Source: Mercurialis annua
Taxonomy: Eukaryota; Streptophyta; Magnoliopsida; Malpighiales; Euphorbiaceae
Direction of reading: 5' to 3'
Length of the DNA stretch: 64,000 bases
Assembly: GCF_937616625.2 (NCBI RefSeq)
Contig: NC_065570.1
Location: 40,865,665 to 40,929,664 of the forward strand
Shown here one piece after another: positions 1-64,000 of the stretch. The number at the start of each line of letters is the position of its first letter. The stretch's first letter is position 1. The notes beneath the pieces are model-generated. The model did no database searches and had not been told where the DNA came from. It was given only the letters and a program-made list of their open reading frames with translations. Position numbers and translations under genes: made by a program.

Positions 1-731
1 TTATGATTATATTTATGATAAGGTTATGATTATATTTTATGATAATGTAATGATAATATTATGATAATATAATAATAATATAATAATAATATTTATAATA
101 ATGTAATGATAATATTATTATAATGTGATGATAAGGTTATAATAATATTATTATGGTAATATCATGATAAGATTAGGATAAATTACGTAAAATAAACATT
201 TGCATAATAAGATTATATGATGATATCGTGATAAGTTTATGATAATATTATAATAATATAATAATAAAATTATGATAAAATTATAATAATATAATGATAA
301 TATTATGATAATGTTATGATAAAATTATGATAAGATTGTGATAATATAATTATAAAATTATGATAAAGTTATGATAATATAATTATAAAACTATGATAAG
401 TTTATGATAATATTATTATAAAATTATAATAAAATTATGATAATATTATAATAAGGTTATGATAAACTAAGTAAAATAAATTTACATAATAAGATTATAA
501 TAATATTACAATAAGATTATGATAATATTATGATAATGTTATTATAAAGTTTTAAATGCAAAATAATTTATACAATTTTTTTTGATAAGGTTATATGATA
601 ATATTATTATAATGTTATCATTATATTATAATAAGGTTGTAATAAAATATGTAAAATGAATTTGTATGATAATAATAATATTATGATAAGTTTATGATAA
701 CATTATGATAATATTATTTTGATAATATTAT
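1..731. repeat. AT-rich array of ATGATAA-type units
   Basis: This stretch is built almost wholly from short irregular units such as TTATGATAA, ATAATATT and AAGGTTATGA, with no open frame and no gene. The same unit continues after the LTR element, from 7464 to about 7740, so the element inserted into one pre-existing array. A similar unit forms the core of the fold-back element at 18900-19640, which suggests that this array is also transposon-derived; that link is inference. The left edge lies outside the window. Confidence 0.8.
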
Positions 732-1324
732 TGATGGAGTCTGCCTTCTGAACCGGTGAGTGAACCTGCAAAACAGGGTAGAAGCTAACCGGACGGTGGT
801 TGTCCGATTAACTCTCCGATGCTAAAGTCAGTCTAGAGCTTTGAGTAGCGTTTTGAGTATATGAATGTAATTGTCATTCTAGGCATACCTCGTGCTCCTT
901 TTATAGTAGTCGAATATACCTAGTAGAGTTGTATTAGGCAGGTGAATCCTACTTTGTAGGGATTCGGCAGTATCGTAGAGATTCTCCTGATTTGTCGGGA
1001 TCTACCTTAATCTGATAAGAATCCTATTTAGGAACGTCTTCCTAAATAGTCTTATCTTCCTAAAGTAGAGCTTATCCTTCCATATGTAGTGTTTGTGTTC
1101 GAATAGGACAATATTTCCATACTTAGTCGTTTACCCGAATCCCGGACCTGACTCGCTCTCGGCGGATCATGTGGGATTCGGTCTTTATTAGCGTGTTACC
1201 GAATCTTAGAGATTCGGCATCTCCTTCATATCTTTCGGTCTTCAGGGGGAGTCCGGTGTCGCCTGAGAGTGGATCTCCTGCAACTCGGCTCCATTATACT
1301 TACAGTAGGATTCGGTATCCATCA
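732..1324 (-). repeat. Left LTR (3' LTR in sense orientation) of the Tat-like element
   Basis: 593 bp, beginning TGATGGAGTC and ending GGTATCCATCA on the plus strand. It is the same length as the right copy and differs at three places I noticed: GAGTAGC/GAGCAGC, TTTCCAT/TTTCTAT and GACTCG/GACGCG. Confidence 0.93.
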
Positions 1325-1327
1325 TTA

Positions 1328-1340
1328 GCCCCCCCGCAAG
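1328..1340 (-). other. Polypurine tract of the Tat-like element
   Basis: Plus strand AGCCCCCCCGCAAG, which reads CTTGCGGGGGGGCT on the sense (minus) strand just before the 3' LTR. This is the expected place and base composition for the plus-strand primer. Confidence 0.7.
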
Positions 1341-1841
1341 TGAGCTGAAGTAGTTTGGCATTTATGCCTTGGTGGATTTTAGCTCTTTTGGAGCTGAGTT
1401 CTTTTATTCGGGCGAGTCGTTTCATATATTTGTGGGTGACGTTTCTTCTTTAGTAAGATTCTGTGTTGCCACGTGTCGGCATTTGATGATTCAACGGTTA
1501 ATGATTCAAAAGCATTTTGTATTTAATCTCTTTGCATTTCTTCTTTTCCCTCTTACTTACTTTTCGAATTTACTCTCATTTCTTGTAGCTATTTCCTTTT
1601 CGTTCTTCGTTTGATTACTTGATTCTTCGTGACTTGTTTTCTCCAGATTTTTCAGGTATGTTTTCTTTCGTCGTTTGGATGTTAATATGGCTTTCTTCTT
1701 TGTGTATATTCTCCATGATTTATATTCTGGAAATTCCTTTTCTGTACTTGGTGTTCTTCGATGTGTTCTTCAACGTGTTCTTCAATATATTTTTTGTTTG
1801 ATCCTTATTCTGTGTTTATGTTTGTGATTTCCTGTTCTAGG

Positions 1842-3737
1842 ATGCCTCTTAGTCGAGTGGAAGATGCATGCGCTGCTATGGCTTTTACCCGATCAAAGCT
1901 TCGTAGGGATGAAGTCTGAGATATCTATTTTAAGTATAGCTTTCCTTTTGATTATAGGGTAATATTACCCGGTGCCGATATGGCTGCGTCCGATTCTCCA
2001 GGATCTTCTTGTAGGGCGGTTCTCTTTGAAGAGCAATTTGCTGCTGGTCTTAGGTTTCCTTTAGATTCATTTTTAGTAGAAGTGTGTAGGGATTTAAAGG
2101 TTGCTCTGGGGCAACTTTACCCTGGTACGATTAAAGTAGTGCTCGCCTTTTCGGAGGCATGTAGGCTCCGGGGCTGTGCCCCTTCTCTCAAAGTGTTATA
2201 TCATTTTGTAGATTTTAGGAAGTGTGATGGTTGCTTCGTTTTCGCCCTTGGCAGGGAAGGGCGATCTCGTATTTATCTTCCTTGCCTAACCAGTCGCTGG
2301 CGAAGGCGTTTCTTTATTGTTTACCATAAATTTGCTTTTCTTCATTTTTCGGATGGTTTTTCTTCTCATCAAGTTCGGAGCTGTCCGTCTCCTTTAAGTT
2401 TATCCGAGTCAAAACTTGCTTTTGACATATCTTCCTGTAGTATTGTATCGCGTCCCATTCTAGATGTCTTGGTCAATAGTCATCTTCGGAGTCGATGGTT
2501 TCCTTTGGAGGATCCTCCTCGAGGCTTGGCGGATCTTTGCTACTCTTTTGTTCAAGGTATATTAATTTGCTTAAGTTCTTTTTAATGTTTCTTTTGTAGG
2601 ATGTCTTCTTCTTCTGACGATTTCCTTTCCGGATTTCAAGTAGATTTGGACGTTCCGATGGGTGGTCCTGACGTTCCTATCGCCAACATTATTCCTGGCG
2701 ATATTGTCGTGGATGGGGCTCCTGTTGATATCCCCCTAGCTCCTGCCGAGATAGCGTTGCCTGAGGTTATTGTTGTAGATGATGATGATGATGACTCGGC
2801 TGATCCAGTCGGTGACGAGGCGGTTCCGTCGCCACTTCCCCCTCTAGCATCATTTACCGTCTGGGGGGGAGTTGGAGGTGTGGCTTCAGAGGGGCCGGTT
2901 GTTGTTAATTCGGGAGAGATTTCTCTAGGTCGAGACCCGGATTCTCCGTCTAGGAAAAGACGTCGAGTTGGCGATGGTTCTCCATCGGGGGGGAGTTTTC
3001 CTGGAAACTCTTCTTCTGCTCCAGATTTGGTTCAGTGGGTCGAAGGTCAGGATCCTGCTAGTTTGCTGAATCCTAGAGTGCTAGCGGAATATATTCGAAC
3101 TCTGGCGATTCCTGATGATGTCACGTGGTTCTGTGGTAGGCCGGGTCAGGAGCTTTCCGATCTGGCTTGTTTTCATGGTTTCTCTGTAAGTGCTTTCTTT
3201 CTTGAGTATAATATGTTTTTTGTATTCAGTTTTCTTATTTGTTTATTTCTGGTGTGTGTAGGCTCTTCAATCTGTTCTGGTATTGAACGACCGCCGACAG
3301 TGTGCCGAGGAGGAGGTCGAGCGTCTGTCTTCTCTTTTGGCGACTTCCGAGTCTGAAAGGGCGAAATTGAAGGCCTCTTTGGAAGAGCATGATTCCCTTC
3401 TGGCGCAGCTCAAGGCGCAGGATGCGATTAATGATCGCCAAGTGAAAGTGATCGAGAAGAAGACCGATGACTTGACTCAAGAGATTGAGGAGCTCATTCG
3501 AATTAATTCCCTTGTTGGTGGGGAGAGGGACAGTCTAAGATCGGAGGTTGAAGGTCTTCACATCCGTCTGCTGATACGAAGGCTTTTTACTCTGCTTTGA
3601 TAAGCGAGTATCGCCTTGCGATTGGGAAGAAGCTTCTAGAGCAGAATCCTAATATTGATCTTTCTGGGGTTAACGGGTTGGATCCCCAGGCCATCGCCCG
3701 TGATCTCCTCGTCAAGATGTCTAAAGACCGCGTCTAG
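1842..3737 (+). pseudogene. Antisense extra gene of the Tat-like element (gypsy-type transposon domain plus coiled coil), broken
   Basis: The gene lies antisense to gag-protease. A leader intron is likely from 1656 (GTATG) to 1840 (CTAG). Coding sequence starts at ATG 1842 and is stopped by TGA at 1917-1919, then runs on in frame to about 2556. Residues around 2070-2330 (PLDSFL, AVLGQL-like, LHPGT-like spacing) resemble the putative gypsy-type transposon domain once called Transposase_28. A 43-nt intron-like gap (2557-2599) would join the next exon out of phase. Exon 2600-3185 is acidic and ends at a GTAAGT donor. Intron 3186-3261 is 76 nt, and the exon from 3262 enters a long Glu/Lys-rich coiled coil in phase. 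A frameshift near 3570 separates a C-terminal tail ending at TAG 3735. Role unknown; antisense genes of this kind are established for Tat elements. Confidence 0.65.
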
Positions 3738-3867
3738 TAGTTTTTCTTTTGATTGTATTTGCTGATGTATTAATTTTGCTTTTGTAATTCACAATTTATG
3801 AATATATTTTCTTCGTGTTTCTTCGAAATGTGCTTTCGCCTTATTTTTATGTACTTGTCTTGCCTCG

Positions 3868-4063
3868 AGGGTTATTCTAAACCCTGTTCTTGGCGTTGCT
3901 TTTTATAGAGTTAATCTAAACTCTTTTTATTTTTGTTTTTGTTTCGAGTTAATCTAAACTCTTTTTGGCGATTCGCCTTTTCTGAGTTAATTTAAACTTA
4001 TTTTTAGCCTTTTGTGGCGGTTTGCCTGGTTCGGCGATTTTGCTTTGAGTTAATTTAAACTCA
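3868..4063. repeat. Five spaced hairpin repeats (GAGTTAATYTAAACTC type)
   Basis: Five short inverted repeats lie in the T-rich gap between the ends of the two convergent genes. Their arms are AGGGTT/AACCCT at 3868-3885, AGAGTT/AACTCT near 3907, a CGAGTT form near 3945, TGAGTT/AACTTA near 3980 and TGAGTT/AACTCA at 4046-4063, around a 6-base AT loop. The outer arm bases change in pairs between copies. No protein is encoded here. Confidence 0.6.
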
Positions 4064-4305
4064 TTTTCTTGGCTCTTAGCCTTTCTTGAATTTGATCTTT
4101 AATTTATTTTTTCTTCTTTCGTCTTTGATTTAATCATTCGTGGCTGTTCTTGATTTTTATTTCTTTATTGGTTCGTCTGGCTAATCAGATGGTAGCGAAA
4201 TTGAATTTTTATTGATAAAAAGATGGCATACAAAATATTAAAGATAGATTTGACGCCATCTGGTAAGATGGAAAGTCGTTACCGATGATGGGTCGTTTTT
4301 CATTC

Positions 4306-6795
4306 CTATTCTTCCTTCTTTTCGGTCTTGTTTTCTTGGAGATCCACCACTGACTCGTCATAGCACTTCTTGGCTATTCCTTGGTCTCCTCTCAGCGTCA
4401 CTACTCCCTTTTCGGTTGGTACTTTCATTGCCAACGCTCTTATGCTGGTTACTGCTGCCGAATCATGGAGGAAAGGCCTTCCTAGGATGGCATTGTATGT
4501 CAGTTCCATGTCCACTATGTTAAATAGTGACATGATTTTCTTATTTATTCCTCTTTCTGGGCCGATTATTACTTCCAAGGTGACTGCTCCCAGTGGAGTG
4601 ATGGAGGGGCCACCGAGTCCTGATAGCGGAATTGGGACTCGGCGTAGCCTTGACGCTGTTCCTCCCAGCATTTTGTATGCTGCGTTTGTCATCAGGTTTA
4701 CCGCGCTTCCTTCGTCGATTAAGATTCGCTCCATGTTCCAATTTTCAATGATAGTAGTTACTACCAAAGCATCGTTGTGGGGTGCTTTGACGTGTTCATA
4801 GTCTTCTACATCGAAGATTACTGGCGGCATGTGAGTTTCTCGTATGTTCATTACTTCCTTCCTCTGCTTCCTCCTGATCGTGGAGCTGCTATGCCCTCCA
4901 CCGTTAATCATGTGTATGGTTCCCAGAATTTTGGATGGGCGCTCGTCTTCCTTTTCTTTCGGCTTGTCTTCTCTGTTTCTTTTTTCTCCCTTGTCATTGC
5001 TCTTCTCTTTTCGGGCCACAAATTTCCTCAGCTCGCCTGTGTCGATCATTCTTTCGATCTCGACCTTCAAGTCTCTGCAGCTATCCGTCTCATGTCCGTA
5101 ATCGTTGTGAAATTTGCAGTACTTTCTGGTGTCTCTTATCTCCGCTTTCATTTTTGGTGGCCATACCACGTTTTTGACGTTTTCTTTGATCCACATGAGG
5201 ACATTAGTTCGGCTGGTGTTTAGCGGAGTGAAGTTATTCTCGTCATCTCTGGGATCATATCTCGATTCATATCTTGTCTGGGGGGCGAATCGTCTGCTCT
5301 CTTCGGGTCTTCCTCTCCTATCATCAGGTTTGGACTTGGTTTTTTCTCTGGATCTCTCTTTTGATTCTTTTCCTTTTGCTTCCTTTCCGCGAATCGCCCT
5401 TCGTCCTTCGTCTAACTCGAAGTATTTCTGGGCTATGCCCATTAAGTTCGAGAAAGTTGTGGGTTTATTGACTAGCAGCTTGTCCACCAGCTTTCCGAAT
5501 TGCGTTCCTTCTCGCAATGCCTCTGTCGCCATGTCGACGTTCAGGTTGTCTATCTTCATAGCTTGCTTGTTGAATCGTTCAATGTAGCTCCGCAGGGTTT
5601 CTCCTTCTTCTTGGATGCAGGCTCTCAGGATACTGGTAGTGGTTTTAGCTGGGATGTTTGTGAGATATCTGTTAAGGAACTCTGTTGAAAGCGAAGCAAA
5701 GCTTTTGATCGAGCCCGGTTTTAATTTGTTATACCATCTTTGGGCTGTGCCCGTGAGTGTGGTAGGGAAAACCCTGCAGAGGATGGCGTCCGATACGCTG
5801 AGTAGCCCCATGGTCGCTGTGAACCTAGAGGTATGGTCTCGGGGGTCTCCTTCCCCATTGAAAATTGGCAGGATCGGCAGCTTCATGCTGTGCGGGATGG
5901 TTTCCTCCATGATTTCGGGCGAGAGTGGTGATCCTTTCAACCTGAGGTCGTCTATGTCCAGTTCTTCAGATTTTAGTTTTTTGAGCGCTTTGGCGATCTT
6001 CTTTTCTAAATCTTCTTCCACCACATATGTGGCTTTGCTTTTTTGGGGTGTCTCTGACGATTCGCCCTCTCCTTCTTGGTGTTTTTTCTTAGTTTGCTCT
6101 TTCCCTGCATCTCTTTCTTGTCGCTTACTCCTTGGCGGGGCGTCTTCTTTTTCCTTCTCCCTTCGTTCGTCTCTTTTTGAATTCAGGCCGCTCCGGGCTT
6201 CCTCCTGGTTATGCTCATTTCTGGGCGTCTCTAGTGATTCCTCATTAGATTTGTCTCTGTTCGGGCTTTCCTCGTCGCTGGTTCTATTTTCTCGCTGGTT
6301 TCTTGCTTCGTTTCTTTCTCCGTTCCCTCTGGTTCGGGGTTCCTTGCTTTTATTGTTTTCTGCCCTTGTCTCTCGTCGGCCTGGGTTTGCATTTTCTGTT
6401 CTCTCTCTTCTTCTGGGAGCTGTAGGGCTGAAATTTTCCCTTAGGATTTTCATAGTTTCTTCGTGCCTGTCGTTTGTTCTTTTGGCTTCGCTAGCCAATC
6501 TGTCAAGATTTGCCTGTACGGATTCTAGTATCTTTTTCAGCATTTCGTTGTGTGGATCTTGCGCTGCTGCATTTGGTGTTTGTTCTTCAGTGCTTAAATT
6601 GAAAGCAATTGGGTTGCTTCCCCTTATTGGATTAGTTTGGTACTGGGGTGTTGAGAAAGAGGGCCCTCCGGTGTTGCTTTTTTCCCCGGAGTTGTGAAGC
6701 CCGTCTTCCGTCACGTTGATTATCTCCGGAGTGTTTTTTGGGTCCATTGGTTGTTTGTCTTTCAGGTTTACTCTTTCAGAAGTCATCTTCTTCAA
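4306..6795 (-). CDS. Gag-protease polyprotein of the Tat-like element
   Basis: An 829-residue intact frame. The N-terminal third is highly charged (Lys/Glu/Arg-rich). Residues about 310-480 match a retrotransposon gag domain, with typical FNGEGDPRDH, AQRWYNKL and FLNRYL segments. A zinc-knuckle-like CKFHNDYGHETDSC follows near residue 565. An aspartic protease segment follows near 690, with ILIDEGSAVNLM in place of the usual D-T/S-G and the later partner motif AILGRPFLH. The protein stops soon after the protease, so reverse transcriptase and integrase are absent rather than frameshifted. The start was chosen as the first ATG of the frame, about 75 nt downstream of the right LTR in sense direction. 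It would build virus-like particles and mature them. The Glu in the protease active site is odd but may be lineage-normal. Confidence 0.85.
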   Translation of the reverse strand: MKKMTSERVNLKDKQPMDPKNTPEIINVTEDGLHNSGEKSNTGGPSFSTPQYQTNPIRGSNPIAFNLSTEEQTPNAAAQDPHNEMLKKILESVQANLDRLASEAKRTNDRHEETMKILRENFSPTAPRRRERTENANPGRRETRAENNKSKEPRTRGNGERNEARNQRENRTSDEESPNRDKSNEESLETPRNEHNQEEARSGLNSKRDERREKEKEDAPPRSKRQERDAGKEQTKKKHQEGEGESSETPQKSKATYVVEEDLEKKIAKALKKLKSEELDIDDLRLKGSPLSPEIMEETIPHSMKLPILPIFNGEGDPRDHTSRFTATMGLLSVSDAILCRVFPTTLTGTAQRWYNKLKPGSIKSFASLSTEFLNRYLTNIPAKTTTSILRACIQEEGETLRSYIERFNKQAMKIDNLNVDMATEALREGTQFGKLVDKLLVNKPTTFSNLMGIAQKYFELDEGRRAIRGKEAKGKESKERSREKTKSKPDDRRGRPEESRRFAPQTRYESRYDPRDDENNFTPLNTSRTNVLMWIKENVKNVVWPPKMKAEIRDTRKYCKFHNDYGHETDSCRDLKVEIERMIDTGELRKFVARKEKSNDKGEKRNREDKPKEKEDERPSKILGTIHMINGGGHSSSTIRRKQRKEVMNIRETHMPPVIFDVEDYEHVKAPHNDALVVTTIIENWNMERILIDEGSAVNLMTNAAYKMLGGTASRLRRVPIPLSGLGGPSITPLGAVTLEVIIGPERGINKKIMSLFNIVDMELTYNAILGRPFLHDSAAVTSIRALAMKVPTEKGVVTLRGDQGIAKKCYDESVVDLQENKTEKKEE

Positions 6796-6855
6796 TGAGA
6801 TTTGTTTTTGAGTTCAGAAAAGCTCCTTCTTTTGAAGTTTAGTTAAGCTTTTCCC

Positions 6856-6868
6856 ACAGACGGCGCCA
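6856..6868 (-). other. tRNA primer-binding site of the Tat-like element
   Basis: On the sense strand the sequence after the 5' LTR is AT then TGGCGCCGTCTGTGGG. TGGCGCC is the usual plant gypsy start complementary to a tRNA 3' end ending GGCGCCA. It fixes the element as minus-strand. Confidence 0.75.
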
Positions 6869-6870
6869 AT

Positions 6871-7463
6871 TGATGGAGTCTGCCTTCTGAACCGGTGAGT
6901 GAACCTGCAAAACAGGGTAGAAGCTAACCGGACGGTGGTTGTCCGATTAACTCTCCGATGCTAAAGTCAGTCTAGAGCTTTGAGCAGCGTTTTGAGTATA
7001 TGAATGTAATTGTCATTCTAGGCATACCTCGTGCTCCTTTTATAGTAGTCGAATATACCTAGTAGAGTTGTATTAGGCAGGTGAATCCTACTTTGTAGGG
7101 ATTCGGCAGTATCGTAGAGATTCTCCTGATTTGTCGGGATCTACCTTAATCTGATAAGAATCCTATTTAGGAACGTCTTCCTAAATAGTCTTATCTTCCT
7201 AAAGTAGAGCTTATCCTTCCATATGTAGTGTTTGTGTTCGAATAGGACAATATTTCTATACTTAGTCGTTTACCCGAATCCCGGACCTGACGCGCTCTCG
7301 GCGGATCATGTGGGATTCGGTCTTTATTAGCGTGTTACCGAATCTTAGAGATTCGGCATCTCCTTCATATCTTTCGGTCTTCAGGGGGAGTCCGGTGTCG
7401 CCTGAGAGTGGATCTCCTGCAACTCGGCTCCATTATACTTACAGTAGGATTCGGTATCCATCA
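6871..7463 (-). repeat. Right LTR (5' LTR in sense orientation) of the Tat-like element
   Basis: 593 bp, TGATGGAGTC...GGTATCCATCA, almost identical to 732-1324 and followed by the target duplication ATTAT. Confidence 0.93.
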
Positions 7464-7868
7464 ATTATGATAAAATATGAAAAATAAATTTGCACAATGA
7501 AATAATTATAATAAAATTATGATTATAATAAAGTTATTGTAATATTATGATAAGGTTATAATAGAGATTACTATGATAAAATAATAATAACAGAGATTAC
7601 TGATAATATTACGATAATGTTATCTAACTATAAATTACGTAAAATTTATGTAAAATAGTTTATGCAAAAATAATGTGAAAAGGTTATGAAAAAATTATAA
7701 CAAAATTATTGATATATTATGACAAAGCCATGAAAATATTACAATAAGACTGATAAAAGAACTGGACATTTAGAATAAATAAAAATGTTTAATTTATTAA
7801 CATCAATCTATGCCACCATTTTTAATATTTACTTCCCACCATTTGTATTCAGCTTGCATTTATTTTCA
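7464..7868. repeat. Continuation of the ATGATAA array, then unassigned AT-rich DNA
   Basis: ATGATAA-like units continue to about 7740. The remaining ~130 bp contain no recognised feature except the left target duplication of the next element, TTATTTTCA at 7860-7868. Confidence 0.6.
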
Positions 7869-9188
7869 GGCAAAATCTATACGGAGGCCCCTGTACTATA
7901 TCATTTTTGTTTGGAAAGTCCCTACTCTAAACTTGTTCATGTTCAAGTCTCTCTACTTAGCAAAATATGTTTTTCATACCCTTATGTGGACAAAAATTTG
8001 TGAGTGTGTTACACTCTCCTATTCCGTTAATTAACGGAGCCAACCTTTTATTTTGATAGTCCACATCATCCAAAAGACTCTTTTATTTTGACACGTTTAA
8101 AAAAAATAATTGAAAGAAGATGACCCACCACTTAGGTTTTATTTGAAACAACCACCACCTTCTTGATTCCTCCGCCACCACCACCACCTTCACTTCCAAA
8201 ATCTGTTCAATTCTTACACAGTTACACCATCATTTTGAATTCTAATTTTCCAAAATCCAAGATTTGTGATCAACACTAATGACATCAAACAAGCAACCGT
8301 TAAAGCCGCTTCTCCAAAAATTGCCGAGTTCAGAGACACTGATACCTCGGATGACCCAGCCGTACGAAGAGTTCACCTTCCACCGTCACTCCAACCAAGG
8401 AGAAGACAAAAAAGCTCCTGTATATGCTGCTCGTTCAAGACGTAGTGGGTTCGAAGATTTTGCCGGGATTTGTTTAGAATAAAGAGAGTACTACTAGTTT
8501 AAAGATCTGGACGAGTCTGAATAACAAGCTGGTTGAAGACGAAGTTTCTAATTTTATATATTATTTTATTTAAGATTGCAGATTTTCAACTACAAAATGT
8601 TGAGTGTTAGATTATTGTATCTGGGTATTTGCACAACATTAAGGTTACAGTTGATGCCCTTTGCATCTGGTTGATTATTTATTTTGTGTTTTCAATTGAT
8701 TAGTCATATTTCTATTTATGGTGGTGCTCTTTTGATTCATGTGTTAGTGAGTTGGGTTTTTGTTTATAAATTGAGAGTTGAGGTTATTGGTTCTGCAATT
8801 AAACTTAATTTTGCTGGGTAGATTTCTATTTTCAATGGTGGTTGTTGTGGTGGTGGACGGAAGACGCAGTGTTTATCGAGCCTTGAACTTTAAAAAGAAG
8901 AATGAAAGGAGAAGATGTACAGTCAGTATATGTTTTGCTTTAAATTTACCACGTCAATAGAAAACAATTACCATGTCATCATTTATCAAGAAAAAAATTA
9001 ATATCATGTCATTTTTTTGTTTTCCACTCTCACTAACGGAGAGTGTGACACACTCGCAGATTTCCGTCCACGTAAGGGTGTAAAAATTAGATTTTGTCAA
9101 GTAGAGGGACTCAACCATTAATAAGTTTGAAGTAGGGGCTTTCCGAACAAAAATAATATAGTACAGGGGCCTGCGTATGGGTTTTGCC
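7869..9188. mobile_element. Mutator-type element with ~165-bp inverted ends
   Basis: The terminal inverted repeats begin GGCAAAATCTATACGGAGGC on the left and, reverse-complemented, GGCAAAACCCATACGCAGGC on the right. They stay alignable for about 165 bp, through GTGTGTYACACTCTCC. The flanks are TTATTTTCA (7860-7868) and TTATTTTTA (9189-9197), an 8/9 match to a 9-bp duplication as expected for the Mutator superfamily. The 1-kb interior has no transposase. A 67-codon frame at 8279-8482 is unidentified and could be captured host sequence or chance. Confidence 0.75.
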
Positions 9189-9225
9189 TTATTTTTATAT
9201 ACAGATTAACTTATGTTAATAAAAA

Positions 9226-10762
9226 GGAAAAACCCATTTTCAGGTCCTTAAAGTATACCGCCTTTGATTATCTAAACCCTGAATTAATTTTTATTTTTAC
9301 TGGTCCTTTAACTCCACGGAAAAGCATCTTTTAATCCCTAGGTTGATGTCCGTTGTGAGATTCACACTCCAATGATGGAAAGTGAGTATTTAAAAGATTC
9401 CACATAGGACAAATAGATCATTTTTTTAAAGTTCAAAATTGTTTGTTTACAAAATTAAGGACCATTTTACACTTTCACCATCATCTTCATTCTTCCACCA
9501 AACCTGCAAAAACATAACGCTGACGCTTCTTAACCCAAAATTGACACTTCTCTTAATCCCAAATTAAGACAGATTAATTAAATTGAATGCGGTAATTAAA
9601 GGTTAATGTTAGTTAAAAAAATAATTGATCGACTAAAAGGATTCAAAGAACCCAATAAAATTATTCTTCAGCCGTATGCGCAAATTTCGCAAAGATGTGA
9701 TCCGTTTCTTCTACCTGGATCGGCCATCAAATCAGTCATCTTGATCGTTTTCCTCACTTCGTCAAGTCTCTCTTCCGGTTCACGCCGCTGTTCGTTGCTC
9801 TACACCGTCGCTGCTCGTTGCTCCTACACCGATTCGTTGCTCCGCTAATTTTCCACATCTTTTTGTTGAACTTTTGCTGCACAATCATCCCCAAAATTCA
9901 ATACCCATTTCACTTTTTGAACAAATCAAAACTCAGATTACCTAAAACAAAGACATGGCTTTTGAGAAGATCAAGATTGACAATCCCATCTGAGATCATT
10001 TTTAATTATTATTTATTCCCCTTAATCATAATCATTAATATTTGGGTTGTGATCTTATTAATAGATCTCATTATGTAAAGTTTATTGCTTTGTTTTTCTT
10101 TAAATGATTTCATCTTATTAGATTTTGTTTGGTTATGATCAATCATTTTCACTACAATAGATTCTGGTCTTTTTTTATTATATTTTCAACATTTGTTTAG
10201 GTTAAGTTATATATGAAGTTTGGATCTTTGTTTTCTAACAATAAAGCTGTTGGTGGATCCTCTGTAAGGATATGCTTAGCTTTGCAGGATATGATGATAT
10301 AGTTTTTGTTTGGTAAAATCATATAAATTTCAAGTTTCTTTTAATGATGGTTTTTCAGTTTTGAAGATGGATTTTTCAATTTTTCTTGATTTTTATTTTA
10401 AGAGGATGAAATTAAAGAAATTAGAATAAGTGAAGAGCTGTGTTTAGGAAAGAAGATGAACAGTGTAAAGGGTGATAGTTTAGGAAGAAGATGAACAGTG
10501 TAAAGGGTGATGAAGGGATAAATGTATAAAAAAATCCTTAAAGTTATTTTTGAATCTTTACCAAAAAAATCTCTTTCCTAGGTGGAATATATTTTAGACT
10601 TTTCCGTTAGTTGACAGTACGTGACCTCACGCACTTAACAGACAGCACCCGAGGGACTTAAAGATTTCCGTGGAGTTAAAGGACCAGTAAAAGACAAAAA
10701 TTAATTCAGGGACTAGATAATTAAAAGCGGTATACTTTAAGGACCTGGAAATGAATTTTTTC
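9226..10762. mobile_element. Mutator-type element, perfect 9-bp target duplication
   Basis: The left end GGAAAAACCCATTTTCAGGT pairs with the right end (reverse complement GAAAAAATTCATTTCCAGGT). The inverted repeats run on for about 130 bp through TCCTTAAAGTATACCGC and ACTGGTCCTTTAACTCCACG. Both sides carry TAATAAAAA (9217-9225 and 10763-10771). No transposase frame is visible inside, so this is a non-autonomous copy. Confidence 0.85.
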
Positions 10763-10771
10763 TAATAAAAA

Positions 10772-12145
10772 CATGTAATACAATACAAATTAAAATAAAA
10801 TGAAAACACAACTTTATTAGCATCAATTTATGCCATATTTTTCTTTTCCATTTTTCCCATTCCCTGCACCATCCATTTTCTTCACTCTGCAAAAAAGAAA
10901 TTAAAAACTGAATCCCTACTATTTTCCCACAGTAGTAACCAACTGTTTCCGTTGCACCAGCAAAATCACCATCCCTATCGCCATAAAAAGAAACAAAACC
11001 AAAATCCACCGTTACCTCCATCACAACAGCCACCGCCTCTCCAAAAATCGAAATTGATGGCCATCATTCAACTGCTAACCAGAGTTTTTTTATATATTTT
11101 TTTAGAGAAAAAGGAGAAAAAGAAGATACAGAGAGAGGGAAGAGAGGAGAGAAGAAAGAGAAGAGATGGGAAAGTGAAAAAGTGTGTCAATATATACCAT
11201 TGAAGTAAAATTATAATTTTTTAGATATGAGTAAAATTATAAAAGTGTTAAAAAACGTGATGTATTTGTATTAACTTTTCCTTCTTGAGGTAAAATTTAT
11301 AAATATTTTTTTATTTTAGGTAAATATGTAAGGAGCCCTTTGTTCTTCTACACAAATAACTCCAATTAAAGCCTGTTGTTCTATTGAAGGCAATGATGTG
11401 AAGAACTGTTTCCCAAATGTGGCTAGAATAAGCTCCATGAAGAATACAGCTTATCTATTGTATGAAGTCGGTTACGACCATAAGAGATCCAATCAACAAT
11501 TCTAGCTTCTGCCATTCAACTCTTCCAATCACTATTAGTACAAAACATATCATTTACTGTACCTTTCCAGCTTATCCTTAACTTCTCTAATCCACAGATC
11601 GTCTTCAAACACCTCATCACTTCTAAAACCAACTGGCATCTCTTTTAGTCCTCACTCACTTTAACACTTACTACACGAATAACAAATTGTAGTTTCCTGG
11701 AATGGACATATTATCACTTGAAGTATTTTTAGCAAACTGACATTGAATTATTCAGGGTCCTATGTTAGATGATTTTGTTCCCGAGAAACCAATTTAACGG
11801 AAATGTGATTAGCTATGAACAAATTCTTGATTCAAGCTATTGTATTCTGAATTGAGTTCCATATATCAAACCAAAAATTGACTATTGCAAGTATAACTCA
11901 TATATAGGTCAATGGTATAGTAGAATGAATGACCCTAATAAAGGATATAAGCAACCAACTAAGTACAATTATATATGAAAATGTCTTATACAAAAAAATC
12001 ACTATCATGTTACCCATTAAAAACCCAAAAAGGTAAAAAAAAAAACCACTATAGGATAAATCTATATGAACACTGTATTTGCACAATCTACCAAAAATTT
12101 CTCTGTAACAATCATTTCAGCAAGAAATCGTTACCATAATCAGGG
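10772..12145. other. No recognised gene
   Basis: AT-rich DNA with a purine-rich tract near 11100-11180 (GAGAGAGG/AAGAAAG). Open frames here (10737-11033 minus, 10952-11203 plus, 11898-12086 minus) are low-complexity and have no recognised domain. The segment lies just downstream of the minus-strand kinesin fragment and may include its former 3' flank. Confidence 0.4.
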
Positions 12146-14320
12146 CTAGAAAGAAAGTCCGCGGATAGCATCTTTCAGAATTGTGATCTGACCTTCTTTA
12201 AGAAGAATGTCTTCATCAAGTGTATCTATCTTCTTCTTCAAGTTATTAACCTATGAATTCAACAATAAGTTCTTCTCATTATACCATTTTAGTTCTTCCC
12301 ACATCGACTCTCTTTCATCTGAAACTTTGGTTAGTTCCTTCAGCGATTCTTGAAGGTCATTTTCAAGCCGAATTATACTCTCATCCTTCTTTTGCATTTG
12401 TTTCATAGGAAATAAACTAATTGAAAGACCCAATGGGGTATGGCAAACTGGATTTTAAGTTATGAATCAGAAGATTAAAATTCTTTAAAGCGGAAATAAG
12501 AATTTAAAAGAGGTTAAGAGTTTAAAGGATTGACAAAAGGAATTTAGAGTGGTTCGGATCACAACTCGATCCTACTCCACTACTCAATCAAATGTTGAAA
12601 TTTTAGAATCCACTGAATGGGATAGTGCTTTGAAGATAAGCACAAACTTTACAAGGAGATTTCTAAGAGATAATCGCAAACTCACAATGTGCTTTTTCAA
12701 GAATAAACACAAACCTACAAGGGGTGAGTTTTTTCAAAGATAAACTCTAACTTACAATGATTATGAGTTTACAAGATTACTCCAAAACTACAACAATACA
12801 AGTGATTTAAAAATGTGTGTTTGTTGTTTCAAGGTGTATAAATCATTAACCTTGAAACATTGCAAATGGGTTTATATTTATACCCAAAGCAATCCCCAAA
12901 CAAAGCACTAACAAACAAAACAATTTTTTCTCTCAGCAAAAATATCTCCCCCAAGATGCATGGATCACGGGCGAGATATTTGAATATGCCAAAAACCTTC
13001 AACGGCTAGTGCCACATGTCAATGCTTTATTGGGTCTTCAAAAATGTATCTGTTGGATCTTCAACGGTCTGATTTATCGCGCCCGAGATGCCTTCGTCGC
13101 GCCCGTGATTCGTTCCAACGGTCGACTAGGGTTTTGTCAGCTCGAATATCTCCCCCGTGATATGTGTATCTCCCCCGAGATGGAAATCCATCACGGGCGA
13201 GATATGCTACTGAACAGCTTTTTACTCAAAAACTCGATTTTTGTTGTAGAACTCCGAATTGACTTCCAATTGTTCCTATGAGTTCCTATACACTAATAAA
13301 AAAGATTAGATCACTCATAGTTGATTGTCAAAGTCAAAACAAAGGAGTTTAAAAGGACAATAGTCCAACACTAATGTAAATCTGGATATGTAGCACGAAA
13401 ACGTTATATCCCAAAACAGAAAACCCAAAACAGAAAAAGGGAAATAGAATGTTCTACGTGAAGAAGTTATAAATAGTGAGATTCAAAGTTTCAAAAGTGT
13501 TTCTGAAATTAGAAACAAAACAAAAAAATTGTAGGACTTGAGAAGTTTTCATGCAACATAGAAATTTGGCATGCAAAGCAAGTAAACAAAAGTACCAGTG
13601 CTACATTTTCTATTTGTTTTTTTGTAGGTGAAGTACCACAATTTTTTTTTCAAAACATACAGGATTATAAAGCAATGTCACATAAGATCTCTATAACGAA
13701 ATCTACGAGACATGAGCAAGTGCTTAAAAATCAAAGAAGTGCATATGCAGAAACCATCAATTTACGTAAAATATACCTACATGGAACTAGTTATCAAGTA
13801 AAATGTACTACTGTGAGATCAGCAGCAGCTTAGAAGTACAAAATGTTATATGATTTGCGAATGAGACACAACATGCTAAGTTCAATGTATTCGCATTTCA
13901 CACTCTGACAGGACTAAATTTTTTTACCTCTAGTTCATAGTTGTTCAACATTTGGTCAGCACATGAAAGGTTGTCCATAGCATTTTGGATTTGAGATCGA
14001 AGAATCTCATTACCCCTAACTGTTGCTGCCAGTTCAGCTTGAAGCTGCTCAACTTCACATTCTTTTGAGTATAGTTTCACTCTCAAACACTAGTATGCTT
14101 ATTTTGTAGTTCACTGAAATTTTTTCTTACATCATGATTTTCTTTGCTCAACTATTCTACCGTTGAATTTAGGTGTTGAAGTTGTTGCTCCCTTTCACTT
14201 ATAGAAGAGACTTCCATCTGAAGGGAAACATTCTTCTCTGCAAGCTCTCTAATACGCTCACAAAGTCTCTGTTCTTCAGATTGATACTTCTCAAGCTTCG
14301 ATGACCAGTCACGTTGATCG
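12146..14320 (-). pseudogene. Kinesin-12 C-terminal coiled-coil fragment, degenerate
   Basis: Read on the minus strand, 14320-13928 encodes a heptad-rich segment with LEKYQSEEQRLCERIREL, YSKECEVEQLQAEL and NYELE, closed by a GTAAA donor. 12405-12146 encodes KKDESIIRLENDLQES, MWEELKWYNEKNLLLN and LKEGQITILKD before a terminal TAG (12146-12148). The order and wording match the tail of plant kinesin-12 motors of the phragmoplast type, by recollection of the family. The motor domain and most of the stalk are missing. In-frame TAG codons near 14149 and at 12248-12250, and a frameshift near 14100, show it is dead. A solo LTR sits in the intron. It is either a truncated duplicate or the last exons of a decayed gene. 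Confidence 0.65.
12422..13370 (-). mobile_element. Solo LTR (949 bp) in the kinesin-12 intron
   Basis: On the minus strand it begins TGTTGGACTATTGTCC and ends GGGTCTTTCA. Both sides carry CTAAT (12417-12421 and 13371-13375), the 5-bp duplication of an LTR element. No internal domain is present, so it arose by LTR-LTR recombination. The TGTTGGAC start is common in Ty1/copia elements, but the superfamily is not proven. Confidence 0.8.
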
Positions 14321-16022
14321 AAGTGATTAATGTTAAAAGGACTATAAGTCAATACCAATAGTGGTATTAGAAATTGAACGAGAAGTTCAATGTTGAGATT
14401 GTTTACGTGTTTATTTATAGAGTTGTCTAACAAAACAACAGTTAAAATTTGGATTCTTTTAAGTTAGATTGTTTTTGAAGCTAAATAGCTAATTATGTTT
14501 TCCCCATTATTTTGGATGCTAAATAGTTGAATTTACTAATTTTTGTTTAATTTCGGTTTATAACAACAAGTTTATTTTCACGAGTCCTACTGTAACTATT
14601 GGCAAAACTAAAGAACTTATTGTTGTTCCTGAATATACTTGTTGTGATTAATTATTGGCAAAATAAAATTCCTTATTTGAGTTTTCATGAATTGCCATTT
14701 AAACGTCTGACTAACTAATATCTACGGAGCATTAATGAGGATGAATAGTTCATGGTTGTTAGATTTAGCTTTAATATCTGTTCATTATCGTTTTTAATGC
14801 TTAAATTTTCTTTGCTGCATGCACTAGAGTTTGTGATTTGAGATTTCAAATTTTGGCCATGAGACATGCATCTACATGTTTCAAAATGTTCAGTGTGTCA
14901 TTTTTTTTAGTCTTTTTATATGAATTGGAAAGTGTCAATACCTAAATTAAACCATAACTCAATTATCCTTTCCTTCATTGCTTAAAATATATGGCTGCTA
15001 ATTTAGTCTTTGCTCTAAGACATTTTACTATTAGTCTTTGCTCTCATGATCTTAGTTTATAATTACATATTCTACATGTTCCCATACATTTGTACCATTT
15101 TTTCCTCGAGCTGTTTTGTGACGGCAGTTTATTTGATTTTTTTTAATTTGCATCATGAGAAGGGTCATTCAATGTGAAGGAATCGATGAGTTAGAATGCC
15201 ATATGATTATAGTCGTTAAAGATAAATTTACTCATTTTAAGTTTTGATCTCCAGTGAATTCCGAAATTCTGACATCAATTTGGTTCAACATATATAGTAG
15301 TTGTTTGTTTCCTTCCATGACCATGTGTAAGTACCTGAGTTTTGGATGCAAGAGTATAGAAAACATTATGTTGAGTTGGGAATCATGTTATTTTTTGTTT
15401 GGCAATGAATATCATGTTATTGGTTATTATGTACTAACTCATTGTAACTTAATCTTGTAGTTTATTTGAGAGGGTACTACGAGCCATGATTTCAGTTTTG
15501 CTGATGAAGCTAGGATTCAGTTAAACAGTGGATTATGGATAGTTCTTGAGCGTGCAGAGTTTTTTTTTCAGTTTGTATAGTCTAAAAGATTGATGTTCAT
15601 TTTAAAGATCAATTATTATTCAGGCCTTGATTTGTTTATTGGAACCCACTAATAAAGTCTATAAATATGTAATATTTATATTGAAAGTTATTGCATCTAT
15701 GACCTTACTGTGTTCTGCATTTGGATGATCAATTTAAATGTTAATTTTGTATAAAGAACTCAGGTTTTGTATCATAAATATATTATTATTAAATATTAAT
15801 TGATTTTAGCAATTTGAAACTTTTTGGCCTAATACTTTGTATTTTTGGAGAGATTTGATTTTGATCACTATTACAATATCGGTCCTCTTCGTACCGTATA
15901 CTCACACTTAAAAATTGGAAATGCAACAAACAACTTTGATATATTGAATTTCATAAAAAAAAATCTCAAAACGAATTAATGAAAATCCAATATGAAACTT
16001 CTTTCAATTGGACTTTTTATAT
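14321..16022. other. No recognised gene
   Basis: AT-rich intergenic-looking sequence. Upstream of the kinesin fragment I could not find further exons or the motor domain. A 68-codon frame at 15254-15460 has no recognised features. Confidence 0.4.
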
Positions 16023-16540
16023 ACTAATTTCGCATTACGTGCTATGCACGTGTCTCGTAACGTAACTCGTCAATGAACATATTAGTAATTTTATTATAAT
16101 TAAATTAGTTAAAAAATTTTGTAAAAGTAAATATAATATATTCGGTTATTAAATTTTTTTTCATACTGAATTTATTCTTCTTTTGATTTTATAGTAAACA
16201 TAATTAAATGATTAACTTAATTTTATTAATAATATCTTTAAAAATAATAAGATAGAAATTTAAATAATAATATATTGACCAAATACAGTATTTTAATTTT
16301 GTAGTTCAGTCAAACTAAAAGATAGGTATTCCTACTAATTTGGAGACAATTTAGTTATTTTTTACATACCAAAAAGTAAATTGGAGATAATTTAGCTACT
16401 TATTCTAATTAGAACTTTAATTACAATAGTGATTAAGTAAATAATTAATTAGTTAATGATTATAAAACCTTTATTCAGTAGTAAATGAAAAAGGATTATT
16501 CTGTAAATTTGTCTTTCCCCCTATCCGTGCTTTTATATAT
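16023..16540 (-). mobile_element. Non-autonomous Helitron, downstream copy of a tandem pair
   Basis: On the minus strand the 3' end has the hairpin CACGTGCATAGCACGT followed by GCGAAATTAGT, a near-canonical CTRRT end. The 5' end has ATATATAAAAGCACGGATAGG but lacks the initial TCTATACT, because it directly abuts the 3' end of the next copy. It shares about 85-90% of its length with 16541-17096 by eye. No Rep/helicase is encoded. Confidence 0.75.
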
Positions 16541-17096
16541 ACTAGTTTCGCATTACGTGCTATGCACGTGGCTCGTAACGTAACTCGTAAATGTATATAT
16601 TAGTAAATTTATTATAATTATATCAATTTTTATTTATAATTAATATTAAATTAGTTAAGAATTTTTGTAAAAGTAAATATAATATATTCGGTTATTAAAT
16701 TTTTTTCCATACTGAATTTATTCTTTTTTTGGTTTTATAATAACCATAATAACCATAATTAACTTAATTTTATTAATAATATCTTTAAAAATAATAAGAT
16801 AATAAATTTAAATAATAATATATTGACCAAATATAGTATTTTAATTTTGTAGTTAAATCAAACTAAGAGATAGGTATTCCTACTAATTTGGAGAAAATTT
16901 AGTTATTTTTTACATACTAAAAACTAAATTGAAGATAATTAGCTACCTATTCTAATTATGACTTTAATTACAATATTGATTAATTAAATAACTAATTAGT
17001 TAATTACTATAAAACCTTTATTTAATGTTAAACTGAAAAGAATTATTCGGTAAATTTGCATGTCCCCCCCATCCGTACTTTTATATATAGTATAGA
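16541..17096 (-). mobile_element. Non-autonomous Helitron, upstream copy of a tandem pair
   Basis: On the minus strand it starts TCTATACTATATATAAAAG (17096 downward) and ends with the hairpin CACGTGCATAGCACGT plus GCGAAACTAGT (CTAGT at 16545-16541). Both ends fit Helitrons: a 5' TC, a 3' CTRRT and a hairpin about 10 nt before it. It is a 556-bp copy with no coding capacity. Confidence 0.8.
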
Positions 17097-17987
17097 TATA
17101 TAGATATAGATATAAAGATTGTCTAAGAGTTGGTGCAATATTTTAATTTTTTTCTTTTATTTCAAATATTCAATTAGAAAAATCTTCTTACACAGTATTT
17201 AGATAATAATATTAGTTGTCTTTTATTGAAAATAATAATTATTATTTTAACTGATTTTATTGAAAAATATATAATGCTTTTTGAAATGAAATTGTGATTG
17301 TAAATGCACCTAATCATTATCATTTTCCATTAATTAATTGGATTTAACTGCAAATCGTGCAAACAAAACACTTAATTTTTAAAATTATGCTCTAAAGTTA
17401 AAAAATATTAAAAATTCACCTTTATCCAAAATTTAGTTTGTTTTTCACTTTTTACACCTTTTTTCAATTATAGAAAATATCTATTAAATAAATATTTGAT
17501 ATCTTAAAAGATATATCGCCGATGCATCATCGGTACATCTCTGTTACATCTCTTACACGGAATAGACAAAGCAAAAAAAAAATATGCTAAGGGAATTTTT
17601 TTTTTTAGAAAATGTATGTTTGAAGAATTTGGTACTTTTAGGGATTTTTTTGTTTTTATTTTCTAATTTTTTACTAATGAAAAAACAATCTTTTGATGAT
17701 TTCTTTATTTTACAAATATAATTTTATTCTTCTTATATTATTAACTTTTAATTTCATTATTACTAAATAATTAAGAAATTAAGTTATATAAAATATCATT
17801 GATATTATATTTTTAAAAATTATTATTCGGAGCATCGCGAGGGTTTCGTACTAGTATGATATAAAATCAACATTAATTTGACTGTTGTGAGTTTTGAAAT
17901 CGAGATCTCATGAGCTTTTAAAAAAAACATTATATTTGATTAAAGAGATGTATTTTGTATTTTGCATAATAAAAAAAGAGAAAATTA
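17097..17987. other. No recognised gene
   Basis: Very AT-rich DNA with homopolymer runs. Nothing coding or structural was recognised. Confidence 0.4.
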
Positions 17988-18111
17988 GGGAATATACTCT
18001 ATTTTTTAAAATAATACTAAATTATACCTTAATAAGGAAAAAATAGAGAAAATACTTCACTTTTTTAATGCTTTTATTTTTTTACTCTAAAATCTTTTTT
18101 TATTATAAGAA

Positions 18112-18481
18112 GGGTTAATTCCTAAAAAGATCACGAACTTTACACGAAGTTTCATTTTAATCATGAACTTTAAAAGTTGTCATTTAAAGGCACGAACTTT
18201 CATTTTGTTTCAAATCTATCACCAAAGTAAAATCCGGTGTATTTTATCGAACTAAAAATTCCTAATCCTATATACTCTAACTAAAACATAATAAGATTTA
18301 ATGTCGATTTATAATTTGGATCTTTCATTAATGGTTTCTTGAAGAATTTAGTCAACAAAAATACACTTAAATGATAGATTTGAAACAAAATGAAAGTTCG
18401 TGCCTTTAAATGGCAACTTTTAAAGGTCATGATTAAAATGAAACTTCGTGTAAAGTTCGTGAATTTTTTAGGAATTAACCC
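18112..18481. mobile_element. Mutator-type MITE with perfect 9-bp duplication
   Basis: The 370-bp element begins GGGTTAATTCCTAAAAAGAT and ends with the complement GAATTTTTTAGGAATTAACCC. The inverted repeats reach about 105 bp. TTATAAGAA occurs at 18103-18111 and 18482-18490. It is nested in the left arm of the fold-back element and therefore younger. The 122-codon frame starting at 18390 reads out of this MITE and is not a gene. Confidence 0.9.
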
Positions 18482-18901
18482 TTATAAGAATATTTATTTT
18501 TTATTATTTTTTACTCTAAACATTTTAATATTACTCTCTTTTTTATTTTCCAGATTTTCTTCTCTCACTTTCTCTCTCTCTCTTCTTCTTCTTCTTCTCC
18601 ATTTTTTTTCTTCTCCATTTTTTTCTTCTTCTTCATTTATTTTTTTCTTCTTTATCACACCGCCGCTGTTTCTTCAACGATTCATTATTACTCCGTCGTT
18701 ACTCCGCCTTCGCTTCGTCTTCACTCCGCCGTCGATTCGCCATTCTTTCATATTTTAGCGATTTTTTTCTTAAGTCGTGGTGATTATTACGATTATTTTA
18801 ACTCTCAGATCTTAAAAAATTATTCTTTAATTTGTTCAGTTTAAGATATGAAAATCTGCATTAAAAATGATTTTATGATGGAAAAAATGATTTTCTGCAG
18901 A

Positions 18902-19635
18902 AAACAGCGTCTGATTATCATATTGTTATCACTATGATGTTATCATATCGTTATCATAACACTGCAGCGAAAAACGATTTTTTTTATCAAGAAAAGTGCT
19001 TGATTATCATTTCGGTATCATTAACGTTAGAATATCTATATCATTAACGTTATCATATCAATATCATAATAGTATACGATTATGATAATAATATGATAAG
19101 ATTATGATAATAGTATGATAAAGTTATGATATAGTTATGATAATATTTTTTGATACTGTTATGATAAAGTATATTGTGATAATGTTATGATAAGTTTATG
19201 ATAAAAGGTTACGATATAGTTATGATAAAAGTACGTCATGATAATATTATGATAATAATATGATATAGTTATGATAAAAGATAAATAACGTTATGATAAC
19301 AGTATGATAAATTTGATGATAATAATATGATACCGTTTGATAATAATATGATAAGGTATAATAAAATATTATGATAAAATTATGATAAAGTACGTTATGA
19401 TAATGTTATAATAATATACTATTATGATAAAGTAGGTCATGATAATGTTATGATAATATATTGTTATGATAAAGTACGTCATGATAATGTTATGATAATA
19501 TAGTGTTGTGACAAAGTACGTCATGATAATGTTATGATAGCAGTATGATAATCAAATATTATTTTTTATAGAATTTTTTTTATTTTTTGCAGTATTATGA
19601 TAACGACATGATAATGTCGTGATAATGATATGATA
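18902..19635. repeat. ATGATAA array that inverts its orientation
   Basis: Units read TTATCAT from about 18915 to 19065 and ATGATAA from about 19080 to 19635. The switch lies near TATCATAATAGTATACGATTATGATA. Later units include a repeated AAAGTACGTCATGATAATG block (about 19390-19530). There is no coding capacity. Confidence 0.75.
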
Positions 19636-20169
19636 ATCAGACGCTGTTTTTCCGCAGAAAATCGTTTTTTTTGCAGAAAATTATTTTTTTCAGATGAAAA
19701 TCGTTTTTTCTACAAATTTTTAGATCTGGAACTGAAAAATTGTAAGATTGATATTTTTTAGGTTTGTAAGTTAAAATAAACCATAAAAATTTCAGAATCG
19801 ATAATTAAATTTTAAATAATATTGGAACGACGGTACTACAACGGTAATACGACGGCGGAGCGATGGCGGAGAGACGACGAAGGTGATGGCGGAGCGATGG
19901 CGGAGGTGATGGCGGAGAAATAATGAAGAAGGAGGGAACAAAAATGGAGAAAAAAGAACCACATAAAAAATAGGAGGGAGGGAGGGAGGGAGAGAGAGAG
20001 AGACAGAGAGCGCGCGAGCGAGCTGTCATATGTGAGAGTAAAATTCTGAATATTTTGACATGAAGAGTACAAAAGTAATTAGACAAAAATTTTGAAGTAT
20101 TTTTAATATCTTTTCAGCACTGAGGTAGTATTTTCTATTATAATGAGCCCATAAAAAAATGGAAGAGAA

Positions 20170-20350
20170 TAAAGGGTAATTTACACAAGTCCCCTAAAAG
20201 TGGTCTTATCTATTGTTTTTACCTCAGCCTTTTTATTTTTGCAATAATCTCTCAATAAAGTAGAAAAGTTTTCACAATTCCCTCATACCCCAAAATAAGC
20301 TGATTTTAGAATGAAATAGGACAATTATAACCCTCAAATAAATAATATTC
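20170..20350. repeat. One-ended repeat fragment shared with 63584-63767
   Basis: AGGGTAATTTACACAAGTCCCCTAAAA, followed by TTTTTATTTTTGCAATAATCTCTCAA and a line ending in ...TACCCCAAAATA, parallels 63584 onward in order and wording. It looks like the terminal part of a non-autonomous DNA element whose other end was not found. Confidence 0.45.
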
Positions 20351-20888
20351 CAGCTTTACCGTATAGGAAGACAGCCTGTCCAGGCCATCCCACATGCTGC
20401 ACTAAGATGCTTCTTTTCCCGCCTTTTCCCTGCCATCACATTGTGCAGGTCTATCTTCTTCATCTTTCAAATTGAAAAGCTATTGTTATAATGTTCTTAA
20501 TATCCTATTTTTTTATTTGTAAACTAAAATCATTTGATAATATAATTTTTTTTATAAATTAATTTTACGTAATAGCTTGTTTTATTTAAATAGCTTATTT
20601 TATGTGACGGTTTATTTAATTTTAATACTTATACATTTTATTAAATTATTTATTTTAAAAAATGAATTATTTTATTTAAATAAATTTATTAAGAATTCAC
20701 ATTAATTTTTATATAATGTCTACGTTTATTATTATCTAAAATTTAATAATTTTATTTTCAATTACTTTTTATAATAAAATTTTAATAAATTATTTAATTA
20801 GACTAAATAAATTTAAATTTATAATCAATTTAAATATAATTTATTTTAGATTAGCTTACTTTAAATCTAAATTCTTTTTATATTAACA
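20351..20888. other. No recognised gene
   Basis: A short mixed-composition segment (20380-20460) followed by AT-rich DNA. Nothing was recognised. Confidence 0.35.
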
Positions 20889-21625
20889 TGTAATTTACAT
20901 CAAGTTTACATTGAGTTGACATTAAGTCTACATTGAGTCGATATTAATTTACATTTCAAAATTAAAATAATCTACCAAAAAATTAGTTCGCATTGACATT
21001 AAATTTACATTAAGTTGATATTATGTTTATATTAAATTGATATTGGCTCGACATTGAGTTGATATTAAATTTACATTAACTTGATAAGTAACATTTCAAA
21101 ATTTTATTAATTTATTAAAAAATTACTCGGATTGACATTAAGTTTACATTGAGTTGACATTATGTTTATATTGAATTGACATGAGGTTCACATTGAGTTG
21201 ACATTAAGTCGTCATCGAATTAAATTTGTGTCGATGTTGAGTTGATATTAACTTATATTGAGTTCATATAAAACTAATTTTTAAAATTTTAATAATTTAC
21301 TAAAAAATTTACTTTGAATTGACATTTACTTTATATTATGTTTTTATTGAGTAGAGTTTAGGTTTAAATTGAGTTGACATTGGGTCGTCATTGAGTTGAC
21401 ACTGAATCGACGTTGAGTTGACATTAAATTTACACAAAAATCTTAAATAATTTACTTTCAATCTACTATTAGTTTATTTTTGAAAGTATAAATTATAGAA
21501 AAATAATTTTATTACAATAACAAAAATAATTTCATTTAAAATTTACATTGAGCTGATATTAAAATTGTGTCGATGTTGAGTTGATATTAATTTTCCATTG
21601 AGTTGATATTAAATTTACATTGTTG
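20889..21625. repeat. Short tandem repeats of the TTGAGTTGACATTAAGTTTACA type
   Basis: Irregular units of about 12-24 bp combine TTGAGTTGACATT, AAGTCGACATT and AATTTACA. Three dispersed blocks of AAATTTTAATAATTTACTAAAAAATT separate the runs, which suggests a higher-order unit of roughly 200 bp. No protein is encoded. Confidence 0.65.
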
Positions 21626-21639
21626 TTTCAATATTATTT

Positions 21640-22530
21640 TGATTAAAGTGATTCAGTTAAAAGAGGTTCACATCCGGTTCATATCAGGTTGATTTTTGGT
21701 TTTATAAACTGCCAAATATATTTCACTTAAAAGAGATATTTAATTTGTGATTACATTAAATGTCAACATTCTCTCTCTATATAAAGTCATTTAATATTAA
21801 AAAAAGCAGCAAGATAAATTTTATTAAAAAATGAATTAAGTTAATTCAGTTGATATAGGTTCATATCAGGTTCACATCTGGTTGATTTTTGGTTTTATAG
21901 ACTATCACTTAAAAGAAAGATTCAATTTGTATTGCACTAAATTTCAAAAATTTATCTATATAAATTGCTAGTTAAGTTTGTAAAGAGCATTAAGACAAAG
22001 TTCATAAAAAAATGAATTAACATAATTCGGTTAATATATCACGTCAGGTCAATATCAGGTTAATTTTCGGTTTTATAAATTATCAAATATAGTGCACTTA
22101 AAAAATATTTTCAATTTGTATATTACACTAAATTTTAAAATTCTCTCTATAAAAAATGTCATTTAAAATTGTAAAGAGTAGCAAGACTATTCATCAAAAA
22201 AAAAAAGTAGCAAGACAAATTTTATTAATAATTAAATTAAGGGAGTTCAGTTGATATAAGTTCATATTAGGTTGACATTAGGTTGATTTTCGATTTTATA
22301 GATTGTCAAATACATTTCACTTAAACTATATATTCAGTTTGTTTATATATTAAATTTCAAAAATTTTCTTTATATAAAATGCTAGTTAAGATTGCAAAAA
22401 GTAGTAAAACAAATTTTATTAAAAATTGAATTAAGATAGTTAAGTTGATATAGGTTTATATCAGGTTCACATCAGGTTAATTTTTGGTTTTATAGACTGT
22501 CAAATACATTTCATTTAAAAGAGATATTCA
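21640..22530. repeat. Five tandem copies of a ~190-bp repeat
   Basis: The anchor GGTTGATTTTTGGTTTTATA recurs at about 21682, 21871, 22050, 22272 and 22466. Each copy is preceded by TTCATATCAGGTTCACATC-like sequence and followed by a TTTCACTTAAAAGAGATATTCAATTTG-like block and CTCTCTATATAAA. The longer third interval contains an extra A-rich insertion. Confidence 0.7.
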
Positions 22531-22983
22531 ATTTATATATCTAAACTTCAAATCTCTCTCAATATAAAATATCAATTAAAATTCATAAAATTGAATAACA
22601 TACATATATATGTCAAAAAAAATGAAAAAAAAATAATTCATATCTTTTTATAAAAATTTACTTGAAGTTCATATATATTGCACTTCAAATCAACATATGA
22701 TCCAAATAAAAATAAAAATTTGCCAATTACTTAAAATATATAATTTGGTGAAATTATTGGGTAGTAAAAAAGGACTTAAATATTATTATTCTATGCCTGA
22801 GGTTTTCATAAATAAGATTCATATTCTGCTATTGTATAGCATTATTTTTACCACAATATACAATTAGAAATAAAATTTTAATTATAGTCTCAACTGTATA
22901 CAAACCAAAATATTGATGTTAAATGGTAGCATTTAGCATAATAATGCTAAGTACAGTACTAATTATAAACAATACTTCAACTT

Positions 22984-23191
22984 CTATTGCCATTTTGACA
23001 GCATATCATCTCCACCAACTGTGCCTTGAACAATAACATCTGTGGCTATTCTTTTTCTTTCCTCATTTAGCCATTTAATTTAATTTGATTTCTTGAAATA
23101 GAGGAAGATTAAACAATTCAATTACCTTATCAAACAAATTGTTTTTAGAATGACCTCTGGTTATTGTGTTAACTAAGTTCTTCTCAGACAT
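22984..23191 (-). other. Possible two-exon small gene or exon remnant
   Basis: On the minus strand, ATG at 23191 opens 22 codons (MSEKNLVNTI..., ending NNLFDK) to a GTAAT donor at 23125. An acceptor at 23062 would continue in phase for 25 codons (ERKRIATDVIVQGTVGGDDM...) to TAG at 22984-22986. Splice phase and open frames agree, but the predicted protein is only 47 residues and I do not recognise it. It is head-to-head with CMSS1, about 580 bp apart. It could be a real small gene, the end of a longer decayed gene or chance. Confidence 0.3.
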
Positions 23192-23773
23192 TTTATCAAA
23201 CAGTTTGCGTCCTATTCAACATCACCTGATTTATACTTTTGCGATCATTAAAAAATAGAGGAACAAAAGAAAAATAGAAACAAATCTTAATGAACTCAAC
23301 CTTCAAAAATCTCAACTGATTATATAAATTGCCGATCGCCGGTAAGAGAAGTGACCACCTCCGGTGGAACCCGCAGCGGCCGGATCATTCACCTCCACCG
23401 ATTTCTTATCTATAAAACGTAACAGATCTCTAATTTTCTAAAGTTAAAATGGCAGAGATAATTCAAAAAAATTAAACTATGTGAGTAAGAGATCATTCTA
23501 AGAATGAAGGAACAATTTTGCGTCATTCAGTGATAAATTGGACAACTTGGTATATGAAGTGGATAATTAATTATGGGTAAATTGGGTCTAAAATTATATT
23601 GAGGTAGAACATGCAAACACTTTTTAAAAAATGAGAGATTTTTGCAAAAAAATAATTTCTGAGTCACTAACATAAAGATTTCAAAATTTGGGTGATACGG
23701 TGTAATTTTCTCGAGAATAAAAGCAATATAAGGAAGTAGGAAGCAATTGAGGAGGCCCATAGAGTAGAAGAAA
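23192..23773. promoter_or_regulatory. Upstream region of CMSS1
   Basis: 580 bp before the CMSS1 start. It contains a GC-rich patch at 23330-23400 (CCGGTAAGAG...CCGGTGGAACC...GCGGCCGG) unlike its AT-rich surroundings, and no clear TATA box. It probably holds the promoter and 5' UTR, by position only. Confidence 0.35.
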
Positions 23774-26700
23774 ATGGTGAGCGGGAAAGAAGCAAAAACA
23801 AAGAAAAGCAATAAAAACCCTAAACCACATAAACAGCTTACAAAGAAGCAAAAGAAACAGCCGCCCACAAAGGCCACTTCATCAGATTTTGCTTCTGCTT
23901 CAGAGCAGCTCTATTTTTTTGTAAATGAATTTCAATCCGCCAATGCCCTCCACCTCTCGTCCCTCGAGCTTCAACCAATCAAAGGTATCACATTTTCACC
24001 ATTTTTTCAGCTTTTAATATACTGAATCAAAGCAATCAAAGGTATTTCAAATTATTAAAGGACGCTCATTTGTTTTGTTTTTGGTTTTGTGAAAATGTTA
24101 AGAGACAAGCTTTGTAGAGTTATCTAAAGAGGTGGGTCAAGATGTTGATTCCTTAGGGAAGCAAATGAAGGCGGCTTTTGCGTCTTCATGGAAGGAGGCT
24201 TTATGCCAAAAGCAGCTCGTCGACGGGAAAATTGAAGCAGGGAGTCCAGCTGTTCTTATTATTACTACTTCGGCTTTACGAGTTATTGAACTTCTAAGGT
24301 ATAGCTGTTTTGCTTTTGCCCTCGTTATGAAACTGAATTTGTTTATACTAAATGGATGATTCATGGTTTTATTGTACAGGGGCGTGCGCTCTTTGACCAT
24401 ACAATGCCATGCTGCCAAGCTTTTCTCAAAGCATATGAAGGTTGAGGAGCAGGTGATTTCTTGCTCTTCTTTGTTTCTCTTTTAATGTGGCTTACTTTTT
24501 CTTCAATATGTTTTCTGCCCGTTGTTTGCTTGTTCTCTGTATTTTTAAGTGAAATGAAGGTCCCAGTGCCTAAATCTTTTGGTTGTTGTAGACTCAAATT
24601 TGATTTACAAGGGTCTTTATCAAATCTCGGCCTTTTGAGACTCAAAGGTTTTAGAGTTTTTTTTTTTGCTATAAGATGGGAAATGATGAGAAGTTAAGTG
24701 TCATAGGCTCTTGCTGTGCTGAATGCAGATATTTGCACGTCAGTCTGATCCCACGTCTCCCTCATTATATTATAGTTTTGTTTGATTCTATACCTTTGTT
24801 TTGTTAAACTGCGCACACTCGTTTTTTTATTTTCGTTAAGTTGGGAAATGATGAGAAGTTACCTCTTGTCAAAGGCACAAACCATGCTGATTGTATTATT
24901 TTGCACGTCAGTCTGATCCCATTTGTGTCTTTATCAAATTTTAAGTTCTTTTTACTTGTCTAAATTTTTAGTCTAAAGTGCAATCAGTTTTTTATTCTTT
25001 CTAAAAATGATTTGAGAAATGATGAGAACTTATCTCAAGCTATCAAAGGCGGTGCCTGTGCTGAATGTACCTTTGCACGTCAGTCTGATCCCATTTGTGT
25101 CATTTAAATCTTAAGTTTTTAATTGTCTAAATTTGTTTCTTTCAATCTAAAATGTAATCAGTTCTTTCTTCTTTCCAACTGATTTGGGAAATGATGAGAA
25201 CTTATCTCAAGATATCTAAGGCGGTGCCTGTGCTGAAATGTACCTTTGCACGTCAGTCAGATCCTATATCATCCTGAATTAGATTCTAATTTTTTTAGTT
25301 GAGTTTGGTCAGTTTTTAATATCTTCAACAAGTTGGGAATGATGAGAACTTACCTCAAGTTATCAAAGGCGGTGCCTATGCTGAAATGTATCTTTTGCAC
25401 GTCAGTCTGATCCCATTTCCTCCTGTAGTAAGATCCTAATGTTTTTCTTAGTTGATTTTAGTCATTATTTAGAATCTGCAATAAGCTGGGAAACGATGAG
25501 AAGTTACCTCTAGTTGTCAAAGGCACTAACTGTGCTGATTGTATCCTTTTTCACGTCTGTCTTATCCCATTTGTGTCTATTTTAAATCTGAAGCTTTTTA
25601 AATTCTCTAAATTTGTTTGTTTTTTCAACCTAAATCCATCTAAAATATTTTTGGGAAATGATGAGAACTTATCTCAAATATCAAAGGCGGTGCCTATGCT
25701 GAAATGTACATTTGCACGTCAGTCTGATCCCATGTCCTCTTGTAGTAAGATTCTAATGTTTTTCTTAGTTGAGTTTGGTCGTTCTTGAAAATCTTGCAAT
25801 AAGTTGGGAAATGATAAGAACATCGAGCAGTTACCTCTTGATGTGAAAGGTCTAACTATGCTGATTGTATTATTTTGCATGTCAGTCTGGTCCCATTTGT
25901 GTCATTTAAAAGCCTTATGCTTTTTTAATTATCTAAATTTATTTGTTTTATCAACCTAAATCTTTCTAAAATAATTTTGGGAAATGATGAGAACTTATCT
26001 CAAGTTATCAGAGGCGATGCCTATGCTGAAATGACCTTTGCACGTCAGTCCGATCCCATATCCTCCTGTTCTAAGATTCTAATTGTTTTTATTTTAGTTG
26101 AGTTTAGTCAGTCTTTAATATCAGCAACGAGTTGGGAAATGATGAGAAGTTACATTAAGTTATCAAAGGCTCTGGCTATGCTGAATGTGTTATTTGCACG
26201 TCAGTCTGATCCCGCAGTGTTTATTTGAACCTTAATTCGAGTTTTCAATGTATAATCAGTGTCAAATATTGATTAGTATCTGGCTTCATTTGTTATTTAT
26301 CAAGTATGGATAATTTTTACAGTACAATGCATTAAAAGATATTCCAACTTTTGCATAATTATTTTTCAAGCATCTACAATCCAAATCAAAAACTCAACCA
26401 AATATCTTTATTTATTTGCTGTATCTAGTTTGAATTTTTGAGATTTCCTTAATTGCATCAATAGGATTTCTTATTGTTTTGATAATTCTTCCTCCATTTG
26501 TTTGGTTGTCACTTATCGGACTTAGTTTTTATTTTTTACTTTATGTATCTTTTTCATTATTTTGTTTTATGCTTAATTTTTATTCCAAATTTTAAATAAG
26601 GATGATAATTCTCAAGTTACAATCAGATTGTCGGAGACACTTTCTGTGATGTTACTTTCTATGCAGTGATCATAAAATTTTGGATTTGCTCGTCTATTTT

Positions 26701-27990
26701 TATAATTGGGAATTTAACTATTTATTTCTTAAAAACTTTGCACCTGTCTTGTCTGCCCCGCTGTAATCTTGTGGTGATTTCTGTCATCATCATTGCCTGA
26801 TTTTTTTCTTCTTGAAAAGCTCGGCTGAAAATTGGCCAGACTTCTTTGACATGTTTGCTTTCGAGAGATGATGAGGACTTAAACTAAGCTCAGAGGCATC
26901 TGCTCTGATGAAAGTATGTTTTGCACGTCAGTCTGATCTCAGAAAGACAATGCCGTTTTCATTTTTATCTTGTATTGATGCCTTTCTGTGCTGATTAACA
27001 AAGTGTAGCCTTTTGTTATGCTAATAGCTGATATGCAGAAGATAATAGTTGCCGTTCTTATTTTCGGTTGCGGTGTTCTTAACTTTTAAGTCATCTGCTA
27101 TCAGTTTGCTCCTTTTTTTTTTCCTGGTGGTGAGTGTCTGAGTTACGGCAGCAAGATTTGATGCCTTTCTATGCTCTTTGAATTCAAATTTGGACCCACA
27201 GGTCTATGCTTCTATATAGTGGACTGTGGATTAAATACTTCTATTGTTGTCTTAGATCATTGTGTCCAAGAAAAAATTGTCATTCATCCATTCTTTTAAT
27301 TTGCTTTGATGGTCTGAATGTGGGCAGGTAAACTAATTTGTGAAATTCATTGCCTTCTTTTGGTTCATGAATTTTTGATGTTTATTTTATTTTTACACAC
27401 GACCATGCACATCTGTTTTCCTTCCATTCTATCAATTAACTTGTTTAATTTACATTCTAGCATATTAATTTTGATGCAGGTAACCTTGTTGAAAGAGCGT
27501 GTCAATTTTGCTAGCGGCACACCAAGCAGGTAAGCATCAATTTCCAGACATAGGATAGGTCGAGTTTTTTTTCTTGTCATAACCATATGATTTCACATAA
27601 TTGAACTCAAATTTGTTATATTCTTCAAAAAATTTAAAAAATGGTTTTAGCAAATATAATACTATTAATAATAATAAGGAACTTGTAGTGCTTCTATCTC
27701 TAAAATATTATAATTTCTGGTAATTTCTCCATTTATAATTAGAGAAATCATGAATATGTGGCAGTTTATGAGCACTTGCTTCCGATTCTCAGAGGCAGAT
27801 CGGTCAATTGGCTAGATTAAACACTTAGGCCTGGCTTTGAGGAGCCTCTCCTTTTCTTTTATGAAGCTATCGGAATCAGTGAGAAACTATGAAGCACCGA
27901 AACGGGTATAGGAACAGTACGAGCACACACAGCGAGCATCATTTTGACAAAAAATGAACCACGAACACGGTGTAGACACAAGAGATTAAT

Positions 27991-28039
<49 letters not shown>

Positions 28040-29588
28040 GAATACATATTAGATATATAAAATTCATGATTAGTTCAATATAAAGTAAAAATAAGATGTT
28101 CAAAAGAAGTTTAGTTCATTAAAATTAACTTCAATAAGAAGTCTTAAACAGTTAAACACTCCCGGCGTGTCCCTTAGAGTATCCTTTAGAGTGTCCCCAA
28201 CGTGTCCCTTGAAGTGTTCATGACATGTCCCGAACGGCATTTAACAACAAATGAAACACGGACACGGCAGAGACACCATATATATATTTAATTAATACAT
28301 ATTAATTAAATAATATTCATGATTAATTCATTGTAAGTTAAATAAGATGTTCAAATGAAGTTTACTTCATTAAAATTAACTCCAATAACAAGTCTTAAAC
28401 AGTTACACTCCCAGCATGTCCCCCGTCGTGTCCCCGCCGTGTCCCCCATGTTTGTAGGATTTCTGATAAGAATGATAACCAAACTTCCTCTAAAGTCTTG
28501 ATGCTTGTATCGCGGTAGAAAAACCTCCATAAACCATGAACAATTGAGACTTGTGTGATCAGTATGATGCCAATTCCACTTTGTAATTACCATGATTGCT
28601 AAACTGAAATGATGAAAAACTAGTCTAATTTTTTGGTTCTTAGAATCTGCCATCTACTTGAGTAGAATAGTTCTTTATTTTCCTGTTAGAAGCTGCCATT
28701 ATGAATATGATAATACTAAAGGCAATACAATGACTGGAAAAGTATCATACCTACGATGCAGGTTGCATATCTTGTGGTACCCTAGTCACACGTAACACAT
28801 CTACTGAATAATAGTATAACATGTCTAGTTTTAATAGTTTAATTGTCTCTCGTATGATACTTTAAGACTCACTAATTTACAAGGCAAAACCCTCTTTCCT
28901 CTTCTTTTCTTTCTCTGGAATAAGTTTTTAACTAGTCATAAACCTGCATAGTTCCGCATTTGTTTTTTGCTGTTCTGTAAACTTCAATTATAATTACTTT
29001 TATAATATATAATGTTATAATAATTGAGGTAATACCAATAAATAATCCATTTATTTAAACTGAAAACTTATGAGAACGCTCTTTGGTCCTCTGCATTATA
29101 TAAATAGATAAATGGGTTATGTCTGTAGTCTTTTCATTTACTGATTCTTTATTAGTCGAGTAATTTGATGTTATTTCTTGGGTTCTTATTACAACTTGAA
29201 GGATCAAGAAGTTGATTGACATCGAGGCCCTAGGACTATCACGGTTAGACATGGTTGTGCTTGATATTCACACGGATGTGAAGGGCTACTCATTGTTAAC
29301 ACTTCCACAAGTCAGGTATGGAACAAGTTTGCTAATAATCCAAATCATCATGGCTCGTTAGTAGTTAGTTATGCAAAATATTAAATTAGTCCTGGCATAT
29401 TACTTGTGAAAATTGTGTAAGATTCTAATCAAAATTCATTTTAATTTGGCAGAGACGAGTTCTGGGACCTGTACAAGAACTACTTCCACCAGCGACTTCT
29501 ACAAGGTGATCTTCGTATCTGTCTGTTTGGTCCGTTGCCAAATGGCAATATATTAAGGGGTAAAAAGAAAAAAGCTACCGATGAATAA
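23774..29588 (+). CDS. CMSS1: CMSS1 homologue (Cms1-type small-subunit ribosome assembly factor)
   Basis: Six coding exons join in phase to 259 residues: 23774-23984, 24103-24298, 24380-24452, 27480-27529, 29202-29315 and 29453-29588 (TAA). All introns are GT..AG; the exon-2 acceptor is the least certain. Residues 1-35 are Lys-rich, suiting a nucleolar protein. The body carries the family's TSALRVIELLR, QCHAAKLFSKHMKVEEQV, FASGTPSRIKKLID, LDMVVLDIH and RDEFWDLYKNYFHQRL segments, ending in a basic tail. Yeast Cms1 is linked to 90S pre-ribosomes; the human homologue is about 279 residues. No stop or frameshift interrupts the frame. The third intron (24453-27479) carries eleven C/D snoRNA copies, so transcription would deliver both an assembly factor and rRNA methylation guides. 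Confidence 0.88.
24678..24752 (+). ncRNA. C/D box snoRNA copy 1, intron 3 of CMSS1
   Basis: Terminal stem GGG/CCC, box C ATGATGA (24683-24689), internal CTGA (D'), then guide TTTGCACGTCAGT and box D CTGA (24745-24748). The guide is complementary to ACTGACGTGCAAA, which I recall from plant 25S rRNA. The D' side (GGCTCTTGCTGTG) differs from the other copies. Confidence 0.8.
24843..24920 (+). ncRNA. C/D box snoRNA copy 2 (subtype B)
   Basis: Box C 24848-24854 ATGATGA, D' CTGA, the same guide TTTGCACGTCAGT, box D 24913-24916 CTGA, closing stem GGGA/TCCC. The middle reads CTCTTGTCAAAGGCACAAACCATG, which I call subtype B. Confidence 0.82.
25014..25092 (+). ncRNA. C/D box snoRNA copy 3 (subtype A)
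   Basis: Box C 25019-25025 and box D 25085-25088 are intact, with the guide TTTGCACGTCAGT before D. The middle reads TCAAAGGCGGTGCCTGTG before D', which I call subtype A. The left stem reads GAGA instead of GGGA. Confidence 0.8.
25187..25265 (+). ncRNA. C/D box snoRNA copy 4 (subtype A, damaged box D)
   Basis: Box C ATGATGA at 25192-25198. The guide is kept, but box D reads CAGA (25258-25261) and the 3' stem TCCT. Probably non-functional or weak. Confidence 0.65.
25335..25414 (+). ncRNA. C/D box snoRNA copy 5 (subtype A)
   Basis: Box C 25339-25345, D' CTGA, guide TTTGCACGTCAGT, box D 25407-25410, stem GGGA/TCCC. All hallmarks are intact. Confidence 0.83.
25488..25568 (+). ncRNA. C/D box snoRNA copy 6 (subtype B, degenerate)
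   Basis: Box C has become ACGATGA (25493-25499), box D CTTA (25561-25564), and the guide reads TTCACGTCTGT. The stem GGGA/TCCC remains. Likely a pseudo-snoRNA. Confidence 0.6.
25653..25731 (+). ncRNA. C/D box snoRNA copy 7 (subtype A)
   Basis: Box C 25658-25664, D' CTGA, guide TTTGCACGTCAGT, box D 25724-25727 and stem GGGA/TCCC, all intact. Confidence 0.83.
25806..25894 (+). ncRNA. C/D box snoRNA copy 8 (subtype B, degenerate)
   Basis: Box C reads ATGATAA (25811-25817) and box D CTGG (25887-25890). The guide is TTTGCATGTCAGT with one change, and a short insertion lengthens the copy. Likely a pseudo-snoRNA. Confidence 0.58.
25979..26057 (+). ncRNA. C/D box snoRNA copy 9 (subtype A, box D CCGA)
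   Basis: Box C 25984-25990 is intact and the guide TTTGCACGTCAGT is kept, but box D is CCGA (26050-26053). Function is doubtful. Confidence 0.65.
26134..26213 (+). ncRNA. C/D box snoRNA copy 10
   Basis: Box C 26139-26145, D' CTGA, guide TTGCACGTCAGT, box D 26206-26209, stem GGGA/TCCC. The middle (AAAGGCTCTGGCTATG) is intermediate between copy 1 and subtype A. Confidence 0.82.
26863..26940 (+). ncRNA. C/D box snoRNA copy 11, diverged and isolated
   Basis: Lies 650 bp after copy 10. Box C ATGATGA 26868-26874, guide TTTGCACGTCAGT and box D 26933-26936 are unchanged, while the rest has diverged. The closing stem is GAGA/TCTC instead of GGGA/TCCC, a paired change that supports the fold. Confidence 0.82.
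27945..28460. repeat. Tandem duplication with an (AT)n tract in intron 4 of CMSS1
   Basis: Two copies (about 27945-28235 and 28236-28460) share GAACACGGACACGG-like starts, AATAAGATGTTCAAA, TTCATTAAAATTAACT and AGTCTTAAACAGTTA, and CCCGGCGTGTCCC-like ends. The first contains an (AT)n run at about 27993-28037. The GTGTCC motifs are reiterated. The intron has no coding content. Confidence 0.6.
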
Positions 29589-30071
29589 ATGATAGAAGTT
29601 TTGGTATTAATTTACAATTTTGAGCCTAGTGTCTTGAACATAATGTTATTTTTGAACATTTCTAAGAATCCATGATAAAATGTTGTTTTGGAGCTTGACG
29701 CTCAGCTGTTTTATTTTATGATACGCATACTATTTAGTTGGATCATCGTAAATACCTTTCACAGTAGTGAAATTTATGAGAGGGGTTCATGATGGATCCT
29801 GTTTAGGTAACAATTGATGTTTTTCATCTTTTATTTGATAATTACGGTTTGAGAGTTGTAACGATATTGTAGAGATTGTTAAAATATTTGCATTCTTCAT
29901 CTTCATGGGCTGGTTTTCCTTGTCAAACTTCATCTTATCCTTTTTTATATTTTGTGAACTTTAACTCGTTAATTCTCCATGTGGATGCCTCTCCAAATAT
30001 CTCCATTTTACCTTAATCTGAGATAGCTTAATTATTAAAATGTACTCCTCTATATTGACCTTTTTCAGTTA
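29589..30071. other. 3' flank of CMSS1, no other gene
   Basis: AT-rich DNA after the CMSS1 stop, presumably including its 3' UTR. No clear second gene. Confidence 0.4.
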
Positions 30072-30873
30072 GGCTTAATTACTTAAAAACACCCCACATT
30101 GAATGTTTTTTTTTTCGCTTATCCCCGACGTAGGAAAATTTTCAATTGTACCTTATTTTGGAATTTTCGTTTTCACCTCCACCCCAACTAAGGTACAATT
30201 GACGATTTAAATAATTTAAGGATAAAAATATTAATAACAACTAAATAGAAAGATTTCACCATATTTTTTCTTATTTGGACAAATACAAACAAATCCTTCA
30301 ACTTTAAAAAAGTTTAAATAAATACTCATAATTAATTAAAAAATTAAATTATTAATTTTTTTTAATATATCATCATACTTCTCCGATTTTGAAATCCGTC
30401 ACTAAATTTAAATCAAAAAGTTATTTTTTTTTTCGATTTTTGGACTCCTCCGCTTGAGTTTGCCAGAGCCGCCGCCGCCCCCTTCCGGAAAAGGAGGAGG
30501 AGCAGCTCCTCCTTCATGTTCCTCCAAAATGGAGGAACACGCTGTTCCTCCTTCAACGGAAGGAGGACGGCGGCGGACGGCGGCAGTTTAGTCGGGATTT
30601 TTTTAATTTTTATGTAAATAATTATTATTAGTTTATTTTTTCTAAAGGAGATGGTGTTTTCGTAAAATTAATAACATTTATGTCTAATTAGAATATAGGT
30701 TAAAAATGAAGGACTATTTTAACTTTTTTTTTTAGATGTAAAAAGATCAATTTAGTGCTTTAGGTTAGAGGTGAAAACGAAAACTCCGAAATAGGGTGCA
30801 ATTGAAAATTTTTCTACGTCGGAGTATAAACGAAAAAAAAGTTTAACGTGGGGTGTTTTTAAGTAATTAGGCC
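30072..30873. mobile_element. Mutator-type element, 802 bp, perfect 9-bp duplication
   Basis: The left end GGCTTAATTACTTAAAAACA and the right end (reverse complement GGCCTAATTACTTAAAAACA) begin inverted repeats of about 130 bp. TTTCAGTTA flanks both sides (30063-30071 and 30874-30882). The centre at about 30465-30600 is strikingly GC-rich. No transposase. Confidence 0.88.
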
Positions 30874-30882
30874 TTTCAGTTA

Positions 30883-31978
30883 TAGTACAAACTTTAAAAA
30901 TCATCAATTTTATTTCATTATTCAATTTTTAGTGTCAATTGTATTCATTTATTTAAATTGGAATAGAAAATGTTTAAATATATTTTTCATATTAGAAATT
31001 ATCAATGATAAAAAGGCTAATTGAAATAAAATGAATGACATTTGAATTTTTTTTATTTTAATTTGAATAAATAGGTATAATTGTAATTTAAAATTGAAAC
31101 ATGAGATAAAATTGAATTTTTAAAATTGAGTATATTTGGAGGCTTAATCTTAAAAAATCTCCCTCATTTCATTTGTAAAAGAAAGGCAAATTTGAAGGAT
31201 TATTTTTTTATTTATGTTGCATTAATGCATTGTTATTTTTTAAAATGTATATTGAATATGTAAGTGCACTTATTGCATATTAGATACACAAGCGTTTCAT
31301 CATTCATCGCAATTAATCCTATGAACAGTGTAGTTTACTAAAAACTACACAACTCTGACTTTATAAACTGTTTGCTTAATGGCTAAATTCTGTTTCAAAC
31401 AAATATTTTCATTTTAAGAAATGATAGAAGAACAAAAGTAGCGGTGGTTATTGTTTTTTTTTTTTTTTTAATAAAGGCTAAAATTTTCATTGATGAAAAT
31501 GAAAATTACATAGATAAATGGTTCTTCAACAAATTAAAAGAACTATTTTAAAATAATGATAAGAGCTGTTAATACAGTCATCGATTATGGCTTTTTCAAC
31601 CATCAAAAGGTTACCCAAAACATACATGATCCAAATAGAAAATACGATCTTGAAACGTTTGATCTTGAAACGCTTGATTCTTAAAACTTCAAACTTTTCA
31701 AATCACATCTTCAATATAGATCCATTAGTGATTTTCCAATTGTTTTGAACAAACATAATATGAATACTCTATCAGTCATGGCAATGAAAATATTATTTAT
31801 CGCTTTCAAAAAATATATATTCTTCACTTGTTCATTTTTTTAAGGCCGGGAGAAAATGATTTTTCCGTCTTTAACTGAAAAATCATTTTCTCTCCGTCCA
31901 TAATACTATTTACTATAGATCTACTATATTCTGCTTTAGTTGAATAAAGTCTTTGGTTATAAAATTTTTTGAGTCTTG
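30883..31978. other. AT-rich spacer with a possible LINE/SINE poly(A) end
   Basis: No gene. At 31454-31472 a T-run is followed by AATAAAGGCTAAAATTTTCA; on the minus strand this reads TTTTAGCCTTTATT then poly(A), as at the 3' end of a LINE or processed copy. No coding part was recognised to its right. At 31848-31900 GAGAAAATGATTTTTC and its complement form a hairpin. Confidence 0.35.
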
Positions 31979-31987
31979 ATTTGTATT

Positions 31988-32341
31988 GAAATAAAGGGTC
32001 AACGCGGCCCCTGAACTTATGACTCGGGGTCATCTAACCAAATTTATACTTTTTGAGCAACTAACCCATAAACTCTTCATATTTGGGTCAAATAACCCCA
32101 TAATATATATTTTTATTTCAAAAAATAGATTTAGGATAATTATATCGCAACAATTAGAGAAGTATCTAATTATTGTTTTGCATCTCTCACTTTCAATTTG
32201 TATTTTACGCATTTTAAAAATATAATTATGAGATTATTTGACCCAAAAATGAAGAGTTTTAGGGTTAGTTGCTCAAAAAAGTATAAATTGGGTTAGATGA
32301 ACATGTGTCACAAGTTTAGGGGGCGCGTTGACCCTTTGTTC
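31988..32341. mobile_element. Mutator-type MITE, 354 bp, perfect 9-bp duplication
   Basis: Ends are GAAATAAAGGGTCAACGCGG on the left and, reverse-complemented, GAACAAAGGGTCAACGCGCC on the right. Pairing continues about 130 bp through GAGCAACTAACCC and TTTGGGTCAAATAA. ATTTGTATT occurs at 31979-31987 and 32342-32350. Confidence 0.87.
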
Positions 32342-32409
32342 ATTTGTATTTTTCATATTTGAATAAATCTAAAGGTTTTTGGGGTTTGTAGGTGTTAGAT
32401 CTATCAAAG

Positions 32410-32449
32410 TTTTTTTTTTTTTGGGTGGGGGGGGGGGGGGGGGGGGGGG
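32410..32449. repeat. Homopolymer block T13-GGGT-G23
   Basis: Thirteen T followed by GGGT and 23 G, 74 bp upstream of the Tekay 5' LTR. Runs of this length are prone to slippage and sequencing error. Confidence 0.8.
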
Positions 32450-32926
32450 AGTGGTTTCGAGTTTGAGATCCGATTCTTTAAAATCTTAAATATATGTAGG
32501 GTGTCTTTTAGATCTATACAAATGTAATACCCCAAAATATTTTAAGGTAATTAAGTCGTGCCACGTGTCGTGATTTCCGATAAATTAGATTAAAAAGAAT
32601 TTAATTTAATTATATCGGAAATTCAGGATAAACTTTAATGAGTCAATTAGCGGGATTTAAGGAGTTAATTTTGAAAATTTGGATGTGGAGGCATTTTGGG
32701 GCTAAATTGTAAATTTTGAAAAGTTTAGGGGCTAAAGTGCAAATTAGCCAATTAAACCCCGAAAATAGAAATTTGAGGATTTTCGATGGAAATGTATATT
32801 TTGAGTTGGTATTATTTATTCGGATATAAATAATACGTATATGAATTAATAGAAAGATTAATTAAATAGGTTTTGGACTAAATTGAAACTTTTGAAAAGT
32901 TTCAAGGACCAAAGTGCAAATTGACC

Positions 32927-32928
<2 letters not shown>

Positions 32929-33016
<88 letters not shown>

Positions 33017-33100
33017 CATATACATATATATATACATATATACATATATATATACATATATGTATATGTATATGTATATACATATATATTTATATGTATA
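32929..33100. repeat. Expanded TA microsatellite in the 5' LTR
   Basis: An 84-bp pure (TA)n run to about 33012, followed by TA/CA/TG mixtures to about 33100. The 3' LTR has only 39 bp of pure TA at the same place. Confidence 0.9.
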
Positions 33101-33102
33101 AG
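33095..33102 (+). promoter_or_regulatory. Candidate TATA box of the Tekay LTR
   Basis: TGTATAAG at the end of the microsatellite; in the 3' LTR the equivalent is TATATAAG (40453-40460). A pyrimidine-rich CTCTTCTCTTCTTCCTCA follows about 30-50 bp downstream, a plausible start region. Confidence 0.45.
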
Positions 33103-33460
33103 AATTGAGAGGGAGAAGGATCCAGATGCTCTTCTCTTCTTCCTCAGTTCATTCTTTCTCTCGTTCGCCGTTTACGAACGGTTTGTCACGCGGTTTTCGT
33201 TTCTCGTCCGTTTCCGACGTTCTATAGCTCCAAACGATCGTATTTCGACGGGTATCACGGTAAGCTTGACGTTTTCTCGTTTAAACGAATATATTTTGAG
33301 TTATATCGATTCAAAGTTTTAGGCCACGAAACGATTTTATCGTTTTATCGAGTATAGGATTGATATATAGTGTTTTGAGCTTAGAATACGCGTTTTGGTT
33401 GAGTTTGGAGCATTTTTACGTATATAGCAGGTCGGAAACCCCGGAAATTGATTCCGGGGG

Positions 33461-33643
33461 ATCGTGCACGACAGTACACGATCGTGCACTTGTGGTACAC
33501 GAACGTGTACCATCAATGGTGCACGAACGTGTACCAAAGTACACGAACGTGTACCAATATATGGTACACGATCGTGTACCAAGGTACACGAACGTGTACC
33601 ATCAAGGTACACGATCGTGTACCCCCCTACACGAATGTGCACC
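33461..33643. repeat. Array of ~8 short palindromes, GGTACACGATCGTGTACC type (5' LTR)
   Basis: Eight or so units, either perfect palindromes (GGTACACGATCGTGTACC) or near-palindromes with an AA centre (GGTACACGAACGTGTACC) or GC in the arm (GTGCACG), are separated by 1-10 bp. A larger hairpin, CCGGAAATTGATTCCGG, precedes them at about 33441-33457. Confidence 0.85.
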
Positions 33644-34915
33644 CTCCGATTCTCGCACCCCGATTCTTCGTACCTCGATTGCATTAGTTGAATTCGCGTA
33701 TTGAATCAGAAATCAAATAGTAGTTAATCGATTAATGTGAATAGTTAACCTAATGAGGTTAAACGGGAATTAAGTTAGAAATGATATACGATCCAGATAC
33801 CGTTTATCGGCATATACGTGGGAAGCACGACGGTTAATAAAAGTTCAGTGTGTCGAGTCTTGAGTCTAGAGTCAATCTTAGAATAGGATTCTAATTTAAG
33901 TCAAATGTTTTAAAATTTGTTTTAGATACGGCGAGGCAAGAAGCAGATGGACCAGTAGTTTGGGAAGCTTGACGTTTTAAAGCCCCGACATATTTTTGGA
34001 TAAGCGTTTTCAGTGAGTTTATACGATTTGCTTTTAAAGTATTTATTTAAGCAAATATTTTATATTGCTTTATGATGTTTTGCATGATTGCGATGCGAAT
34101 TATTTTTATGAATTGCATATGCTTGATTTGAAACCAGTATTGATCCGATGGAACGTGCTACCTATTGGGCGACAATAGGACTGCGTGATCACCAGTTTTG
34201 ATATAACTCAGCTGGGAGCTGATGATGATTATGAAATTTACGATTGAGTATATGATTTGATACGAGTGAGCACTCGGCTACGGTGTAGTCTGGAGTCCCC
34301 GTATCTAGTGGCTGGGCCACCAGCGAGTTGGACTCGCAATTGATATTTATGATTGGGTTGCTCGATTGATTATTAGTATGTTTGAGGATTAAGGTTTTAA
34401 TCGGATCCTGTACTTGGCTGCATACGATTGAATATCGTTTTATGTTTTATGTGAATACTTATTAGTAAATATATGAACTCACTCAGTATATCCCAATATA
34501 CTGACCTCTCACAGATTTTCTTTCAGGTTAAAGACGCTTTGAAGCAACGGACTTCTATCCTACTTCCAGAAGTCTGTATTTTTGAGTATGTAAAGAAACA
34601 GTACTTTACTCTTAGAGCTGCAGTAGATAAGTATTTTGCAAGTCAGCTTATAGTATATAGTTTTCTGTAAATATAACTTTAATGTTTTAAAGTTTTAAAC
34701 GTTTTACGCTTGCTGCGTTATTTATATTGTGACTGCCAGAGGATATGTGTGCCTGGCGTGTGTGCTTCTGCATGACACGTGTTTATGTATCTCATGCATG
34801 ACGTTTATGTTTTGCGAAAAATTATTTTATGTTTTTAGGCTTGCTACGGGTTTCGGAGCAACCACTCCCATTCCCTAGCGCCAATCTCGGCCCTGAGATT
34901 GGGCCGTGACAATGT

Positions 34916-34927
34916 TGGTATCAGAGC
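34916..34927 (+). other. Primer-binding site, initiator tRNA-Met
   Basis: TGGTATCAGAGC, 4 nt after the 5' LTR; this is the standard plant complement of initiator methionine tRNA. Confidence 0.93.
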
Positions 34928-35174
34928 ATGGTCCAGTTACCATTGCTTATGTCAGAAGAGTGATTGACTTGCCTAGGAATCTACTGCAGCACATAGGATT
35001 CGAGTCTTGTCTTTGTTACGTATTCATTTGATTTTCAAACTTTCAGCTTTCCCCCTAGGATGTGAGTCTGTCTTACGTGTGTGTTCGCATGTGATAAGAT
35101 GCGCGTTTGATACGATATGCGTTTGCGATAATATGCGATTATGTGGCTAAGTAACGCTGTTTGTCCTGGTCAGG

Positions 35175-36404
35175 ATGTCTGACCAACGACAAGAAGTAGA
35201 GTGAGCTGCCGCTGCAGCACGAAACGTTATAGAAGGGGCGCATGACGTCCATCCAGAAGCTCAAGATGAGTCTTCTGTTCAGGGTGGAGGAGGTGGTGGC
35301 CAAGAGGCCCAGGCGCAGGCACCTGGAGTGCAAGCGCAAGCCCAGCAACCTAATATTGTGGGTTTTGATCTGAATCAGTTTCTTACGGGAATTGCAGCTA
35401 TGCAAGCTAATCAGGCTGAGGTGCAGAATATGCATCGTAAACAACTTCAACAACAACAGCTACGCAATGTGGCTTTTACTGACCGAGATATCGTCTTGGC
35501 TTATATGCGTCTTAAGCCAACTAAGTTTGACGGCACAGGCGATGCTCTCGATTTCCTCGAAGAAGTAGAACGTAACGCTCGACGCCTGCAAGCTAATGAG
35601 AGACATACCATCATTACGGTGGAAATGTCAATGAAAGGACCCGCGAAAGATTGGTTTCAGCAGCATATTCAGCCAACCATGGATACTATGACCTGGGCTG
35701 AATTTGCAAACCACTTTAGAGAATACTTCTTACCATATGCGGTGACGGAGAGTTATCGTAGTCAGTGGTTGACCCTGAGTAGAGGCAATCGGTCTGTGCA
35801 AGAGTTTGTAACGGAGTTTACCAGAGTGAGTAGGTTTGCACCAGACCTGACTACAGACCCAGTCAGAGTGAACTCGAGGTTTGTAGAGGGTCTAGGAGCT
35901 GAATTTGTGAGTCTGACGTCTGATATCGAAAGAACTCTAGTGAAACTGATCGACAGCGCTAGACAAATGGAAATTTCTCTGATCCGTTTCGGAAAGATTC
36001 CCGATCCTTCTAATGTTGCTCCTGTGAGGAGTGATGTGTTCCGCAGCGTACAGAGCGCACCTACCCAATCATACGTCAGAAGTTATTCTCAACCCCCATC
36101 ACGCCAACAGAGAAATAAGAGAGCTCGGTATGGAACTAGAGTTAGTACTTCAGGCACCGGATTTAGTGCCAGATCCATGAGTGATATGGGAGGCGGAGTT
36201 CCTATATGTCTGAACTGTAATAGGAGACATTATGTCGCGTGCTACATTGCTACTGGAGCATGTTTTAACTGTGGTCAACGGGGCCATTTTGCTAGAGACT
36301 GTCCGAGGCAGATGCCCCAAGGTTCGATGACTACTATAGTACAACCTTCTTATCAGCAGCAGAGAACTGCGCAGCATATAGCGTCAGGATATGATCAGAC
36401 ATGA
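35175..36404 (+). pseudogene. Gag of the Tekay element (premature stop)
   Basis: ATG 35175 starts MSDQRQEVE and meets TGA at 35202-35204, one base away from the CGA expected in frame. The frame continues through a Gln/Ala-rich stretch, a gag domain (about 35510-35990, with FLEEVERNARRL, AKDWFQ and FREYFLP) and a CFNCGQRGHFARDC zinc knuckle (about 36260-36302). It ends at 36404, where a frameshift separates it from pol. Intact copies form the particle core. Another ATG at 35409 could in principle restart translation downstream of the stop. Confidence 0.88.
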
Positions 36405-39400
36405 AGTACCTTCACGGGCCAGAGAGGCCGTGTTACGCAAATCGAGGAGGCAGAAATGGCGGAGGACGTGGTACTAGTCAGACTTCGCAGGCTGGCGGGA
36501 GTCAAGCTAGGGTCTTTGCACTGAATCCTCAAGAGGCTCAGGCTTCCAATGCTGTGGTGCAAGGTACCTTTCCTATCGCTTCTCAAGACGCATTAATTTT
36601 ATTTGATCCGGGCGCTACGCATTCGTTTGTTTCGCCTAGTTTCGCTAGTAAGTTAGGATTGCAACCAGCGTATCTTAGGAATCCCTTGTCCGTAGCTACT
36701 CCAGCCGGAGAAAGTGTGGAAGTTAGTATCGTTTATCCGTCTTGTCCTGTGAAAATTCAAGAACGAGATTTGTTGGTCGATTTGATTTTACTTGAGGTAT
36801 TAGCTTTTGACGTCATACTAGGAATGGATTGGCTAGCTCAACACTACGCCAATGTGGATTGCCGAAAGAAGACGGTAACATTTAACACGCCTGGAATTGA
36901 AGCGATTTCAATCCAGGGTGATAAGACGAAATCTCCTACGAATGTCATTTCGGCTGTTAAAGCTTGTCGCATGTTAAAGAAGGGATGTCAAGGATTCTTG
37001 GCGATAGTACGAGACGTGGAGAAGAAAAGTGTGAACTTAAGTGACGTGCCAGTTGTATTGGAGTATCCAGACGTTTTTCCAGAGGAATTACCTGGATTAC
37101 CCCCAGATCGCGAGATTGAGTTTTGTATCGAATTGGCTCCTGGCACGAAGCCGATATCGATACCTCCTTATCGAATGGCGCCAGCAGAGCTCAAAGAACT
37201 TAAGGATCAGCTAGAAGAATTATTTAATCGTGGTTTCATCAGACCGAGTGTATCCCCGTGGGGTGCACCAGTGTTGTTCGTGAAAAAGAAGGATGGATCA
37301 TTTCGACTATGTATCGATTATCGACAGCTGAATAAGGTGACGATCAAGAATAAGTATCCGTTACCTAGAATCGACGATTTGTTCGACCAGTTACAAGGAG
37401 CAAAGTACTTCTCCAAGATCGATTTGAGATCAGGCTATCATCAGCTAAAGATTCATAATGATGATGTTCAGAAGACTGCTTTTCGAACTCGATACGGTCA
37501 GTAGGCATTTCTCGTTATGTCATTCGGATTGACGAACGCCCCAGCAGCCTTCATGGATTTGATGAATAGAATATTCAAACCGTACTTGGATCGATTCGTA
37601 ATCGTGTTTATCGACGACATTTTGATTTATTCGCGTACAGAAGAAGAACATGCTCAACATCTGCGGATAGTACTACAGACGCTAAGAGAGCATCAGCTTT
37701 ACGCCAAATTCTCTAAATGTGAATTTTGGCTAACGGAAGTAGCTTTCTTAGGTCATATGGTATCACAAAGCGGTATCAAGGTTGATCCAAAGAAGATTGA
37801 AGCTGTGATAGAATGGAAGCGGCCTGAATCAGTTACGGAAGTTAGAAGTTTTCTTGGTTTAGCGGGATATTACAGACGATTTGTACAGGACTTTTCAAAG
37901 ATCGCTGTACCTTTGACGAAGTTAACTCAGAAGAACGCGAAATTCAACTGGACGGACCAGTGTGAACTCAGTTTTCTGAAACTGAAAGAGTGTTTGACGA
38001 CGGCACCAGTCTTAACGTCACCAGAAGGAACGGAAGGATTCACAGTATACTGTGATGCATCAAGAGTTGGACTAGGATGCGTCCTTATGCAACATGGTCG
38101 AGTGATTGCATACGCTTCGCGACAGCTTAAGAAGCACGAGACGAACTATCCGATGCATGATCTAGAGCTAGCAGCAGTCATTTTTGCGTTAAAGATCTGG
38201 AGACATTATTTATACGGCGCCACGTGCGAGATCTTTACAGATCATAAAAGCTTGAAGTACATTTTCGACCAGCGAGAATTGAACCTCAGACAGCGGAGAT
38301 GGATGGAATTATTAAAAGATTACGACTGCACGATACAATACCATCCAGGCAAGGCTAACGTCGTGGCAGATGCATTAAGCAGAAAGTCAGCAGGAAGTCT
38401 CGCGGACGTTACAACGACATGGCGGAGACCATTAATCAACGAAATTCATACGATGTTTAGTCAAGGAGTTGAGTTCGAGATTTCATCTCTCGGAAACCTA
38501 ATGGCTCAGTTAACGATACGATCGACGTTGATAAATCAGATCAAAGAATTGCAAGCGGACGACCCTCAATTGAAGCATCTAATTGAGGAAGTTCAACAAG
38601 AAAAGAGTCAAGATTTCAGTATCGTCAATGGAATACTGAAATATGGCAATCGAATGTGCGTTCCATTTGTGGAAGACTTAAGACAGAAGATCATGGAAGA
38701 GACGCATGGAACGATGTATAGCGTTCATCCTGGTTCCACGAAGATGTACCATGACATCAAGACAACGTTTTTGTGGAGCGGAATGAAGAAGGACATTGCG
38801 GAGTTTGTGGCTAAATGCCCGACTTGTCAGCAAGTCAAATTGGAACATCAACGACCTTACGGATTTCTTCATCCGTTACCCATCCCGGAGTGGAAATGGG
38901 AGCAAATTACGATGGATTTCGTAGTTGGGTTACCCAAGACGCAGAAAGGTTTTGATTCTATTTGGGTAATCATGGATCGCTTGACAAAGTCAGCGCAATT
39001 CATTCCTATCAAGACGACGTATTCTGCAGCAAAGTTGGCGGAGATTTACATCGATAAGATCGTAAGCATACACGGAGTTCCCGTGTCAATCGTTTCAGAT
39101 AGAGGCTCCGTATTTACCTCTCATTTCTGGAAGAGCTTACAAGACGCGTTAAGAACGCGATTGAATTTCAGCACTGCGTTTCACCCTCAGACGGACGGTC
39201 AGTCTGAACGAACGATTCAAACGTTAGAAGATATGCTTCGACTATGCGTACTAGACTTCGGAGGTAGTTGGGATACGTACCTACCTCTAGTCGAATTCGC
39301 CTACAACAATAGCTATCACTCGAGTATCGAGATGGCTCCTTACGAAGCACTATACGGTCGCAAGTGTCGATCCCCTATCTGTTGGGATGAAGTCGGTGAA

Positions 39401-39994
39401 CGGAAGCTCACCGGAGCGGAAGTCATCCAGATCACATCGGAGAAAGTTCCGTTATTAAAACAACGTCTGAATACTGTTTCTAGTCGACAAAAGAGTTACG
39501 CGGACCCCAAGAGGAAGGATATCGAATTTCAGATCGGAGATTACGTATTTCTCAAAGTATCACCGATGAAGGGAGTTATTCGTTTCGGAAAGAAGGGTAA
39601 GTTGGCTCCGAGATATGTCGGACCCTACCAGATCGTAGAACGCATAGGCTCAGTTGCCTACAAGCTGGATTTGCCACCAGAGATGTCGCAAGTTCATCCT
39701 GTCTTCCATATTTCCATGCTTCGGAAATATGTACCAGACCCTTCTCGAATAATTCAACCGCAAGTGGTGGACGTGAGCGAGGAACTGACTTAAGAAGAAC
39801 GACCACTGCAGATTGTCGACACGCAGATACGACAATTACGAACGAAGAGGATTCCAATGGTGAAAGTTCTTTGGAGAAGTCAATCCGTAGAAGAGTGCAC
39901 GTGGGAAACAGAAGAGGATATGAGGCAGAAATATCCTTACCTTTTTATTCAAGGTATGTGGCTAATTTTAAATTCGAGGACGAATTTATTTTAA
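36401..39994 (+). pseudogene. Pol of the Tekay element: protease, RT, RNase H, integrase, chromodomain (two stops)
   Basis: One frame from about 36398 to 39994, broken by TAG 37502-37504 and TAA 39791-39793. Protease: [12 protein letters not shown] near 36600, with Pro in the D-S/T-G triad. [31 protein letters not shown] and the catalytic FIDDILIYS (about 37605). RNase [24 protein letters not shown] and [10 protein letters not shown] to about 38385. Integrase: a His2-Cys2 finger (about 38720-38830, CPTCQQ), the DDE residues in [15 protein letters not shown] and [11 protein letters not shown], and the GPYQI region. The chromodomain lies entirely after the last stop (VLWRSQSVEECTWE, near 39870). 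The first stop lies inside RT, so no complete enzyme can be made. Confidence 0.92.
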
Positions 39995-40010
39995 GGGGGG
40001 GGGGGGGGGG
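39995..40010 (+). other. Polypurine tract, G16
   Basis: TTTTAA then sixteen G, then TGAA before the 3' LTR. Tekay elements usually have AAGGGGGGG-type tracts here; this one is unusually long and pure. Confidence 0.8.
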
Positions 40011-40014
40011 TGAA

Positions 40015-40418
40015 TGTAATACCCCAAAATATTTTAAGGTAATTAAGTCGTGCCACGTGTCGTGATTTCCGATAAATTAGATTAAAAAGAATTTAATTTA
40101 ATTATATTGGAAATTCAGGATAAAATTTAATGAGTCAATTAGCGGGATTTAAGGAGTTAATTTTGAAAATTTGGATGTGGAGGCATTTTGGGGCTAAATT
40201 GTAAATTTTGAAAAGTTTAGGGGCTAAAGTGCAAATTAGCCAATTAAACCCCGAAAATAGAAATTTGAGGATTTTTGATGGAAATGTATATTTTGAGTTG
40301 GTATTATTTATTCGGATATAAATAATACGTATATGAATTAATAGAAAGATTAATTGAATAGGTTTTGGACTAAATTGAAACTTTTGAAAAGTTTCAAGGA
40401 CCAAAATGCAAATTGACC

Positions 40419-40460
<42 letters not shown>

Positions 40461-42270
40461 AATTGAGAGGGAGAAGGATCCAGAAGCTCTTCTCTTCTTC
40501 CTCAGTTCATTCTTTCTCTCGTACGCCGTTTACGAACGGTTCGTCGCGCGGTTTTCGTTTCTCGTCCGTTTCCGACGTTCTATAACTCCAAACGATCGTA
40601 TTTCGATGGGTATCACGGTAAGCTTGACGTTTTCTCGTTTAAACGAATATAATTTGAGTTATATCGATTCAAAGTTTTAGGCCACGAAACGATTTTTTTT
40701 GTTTTATCGAGTATAGGATTGATATATAGCGTTTTGAGCTTAGAATACGCGTTTTGGTTGAGTTTGGAGCGTTTTTACGTATATAGCAGGTCGGAAACCC
40801 CGGAAATTGATTCCGGGGGATCGTGCACGACAGTACACGATCGTGCACTTATGGTACACGAACGTGTACCATCAATGGTGCACGAACGTGTACCAAAGTA
40901 CACGAACGTGTACCAATATATGGTACACGATCGTGTACCAAGGTACACAAACGTGTACCATCAAGGTACACGATCGTGTACCCCCCTACACGAACGTGCA
41001 CCCTCCGATTCTCGCACCCCGATTCTTCGTACCTCGATTGCATTAGTTGAATTCGCGTATTGAATCAGAAATCAAATAGTAGTTAATCGATTAATGTGAA
41101 TAGTTAACCTAATGAGGTTAAACGGGAATTAAGTTAGAAATGATATACGATCCAGATACCGTTTATCGGAATATACGTGAGAAGCACGACGGTTAATAAA
41201 AGTTCAGTGTGTCGAGTCTTGAGTCTAGAGTCAATCTTAGAATAGGATTCTAATTTAAGTCAAATGTTTTAAAATTTGTTTTAGATCCGGCGAGGCAAGA
41301 AGCAGCTGGACCAGTAGTTCGGGAAGCTTGACGTTTTAAAGCCCCGACATATTTTTGGATAAGCGTTTTCAGTGAGTTTATACGATTTGCTTTTAAAGTA
41401 TTTATTTAAGCAAATATTTTATATTGCTTTATGATGTTTTGCATGATTGCGATGCGAATTATTTTTATGAATTGCATATGCTTGATTTGAAACCAGTATT
41501 GATCCGATGGAACGTGCTACCTATTGGGCGACAATAGGACTGCGTGATCACCAGTTTTGATATAACTCAGCTGGGAGCTGATGATGATTATGAAATTTAC
41601 GATTGAGTATATGATTTGATACGAGTGAGCACTCGGCTACGGTGTAGTCTGGAGTCCCCGTATCTAGTGGCTGGGCCACCAGCGAGTTGGACTCGCAATT
41701 GATATTTATGATTGGGTTGCTCGATTGATTATTAGTATGTTTGAGGATTAAGGTTTCAATCGGATCCTGTACTTGGCTGCATACGATTGAATATCGTTTT
41801 ATGTTTTATGTGAATACTTATTAGTAAATATATGAACTCACTCAGTATATCCCAATATACTGACCTCTCACAGATTTTCTTTCAGGTTAAAGACGCTTTG
41901 AAGCAACGGACTTCTATCCTACTTCCAGAAGTCTGTATTTTTGAGTATGTAAAGAAACAGTACTTTACTCTTAGAGCTGCAGTAGATAAGTATTTTGCAA
42001 GTCAGCTTATAGTATATAGTTTTCTGTAAATATAACTTTAATGTTTTAAAGTTTTAAACGTTTTACGCTTGCTGCGTTATTTATATTGTGACTGCCAGAG
42101 GATATGTGTGCCTGGCGTGTGTGCTTCTGCATGACACGTGTTTATGTATGTCATGCATGACGTTTATGTTTTGCGAAAAATTATTTTATGTTTTTAGGCT
42201 TGCTACGGGTTTCGGAGCAACCACTCCCATTCCCTAGCGCCGGTCTCGGCCCTGAGATTGGGTCGTGACA
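40015..42270 (+). repeat. 3' LTR of the Tekay element
   Basis: 2256 bp, TGTAATACCCC...GTGACA, followed by ACAAA. Highly similar to 32523-34911, with a short TA run and scattered substitutions. Confidence 0.93.
40819..41002. repeat. Array of ~8 short palindromes (3' LTR copy)
   Basis: Same arrangement as 33461-33643, with small substitutions (for example GGTACACAAACGTGTACC in place of GGTACACGAACGTGTACC). The array was therefore already present when the element inserted. Confidence 0.85.
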
Positions 42271-42383
42271 ACAAATTCTTGAAGATCCTAAAAAAAATAG
42301 GATTTTTTTTAGATCTATCAAAGTTCTTGTAGATTGATATTTGGTGAGTTTGAAAATCATTCAAAGCTAGAACTTCTCCGAAT

Positions 42384-42884
42384 GAAACTAAATGTTATCA
42401 TTGTGATAACGTGAAGCACACGTGTGAAACCTGCTTCAAACTACATGGATATCCCGATTGGTGGACTGACTTTCAGGCCAAGAAAAAGCGAGATGCGACT
42501 CATGTAGAGGTTGATGGAACAATGGGCAAGGCAGCAATTGCTGAAAGCGCACCACATATTTCTTTCATTCCTGCAGCAGAAACCTCTCTTGAAATATTAA
42601 CTACTACTGATCCAGGTATTGCTCTCTTTAATTCACCTAAGGATAACCAATGCAATGCATGGATTCTTGACTCCGGAGCTACATATCACATGACCTTTGA
42701 TGCTACTGATATTTCTCAAACTTCCTTACCACGGAGGTCTAGCATTGCTAATGCTAACGGAGTTGTATCTCCTGTTACAGGGGCTGGCATAGTTACACTA
42801 TCTCCTACTATACCTTTATCTAATACACTACTTGTCCCTTCTCTTTCACATAAATTATTATCTGCTAGTCAAGTTACTACATAA
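42384..42884 (+). pseudogene. Copia gag end and protease
   Basis: The frame opens with the zinc knuckle CYHCDNVKHTCETC (C-x2-C-x4-H-x4-C, about 42391-42432) and the copia FKLHGYPDWW signature. About 80 residues later comes the aspartic protease WILDSGATYHMT, with an intact DSG, ending at TAA 42882-42884. The bulk of gag upstream is missing. Confidence 0.85.
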
Positions 42885-44250
42885 TTAAATTGTGTGGTAC
42901 TTATTTACTCAACTTTTTGTTTACTTCAGGATATTCTCACCAAGGAGATCATTGGGCGTGGTACTAAAGAGGGGGATTATAATATATGGATGACTTCAAT
43001 ATGGGCAGAGCACATCATATGCATCATCCAGCTGGCACTAAAGAGCGAGAGATTTGGCTTTGGCATCGACATTTATGACATCCATCTTTTGGTTATATGA
43101 GACGTTTGTTTCCTAAATTATTTTTACATGCATCAGATAATGATCTTAAATGTGATACTTGCATTTTAGCTAAAAGTCATAGAGTTCCTTATCTTTTGAG
43201 TATCAATAAAAGCAATATTCCTTTTGCTTTAATCCACTCGGATGTGTGGGGGTCCTTCTCTAGTCTCTACTGTTTCTGGTATTCATGGTTTTATGATATT
43301 TGTAGATGGTTGTACCCGCATGACATGGATGTACTTGCTAAAACATAAAGATGAAGTCTTGACCATGTTTCAATCATTTCATGTTATGGTCCAGACTCAT
43401 CCTTGAAACTGCTAGAGCCTAGTTACTTGGTGCTTATGTACCTTGCAAATATTGGACGGATGCTGTTTCAACAACAGTTCATCTCCTCAATCGGATGCCA
43501 TCAAGAGTTTTAAATTTTAAGATTCCATTCCAAGCTCTATCTACATATGACTCTTTACCTATGTTACTAATGATTCCTCCTTGAATCTTTGGTTCTGTTG
43601 CTTTTGTCCATCTTCATAAGAACCAGCGGACAAAACTAGATCCTTGTGCTGTTCGATGTTTGTTTTTGGGATATGGCTCTAATTAAAAGGGATATAAATG
43701 TTATGATCCAATCCACAAACAAACTTATGTAACTATGGATGTTACATTTGTGGAATCTGACACCTTTTTCTTTAAACATATCAATTCTCCGCTTCAAAGG
43801 AAGACTCAAGAAAAAGCACCGAATTGGTTACAATTTAATTGGTTCAATAATAATGAATGCGTAGAGTCCGGTATAAGGCCAAAAATGTCGACATCTCCAT
43901 AACACACTAGTCCAGATGATACAACTCTAGAAGATAAAAATGAATCCCCCTTCTCCTCAGTACCAAACGACCCTTCTCCTATTAATAGTGAGAATATACC
44001 TGAAGTATGTTCACCCACTTTATCTCCAAGTTCTAATGATATTGATACAACCGTGGATTGTAGATTACCTTTCAGACATAATCGAGGCAAAGCACCACAT
44101 CGATATTCACCGAAATTTGAAGAGCGAAGGTCAAAATATCCAATTGCAAATTATATGTCTACAACACAGCTCTCCGAACCTCTCAAAACCTTGGTACATA
44201 CCCTTTCCTCTTCTCATATACCTAATAATGTCCATGAAGCATTATCTGAC
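42885..44250 (+). pseudogene. Copia integrase and linker, heavily degraded
   Basis: Pieces in several frames: a GAG-pre-integrase-like segment near 43000-43150, CDTCILAKSHRVPY (43150-43190) with the integrase zinc-finger cysteines, HSDVWG (43225-43245), and a later segment around 43480-43790 with NRMPSRVL-like and FLGYGS-like wording. Frameshifts, stops and a deletion remove the complete DDE core. Confidence 0.75.
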
Positions 44251-45307
44251 CCTAATTGGACTCAAGCTATGAAAGAGGAGATGGACGCGCTACTTAAAAA
44301 TGGCACTTGGAACTTGGTTCCGTTACCAGAAGGAAAAAACCCGGTTGGATGTAGATGGGTATTTTCTATCAAACATAAAGCAGATGGATCCATAGAAAGA
44401 TATAAAGCACGATTGGTGGCAAAGGATTATACACAGACGTATGGAATAGACTATCAACATTCTCGCTGGTGGCTAAATTAAACACCGTTAGGGTGTTGTT
44501 ATCTCTTGCAGCGAATCTTGATTGGCCACTACACCAGTTTGATGTAAAAAATGCCTTTCTCCATGGTGATTTGGAGGAAGAAGTCTACATGGACATTCCA
44601 CCAGGATACACGACAACTTCGGAATCCAAGGTGGTGTGCAAGTTGCAGCGAGCATTGTATGGATTAAAGCAATCCCCCCGAGCATGGTTTGGAAGATTCA
44701 GCTTGGCAATGAAGAAATATGGCTTCCAACAAAGCAATTTAGAGCATACACTCTTCCTAAAACACTAGCTAGGTAAGGTTACAGCTTTGATTGTGTATGT
44801 AGATGATATGATTATCACAGGAGATGATCCAGAAGAAATATCAAGACTTCAAGAACAATTAAGAGCTGAATTTGAAATGAATAATCTAGGAAGACTTAAA
44901 TATTTTTTAGGAATTGAAGTTTCCAGATCAAAGCAAGGTATATTTCTTTGCCAACGAAAATATGTCCTAGATTTATTATATGAGGTTGGACTACTAGATT
45001 GCAAGCCAGCAGATATACCAATCTTCCAAAATCACAAACTTGGAAACCATCCTGATCAAGTACCTACGAATAAAGAAACATATCAGAGATTAGTTGGAAA
45101 ATTGATCTATTTGTCTCACACACGTCCAGATATCGCCAATGCTGTGAGTGTAGTAAGCCAATTCATGCACTATCCAAGTGAAGATCACATGGATGCAGTG
45201 ATGAGAATTCTTCGATACTTGAAGTTGTCTCCTAGAAAGGGGATAATTTTCTCAAAGAACAATCATTTAAAGGTAGAAGGATATACTGATGAAGACTGGG
45301 CAGGAAG
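44251..45307 (+). pseudogene. Copia reverse transcriptase, frameshifted, and start of RNase H
   Basis: RT starts with WTQAMKEEMDALLKNGTW and CRWVFSIKHKADGS. A short deletion near 44455-44462 shifts the frame before LNTVRVLLSLAANLDWPLHQ. FDVKNAFLHGDLEEEVYM, ALYGLKQSPRAWF and the catalytic YVDDMIITGDD (about 44800) follow, with a stop at 44766-44768 between them. The frame continues to the RNase H motif EGYTDEDWAGS, where the Athila target duplication GGAAG (45303-45307) ends it. Confidence 0.9.
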
Positions 45308-45543
45308 TGATAGGAGTAAAATACTCCTATCTTTAGGATGTCTTTTCGTATGCTTTTATGTGCTTTCACCCCACTTTTATATGGAATGGATTAGCTTATA
45401 GAGGGTGTTTATGTTTCAGGGAATCAAGAGCATTACGAAGAGTTTTGAAGCCGGAATAGCGGAAAATGAGCGGAAACGGAAGTCGAGCGCGAAAGGAGCT
45501 AAAGCCGGAAGCGAAAGAAATGAATCCCTCCCCTTCTGAAGAG

Positions 45544-45677
45544 GTGTCTCAATTCGAGACACCCCACTTATATGGGTGTCTCGAATTGAGACACAAAGAT
45601 TCAAGAAACAGATTGCTTAGCAATCTGTGTCTCGAATCGAGACACACCTATAAGTTGCTTGTCTCGATTCGAGACAA
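45544..45677. repeat. Palindrome tetrad 1 (Athila 5' LTR)
   Basis: Four 19-nt units: GTGTCTCAATTCGAGACAC (45544-45562), its exact reverse complement GTGTCTCGAATTGAGACAC (45576-45594), GTGTCTCGAATCGAGACAC (45627-45645) and TTGTCTCGATTCGAGACAA (45659-45677). Between units 2 and 3 lies a different hairpin, CAGATTGCTTAGCAATCTG (45610-45628). Units 1 and 2 can pair with each other over about 22 bp. Confidence 0.95.
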
Positions 45678-45774
45678 GGGTTAACAGAATGCTCGAAATT
45701 TTCTTAGTTTCTTTCCCTATTGGGCCAAACATTCTAGATGGGTTGTATTTTTTATTCCCTATTTTGGGTAGTAC

Positions 45775-45782
45775 TATATAAG
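45775..45782 (+). promoter_or_regulatory. TATA box candidate in the Athila LTR
   Basis: TATATAAG about 100 bp downstream of the palindrome tetrad, repeated at 55959-55966 in the 3' LTR. The position places the tetrad in the upstream U3 region, where enhancers lie. Confidence 0.6.
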
Positions 45783-46757
45783 AATACCTTATTTCCCTTT
45801 TTAGGGTTATGCACTAGATTTAGATTTGTAGCCCCCATTTCCTTTTACCATTCTCAGCCTTTTGAATTACACTAGTTCTTAGTGCTATTTTGAGTTTCAT
45901 GTTATGAATTGAAGATTATTATTATTAATAGAAGATTGTTGGTTTCTCATTATTGTTCTTCATTATCTCTTTTATGCTTGGATCTTCAATTATTGCAAGG
46001 TAATTAATCTCTAAACTATGATTACTCCTAATGCTTACTTATTAGTTATTGCTATGATGTTTGTGATGAGTAGCTAAATCCTTAGTTTAGGGGTTGTTGA
46101 TGAAGTTTGGTTGTGATTAGTTGACTAGGGTTTGATTTGGGTATTAGGGTTTGTAGTGATTTGTATGCTTAATGCCTAGGATAGATTGATCTCCTAATCC
46201 TAGGTTAAGAGGGTAATTAATTAGGCGAGAGTCACTTAATAACCCGGAATTAGCAAATCACTTAATTAGGGTTTAATCACGCGAGAGCGGTTTAGGGCTT
46301 AATCGGTTTTAGGTTAAACTTCGTGATTGGATTAAATTGGTATAATCGAAATCTAATTACGCGAGAGCGATTTAGATTTCGGGGTATTAATTTAATTGCA
46401 ATTAGTTCTAATTGCGGACTCGAGAGAGCGGATTAGGCACTTTTGAAAACTTGACCCGAACTAATTACCAAATCAACCCCGGTTAGCTAGAACGTTTCAA
46501 ATCGATTTAACAACCTCTAAACGCCTTTTACCTATTGTTTTATCCCGTTTATTAATTAATTGCTTTAGTTTTTAATTGCTTCAAGTGTTAATTTCACTAG
46601 TCTTAAATTCCGTAATCATTACTATAATTCCAATTGATCGTTGCTTTCCGAATTGAATTTCCAAATACGTGTTCGCTCACTTTAAACCTCTCGTCTTCGT
46701 GGGATCGATTCCGTATTTCCGGATTACTACAAGTTAGTATTTTTGCTAACAAGTTTT

Positions 46758-46776
46758 TGGCGCCGTTGCCGGGGAC
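46758..46776 (+). other. Primer-binding site, Athila (tRNA-Asp type)
   Basis: TGGCGCCGTTGCCGGGGAC, 6 nt after the 5' LTR. Confidence 0.92.
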
Positions 46777-46923
46777 AAGGTTGCGTTTAATTGATTGAAA
46801 GTATTGTGAAATTCGGTCGAGTTTGCGTTATTTTCTGTTTTTGGTTTATTGTTATTAATTATCTTTCGTGGTTTACACTCGGTTTTCTTGTTTTTGTTTG
46901 TGTAGGGAATTTGATTTTCGTGT

Positions 46924-49623
46924 ATGCACAATACGCGACGAGCAAATCTACCACTAGAACCGTTCCAAGATAACCTCGGTAACTATGAAAGAGGTGTAAG
47001 AAGAAGAGCCCGTATACCCGAAGTTATGAATAACGAGGGAAACAATTATGATGAAGAGGGGAGGTTCAATCCTCTAATGGATGGAGGGGAACAACAATAT
47101 CCACCCGCTCCTCCATTAGGGAATGTGAACCGACCAAGGCAACAAGACCACCCAAGGGATGATCGATCCCAAGCGCACGCACAAGTGCCAAACCAACAAA
47201 GACAAACTTTGGGTGAGTTTTTCTTGCCGGATGTGGACAATGCAACTTTTGGATGCTTCGCAATGCCGGTTCAAGCGGCAACTTTTGAGATCAAGCCGAG
47301 TACCATTCAACTTTTGGAAAATCGTTGTGCCTTCTTTAGGTTGAGTCATGAGGATCCTAAAGAGCATATCGCCAAGTTTTTGGGTGTTCTAAACACATTC
47401 AAGCTTCATGGGATAACGGCGGACCAAATTAAACTTCGGATGTTCCCTTTTTCCTTGAGGGACAAGGCTAGCATTTGGTTGCATTCTCTACCTAATGAGT
47501 CCATTCACAATTGGAGGGAGTTGGCTCAAGCCTTCCTTAACAAATATTTCCCTCATGGCAAGACTACAAAGTTGACTAAAGACATACTTGAGTTTGTCCA
47601 ATTTGAAGGAGAATCACTTCATGAGGCATGGGAGCGGTTCAAGGATTTACAACGAAGTGTACCCCATCATCGGCTCAATAGAGAGCATGTTATACAAATC
47701 TTCTATGATGGGACAAATGTCACTACCCGAGCTACTATCGATGCGGCTTCGGGGGGTTCACTTATGCAAAAGACCTATGAGGAAGCCCTTGAATTGGTGG
47801 AGAAATTGGCCGTGGTTAGTAGTACTTGGGGTCCTATGGAAAGAAGAGCGCCACCTACTCAAAAGTCACTCATGACTCTTGATCAAGTGAGGGAGATGGA
47901 GTCCATAAAAGCCGCAAATGCTTCGCTTCAAGCTCAAGTGGATGCTCTCAAGAAACAAGTCGCTCCTATGCAAAGAAACGCTCCGGTGGCTTATGTTCAA
48001 GTAGGTTGTGAATTTTGTGGTGATTTTGGCCATTCGGGAGGAGAATGCCTAGTTACGGGTCAAGCCTTGAGTGAGCAAGTCAACTACATCGGGGGACAAA
48101 GGCAAGCTAATGACCCCTACTCTAACACCTACAACCCCGGATGGAGGAATCATCCAAACTTCGGGTGGAGAAATCAAGAAGGGCAAGGCAATGCTCAAGG
48201 GCCTAATCAAGCGGGTCCAAGCTTCCAAGGTGGAAATAGACCTCCCCAACAACAAGGAAATTACCATCACAATCAAGGTCATGACAACAATGCGGGTGCT
48301 AGACCTCAACATCCTCCCGGGTTTCAACCTCAAAGAAACATGGATGAAGGGAATATGCTTGCTAAGTTGATGGATGAGCTTAGAGAGATGAAGCAACTTC
48401 AAAAGAATCAAGCCGCCACTAATCAAATGCTTGAGACTCAAATCTCTCAACTTGCTATCAATCTTCAAGGTAGACCACAAGGGGGATTGCCATCTACTAC
48501 GGAGAACAACCCTAGAGAACATGTTAAGGCGGTAGAGCTCCGAAGCGGGAGAAACCTTGAGAAAGCCAACGAAAAGAGGCAAGTTGTCGAGGAGGATGAG
48601 CCTCAAGTGGTAATTGACATAGTAAGTTCAAGTCAAGAGTTGCCAAAGGAATGTGAGGAAATGGTTGTCGAGGTTGAAGAGCCCTATGTGAGGCCACCAC
48701 CACCTCCACCGTTTGTACCACCGGTTCCATTCCCAAGCCGGTTGAGGAAAGCTCAAGGCAACGAAAAATTTCACAAGTTCCTTGAGATTTTCAAGAAATT
48801 GCAAATCAATCTAAGCTTGGCGGATGCACTTCGGGAGATGCCCCAATATGCAAAATTCTTGAAAGACATAATTATGAACAAGCGTAGTTGGGAGCAAGGT
48901 GGGACAATACCGCTCACGGAGCATTGTAGTTCCATAATCCAAAGCAATTTACCGACAAAGCTTAAAGATCCAGGGAGTTTTTTTATACCTTGCACCATAG
49001 GAAATATGAATGCTATAAACTGTTTGTGTGATCTTGGGGCAAGTATTAACTTGATGCCATTGTTTCTTTTTAGGTCTTTATTTGGTGATCAACTGGTAAA
49101 GCGCACCTCGATGGTATTGCAACTTGCCGATCACTCTCTCAAAAAGCCGTATGGGATAGTGGAAGACGTACTCGTTAAAGTGGATAAATTCATCTTTCCG
49201 GTGGATTTTGTGATCTTAGACTATGCGGTGGATAAAGAATGTCCTATGATTCTCGGTCGCCCTTTTATGAACACCGGGCGTGCTCTCATCGATGTTCATG
49301 CCGGCAAGCTCACCTTGAGAATTGATGAGGAAAGTGTGGAGTTTGATATGAAGAGAGTGATGCGGAATGCCATCGAGGAGGAAGATTGCATGAGAATCGA
49401 TTTGGTTGATGAACTTGTGAGGGATACTCTTGAAGCGAGTATGGAAGAGTTTAATCAAGACGGAGTGACGAAAAATCAATTTCTGGGTTCCCTACATGAG
49501 TGTCTCGAATCGAGACACCCAACTAAAGAGAGTGTCTCGAATCGAGACACTAATGAAAAGGGAGCAGAAGCTCCCTATGGTTTTGTCTCGATTCGAGACA
49601 GTCCCATAAGTAGACTGTCTTGA
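46924..49623 (+). CDS. Athila gag-protease, stopped inside a palindrome
   Basis: 899 residues from ATG 46924, the first ATG after the leader. The gag domain spans about residues 120-300 (IKLRMFPFSLRDKASIWLHS, FLNKYFPHGKT and FYDGTN segments). A CEFCGDFGHSGGEC zinc knuckle lies near 363, followed by a Gln/Asn/Pro-rich linker. The aspartic protease near 700 has the Athila DLGASINLM and, near 775, MILGRPFMNTGRALID. The last 40 or so residues translate the second palindrome tetrad (CLESRH, SVSNRDT and SIRDS), ending at TGA 49621-49623 within the degenerate fourth palindrome. Pol continues in the same frame, so gag-pol was one frame until this single change. Confidence 0.92.
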   Translation: MHNTRRANLPLEPFQDNLGNYERGVRRRARIPEVMNNEGNNYDEEGRFNPLMDGGEQQYPPAPPLGNVNRPRQQDHPRDDRSQAHAQVPNQQRQTLGEFFLPDVDNATFGCFAMPVQAATFEIKPSTIQLLENRCAFFRLSHEDPKEHIAKFLGVLNTFKLHGITADQIKLRMFPFSLRDKASIWLHSLPNESIHNWRELAQAFLNKYFPHGKTTKLTKDILEFVQFEGESLHEAWERFKDLQRSVPHHRLNREHVIQIFYDGTNVTTRATIDAASGGSLMQKTYEEALELVEKLAVVSSTWGPMERRAPPTQKSLMTLDQVREMESIKAANASLQAQVDALKKQVAPMQRNAPVAYVQVGCEFCGDFGHSGGECLVTGQALSEQVNYIGGQRQANDPYSNTYNPGWRNHPNFGWRNQEGQGNAQGPNQAGPSFQGGNRPPQQQGNYHHNQGHDNNAGARPQHPPGFQPQRNMDEGNMLAKLMDELREMKQLQKNQAATNQMLETQISQLAINLQGRPQGGLPSTTENNPREHVKAVELRSGRNLEKANEKRQVVEEDEPQVVIDIVSSSQELPKECEEMVVEVEEPYVRPPPPPPFVPPVPFPSRLRKAQGNEKFHKFLEIFKKLQINLSLADALREMPQYAKFLKDIIMNKRSWEQGGTIPLTEHCSSIIQSNLPTKLKDPGSFFIPCTIGNMNAINCLCDLGASINLMPLFLFRSLFGDQLVKRTSMVLQLADHSLKKPYGIVEDVLVKVDKFIFPVDFVILDYAVDKECPMILGRPFMNTGRALIDVHAGKLTLRIDEESVEFDMKRVMRNAIEEEDCMRIDLVDELVRDTLEASMEEFNQDGVTKNQFLGSLHECLESRHPTKESVSNRDTNEKGAEAPYGFVSIRDSPISRLS

Positions 49624-49633
49624 ATCGAGCCAA
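49500..49633. repeat. Palindrome tetrad 2 (in frame at the gag-pol junction)
   Basis: GTGTCTCGAATCGAGACAC at 49500-49518 and 49532-49550, TTGTCTCGATTCGAGACAG at 49583-49601, and a degenerate CTGTCTTGAATCGAGCCAA at 49615-49633. A separate hairpin, GGGAGCAGAAGCTCCC (49560-49575), lies between units 2 and 3, mirroring the LTR cluster layout. Confidence 0.93.
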
Positions 49634-50147
49634 GAGCAAAAGAAGGGGAACCACATTTTTCTGAAATTTTGAAAGTCACCTTCCATTCCGATAATCCGAG
49701 TGATGAGTATTCCGAGGAGGATGAACCTAAGCCAGAGAATTTGAACAAGAGTAGTGGTGTGACTCCACCATCTTCCGAGGTGCCACCACAAGTTGAGTTG
49801 AAGCCACTTCCATCTCATCTCCGGTATACCTTTGTTGGGGAGAATGAGACTTTGCCAATAATCATCTCGAACAAGCTTTCTAAAGAACAAGAGAGGAGGG
49901 TGGTGCAAGTGGTGAAGGAGCATGTATTAGCAATAGGGTGGCGAATCTCCGACATTCGTGGAATAAGTCCGCAAATTGTTATGCATAAGATCAACCTTGA
50001 AGATGGGTCGAAGAAGTCAACTCAAAGACAACGAAGACTAAATCCGAATATGAAGGAGGTGGTCCACAAAGAAATTGTTAAGCTCCTCGACGCCGGAATA
50101 ATCTACCCTATTTCGGATAGTGAGTGGGTAAGCCCAATTCAATTATA
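49624..50147 (+). pseudogene. Athila pol N-terminal part, truncated at RT start
   Basis: Same frame as gag. An acidic linker (SDEYSEEDEPKPE) is followed by the pre-RT region (LPIIISNKL, GWRISDIRGISPQIVMHKI, VVHKEIVKLLDAGIIYPISD) and ends at SEWVSPIQ about 50142, the first conserved RT motif. The catalytic RT core is missing, and sequence jumps to RNase H with a frame change. Confidence 0.9.
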
Positions 50148-51757
50148 CCACCACCGAAAAAGAGATGTTGGCGGTGGTATTTGCTTTAGACAAGTTTCGG
50201 CAATATTTGCTCGGATCAAAGGCCATCATTTATACCGATCATGCCGCCTTGAGATATCTTTTTGCTAAGCAAGACGCAAAACCAAGGCTTATTCGATGGA
50301 TTCTTTTAATGCAAGAGTTTGATGTAGAAATCCGAGACAAAAAAGGAACGGAGAACGTTGTGGCGGATCACCTATCACGGTTAGAAGTTCCGGAACCTAT
50401 TCCAATTGGTGTCGATATTAATGAACGGTTCCCGGATGAAATGTTGATGGTAATCTCGGAAGTGGAGACACCTTGGTATGCGGATATAGCTAATTACTTG
50501 TCTTCAAATGTCATGCCACCGGATCTATCGCACCATCAAAAGAAGAAATTTTTGAGTGATGTGAAACGTTTTTTGTGGGATGAGCCGTATCTTTTCAAGA
50601 TATGTGGTGATGGGATGATTCGGAGGTGTGTATCTTTAAAGGGAGTGATGCCAATTTTGAGCCATTGTCATGAGGCGGATTATGCCGGGCATTATGGGGC
50701 GTCAAGGACCGCGGCTAGAGTGCTAGAAAGTGGGTTCTTTTGGCCTACCCTATTTCGCGATGCCAAGGAGTTTGTGGGGCATTGTGATCGTTGTCAACGA
50801 GTAGGGAACATTTCCAAACGAGATGAGATGCCATTGACCTCAATCCAAGAAGTAGAGATCTTTGATGTGTGGGGCATAGATTTCATGGGGCCATTTCCGA
50901 TGTCTCATGGAAATCTTTTTATCTTGGTTTGTGTGGATTACGTATCAAAATGGGTAGAAGCGGAGGCTTTACCTACAAACGATGCCAAGGTAGTGGTGAA
51001 GTTTCTCAAGCGTCTAATTAACCGATTTGGGACTCCAAGGGTTATCATTAGTGATGGGGGGTCGCATTTTTGCAACCGGCAATTTGAAGTTTTGATGAAA
51101 AGGTACAATGTGTACCACCGAGTTGCTACCCCCTATCATCCTCAAACAAGTGGCCAAGTGGAGGTTTCAAATCGTGAATTGAAGAGGATTTTAGAGAAGA
51201 CAGTAAATGGGACAAGAAAGGATTGGTCCCTCAAGTTGGATGACGCCTTATGGGCCTACCGCACGGCATTTAAGACACCTCTCGGTATGTCGCCTTATCG
51301 AATTGTATATGGTAAAGGGTGTCACTTGCCGGTTGAATTAGAACACAAGGCCTATTGGGCAATTAAAAAGTTGAATTATGACTTCAAGGCGGCCGGTGAG
51401 AAGCGCTTGTTGCAACTTAATGAGTTAGATGAATTTCGACTTGATGCTTACGAGAATGCCAAGCTTTATAAAGAAAGAACGAAGAAATGGCATGACGCTC
51501 ACATCTCACCCAAGACATTTGAAGTTGGAGCTTTTGTGTTGCTTTATAATTCAAGGTTGCGGTTGTTTCCGGGAAAATTAAAATCTCGGTGGAGTGGTCC
51601 GTATAAGATCCGGCACGTGGCGGTTCATGGAGCAATAGAATTAGAAAATCAAAAGGGAGAGACGTTCAAGGTCAACGGAAATCGTTGCAAGCCCTACTTG
51701 GGACCTTTGACGGGTCAAATAGATGACAAGATCTATCTTGCTCCCCCTTCAACTTAA
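50148..51757 (+). CDS. Athila RNase H (partial) and integrase
   Basis: From the deletion junction the frame reads [29 protein letters not shown] and [10 protein letters not shown], the C-terminal two-thirds of RNase H without its first catalytic Asp region. Integrase follows: a His-His/CDRCQR finger (about 50660-50800), catalytic Asp in [10 protein letters not shown], Asp in ISDGGSHF, Glu in [10 protein letters not shown], and a GPYKI-type C-terminal region, ending at 51757. The integrase looks intact, so the protein might still be active if expressed. The first usable ATG is 50165. The deletion of roughly 0.9-1 kb is an estimate from the usual Athila layout. Confidence 0.9.
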
Positions 51758-52521
51758 GTGCCACGGATTGACGGTCGAGCTTTCGACCTTAAACAAGCGC
51801 ACTTGGGAGGCAATCCCAAGAGGTTTGAATTTTAATGCTTTTAGTTGTTGTTTTTGTTTTACAATTACCTTAAGTTTAGTTTTCCTTTGTAATTGTTGAT
51901 GATTTGGCGTATTTCATATGATTGTTATGTTCGAAATAATGCGTGGTATGTTTGGTTTTTGGATGTGTAGGAGTTCGGTGAAGCGATTCTTCAGAAAAAT
52001 CAAGGTTCCCTAAGAAAGGAAAAACATAATAATCTGTTTTCCCTTGTCTCGAATCGAGACAAGCTTCTTAGGAAGTTGTCTCGATTCGAGACAAAAGAAG
52101 CAGATTATTCTGCTTCTCTTTTCTTGGTGTCTCGAATCGAGACACCTATTTAACAAGGGTGTCTCGATTCGAGACACTTGACTTAAGGGGGGGACTTTGA
52201 AATTTTCTCATTGGCTCTTATTTGCTTCACATGGATTGATGATGTGGCACGATCCTAACCCTTCAAGATTCAAATTTTTGACATGGATCACCAACTTCCA
52301 ATACATCTTGGCCCTTCAATCCATAGCTATGAATTTAGCCATAAAAAGGACTCTATCACTTCATCTTCTCCACCATTCCATACCTAAATTAGAAAACCTC
52401 CATATCCAAAAGCTTCTTTCTCTTTCATCAAGCCAAATCTTCAAGAAGCCCTAGCCATCATTCAATCTACCCAAATTCAATTCCAAACACATTTCCGAAC
52501 ACCCTTTACGCCACTCTAGCC
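51758..52521. other. Athila pol-ORF2 spacer
   Basis: Non-coding spacer containing palindrome tetrad 3 and a TTAAGGGGGGGAC tract (about 52183-52195), which resembles an internal polypurine tract. Confidence 0.6.
52044..52177. repeat. Palindrome tetrad 3 (upstream of Athila ORF2)
   Basis: TTGTCTCGAATCGAGACAA (52044-52062), TTGTCTCGATTCGAGACAA (52076-52094), GTGTCTCGAATCGAGACAC (52127-52145) and GTGTCTCGATTCGAGACAC (52159-52177). Other hairpins are interleaved: CTTCTTAGGAAG (52065-52076) and GAAGCAGATTATTCTGCTTC (52097-52116). All four 19-nt units are perfect around a 1-nt centre. Confidence 0.95.
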
Positions 52522-53856
52522 ATGTCACGAGTTACACGATCAAAGAAGACCGTCGCGCAAACTTCGAACCCACCACCACCGGAGGTTGAACCAACGCTAG
52601 GGACCTTCCGTTCTAATCGTAAGAAAAGTGCTTCCGGGTCCAACGTTTTTGGAGTTAACACTCCGGGGGCTCTTCGACACCGTTTTGATACGCCTTTTGA
52701 TATCCGTACCGAGGCGGAAGGGAATGTGTTCAAGAGCCTTAAAAAGAAAGGTATTTCCGCTCCATACAAGATTTGTTGGGAGAGCATGACGCAGTTGGGA
52801 ATCCATGGGATTGTAAAGCCCTATTTCGCTTGGTTGGATTTCACAAAAATGGAGGCTTCTCCACATGAGTATTGTGAGGACCTTACCTATGAGTTCTTCA
52901 CCACGCTTAAACCATCACCAACAAGCGAGACAACTATCACTTTCCGGCTAGAAGGGAAAGAGCGGGAATACACGTTGGCCAACTTGATTGAAGATTTTTC
53001 GTTGTGGGATATGGGATTGAAGTTTATGCCGGAAGAATTTGATGACAATTTGGTTTGGAATGGGGCATCGGGTAAAGCGGTCTTTGATAGCCACAATGCG
53101 AAGCTCAATGAAGTGAGGGATATCGGTGCCGTAGTCTTGCTCAAATGGTATGCTCACTCCTATGTCGGGCGCCATGAGTCCAATAAGGTAACACGATCGG
53201 ATTTGCTAATTCTCCGGGTACTCAAGGATGAAACCAACCCGGATGTGCAAGTTAATGTGGGCTATCGATTCATGAAAATTTTGTTAGAAGCTCCGGAGAA
53301 AAAGAAGAAACTCGGCCATGGTTGGTTTGTGATGCACTTAGCAAGAAAAGACCCCGAGTTTGATGAAAGCAAATACAAGTTGTTACCTCCAAAGATGATC
53401 GATGTGGATCATCTCTCGCATGGGGGCTATGCAAGGAAACAACGGGTTGTTGGAAAATACGTACAAGAACATTGGGAAGACACCCATCCCGGCGAACCTT
53501 TCCCTAGAGCGGGTTGGAGTGAGCCAAGAGAAGAGCCCATACCGAGGCGGCCAAAGGAGCAACCTAGAAGAAAAGATAAGCATATGGCCGGCACTAGTGC
53601 CGAAGGTGGGGAACAATTTGCTAGTGTTCCGGAGGGAGTCCAATGGGAGCAACCGCCCCCATACGATTTCCAAGCGGATCAACGTGCTTTTATGGCGGAA
53701 CAAAGAAGGATGTGGAAGAAGATGGAGTATAGGCAAGAAAGGATGCAACATCGCATGAGGAGGCATGAACAAAAGATACAAGAGTTTTACAATGCCCAAG
53801 GCGGTCCGCGTTTCCCGTCTCCTACACCTTCGCCGGAGCCACCCGAGTTCGATTGA
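52522..53856 (+). CDS. ATHILA ORF-1-family protein (ORF2 position)
   Basis: 444 residues from ATG 52522 with no interruption. A basic N-terminus (MSRVTRSKK) is followed by a globular region (about 55-290) with SLKKKGISAPYKICWESM, EYCEDLTYEFF, REYTLANLIEDFSLWDMGL and YVGRHESNKVTRSDLLIL, then a Pro/Glu/Arg-rich tail and a short Arg/Gln coiled coil (about 390-425). The wording matches the family named for Athila elements, whose role is unknown. It lies where retroviruses carry env, but I see no signal peptide and no membrane segment. Confidence 0.85.
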   Translation: MSRVTRSKKTVAQTSNPPPPEVEPTLGTFRSNRKKSASGSNVFGVNTPGALRHRFDTPFDIRTEAEGNVFKSLKKKGISAPYKICWESMTQLGIHGIVKPYFAWLDFTKMEASPHEYCEDLTYEFFTTLKPSPTSETTITFRLEGKEREYTLANLIEDFSLWDMGLKFMPEEFDDNLVWNGASGKAVFDSHNAKLNEVRDIGAVVLLKWYAHSYVGRHESNKVTRSDLLILRVLKDETNPDVQVNVGYRFMKILLEAPEKKKKLGHGWFVMHLARKDPEFDESKYKLLPPKMIDVDHLSHGGYARKQRVVGKYVQEHWEDTHPGEPFPRAGWSEPREEPIPRRPKEQPRRKDKHMAGTSAEGGEQFASVPEGVQWEQPPPYDFQADQRAFMAEQRRMWKKMEYRQERMQHRMRRHEQKIQEFYNAQGGPRFPSPTPSPEPPEFD

Positions 53857-55491
53857 ACTCGAAGATTTGCTTTCTTCAACTCTAACTCATGCAATTTTCC
53901 GTTTTATTTCATTGCCATGGGGACATAGCATAGAAATAGTGTGAGGAGGGGTTGTTGAAAATATGAATGCGTTAGAGAGTCTCGGTTTTATTGTTTTGTT
54001 TTTGATATTTGCGCGTAGGAGTCTAGTTTGTTTGTTTTATGTTGTTTATTTTGAGTCACCTCACACTAAATCGTTGGCTTGTGTATGTTGAAGCATGATT
54101 AGTGACCTTGGTGTATTTGTGAAATGAAAGTTTTATTCCCGATCAATGAAGTAGCAAGTGAATTTTTCTAGTTTAAATCAATCAAATATGGATGTGTTTA
54201 ATAAGATGCAAGTTGTATGACATGGTTCAATGAAATTCGAGTTAATTCCATGTTAATTGGTGTTGTGTTTTGACAAGTTGTAGTGCTTAATACGGATGCA
54301 TGATGTGTGCTTTTAAATTGCCATTTTTGAAAATTTGAGTATGATTGGCATGTTTTCATAGGAATTAAGTTTTTGGCATGACACCCTTTTATTGAGTGAT
54401 TATTGAGCCTATTTGTTGTTGTGAGTATTGATTGCATGCTAAATTCCTAGAACTTGCTTGGTGTCCGCTCAAAACTATAGAGGTTGAGTGTCAATGACTA
54501 GATGAGTATGGCATTAGGAATACCCCAAATTTTTGAACAAAATCACTTAAAAGCCTACCCTCTACCTTTAGAATCACCATTTTGAGCCTAAGCCTTTCCT
54601 TGTCAAACACAAATCACACAACTCCCTTCAACAAATTACCTCTTAAAACACCCAATTTGATTTGAATGACTTAATGATGAGAAAAATGCGACACTAGCTT
54701 GATGACTAGAAAGAAATGTGAAAGTGTTAAAAGAATAGAAATTTGCCTCGAGAAAAAGGAAATCAAAAGAAAGAAAGAATAAAAACAATATCAAGAAGAA
54801 AAAAAAACAAAAGAAAAAGAGGAAAATGAAGAAAAGAAAAGAAAGAAAGAATAAACAAAGGCAATAAATAAAAAAAAAATTCAAAAGTTCACAAGTGTTG
54901 AAAATCCGAGCTAGGTCGAAAGTGTATTAGAAAAGAGTCGTACAAATCAAGTTTTTAGCCAAGTATCCAAATCTACCTACCCCTAACCCATAGCCAAGTT
55001 ACAACCCTCACAAGTCCATATGATAGTTGTTGATTACCGAACCAAATAGTGGAGTTCGGGACTAAAAGCAAGCTTATGGTGAATAAGCACGATGTGAGTT
55101 TAATTGTTTACCCTAAACACTTGTGTGTGGAGTGACATCTTGTGAGTTTCATTGTGCTTTGCTTGGTTTCTATGAGAATAATGCCATGATTTACCATTTC
55201 ATGTTGGCCAATGTGTGCATGTCCCGTAGATGATTGTAACTCCGAATTTGCTTAACACAAATGCCTTACCAATAGTATTCTCAATGTCATTGGACTATGT
55301 CATTATAATTGCATTCATCGTTGGTTGTATCGCTTACAATTGATAACACTAGAAGTTTGTCTTGTGCCTTCATTGGTTGGGAGTTCGTGTGTTGTCATGT
55401 GTTACAATCACCAAGGTTGTTAATGGTTGTGGTTGATAGTGAGATTCATTTCTTGCTTGGGGACAAGCAAGGTTTTAGTGTGAGGAGGTTT
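53857..55491. other. Athila 3' non-coding region
   Basis: 1.6 kb without a gene between ORF2 and the 3' LTR. It includes an A-rich low-complexity stretch at 54750-54885. Such long 3' regions are usual for Athila. Confidence 0.7.
55476..55490 (+). other. Athila polypurine tract
   Basis: TTAGTGTGAGGAGGTTT immediately before the 3' LTR, the purine-rich primer region typical of Athila. Confidence 0.7.
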
Positions 55492-56935
55492 TGATAGGAG
55501 TAAAATACTCCTATCTTTAGGATGTCTTTTCGTATGCTTTTATGTGCTTTCACCCCACTTTTATATGGAATGGATTAGCTTATAGAGGGTGTTTATGTTT
55601 CAGGGAATCAAGAGCATTACGAAGAGTTTTGAAGCCGGAATAGCGGAAAATGAGCGGAAACGGAAGTCGAGCGCGAAAGGAGCTAAAGCCGGAAGCGAAA
55701 GAAATGAATCCCTCCCCTTCTGAAGAGGTGTCTCAATTCGAGACACCCCACTTATATGGGTGTCTCGAATTGAGACACAAAGATTCAAGAAACAGATTGC
55801 TTAGCAATCTGTGTCTCGAATCGAGACACACCTATAAGTTGCTTGTCTCGATTCGAGACAAGGGTTAACAGAATGCTCGAAATTTTCTTAGTTTCTTTCC
55901 CTATTGGGCCAAACATTCTAGATGGGTTGTATTTTTTATTCCCTATTTTGGGTAGTACTATATAAGAATACCTTATTTCCCTTTTTAGGGTTATGCACTA
56001 GATTTAGATTTGTAGCCCCCATTTCCTTTTACCATTCTCAGCCTTTTGAATTACACTAGTTCTTAGTGCTATTTTGAGTTTCATGTTATGAATTGAAGAT
56101 TATTATTATTAATAGAAGATTGTTGGTTTCTCATTATTGTTCTTCATTATCTCTTTTATGCTTGGATCTTCAATTATTGCAAGGTAATTAATCTCTAAAC
56201 TATGATTACTCCTAATGCTTACTTATTAGTTATTGCTATGATGTTTGTGATGAGTAGCTAAATCCTTAGTTTAGGGGTTGTTGATGAAGTTTGGTTGTGA
56301 TTAGTTGACTAGGGTTTGATTTGGGTATTAGGGTTTGTAGTGATTTGTATGCTTAATGCCTAGGATAGATTGATCTCCTAATCCTAGGTTAAGAGGGTAA
56401 TTAATTAGGCGAGAGTCACTTAATAACCCAGAATTAGCAAATCACTTAATTAGGGTTTAATCACGCGAGAGCGGTTTAGGGCTTAATCGGTTTTAGGTTA
56501 AACTTCGTGATTGGATTAAATTGGTATAATCGAAATCTAATTACGCGAGAGCGATTTAGATTTCAGGGTATTAATTTAATTGCAATTAGTTCTAATTGCG
56601 GACTCGAGAGAGCGGATTAGGCACTTTTGAAAACTTGACCCGAACTAATTACCAAATCAACCCCGGTTAGCTAGAACGTTTCAAATCGATTTAACAACCT
56701 CTAAACGCCTTTTACCTATTGTTTTATCCCTTTTATTAATTAATTGCTTTAGTTTTTAATTGCTTCAAGTGTTAATTTAACTAGTCTTAAATTCCGTAAT
56801 CATTACTATAATTCCAATTGATCGTTGCTTTCCGAATTGAATTTCCAAATACGTGTTCGCTCACTTTAAACCTCTTGTCTTCGTGGGATCGATTCCGTAT
56901 TTCCGGATTACTACAAGTTAGTATTTTTGCTAACA
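55492..56935 (+). repeat. 3' LTR of the Athila element
   Basis: 1444 bp, with five substitutions noticed relative to the 5' LTR (for example ACCCGGAA/ACCCAGAA, TTTCACT/TTTAACT and CTCTCGTC/CTCTTGTC). Followed by GGAAG, where copia RNase H resumes. Confidence 0.95.
55728..55861. repeat. Palindrome tetrad 4 (Athila 3' LTR)
   Basis: Copy of 45544-45677 at an offset of 10184 bp, with all four 19-nt units and the CAGATTGC/GCAATCTG hairpin unchanged. Confidence 0.93.
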
Positions 56936-57389
56936 GGAAGTCTATCTGATAGGAAGTCAACTTCTGGGAATTTTACATTTATTAGTGGAAATCTTGTTAC
57001 ATGGAGAAGTAAGAAGCAGAAAGTGGTGGCATTGTCAAGTGCTGAAGCTGAATTTCATGGGATGGAAAAAGGTCTGTGTGAGCTTCTTTGGCTCAGAAGA
57101 TTGTTAATAGAACTTGGTCTTACTCCTACATGCGAGATGAATTTGTTTTGTGATAGCAAGGATGCTATTGATATCTCACATAATCCAGTTTAACATGACC
57201 GAACAAAACATGTGGAGGTGGATCGTCATTTCATTAAACAAAATCTTGACGCCAAGGTAATTCGATTTCTATTTGACAAATCTAAAGACTAGCTAGCAGA
57301 TATACTCAAAAAGGTTGTCTGCAGCAAGAACTTCTACAGCTCACTTAACAAATTAAGCATTCGAGAATTGCACGCACTTTAAGGGGAAG
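56936..57389 (+). pseudogene. Copia RNase H, right half, and polypurine tract
   Basis: It resumes directly after the Athila duplication: DRKSTSGNFTFISGNLVTWRS, VVALSSAEAEFHGMEKGLCE, LFCDSKDAIDISHNPV, then after TAA (57191-57193) HVEVDRHFIKQ and the usual copia RNase H end with ADILxK wording. Stops at 57191 and near 57290 show decay. AAGGGGAAG (57381-57389) is the polypurine tract. Confidence 0.9.
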
Positions 57390-57600
57390 TGTTGACTTGA
57401 GTTGTTATTAGAGAAATTATTGGAGTAGATTTAGATTTCCAAATTAGTTACATTAGACTTCCTAATCTAAATGTATAAATCCCTTAATAAGGGTTAGTCT
57501 TTATTCTTGCCTAGAATCTTGTATAGCCATAAATAACTTTATTTGTTTTTATGGTATAAATATACCAGCAGCTCTGTACAAAAGAAATATACAAGAAAGG
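57390..57600 (+). repeat. Copia 3' LTR, left part
   Basis: Begins TGTTGACTTGAG right after the polypurine tract and includes a TATAAATATACC segment. It is interrupted by the solo LTR; the rest probably continues at 60075 and may end near AAACGTCA (about 60108). The end is uncertain because the 5' LTR is not available for comparison. Confidence 0.7.
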
Positions 57601-60069
57601 TGTCACGACCCAAATTATTGAGCCGTAACCGGCGCTAGGGAATGGGAGTGTTAGCTCCAAAACCCGTAGCAAGCCTAAAATGACTAAAACTTATTTGCAA
57701 ATAGTATAACATATACATAAACGGAAGCAAACATATATACAAGTATTAACACTCGATATTATGATATCCACGTGGGCTCTAGTTACTGTACCCTGTACAA
57801 ACTGGCCTCACGGGATTATATACATATCACCGACAACTGGTGTCGTGAACAAAACTTAACATACGTAGCCTACAAAAATATATAAACAAAGACAACAAGT
57901 AAAACATAACACCAAAATATACTGCTGTCAAGGCTACGACTCTGTCGACACAGGACCACTACTCCATCTCTACAAGAATCAAGGACTATACATGTACTGC
58001 TGACTTCCGGATCCCAAAAATGACCTCTAGCTAGGTCCATATACTAAGCACCTGAAAAGTTTAACAACAACACGGGTCAGACTATGCTGAGTGAGTTTGC
58101 AATTTACTAACTACGATATTATAAAATAACATCGCATTTCAAATAAAGCAATAATACGAAAATACATATAAGCAAGTATTTGATCCGTTCGAAACTAAAA
58201 GCCTGAAACTTAACACGACTTACGAATATTCAAATCAAACTGATCCAAACGGTCCGGCCCCGGGATAACTCAACCGTGTCAGCCGCGACCAACCTCTTAA
58301 TCCCAAATTGTGGGTCTCGGGATAACTCAACCGAGTTCAACCCACTAGATACGGGGCTCAGGTTACTTTAACTGAGTTCACTCTCGTATCCACATTCATA
58401 TTCCGACTTTCATAATCATGCTATGCATATATATATCAAATCGTTTCACATAGTCTAAACACACTAGACTGACGCAATACTGGTGATCACACAACCTATT
58501 GACACCCAATAGGTAGCTAGTTTCTTCGGATCGCATACTAGTTTCTCATACATAAAATTTAATGGAAACATAAAACATTTCAACAAATTATATATAATGG
58601 GATGCGTTTAGATAAATAACATATAAGATATAATATCAAATAGCTTTTATAGATAATACACGAAAGAAAAGTGAAACTCACTGTGACCGCTATCCAATCT
58701 ATGACGTGGTCGATATAATAATATGCTTGTACTAGTCCACGTCTGCCGACCTCATTGCTCGCTGACAGGTCTGATACATATTAATTAACGTCTGATAATT
58801 AAACATGAATTTTATCTTTATATGCGTAATACTTTTAAGTTCTAGGTTTAAGTTGATTAAATTCCATTTCTAACGTATTCACAAATTCGATGATGCTTAG
58901 TCGTACTCACGACTTATCGAACACCGCCTCTTGTATTGAAAGATTATATAATTTTCTTAACGTTTTCAAATATCATTAATTATCAAAAACGTCGAGCTTA
59001 CCTCAAAACTTTAATTTATCAGGGTCCTTAATTCATCCTTAGAGTCCAATGTTCGTAAATTTCGGAATCTAGGTAAAAAAGGGCAAAAAGCCCACTTTGG
59101 TCCTCTTGGACCCACTGTGCAGGCGCACACAAACACTGTGCATCCGCACAGATTGCTGTGCGGGCGCACAACTTGCACAAGGTGTGCCAGCATGGCTATG
59201 GGTTCGCACAGCGCGGCTCGCCACGCACAACCCCGGAAACGCCGTTTCCGGTCGCCTCGACGATTTCCGACACCCTCGACCTACTAAAGACATCATTTCG
59301 CACAAAACCCGCATCTCCGTTTCTGTCAAAACGTTAAAACAACCTTAAAAACGTCAAATTCGATATTAATACATTATCCTCACTAAAACAGCCCATACAA
59401 TTCAAATTTTCCACTTCTATAACTCGTTCTTACCTTGATTGGAAGGTTGAGATTGATAGAGCTTCCAATTCCGAAGAAATCGACGCAAAAATCACTCGAA
59501 ACGTACGTCGAACGGCAAAACGGCAAAGTTGATCATGAATTGGAATGATTTCTGGATTCTTCTCTAATCTTCTACTGATTCCTTTTCTTTCAAATGTGAT
59601 TTATATTTATAGCTTGGTAAATGTTTCATTTTAATCCCTTCTTTCTTTAACGATTACAATTCATCCTTTAAATTTTTCTTTTGTTCAATTTAGTCAATTG
59701 CTCAACTATTTAACACTTTAATCATTTTGTATACGTATTATTTATATCCAATAAATAATACGACACAAGAATTTATATTTTTCCGTCAAATGTTCATAAA
59801 TTTCAATTCTTGAGGCTTAATTGGTTAAATTACCACTTTAGTATCTAAACTTTATTTTGTGACCTTTCTCATCATTTTTCCTTTTTGTCCCAATTCCAAC
59901 TTTCAAACTAAGATATAATATTAAATTCCTTATAATAATTTTTCCGAAACCGACTTAATAAAGTTCTATTTATCTTAATTTATTAGGAATCTGTCTGATG
60001 CCGCCACTACAGCAACTCAAATCTTGACACGTGGTCCAATTAGGTTATTTATATTTATGGGGTATTACA
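57601..60069 (-). mobile_element. Solo LTR (2469 bp), Tekay-related
   Basis: On the plus strand it begins TGTCACGACCCAAATTATTG and ends TATGGGGTATTACA, the reverse of the Tekay LTR pattern TGTAATACCCC...GTGACA. AAAGG flanks it at 57596-57600 and 60070-60074. There is no internal region. The sequence has diverged clearly from the 32523 element but keeps blocks such as CCGGCGCTAGGGAATGGGAG. It contains its own palindrome array (59115-59170). Confidence 0.9.
59115..59258. repeat. Palindrome array and hairpin in the solo LTR
   Basis: TGTGCAGGCGCACA, CTGTGCATCCGCACAG and TGTGCGGGCGCACA within 59115-59170, looser GCACA units to 59215, then the hairpin CCGGAAACGCCGTTTCCGG (59233-59251). Order on the sense strand (hairpin, then palindromes) matches the Tekay LTR although the palindrome sequence is different. 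Confidence 0.75.
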
Positions 60070-60074
60070 AAAGG

Positions 60075-60630
60075 TTGAATTCTCTAAAGTTAATATAAGA
60101 AACGTCAAGGATATGAATTAAAGCTTTAGCTCTATTCTCATCCATGGACTCGATATGCTCTTCTACCCATTTTCCAAGAACCAAATCCAGCTCCAAAAAC
60201 CCTCTTTGTATGCTTCTGTACAACAATCTTTCTTACACAGAAAACAATAAAAGAATAAGAAACTCTCTATTTCATTGTTTTCAACGTTTCCCATTCCAAC
60301 GTTTCACTTTCAACATAGACTACATTCGTAAACTAAGTGTCTAATATAGAACATAGAAATGACAATCCACCTTTCAGTTTGAAGAATACTAATGCAATAG
60401 TTCAATACTAATCACCAAATAAAGGACAAAAAAAGAAGGAAACATTCTCTTCAAAACTTTATCGAGTTCATTAACCATAGTAGCTACAATAATAAAAATG
60501 AGAGGGATAGTAACACTGACAACTCCATAAGGTGCCAAAGGAGTCGAAGATAAGATGCCACAAATCAAGACAACATAATAAATGGTGCAAAAAGACCAAA
60601 ATGGATCTATAAACAGATAAACAAATACCT
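60075..60630. other. Copia LTR remainder, then unassigned DNA
   Basis: The first ~35 bp complete the copia LTR. The rest has no recognised gene; a 66-codon frame at 60144-60344 shows no family features. Confidence 0.35.
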
Positions 60631-61172
60631 AGTTTCTTTTGATAACTCGAGGTGCTCTCTTTGCGATGTGGTGGAGTCGCAAGAACATTTGTTCATTCAT
60701 TGTGTTTTTGCTAGAGGTTTATGGATTGATGTGCTTAAGAGACTGGAGATAACTTGGGTTTTTCCTAATTGCTTTGAAGATTTCATGATACAATGGCTGA
60801 ATGTAATTCCGAGGGGACCTTATTGGAACCTCTGGGAAATTTTATGGTGTTTAATGGTATGGGAAATTTGGAAAAGTCGAAATAGACGAGTCTTTCAGAA
60901 TGAAGCAATGGTGACAGAGAAGGTGATTTTTAACTGCTTTAATAAAGCAACTTTTCTTTTTAAGTGTTGTAATAGGAGTTTTTGCTACTCGAGTTTGGAT
61001 TTTTATAGAAATCCTTATTGTATTTTGTATCCGAATTGATGTTTCTTTTGAGCCGTCTACTATAGCCTAAGCCTCTAGTATGCCACTTTGTGTGTGCTAC
61101 TTCTTGTGCGAAAGTTATATGTGTCGGTTGTTGCCACTTCTTGTGGTTTAAACATATCTATTCATTAAAAAT
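60631..61172 (+). mobile_element. 5'-truncated LINE with target duplication
   Basis: A frame from about 60632 to 61039 encodes the end of a LINE reverse transcriptase protein: the zinc-binding region CSLCDVVESQEHLFIHC, then FARGLW and WEIWKSRNRRVFQN, characteristic of the zf-RVT tail. A 130-bp 3' UTR ends in ATTAAAAAT. AAATACCT occurs at 60623-60630 and 61173-61180, a plausible target duplication. Truncation at the 5' side is the rule for such copies. Confidence 0.8.
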
Positions 61173-62579
61173 AAATACCTTCACCCAACCATGCGTCTCT
61201 TTTATCAAGCAACAATCATAAGAATGTGTTTTGCTTGCATTTAGAAGCATACTTTTTTACGTTACTAAACATCAAGTAAGGAATTGCAATCAGCCATACA
61301 AAATTTCATGTCAAGTGAAAAGTGGGGAAAATTAAGACATGGTATTACAACACGACACAAGTATAGGAAATAATTACCTACATGGAAATATGGAATAGTA
61401 CAAAATTGAATGATTTTGGGATGGTCCCTTTTATATGCCATTGGATCAGGAAGTGACTGATAAGCCATTAGAGTTGTGGTGATTAATATGTTGCTGGCTA
61501 AATATTTGATAATTCTTTGCTTTGTAGCAACGGGATATAGGACAGAGCAATGATGTAAACCTATGTTTTCTTGAAGTTGCAAATGATAGAAGAATTTAAC
61601 ACCACAATGGAATGAGAGATGGAGATGGAGTACCTATTCAAGTATACCATCACTGACTGAAGTAGAATGCCATTGTTCACAGAGCATCTTTTAAATGCTG
61701 AAAGTGCATCAACAGCAGATGGCCGCACACAGCAAAGAGGCGAAAAACATGTACATACACAAAGATTAGAACAAACTAAAAGGACCTTGGCCAAGACATT
61801 AATTTACGATTAGAATTTAATAAAAGAAGCCTTGTATTGATAAGAATATTTATACCTTTTCCTTACAACCTTGTTGATTTAGGAAATTTCATATAAATGA
61901 AATACATAAAAACATACACAAAATTATAGCACTTCCATAGACTTATGCTGCAATTCCCAATGTCATCCAATCAACTGTGGCTCCAAAAGTATATCTTCTA
62001 AACCGTTTTAGCATCAACTTCTGCTACTCCACACACACATTTCAAATTAGAGTTTATCAAATCCCTTATATAACAGTCACAAAAGCTATTAAACAACATT
62101 TACCTGTCAATTCTACATCTTTCATTACCTGCTTGCATAAAGAAGAGATAAATTCCGCTCGTAGACCACAACCTCTTCTCCGTAGGTAGTCCCCCGACTT
62201 CAGATCAAAAACCTTGTATAAATGTTCTTATTAATACAAGGCATTAACAAACATCAACTCTGCAATTTAAGGCATATCATTAGAAACAGCTTCCGTACCG
62301 TTGCCATCGATGACAGGGGTAATCAAGGCGTTGGGCTGAGACTTGCATGTTTTGTGTGAGTCCATCGCAGTATCGACTAGATCACCATAAATCACCTTCG
62401 TCTATTTGAAGAAAGGTTTCGGTTGATAAAGGAAAATAAAATGTTGTCTCAGTGTTTACTCTTGGTGACGAAATTAGTAGCCATCTCTACAAAACCGCTG
62501 CTATCTTTACTAATAGGAAACCAGCGGCATCCGCCTCTATAATCTCGTTGGTGTATGTCCTTTTTCGTGTAGTGACATT
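61173..62579. other. No recognised gene
   Basis: Minus-strand frames at 61265-61582 and 61561-61794 have no recognised domain. A phrase in the second (VDALSAFKRCSVNNGILLQS, followed by a possible GT donor) could be an exon remnant, but I cannot assign it. Confidence 0.35.
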
Positions 62580-62803
62580 CGAGAAATTATTAGGTAGACT
62601 CGGTCTATCACGTCATCCGTGAACTAGCCTATCATATTATGACATGTCATTAAAATAGTGGTATTATCGTAATTTATTTATTATTTTTTTACACCTCTGA
62701 ATATTAATATTACGATAATGCTATTATTTTAATGACATGTCATAATTTGATAAGTTTAGTACACAGATGACGTGGTGGACCGAATCTACCTAATAATTTC
62801 TCG
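62580..62803. mobile_element. Palindromic MITE, ~224 bp
   Basis: CGAGAAATTATTAGGTAGAC on the left matches the right end in reverse complement for about 100 bp, through ATTATGACATGTCATTAAAAT. The two arms nearly meet, so the element is almost a single hairpin. Target duplications are not clear, so the superfamily is open. Confidence 0.75.
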
Positions 62804-63583
62804 CAATTATCGTTCTCATAACTTTCAAATTGTCGTTAAATATTGCGATAATTAACTTCGATAACAACCTTAACTTAGTGAGAGTTGGACTTCTTTCCTT
62901 GCAACTTCCCCATGAAAAAGGCACATGATAGCAAAAAGATCAAGCCTAATTTTTTTGAAAATTATTTATTTATTTTTTATATTTTAAAAGAAAAAATATG
63001 TTATATTTTTAAAAACACTAAAGTAACTAATTTATTTTAAAATTGAAAAATCATCAATGAAACAGGAAGTAGAAATTAAATGGACGAAAAATTATTACAT
63101 TTTTATTAATTTGACTATTCATCTTTTTTTTATTATTGTTTGGATATAATTAACTGTTAGTATTTATTAAATTAACATATTATACTATCAAAATTATTAT
63201 TTTTAGAAATAATTTAGCTAGTGTTATGGGTATAAAACATAATTTGTCAGTAAATATATAATTAAAAAATAAATTAAGAAGAATAAACAAATAAATTTGC
63301 ATGTTGTGAGATACATTCTTTGTAAGAAGAGTAGATTTAGTAATAAAATGGAGAACAATGAAACACACACAAAAAAAAAACGTAATAAAAAGAGTAGTCT
63401 TAGTTTTACTTTCTCCTTGTTTACTTAGGTCGGTAATTATAGTTACCGATAATCAGGTGTGTCGGTTGATTTAACTATCGATATCCTCAAAGAACAAGTA
63501 TGTAAAATTTTATCTTATAATGGATATAGATATGGATTGAGGATCACAATTTTATTCGGTTTTTAATTGGATAAAATATAGGG
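62804..63583. other. No recognised gene
   Basis: AT-rich DNA; nothing recognised. Confidence 0.4.
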
Positions 63584-63767
63584 TTAAATACATAAATCCC
63601 CTAAAATATACCTTTCCATTCATTTATACCTCACCATTTATTTTTATGCAAATATCTCTCAAATAAAAAAAGAAATTTTCAAGACTACCTCAAAACTTAA
63701 AATAGGCATATTTTTATTAAGAAAAAGACAATATTACCCTCATATACAATATACCTTTTGATTTGAC
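63584..63767. repeat. Repeat fragment related to 20170-20350
   Basis: GGGTTAAATACATAAATCCCCTAAAA, then TATGCAAATATCTCTCAA and CAATATTACCCTCATAT, in the same order as at 20174. It is cut at 63768 by an LTR element. Confidence 0.5.
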
Positions 63768-64000
63768 TGTCACGACCCAATCTCACGGGCCGAGACCGGC
63801 GCTAGGGAATGGGAGTGGTTGCTCCGAAACCCGTAACAAGCCTAAAAACGTAAAATAATTTTTTGCGAATGTAAACGTCATGCATGACAGACAATAACAC
63901 GTGTCATGCTGTACACACATGCCAGACATGCATATCCTCTGGCAATCTCAAACATCAAAACGCAGCAAACGTAAAACATTTAAAACCTTAAAACATTAAT
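63768..64000 (-). mobile_element. Partial Tekay-family LTR running off the window
   Basis: TGTCACGACCCAATCTCACG... is the reverse complement of the end of the 32523-42270 element's LTR, with matching CCGGCGCTAGGGAATGGGAG, CATGCATGAC and CTGGCA blocks. The outer boundary is at 63768; whether it is a solo LTR or part of a full element cannot be seen. Confidence 0.88.

Follow-up and report, generated by a model that had tools for sequence, protein, structure and literature searches.

A Ty3/gypsy retrotransposon of the Athila type, located in the 64,000-nucleotide stretch of Mercurialis annua DNA analysed here (the window), carries 16 short palindromic units that form four clusters of four (tetrads): one in each long terminal repeat (LTR), one within gag-pol, and one upstream of an additional open reading frame (ORF2). 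We lean toward the hypothesis, based on the sequence comparisons described below, that these tetrads are cis-acting DNA arrays for a predicted dimeric, sequence-specific DNA-binding factor in this Athila-lineage element. A dimeric-protein binding array was one of three readings offered by the original prediction and is the best supported of the three, although its overall interpretation is only partly supported.

Palindrome tetrads and the element that carries them

A search of the whole window for the core TCTCGAWTCGAGA, allowing up to two mismatches, returned 16 units (11 exact, four with one mismatch, and one with two), compared to a mean of 1.45 and a maximum of five matches in 100 shuffled controls, and all 16 fell into the four tetrads and none outside (Table 1), as originally predicted. 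Unit centres are spaced by exactly 32, 51, and 32 bp in every tetrad, which also bears out the predicted span of 134 bp, and the LTR tetrad, expected about 100 bp upstream of TATATAA, lies 97 bp from it. The group previously placed at the gag-pol junction is in gag-pol but sits inside the reading frame, upstream of the reverse transcriptase (RT). Perfect 19-bp palindromes account for eight of the 12 distinct units, so the earlier description of the units as palindromic holds except for LTR units 1 and 2, which are perfect partners of each other though each is imperfect alone, and gag-pol units 3 and 4. The claim that unit ends vary as matched pairs does not always hold, the outer ends being unmatched in gag-pol units 3 and 4 in the window and in LTR unit 4 in relatives. 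The codon offsets of the gag-pol units are 2, 1, 1, and 0, three different values; therefore, no repeated peptide accounts for them, and a protein repeat was rejected.

Judging from their sequences, the three distinct window tetrads are of common ancestry. Their spacers match at 26-31 of 58 positions in the best orientation (permutation p from 0.001 to 5e-5), the pre-ORF2 tetrad being inverted relative to the LTR and gag-pol tetrads, and the spacer lengths (13, 32, and 13 bp) are equal at all three sites. The units are 87-92% identical vs. 45-53% for the spacers. The CpG observed/expected ratio, taken as a ratio alone and apart from CpG island criteria, is 1.11 in the tetrads and 0.82 in the whole element.

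Table 1. Positions of the tetrads, the carrier element, and a second palindrome array in the window
Feature	Position	Strand	Remarks
Target-site duplication GGAAG	left 45303..45307, right 56936-56940	.	flank comparison
5' LTR	45308..46751	+	99.65% identity to 3' LTR
5' LTR tetrad, four 19-bp units	45544..45677	+	core starts 45547/45579/45630/45662
TATATAA box	45775..45781	+	97 bp downstream of 5' LTR tetrad
gag part of gag-pol and putative protease	46915..49623	+	Retrotrans_gag match (Pfam)
gag-pol tetrad, in coding frame upstream of RT	49500..49633	+	core starts 49503/535/586/618
RNase H and integrase part of pol	50132..51757	+	Pfam
Pre-ORF2 tetrad	52044..52177	+	core starts 52047/079/130/162
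ORF2 (env-position ORF), 444 aa from first Met	52522..53856	+	ORF call
3' LTR	55492..56935	+	99.65% identity to 5' LTR
3' LTR tetrad, units as in 5' LTR	55728..55861	+	core starts 55731/763/814/846
Second palindrome array, Ty3/gypsy-type LTR	33474-33642, 40833-41001		eight units per LTR like GTACACGAWCGTGTAC, up to 3 mismatches

The carrier element is inserted in a Copia pol gene (with flanking RVT_2 ORFs). Its order of gag, RNase H, and integrase, with Retrotrans_gag and rve domains, is that of Ty3/gypsy elements, and ORF2, between pol and the 3' LTR, is the additional ORF of Athila. Directly after the 5' LTR, at the position of the primer binding site, stands TGGCGCCGTTGCCGGGGA, which may be the tRNA-Asp primer binding site of Athila. 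Neither protease nor RT gave a Pfam match in the window copy; a protease is probably present in the gag part, and about 0.9 kb is missing directly upstream of the RNase H part, the expected place of RT, where three related loci (L008, L012, and L015) have 923-927 bp of extra sequence. The gag-pol frame of the window copy ends at a stop within the fourth unit of the gag-pol tetrad, and is open through the tetrad in L008 (~1926 codons) and L015 (~1606 codons). ORF2 showed only a sub-threshold Pfam match (Transposase_32, E 0.026) and no match at E 1e-3 in the protein-database search.

Conservation in close copies and changed words in diverged families

Across the genome, exact cores number 928, compared to eight for the reversed control, and among the matches listed 48 of 50 form clusters at Athila-like loci, the other two being lone units. 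Among these listed matches there is little of the random genome-wide scatter that would have spoken against the original prediction. The pre-ORF2 tetrad with its 32/51/32 spacing is present in all 30 of the best ORF2 loci, the window's own included (the ORF2 comparison gave 88 scored matches in the genome, 45 of them outside the loci compared). The expectation that other copies keep the sites holds for the close copies compared, except that the gag-pol site of L012 is gone with a larger deletion, and fails at gag-pol in a sister element (integrase 78.5% identical), which has just two quasi-palindromes near the primer site. Since this sister element lacks it, the gag-pol cluster is dispensable in some families. 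Grouping in fours is usual for the window palindrome but not universal (five units in L014), and one to eight units occur in the stretches of other families. BLAST directions hinted at an inversion of the LTR tetrad between subfamilies, which direct alignment ruled out. Two plant-like Athila relatives in bacterial assemblies (L001 and L002; integrase 61%) contain one CGAWTCG core each and no palindrome with a stem of at least 7; no LTR pair was found in either, and they are thus informative for the internal region only. In viral contigs, neither a unit pair at the tetrad spacing nor an integrase relative was found.

In more distant families (ORF2 48-56% identical), the palindromes upstream of ORF2 have different arms, in the classes TGCAC-GAWTC-GTGCA, AGCTC-GAWTC-GAGCT, and TGCTC-GAWTC-GAGCA; the centre CGAWTCG is shared across families (CGGATCG in some units), and the arm changes are compensated, both palindrome halves being altered together. 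These compensated changes strongly support the earlier claim that the palindrome itself is conserved. One family (ORF2 53% identical) carries TGCACGRWTCGTGCA at both LTRs, in gag-pol, and before ORF2, and its gag-pol cluster has the exact 32/51/32 spacing in an open frame. In 14 pre-ORF2 stretches of diverged families we counted 58 exact CGAWTCG cores (simple shuffles: mean 1.2, largest 6). L050 and L052 had no exact core; L052 has three units with a variant centre also found in the TGCAC family, and L062 contains a single unit (two under a looser rule). The arms are complementary at offsets 4 to 8 in 51, 51, 51, 48, and 47 of the 58 cores, against maxima of 48, 52, 41, 32, and 28 in shuffles that treat the units as unrelated. 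All four pair types occur at offset 8, and offset 5 gave no covariation above column make-up (51 paired vs. a shuffle mean of 50.2). That the word is rewritten in both halves of the mirror, and at corresponding sites, suggests, on sequence grounds, that some factor recognises the palindrome.

Predicted role of the arrays and alternative explanations

Under the hypothesis we favor, each CGAWTCG-centred palindrome would be bound by a dimer of a sequence-specific protein, and several dimers might align along the same side of the double helix. The unit spacings tend toward whole numbers of helical turns (R 0.62 at a period of 10.5 bp over 21 class/spacing values, equalled in 0 of 20,000 uniform draws; p 0.0017 for 14 distinct values), the spacings having been entered by hand for chosen clusters and related values counted as independent; the best-fitting period was 9.8-10.2 bp, and spacings of 48 and 57 do not fit the phase. 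The LTR array, upstream of the TATA box, may act as an enhancer or chromatin-control element, the pre-ORF2 array could have the equivalent role for ORF2, and the gag-pol array may be a third docking site within the element body. The effect would be transcriptional or anti-silencing, with a factor that may derive from the host or from the element. That one family carries its new word at each of the four sites would be expected of a single shared factor.

Alternatively, the tetrads might act through nucleic-acid structure, with neighbouring units pairing in the genomic RNA as two long hairpins around a smaller one (for packaging, dimerisation, translation control, or small RNAs) or forming DNA cruciforms. 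We consider this improbable though worth weighing, and the RNA packaging or processing signal of the original prediction is less favored. RNA folds of the three window sites have z of -12.3 to -14.3 and a common three-hairpin layout, but arrays of repeated palindromes fold in this way regardless of role. In 18 of 25 cases, neighbouring centres 30-34 bp apart are A followed by T, which restores full pairing between neighbours, and the perfect partnership of the imperfect LTR units 1 and 2 points in the same direction. Positions 8-10 differ between units of one cluster, yet self-complementarity is more frequent there than between units paired at random, and the facing sides of neighbouring units are likewise more complementary at these offsets; a dimer that ignores these positions needs no such match, and hence base pairing or palindrome-making mutation probably contributes. 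In addition, maize Sirevirus palindromes are described as small-RNA hotspots in the parts of two reports drawn on here (PMC5311732, PMC10760457). However, a hairpin requires neither that CGAWTCG be kept across families nor that one word occupy several sites, and the 5' LTR copy, upstream of the TATA box, is probably untranscribed, whereas the 3' copy would be transcribed. The central hairpin, which had been predicted as interleaved in each group, folds better than simple shuffles at the three window sites and in two relatives (p 0.0105 or less) but was not found in L007, L013, and L014, and we rejected it as a required part.

It is also possible, though quite unlikely in our view, that the tetrads have no selected function, with template switching in reverse transcription or replication perfecting the palindromes and old duplicates persisting. 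A precedent exists in bacteria, where quasi-palindromes are corrected by template switching, and self-complementarity reaches past any conserved word. Nonetheless, this explanation does not account for exact spacing at three sites while the spacers have fallen to about half identity, or for one family having identical new arms at every one of its four sites.

The units are very unlikely to be auxin response elements, in which auxin response factors would bind TGTCTC inverted repeats spaced by 5 bp. The window word reads TGTCTC-N5-GAGACA, and thus contains a TGTCNN inverted repeat, and AtARF5 is able to bind such IR5 sites; however, IR5 is not the preferred spacing, being bound more weakly than IR7/8 and weakly auxin-inducible according to the portion of PMC10690724 used here. 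Because the other three of the four arm classes (TGCAC, AGCTC, and TGCTC arms) lack TGTC, this reading was dropped as a general answer. The least probable alternative, a miniature mobile palindromic module inserted repeatedly into Athila elements, which the original prediction had also raised, might fit the inverted pre-ORF2 tetrad of shared ancestry and a faint similarity of the gag-pol and pre-ORF2 flanks (p 0.005-0.01, uncorrected for 30 comparisons), but is disfavored by occupancy of the same sites in the family with 53% identical ORF2 and by the scarcity of units outside Athila-like clusters, those two of the 50 listed both being single.

Comparison with known systems

No Athila counterpart of the tetrads was found in the literature searched, including by sequence letters, as originally claimed, but a close counterpart has been published for the Ty1/copia Sireviruses, the palindromic repeated motifs (RMs), which are Sirevirus-specific among the Ty1/copia elements compared in the portion of PMC2829016 drawn on here. 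In both systems, palindromes form clusters a short distance before the TATA box in the LTR and again upstream of the env-position ORF, in many copies per element, and the words vary between elements around a common core. The core, however, is CGG-CCG in 12 of 13 published RMs (PMC2829016) and CGAWTCG here, and the window carrier is not a Sirevirus, given its integrase after RNase H and its Retrotrans_gag and rve domains. The fixed 32/51/32 spacing and the cluster in the gag-pol coding frame also set the tetrads apart, no gag-pol cluster being reported for Sireviruses in the same portion of PMC2829016. A further trait of the RM clusters is that they form CpG islands. By analogy, we find it reasonably plausible that the arrays operate like Sirevirus RMs, with a coding-region site and family-specific words in addition. 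Such palindromic arrays are already known from Sireviruses, and a Ty3/gypsy Athila equivalent at the LTR, before ORF2, and at a coding-region site suggests convergent or general control logic for elements with an extra ORF.

Tnt1 box I is located in the LTR, upstream of the promoter, and is not known to form internal clusters. It is among the symmetric cis-activators of LTR elements mentioned in the text of PMC2829016 used here and resembles the tetrads in its dyad-symmetric LTR repeats.

The compensated change of word between families of one genome represents a natural experiment on factor identity and on element-factor co-evolution. VANDALs, a group of DNA transposons, offer a comparison. 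They encode VANC, an anti-silencing protein that binds a family motif and removes methylation, and their short motifs are, as here, family-specific, repeated within a family, and diverging between families (excerpted text of PMC10398659), although the binder is encoded there whereas the reader of the retrotransposon palindromes is putative. It is tempting to speculate, as a long shot, that each family has its own palindromic address word and its own dimeric reader, perhaps element-encoded. Such a factor would bind the arrays in the LTR, in mid-body, and before ORF2, and would permit transcription or remove silencing for its own family alone, word and reader changing together. ORF2 is a candidate reader by its position and fast divergence only. 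If true, an LTR retrotransposon would possess self-recognition of the VANC type.

Finally, the window contains the second palindrome array listed in Table 1, with no GTACACGAWCGTGTAC-type match elsewhere in the window. Like the tetrads, it consists of palindromic units in LTRs, but with a different word and a spacing of 20-25 bp.

Four groups of palindromes in one element

The palindromes lie in a Ty3/gypsy element that is inserted in a Copia pol, is bordered on either side by GGAAG and has LTRs of 1444 bp that are 99.65% identical to each other. Pfam matches cover gag, RNase H and integrase, we infer that a protease is present, and ORF2 (the env-position ORF) is placed 5' of the 3' LTR; about 0.9 kb is absent at the expected RT position relative to the related copies L008, L012 and L015. 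We call the element Athila-type based on its layout, a primer site that we take to fit this type, and the naming in the original prediction.

Sixteen 19-bp units were predicted in four groups of four (both LTRs, gag-pol, and pre-ORF2), and a search of the window at up to two mismatches recovered 16, all within the four groups, with never more than 5 matches in 100 shuffles. The units are centered 32/51/32 bp apart in every group, and hence the spacers measure 13/32/13 bp. These spacers point to a common ancestry of the three distinct groups: inverted pre-ORF2 spacers match those of the LTR and gag-pol groups at 31/58 and 29/58 positions (p 5e-5), and gag-pol matches LTR spacers at 26/58 directly (p 0.001) and 24/58 inverted (p 0.004), the relative orientation of the latter two groups not being clear-cut. 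Since identity among the three groups is 45-53% for spacers vs. 87-92% for units, the units and their spacing have been kept while the intervening letters drifted.

The gag-pol group sits in frame, with gag on one side and RT on the other, within a linker that exceeds its counterpart in the Athila-type contig L001 by about 50 residues. The codon offsets of the group's four units are 2, 1, 1, and 0, and thus no shared peptide is kept. The frame through the group is open in L008 (~1926 codons) and L015 (~1606 codons); the window copy has a stop codon within unit 4. L001 and L002 are plant-like contigs, 99.7% identical, from two bacterial assemblies (Solirubrobacter and Geminicoccus), where they probably represent contamination.

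The window also holds a second, unrelated Ty3/gypsy-type element, in each LTR of which a different palindrome (like GTACACGAWCGTGTAC) is repeated eight times at intervals of 20-25 bp; this palindrome has no further match in the window at up to three mismatches.

Positions of elements and arrays discussed in the text
Feature	Sequence	Position
5' LTR	window	45308-46751
3' LTR	window	55492-56935
Second element, LTR array	window	33474-33642
Second element, LTR array	window	40833-41001
ORF2 of the TTGCACGAWTCGTGCAA family	C3	6409696-6411144
Quasi-palindromes of the sister element	L018	6541 and 6572
Tandem LTR-like copies	L007	4228-7073
Cluster of perfect palindromes	L017	3589-3874

Occurrence in the genome and in diverged families

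The exact core (the window's own word, with TGTCTC arms) occurs 928 times in the window's assembly (451 Mb, 55 contigs) and its reversed pattern 8 times. Among the first 50 core places listed (all on contig C1), 48 belong to clusters at loci resembling the element or its LTR, L007 being counted among these loci by a 71% LTR match alone; the remaining two (L010 and L011) are single units in sequence without similarity to the element. L007 also contains two Athila-type LTR-like copies, 90% identical, in direct tandem with no gap. The copy L012 is without the gag-pol site, which was lost within a larger deletion.

Searching with ORF2, we scored 88 of 812 candidates (48-100% identity). The pre-ORF2 group is spaced 32/51/32 in all 30 best loci (at least 95% identical), which include the window itself and three previously fetched copies. 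Thirteen more pre-ORF2 stretches (~900 bp each) were picked for divergence, bringing the total to 43 of the 88 matches, and 12 of them have at least three units; the other, L062, has one (two under a looser rule). Four arm classes share the same center: TGTCTC (L050, L051, L055), TGCAC (L052, L053, L062), AGCTC (L054, L056, L058-L061), and TGCTC (L057, part of L058). L051 (ORF2 identity 63%) keeps the exact word and spacing, each core of L050 (ORF2 identity 76%) departs from the word at one or two positions, and all three units of L052 have the variant center CGGATCG or its complement. In the AGCTC class the number of units ranges from 3 to 8, with spacings mostly of 31-33 and 41 bp and closer ones in L058.

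To avoid selection by symmetry, every exact CGAWTCG core was taken from 14 stretches including the window's, giving 58 cores in 12 stretches (simple shuffles: mean 1.2, largest 6); a non-palindromic stretch (CCCTTGACGAATCGGGTGGAA) present in five copies is included in this count. Arms are complementary at offsets 4-10 in 51, 51, 51, 48, 47, 34, and 29 of the 58, against shuffle maxima, which ignore relatedness, of 48, 52, 41, 32, 28, 31, and 25. At offset 5 the 51 pairs are C-G and do not exceed the shuffle maximum of 52, so this offset shows no covariation.

One family carries the same new word at all sites: TTGCACGAWTCGTGCAA occurs 128 times in the genome (control 0) and, around one ORF2 on contig C3, in both LTRs, pre-ORF2, and gag-pol, with four units at each site in the fetched pieces. 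Spacing is 32/51/32 at gag-pol (where the 501-bp piece has an open frame), 32/52/32 before ORF2, and 21/52/33 in both LTRs. The CGGATCG center is found in 3/4 LTR and 1/4 gag-pol units, some outer pairs are mismatched, and the orthologous gag-pol spacers agree with the window's at 22/58 positions (p 0.046). Another word, AGCTCGAWTCGAGCT, occurs 467 times (reversed control 41); among 50 listed places, some of its clusters pair up at distances of 6.6 to 11.1 kb, a separation like that of two LTRs, and we could link none of these to an ORF2 locus.

Next to L009 lies a sister element (integrase 78.5% and gag 52% identical to the window's element) with no tetrad at the position matching the gag-pol group, and therefore the arrays are not obligatory. 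It has two CGAWTCG quasi-palindromes (in L018) 31 bp apart near the primer site, probably within its LTR.

Known counterpart and candidate mechanism

The prediction cited no known Athila feature of this kind, and among the top-ranked titles of an open-access library we found no account of one, nor with the core's letters as the query. The nearest known counterpart is the Sirevirus repeated motif which, in the consulted part of its description (PMC2829016), is likewise palindromic, clustered in the LTR before the TATA box and upstream of env, with differing words around a common core. The Sirevirus motif belongs to another element class and has another core, and the same part of the description mentions no gag-pol cluster, a feature that the window's element does have.

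Judging from sequence patterns, we propose a dimeric DNA-binding factor as a candidate reader of the palindromes. Such a factor would account for the conserved core and palindromes, one word at all sites of a family, the tolerated coding context, the array position 97 bp before the TATA box, and spacing near helical turns. The best period was 9.8-10.2 bp, with 48 and 57 out of fit, for spacings entered by hand from 17 clusters, values that are not independent. However, a dimeric factor alone does not explain why bases 8-10 vary freely yet match across the palindrome and between facing sides of neighbors, or the A-then-T alternation of centers (18/25); base pairing or palindrome-perfecting mutation probably contributes as well. 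The arrays fold strongly as RNA (z about -12 to -14), which is expected of such an array whatever its role.

Finally, L017 contains a different kind of element, a cluster of perfect palindromes 26-32 bp long flanked by 117-bp inverted repeats that are 89% identical.
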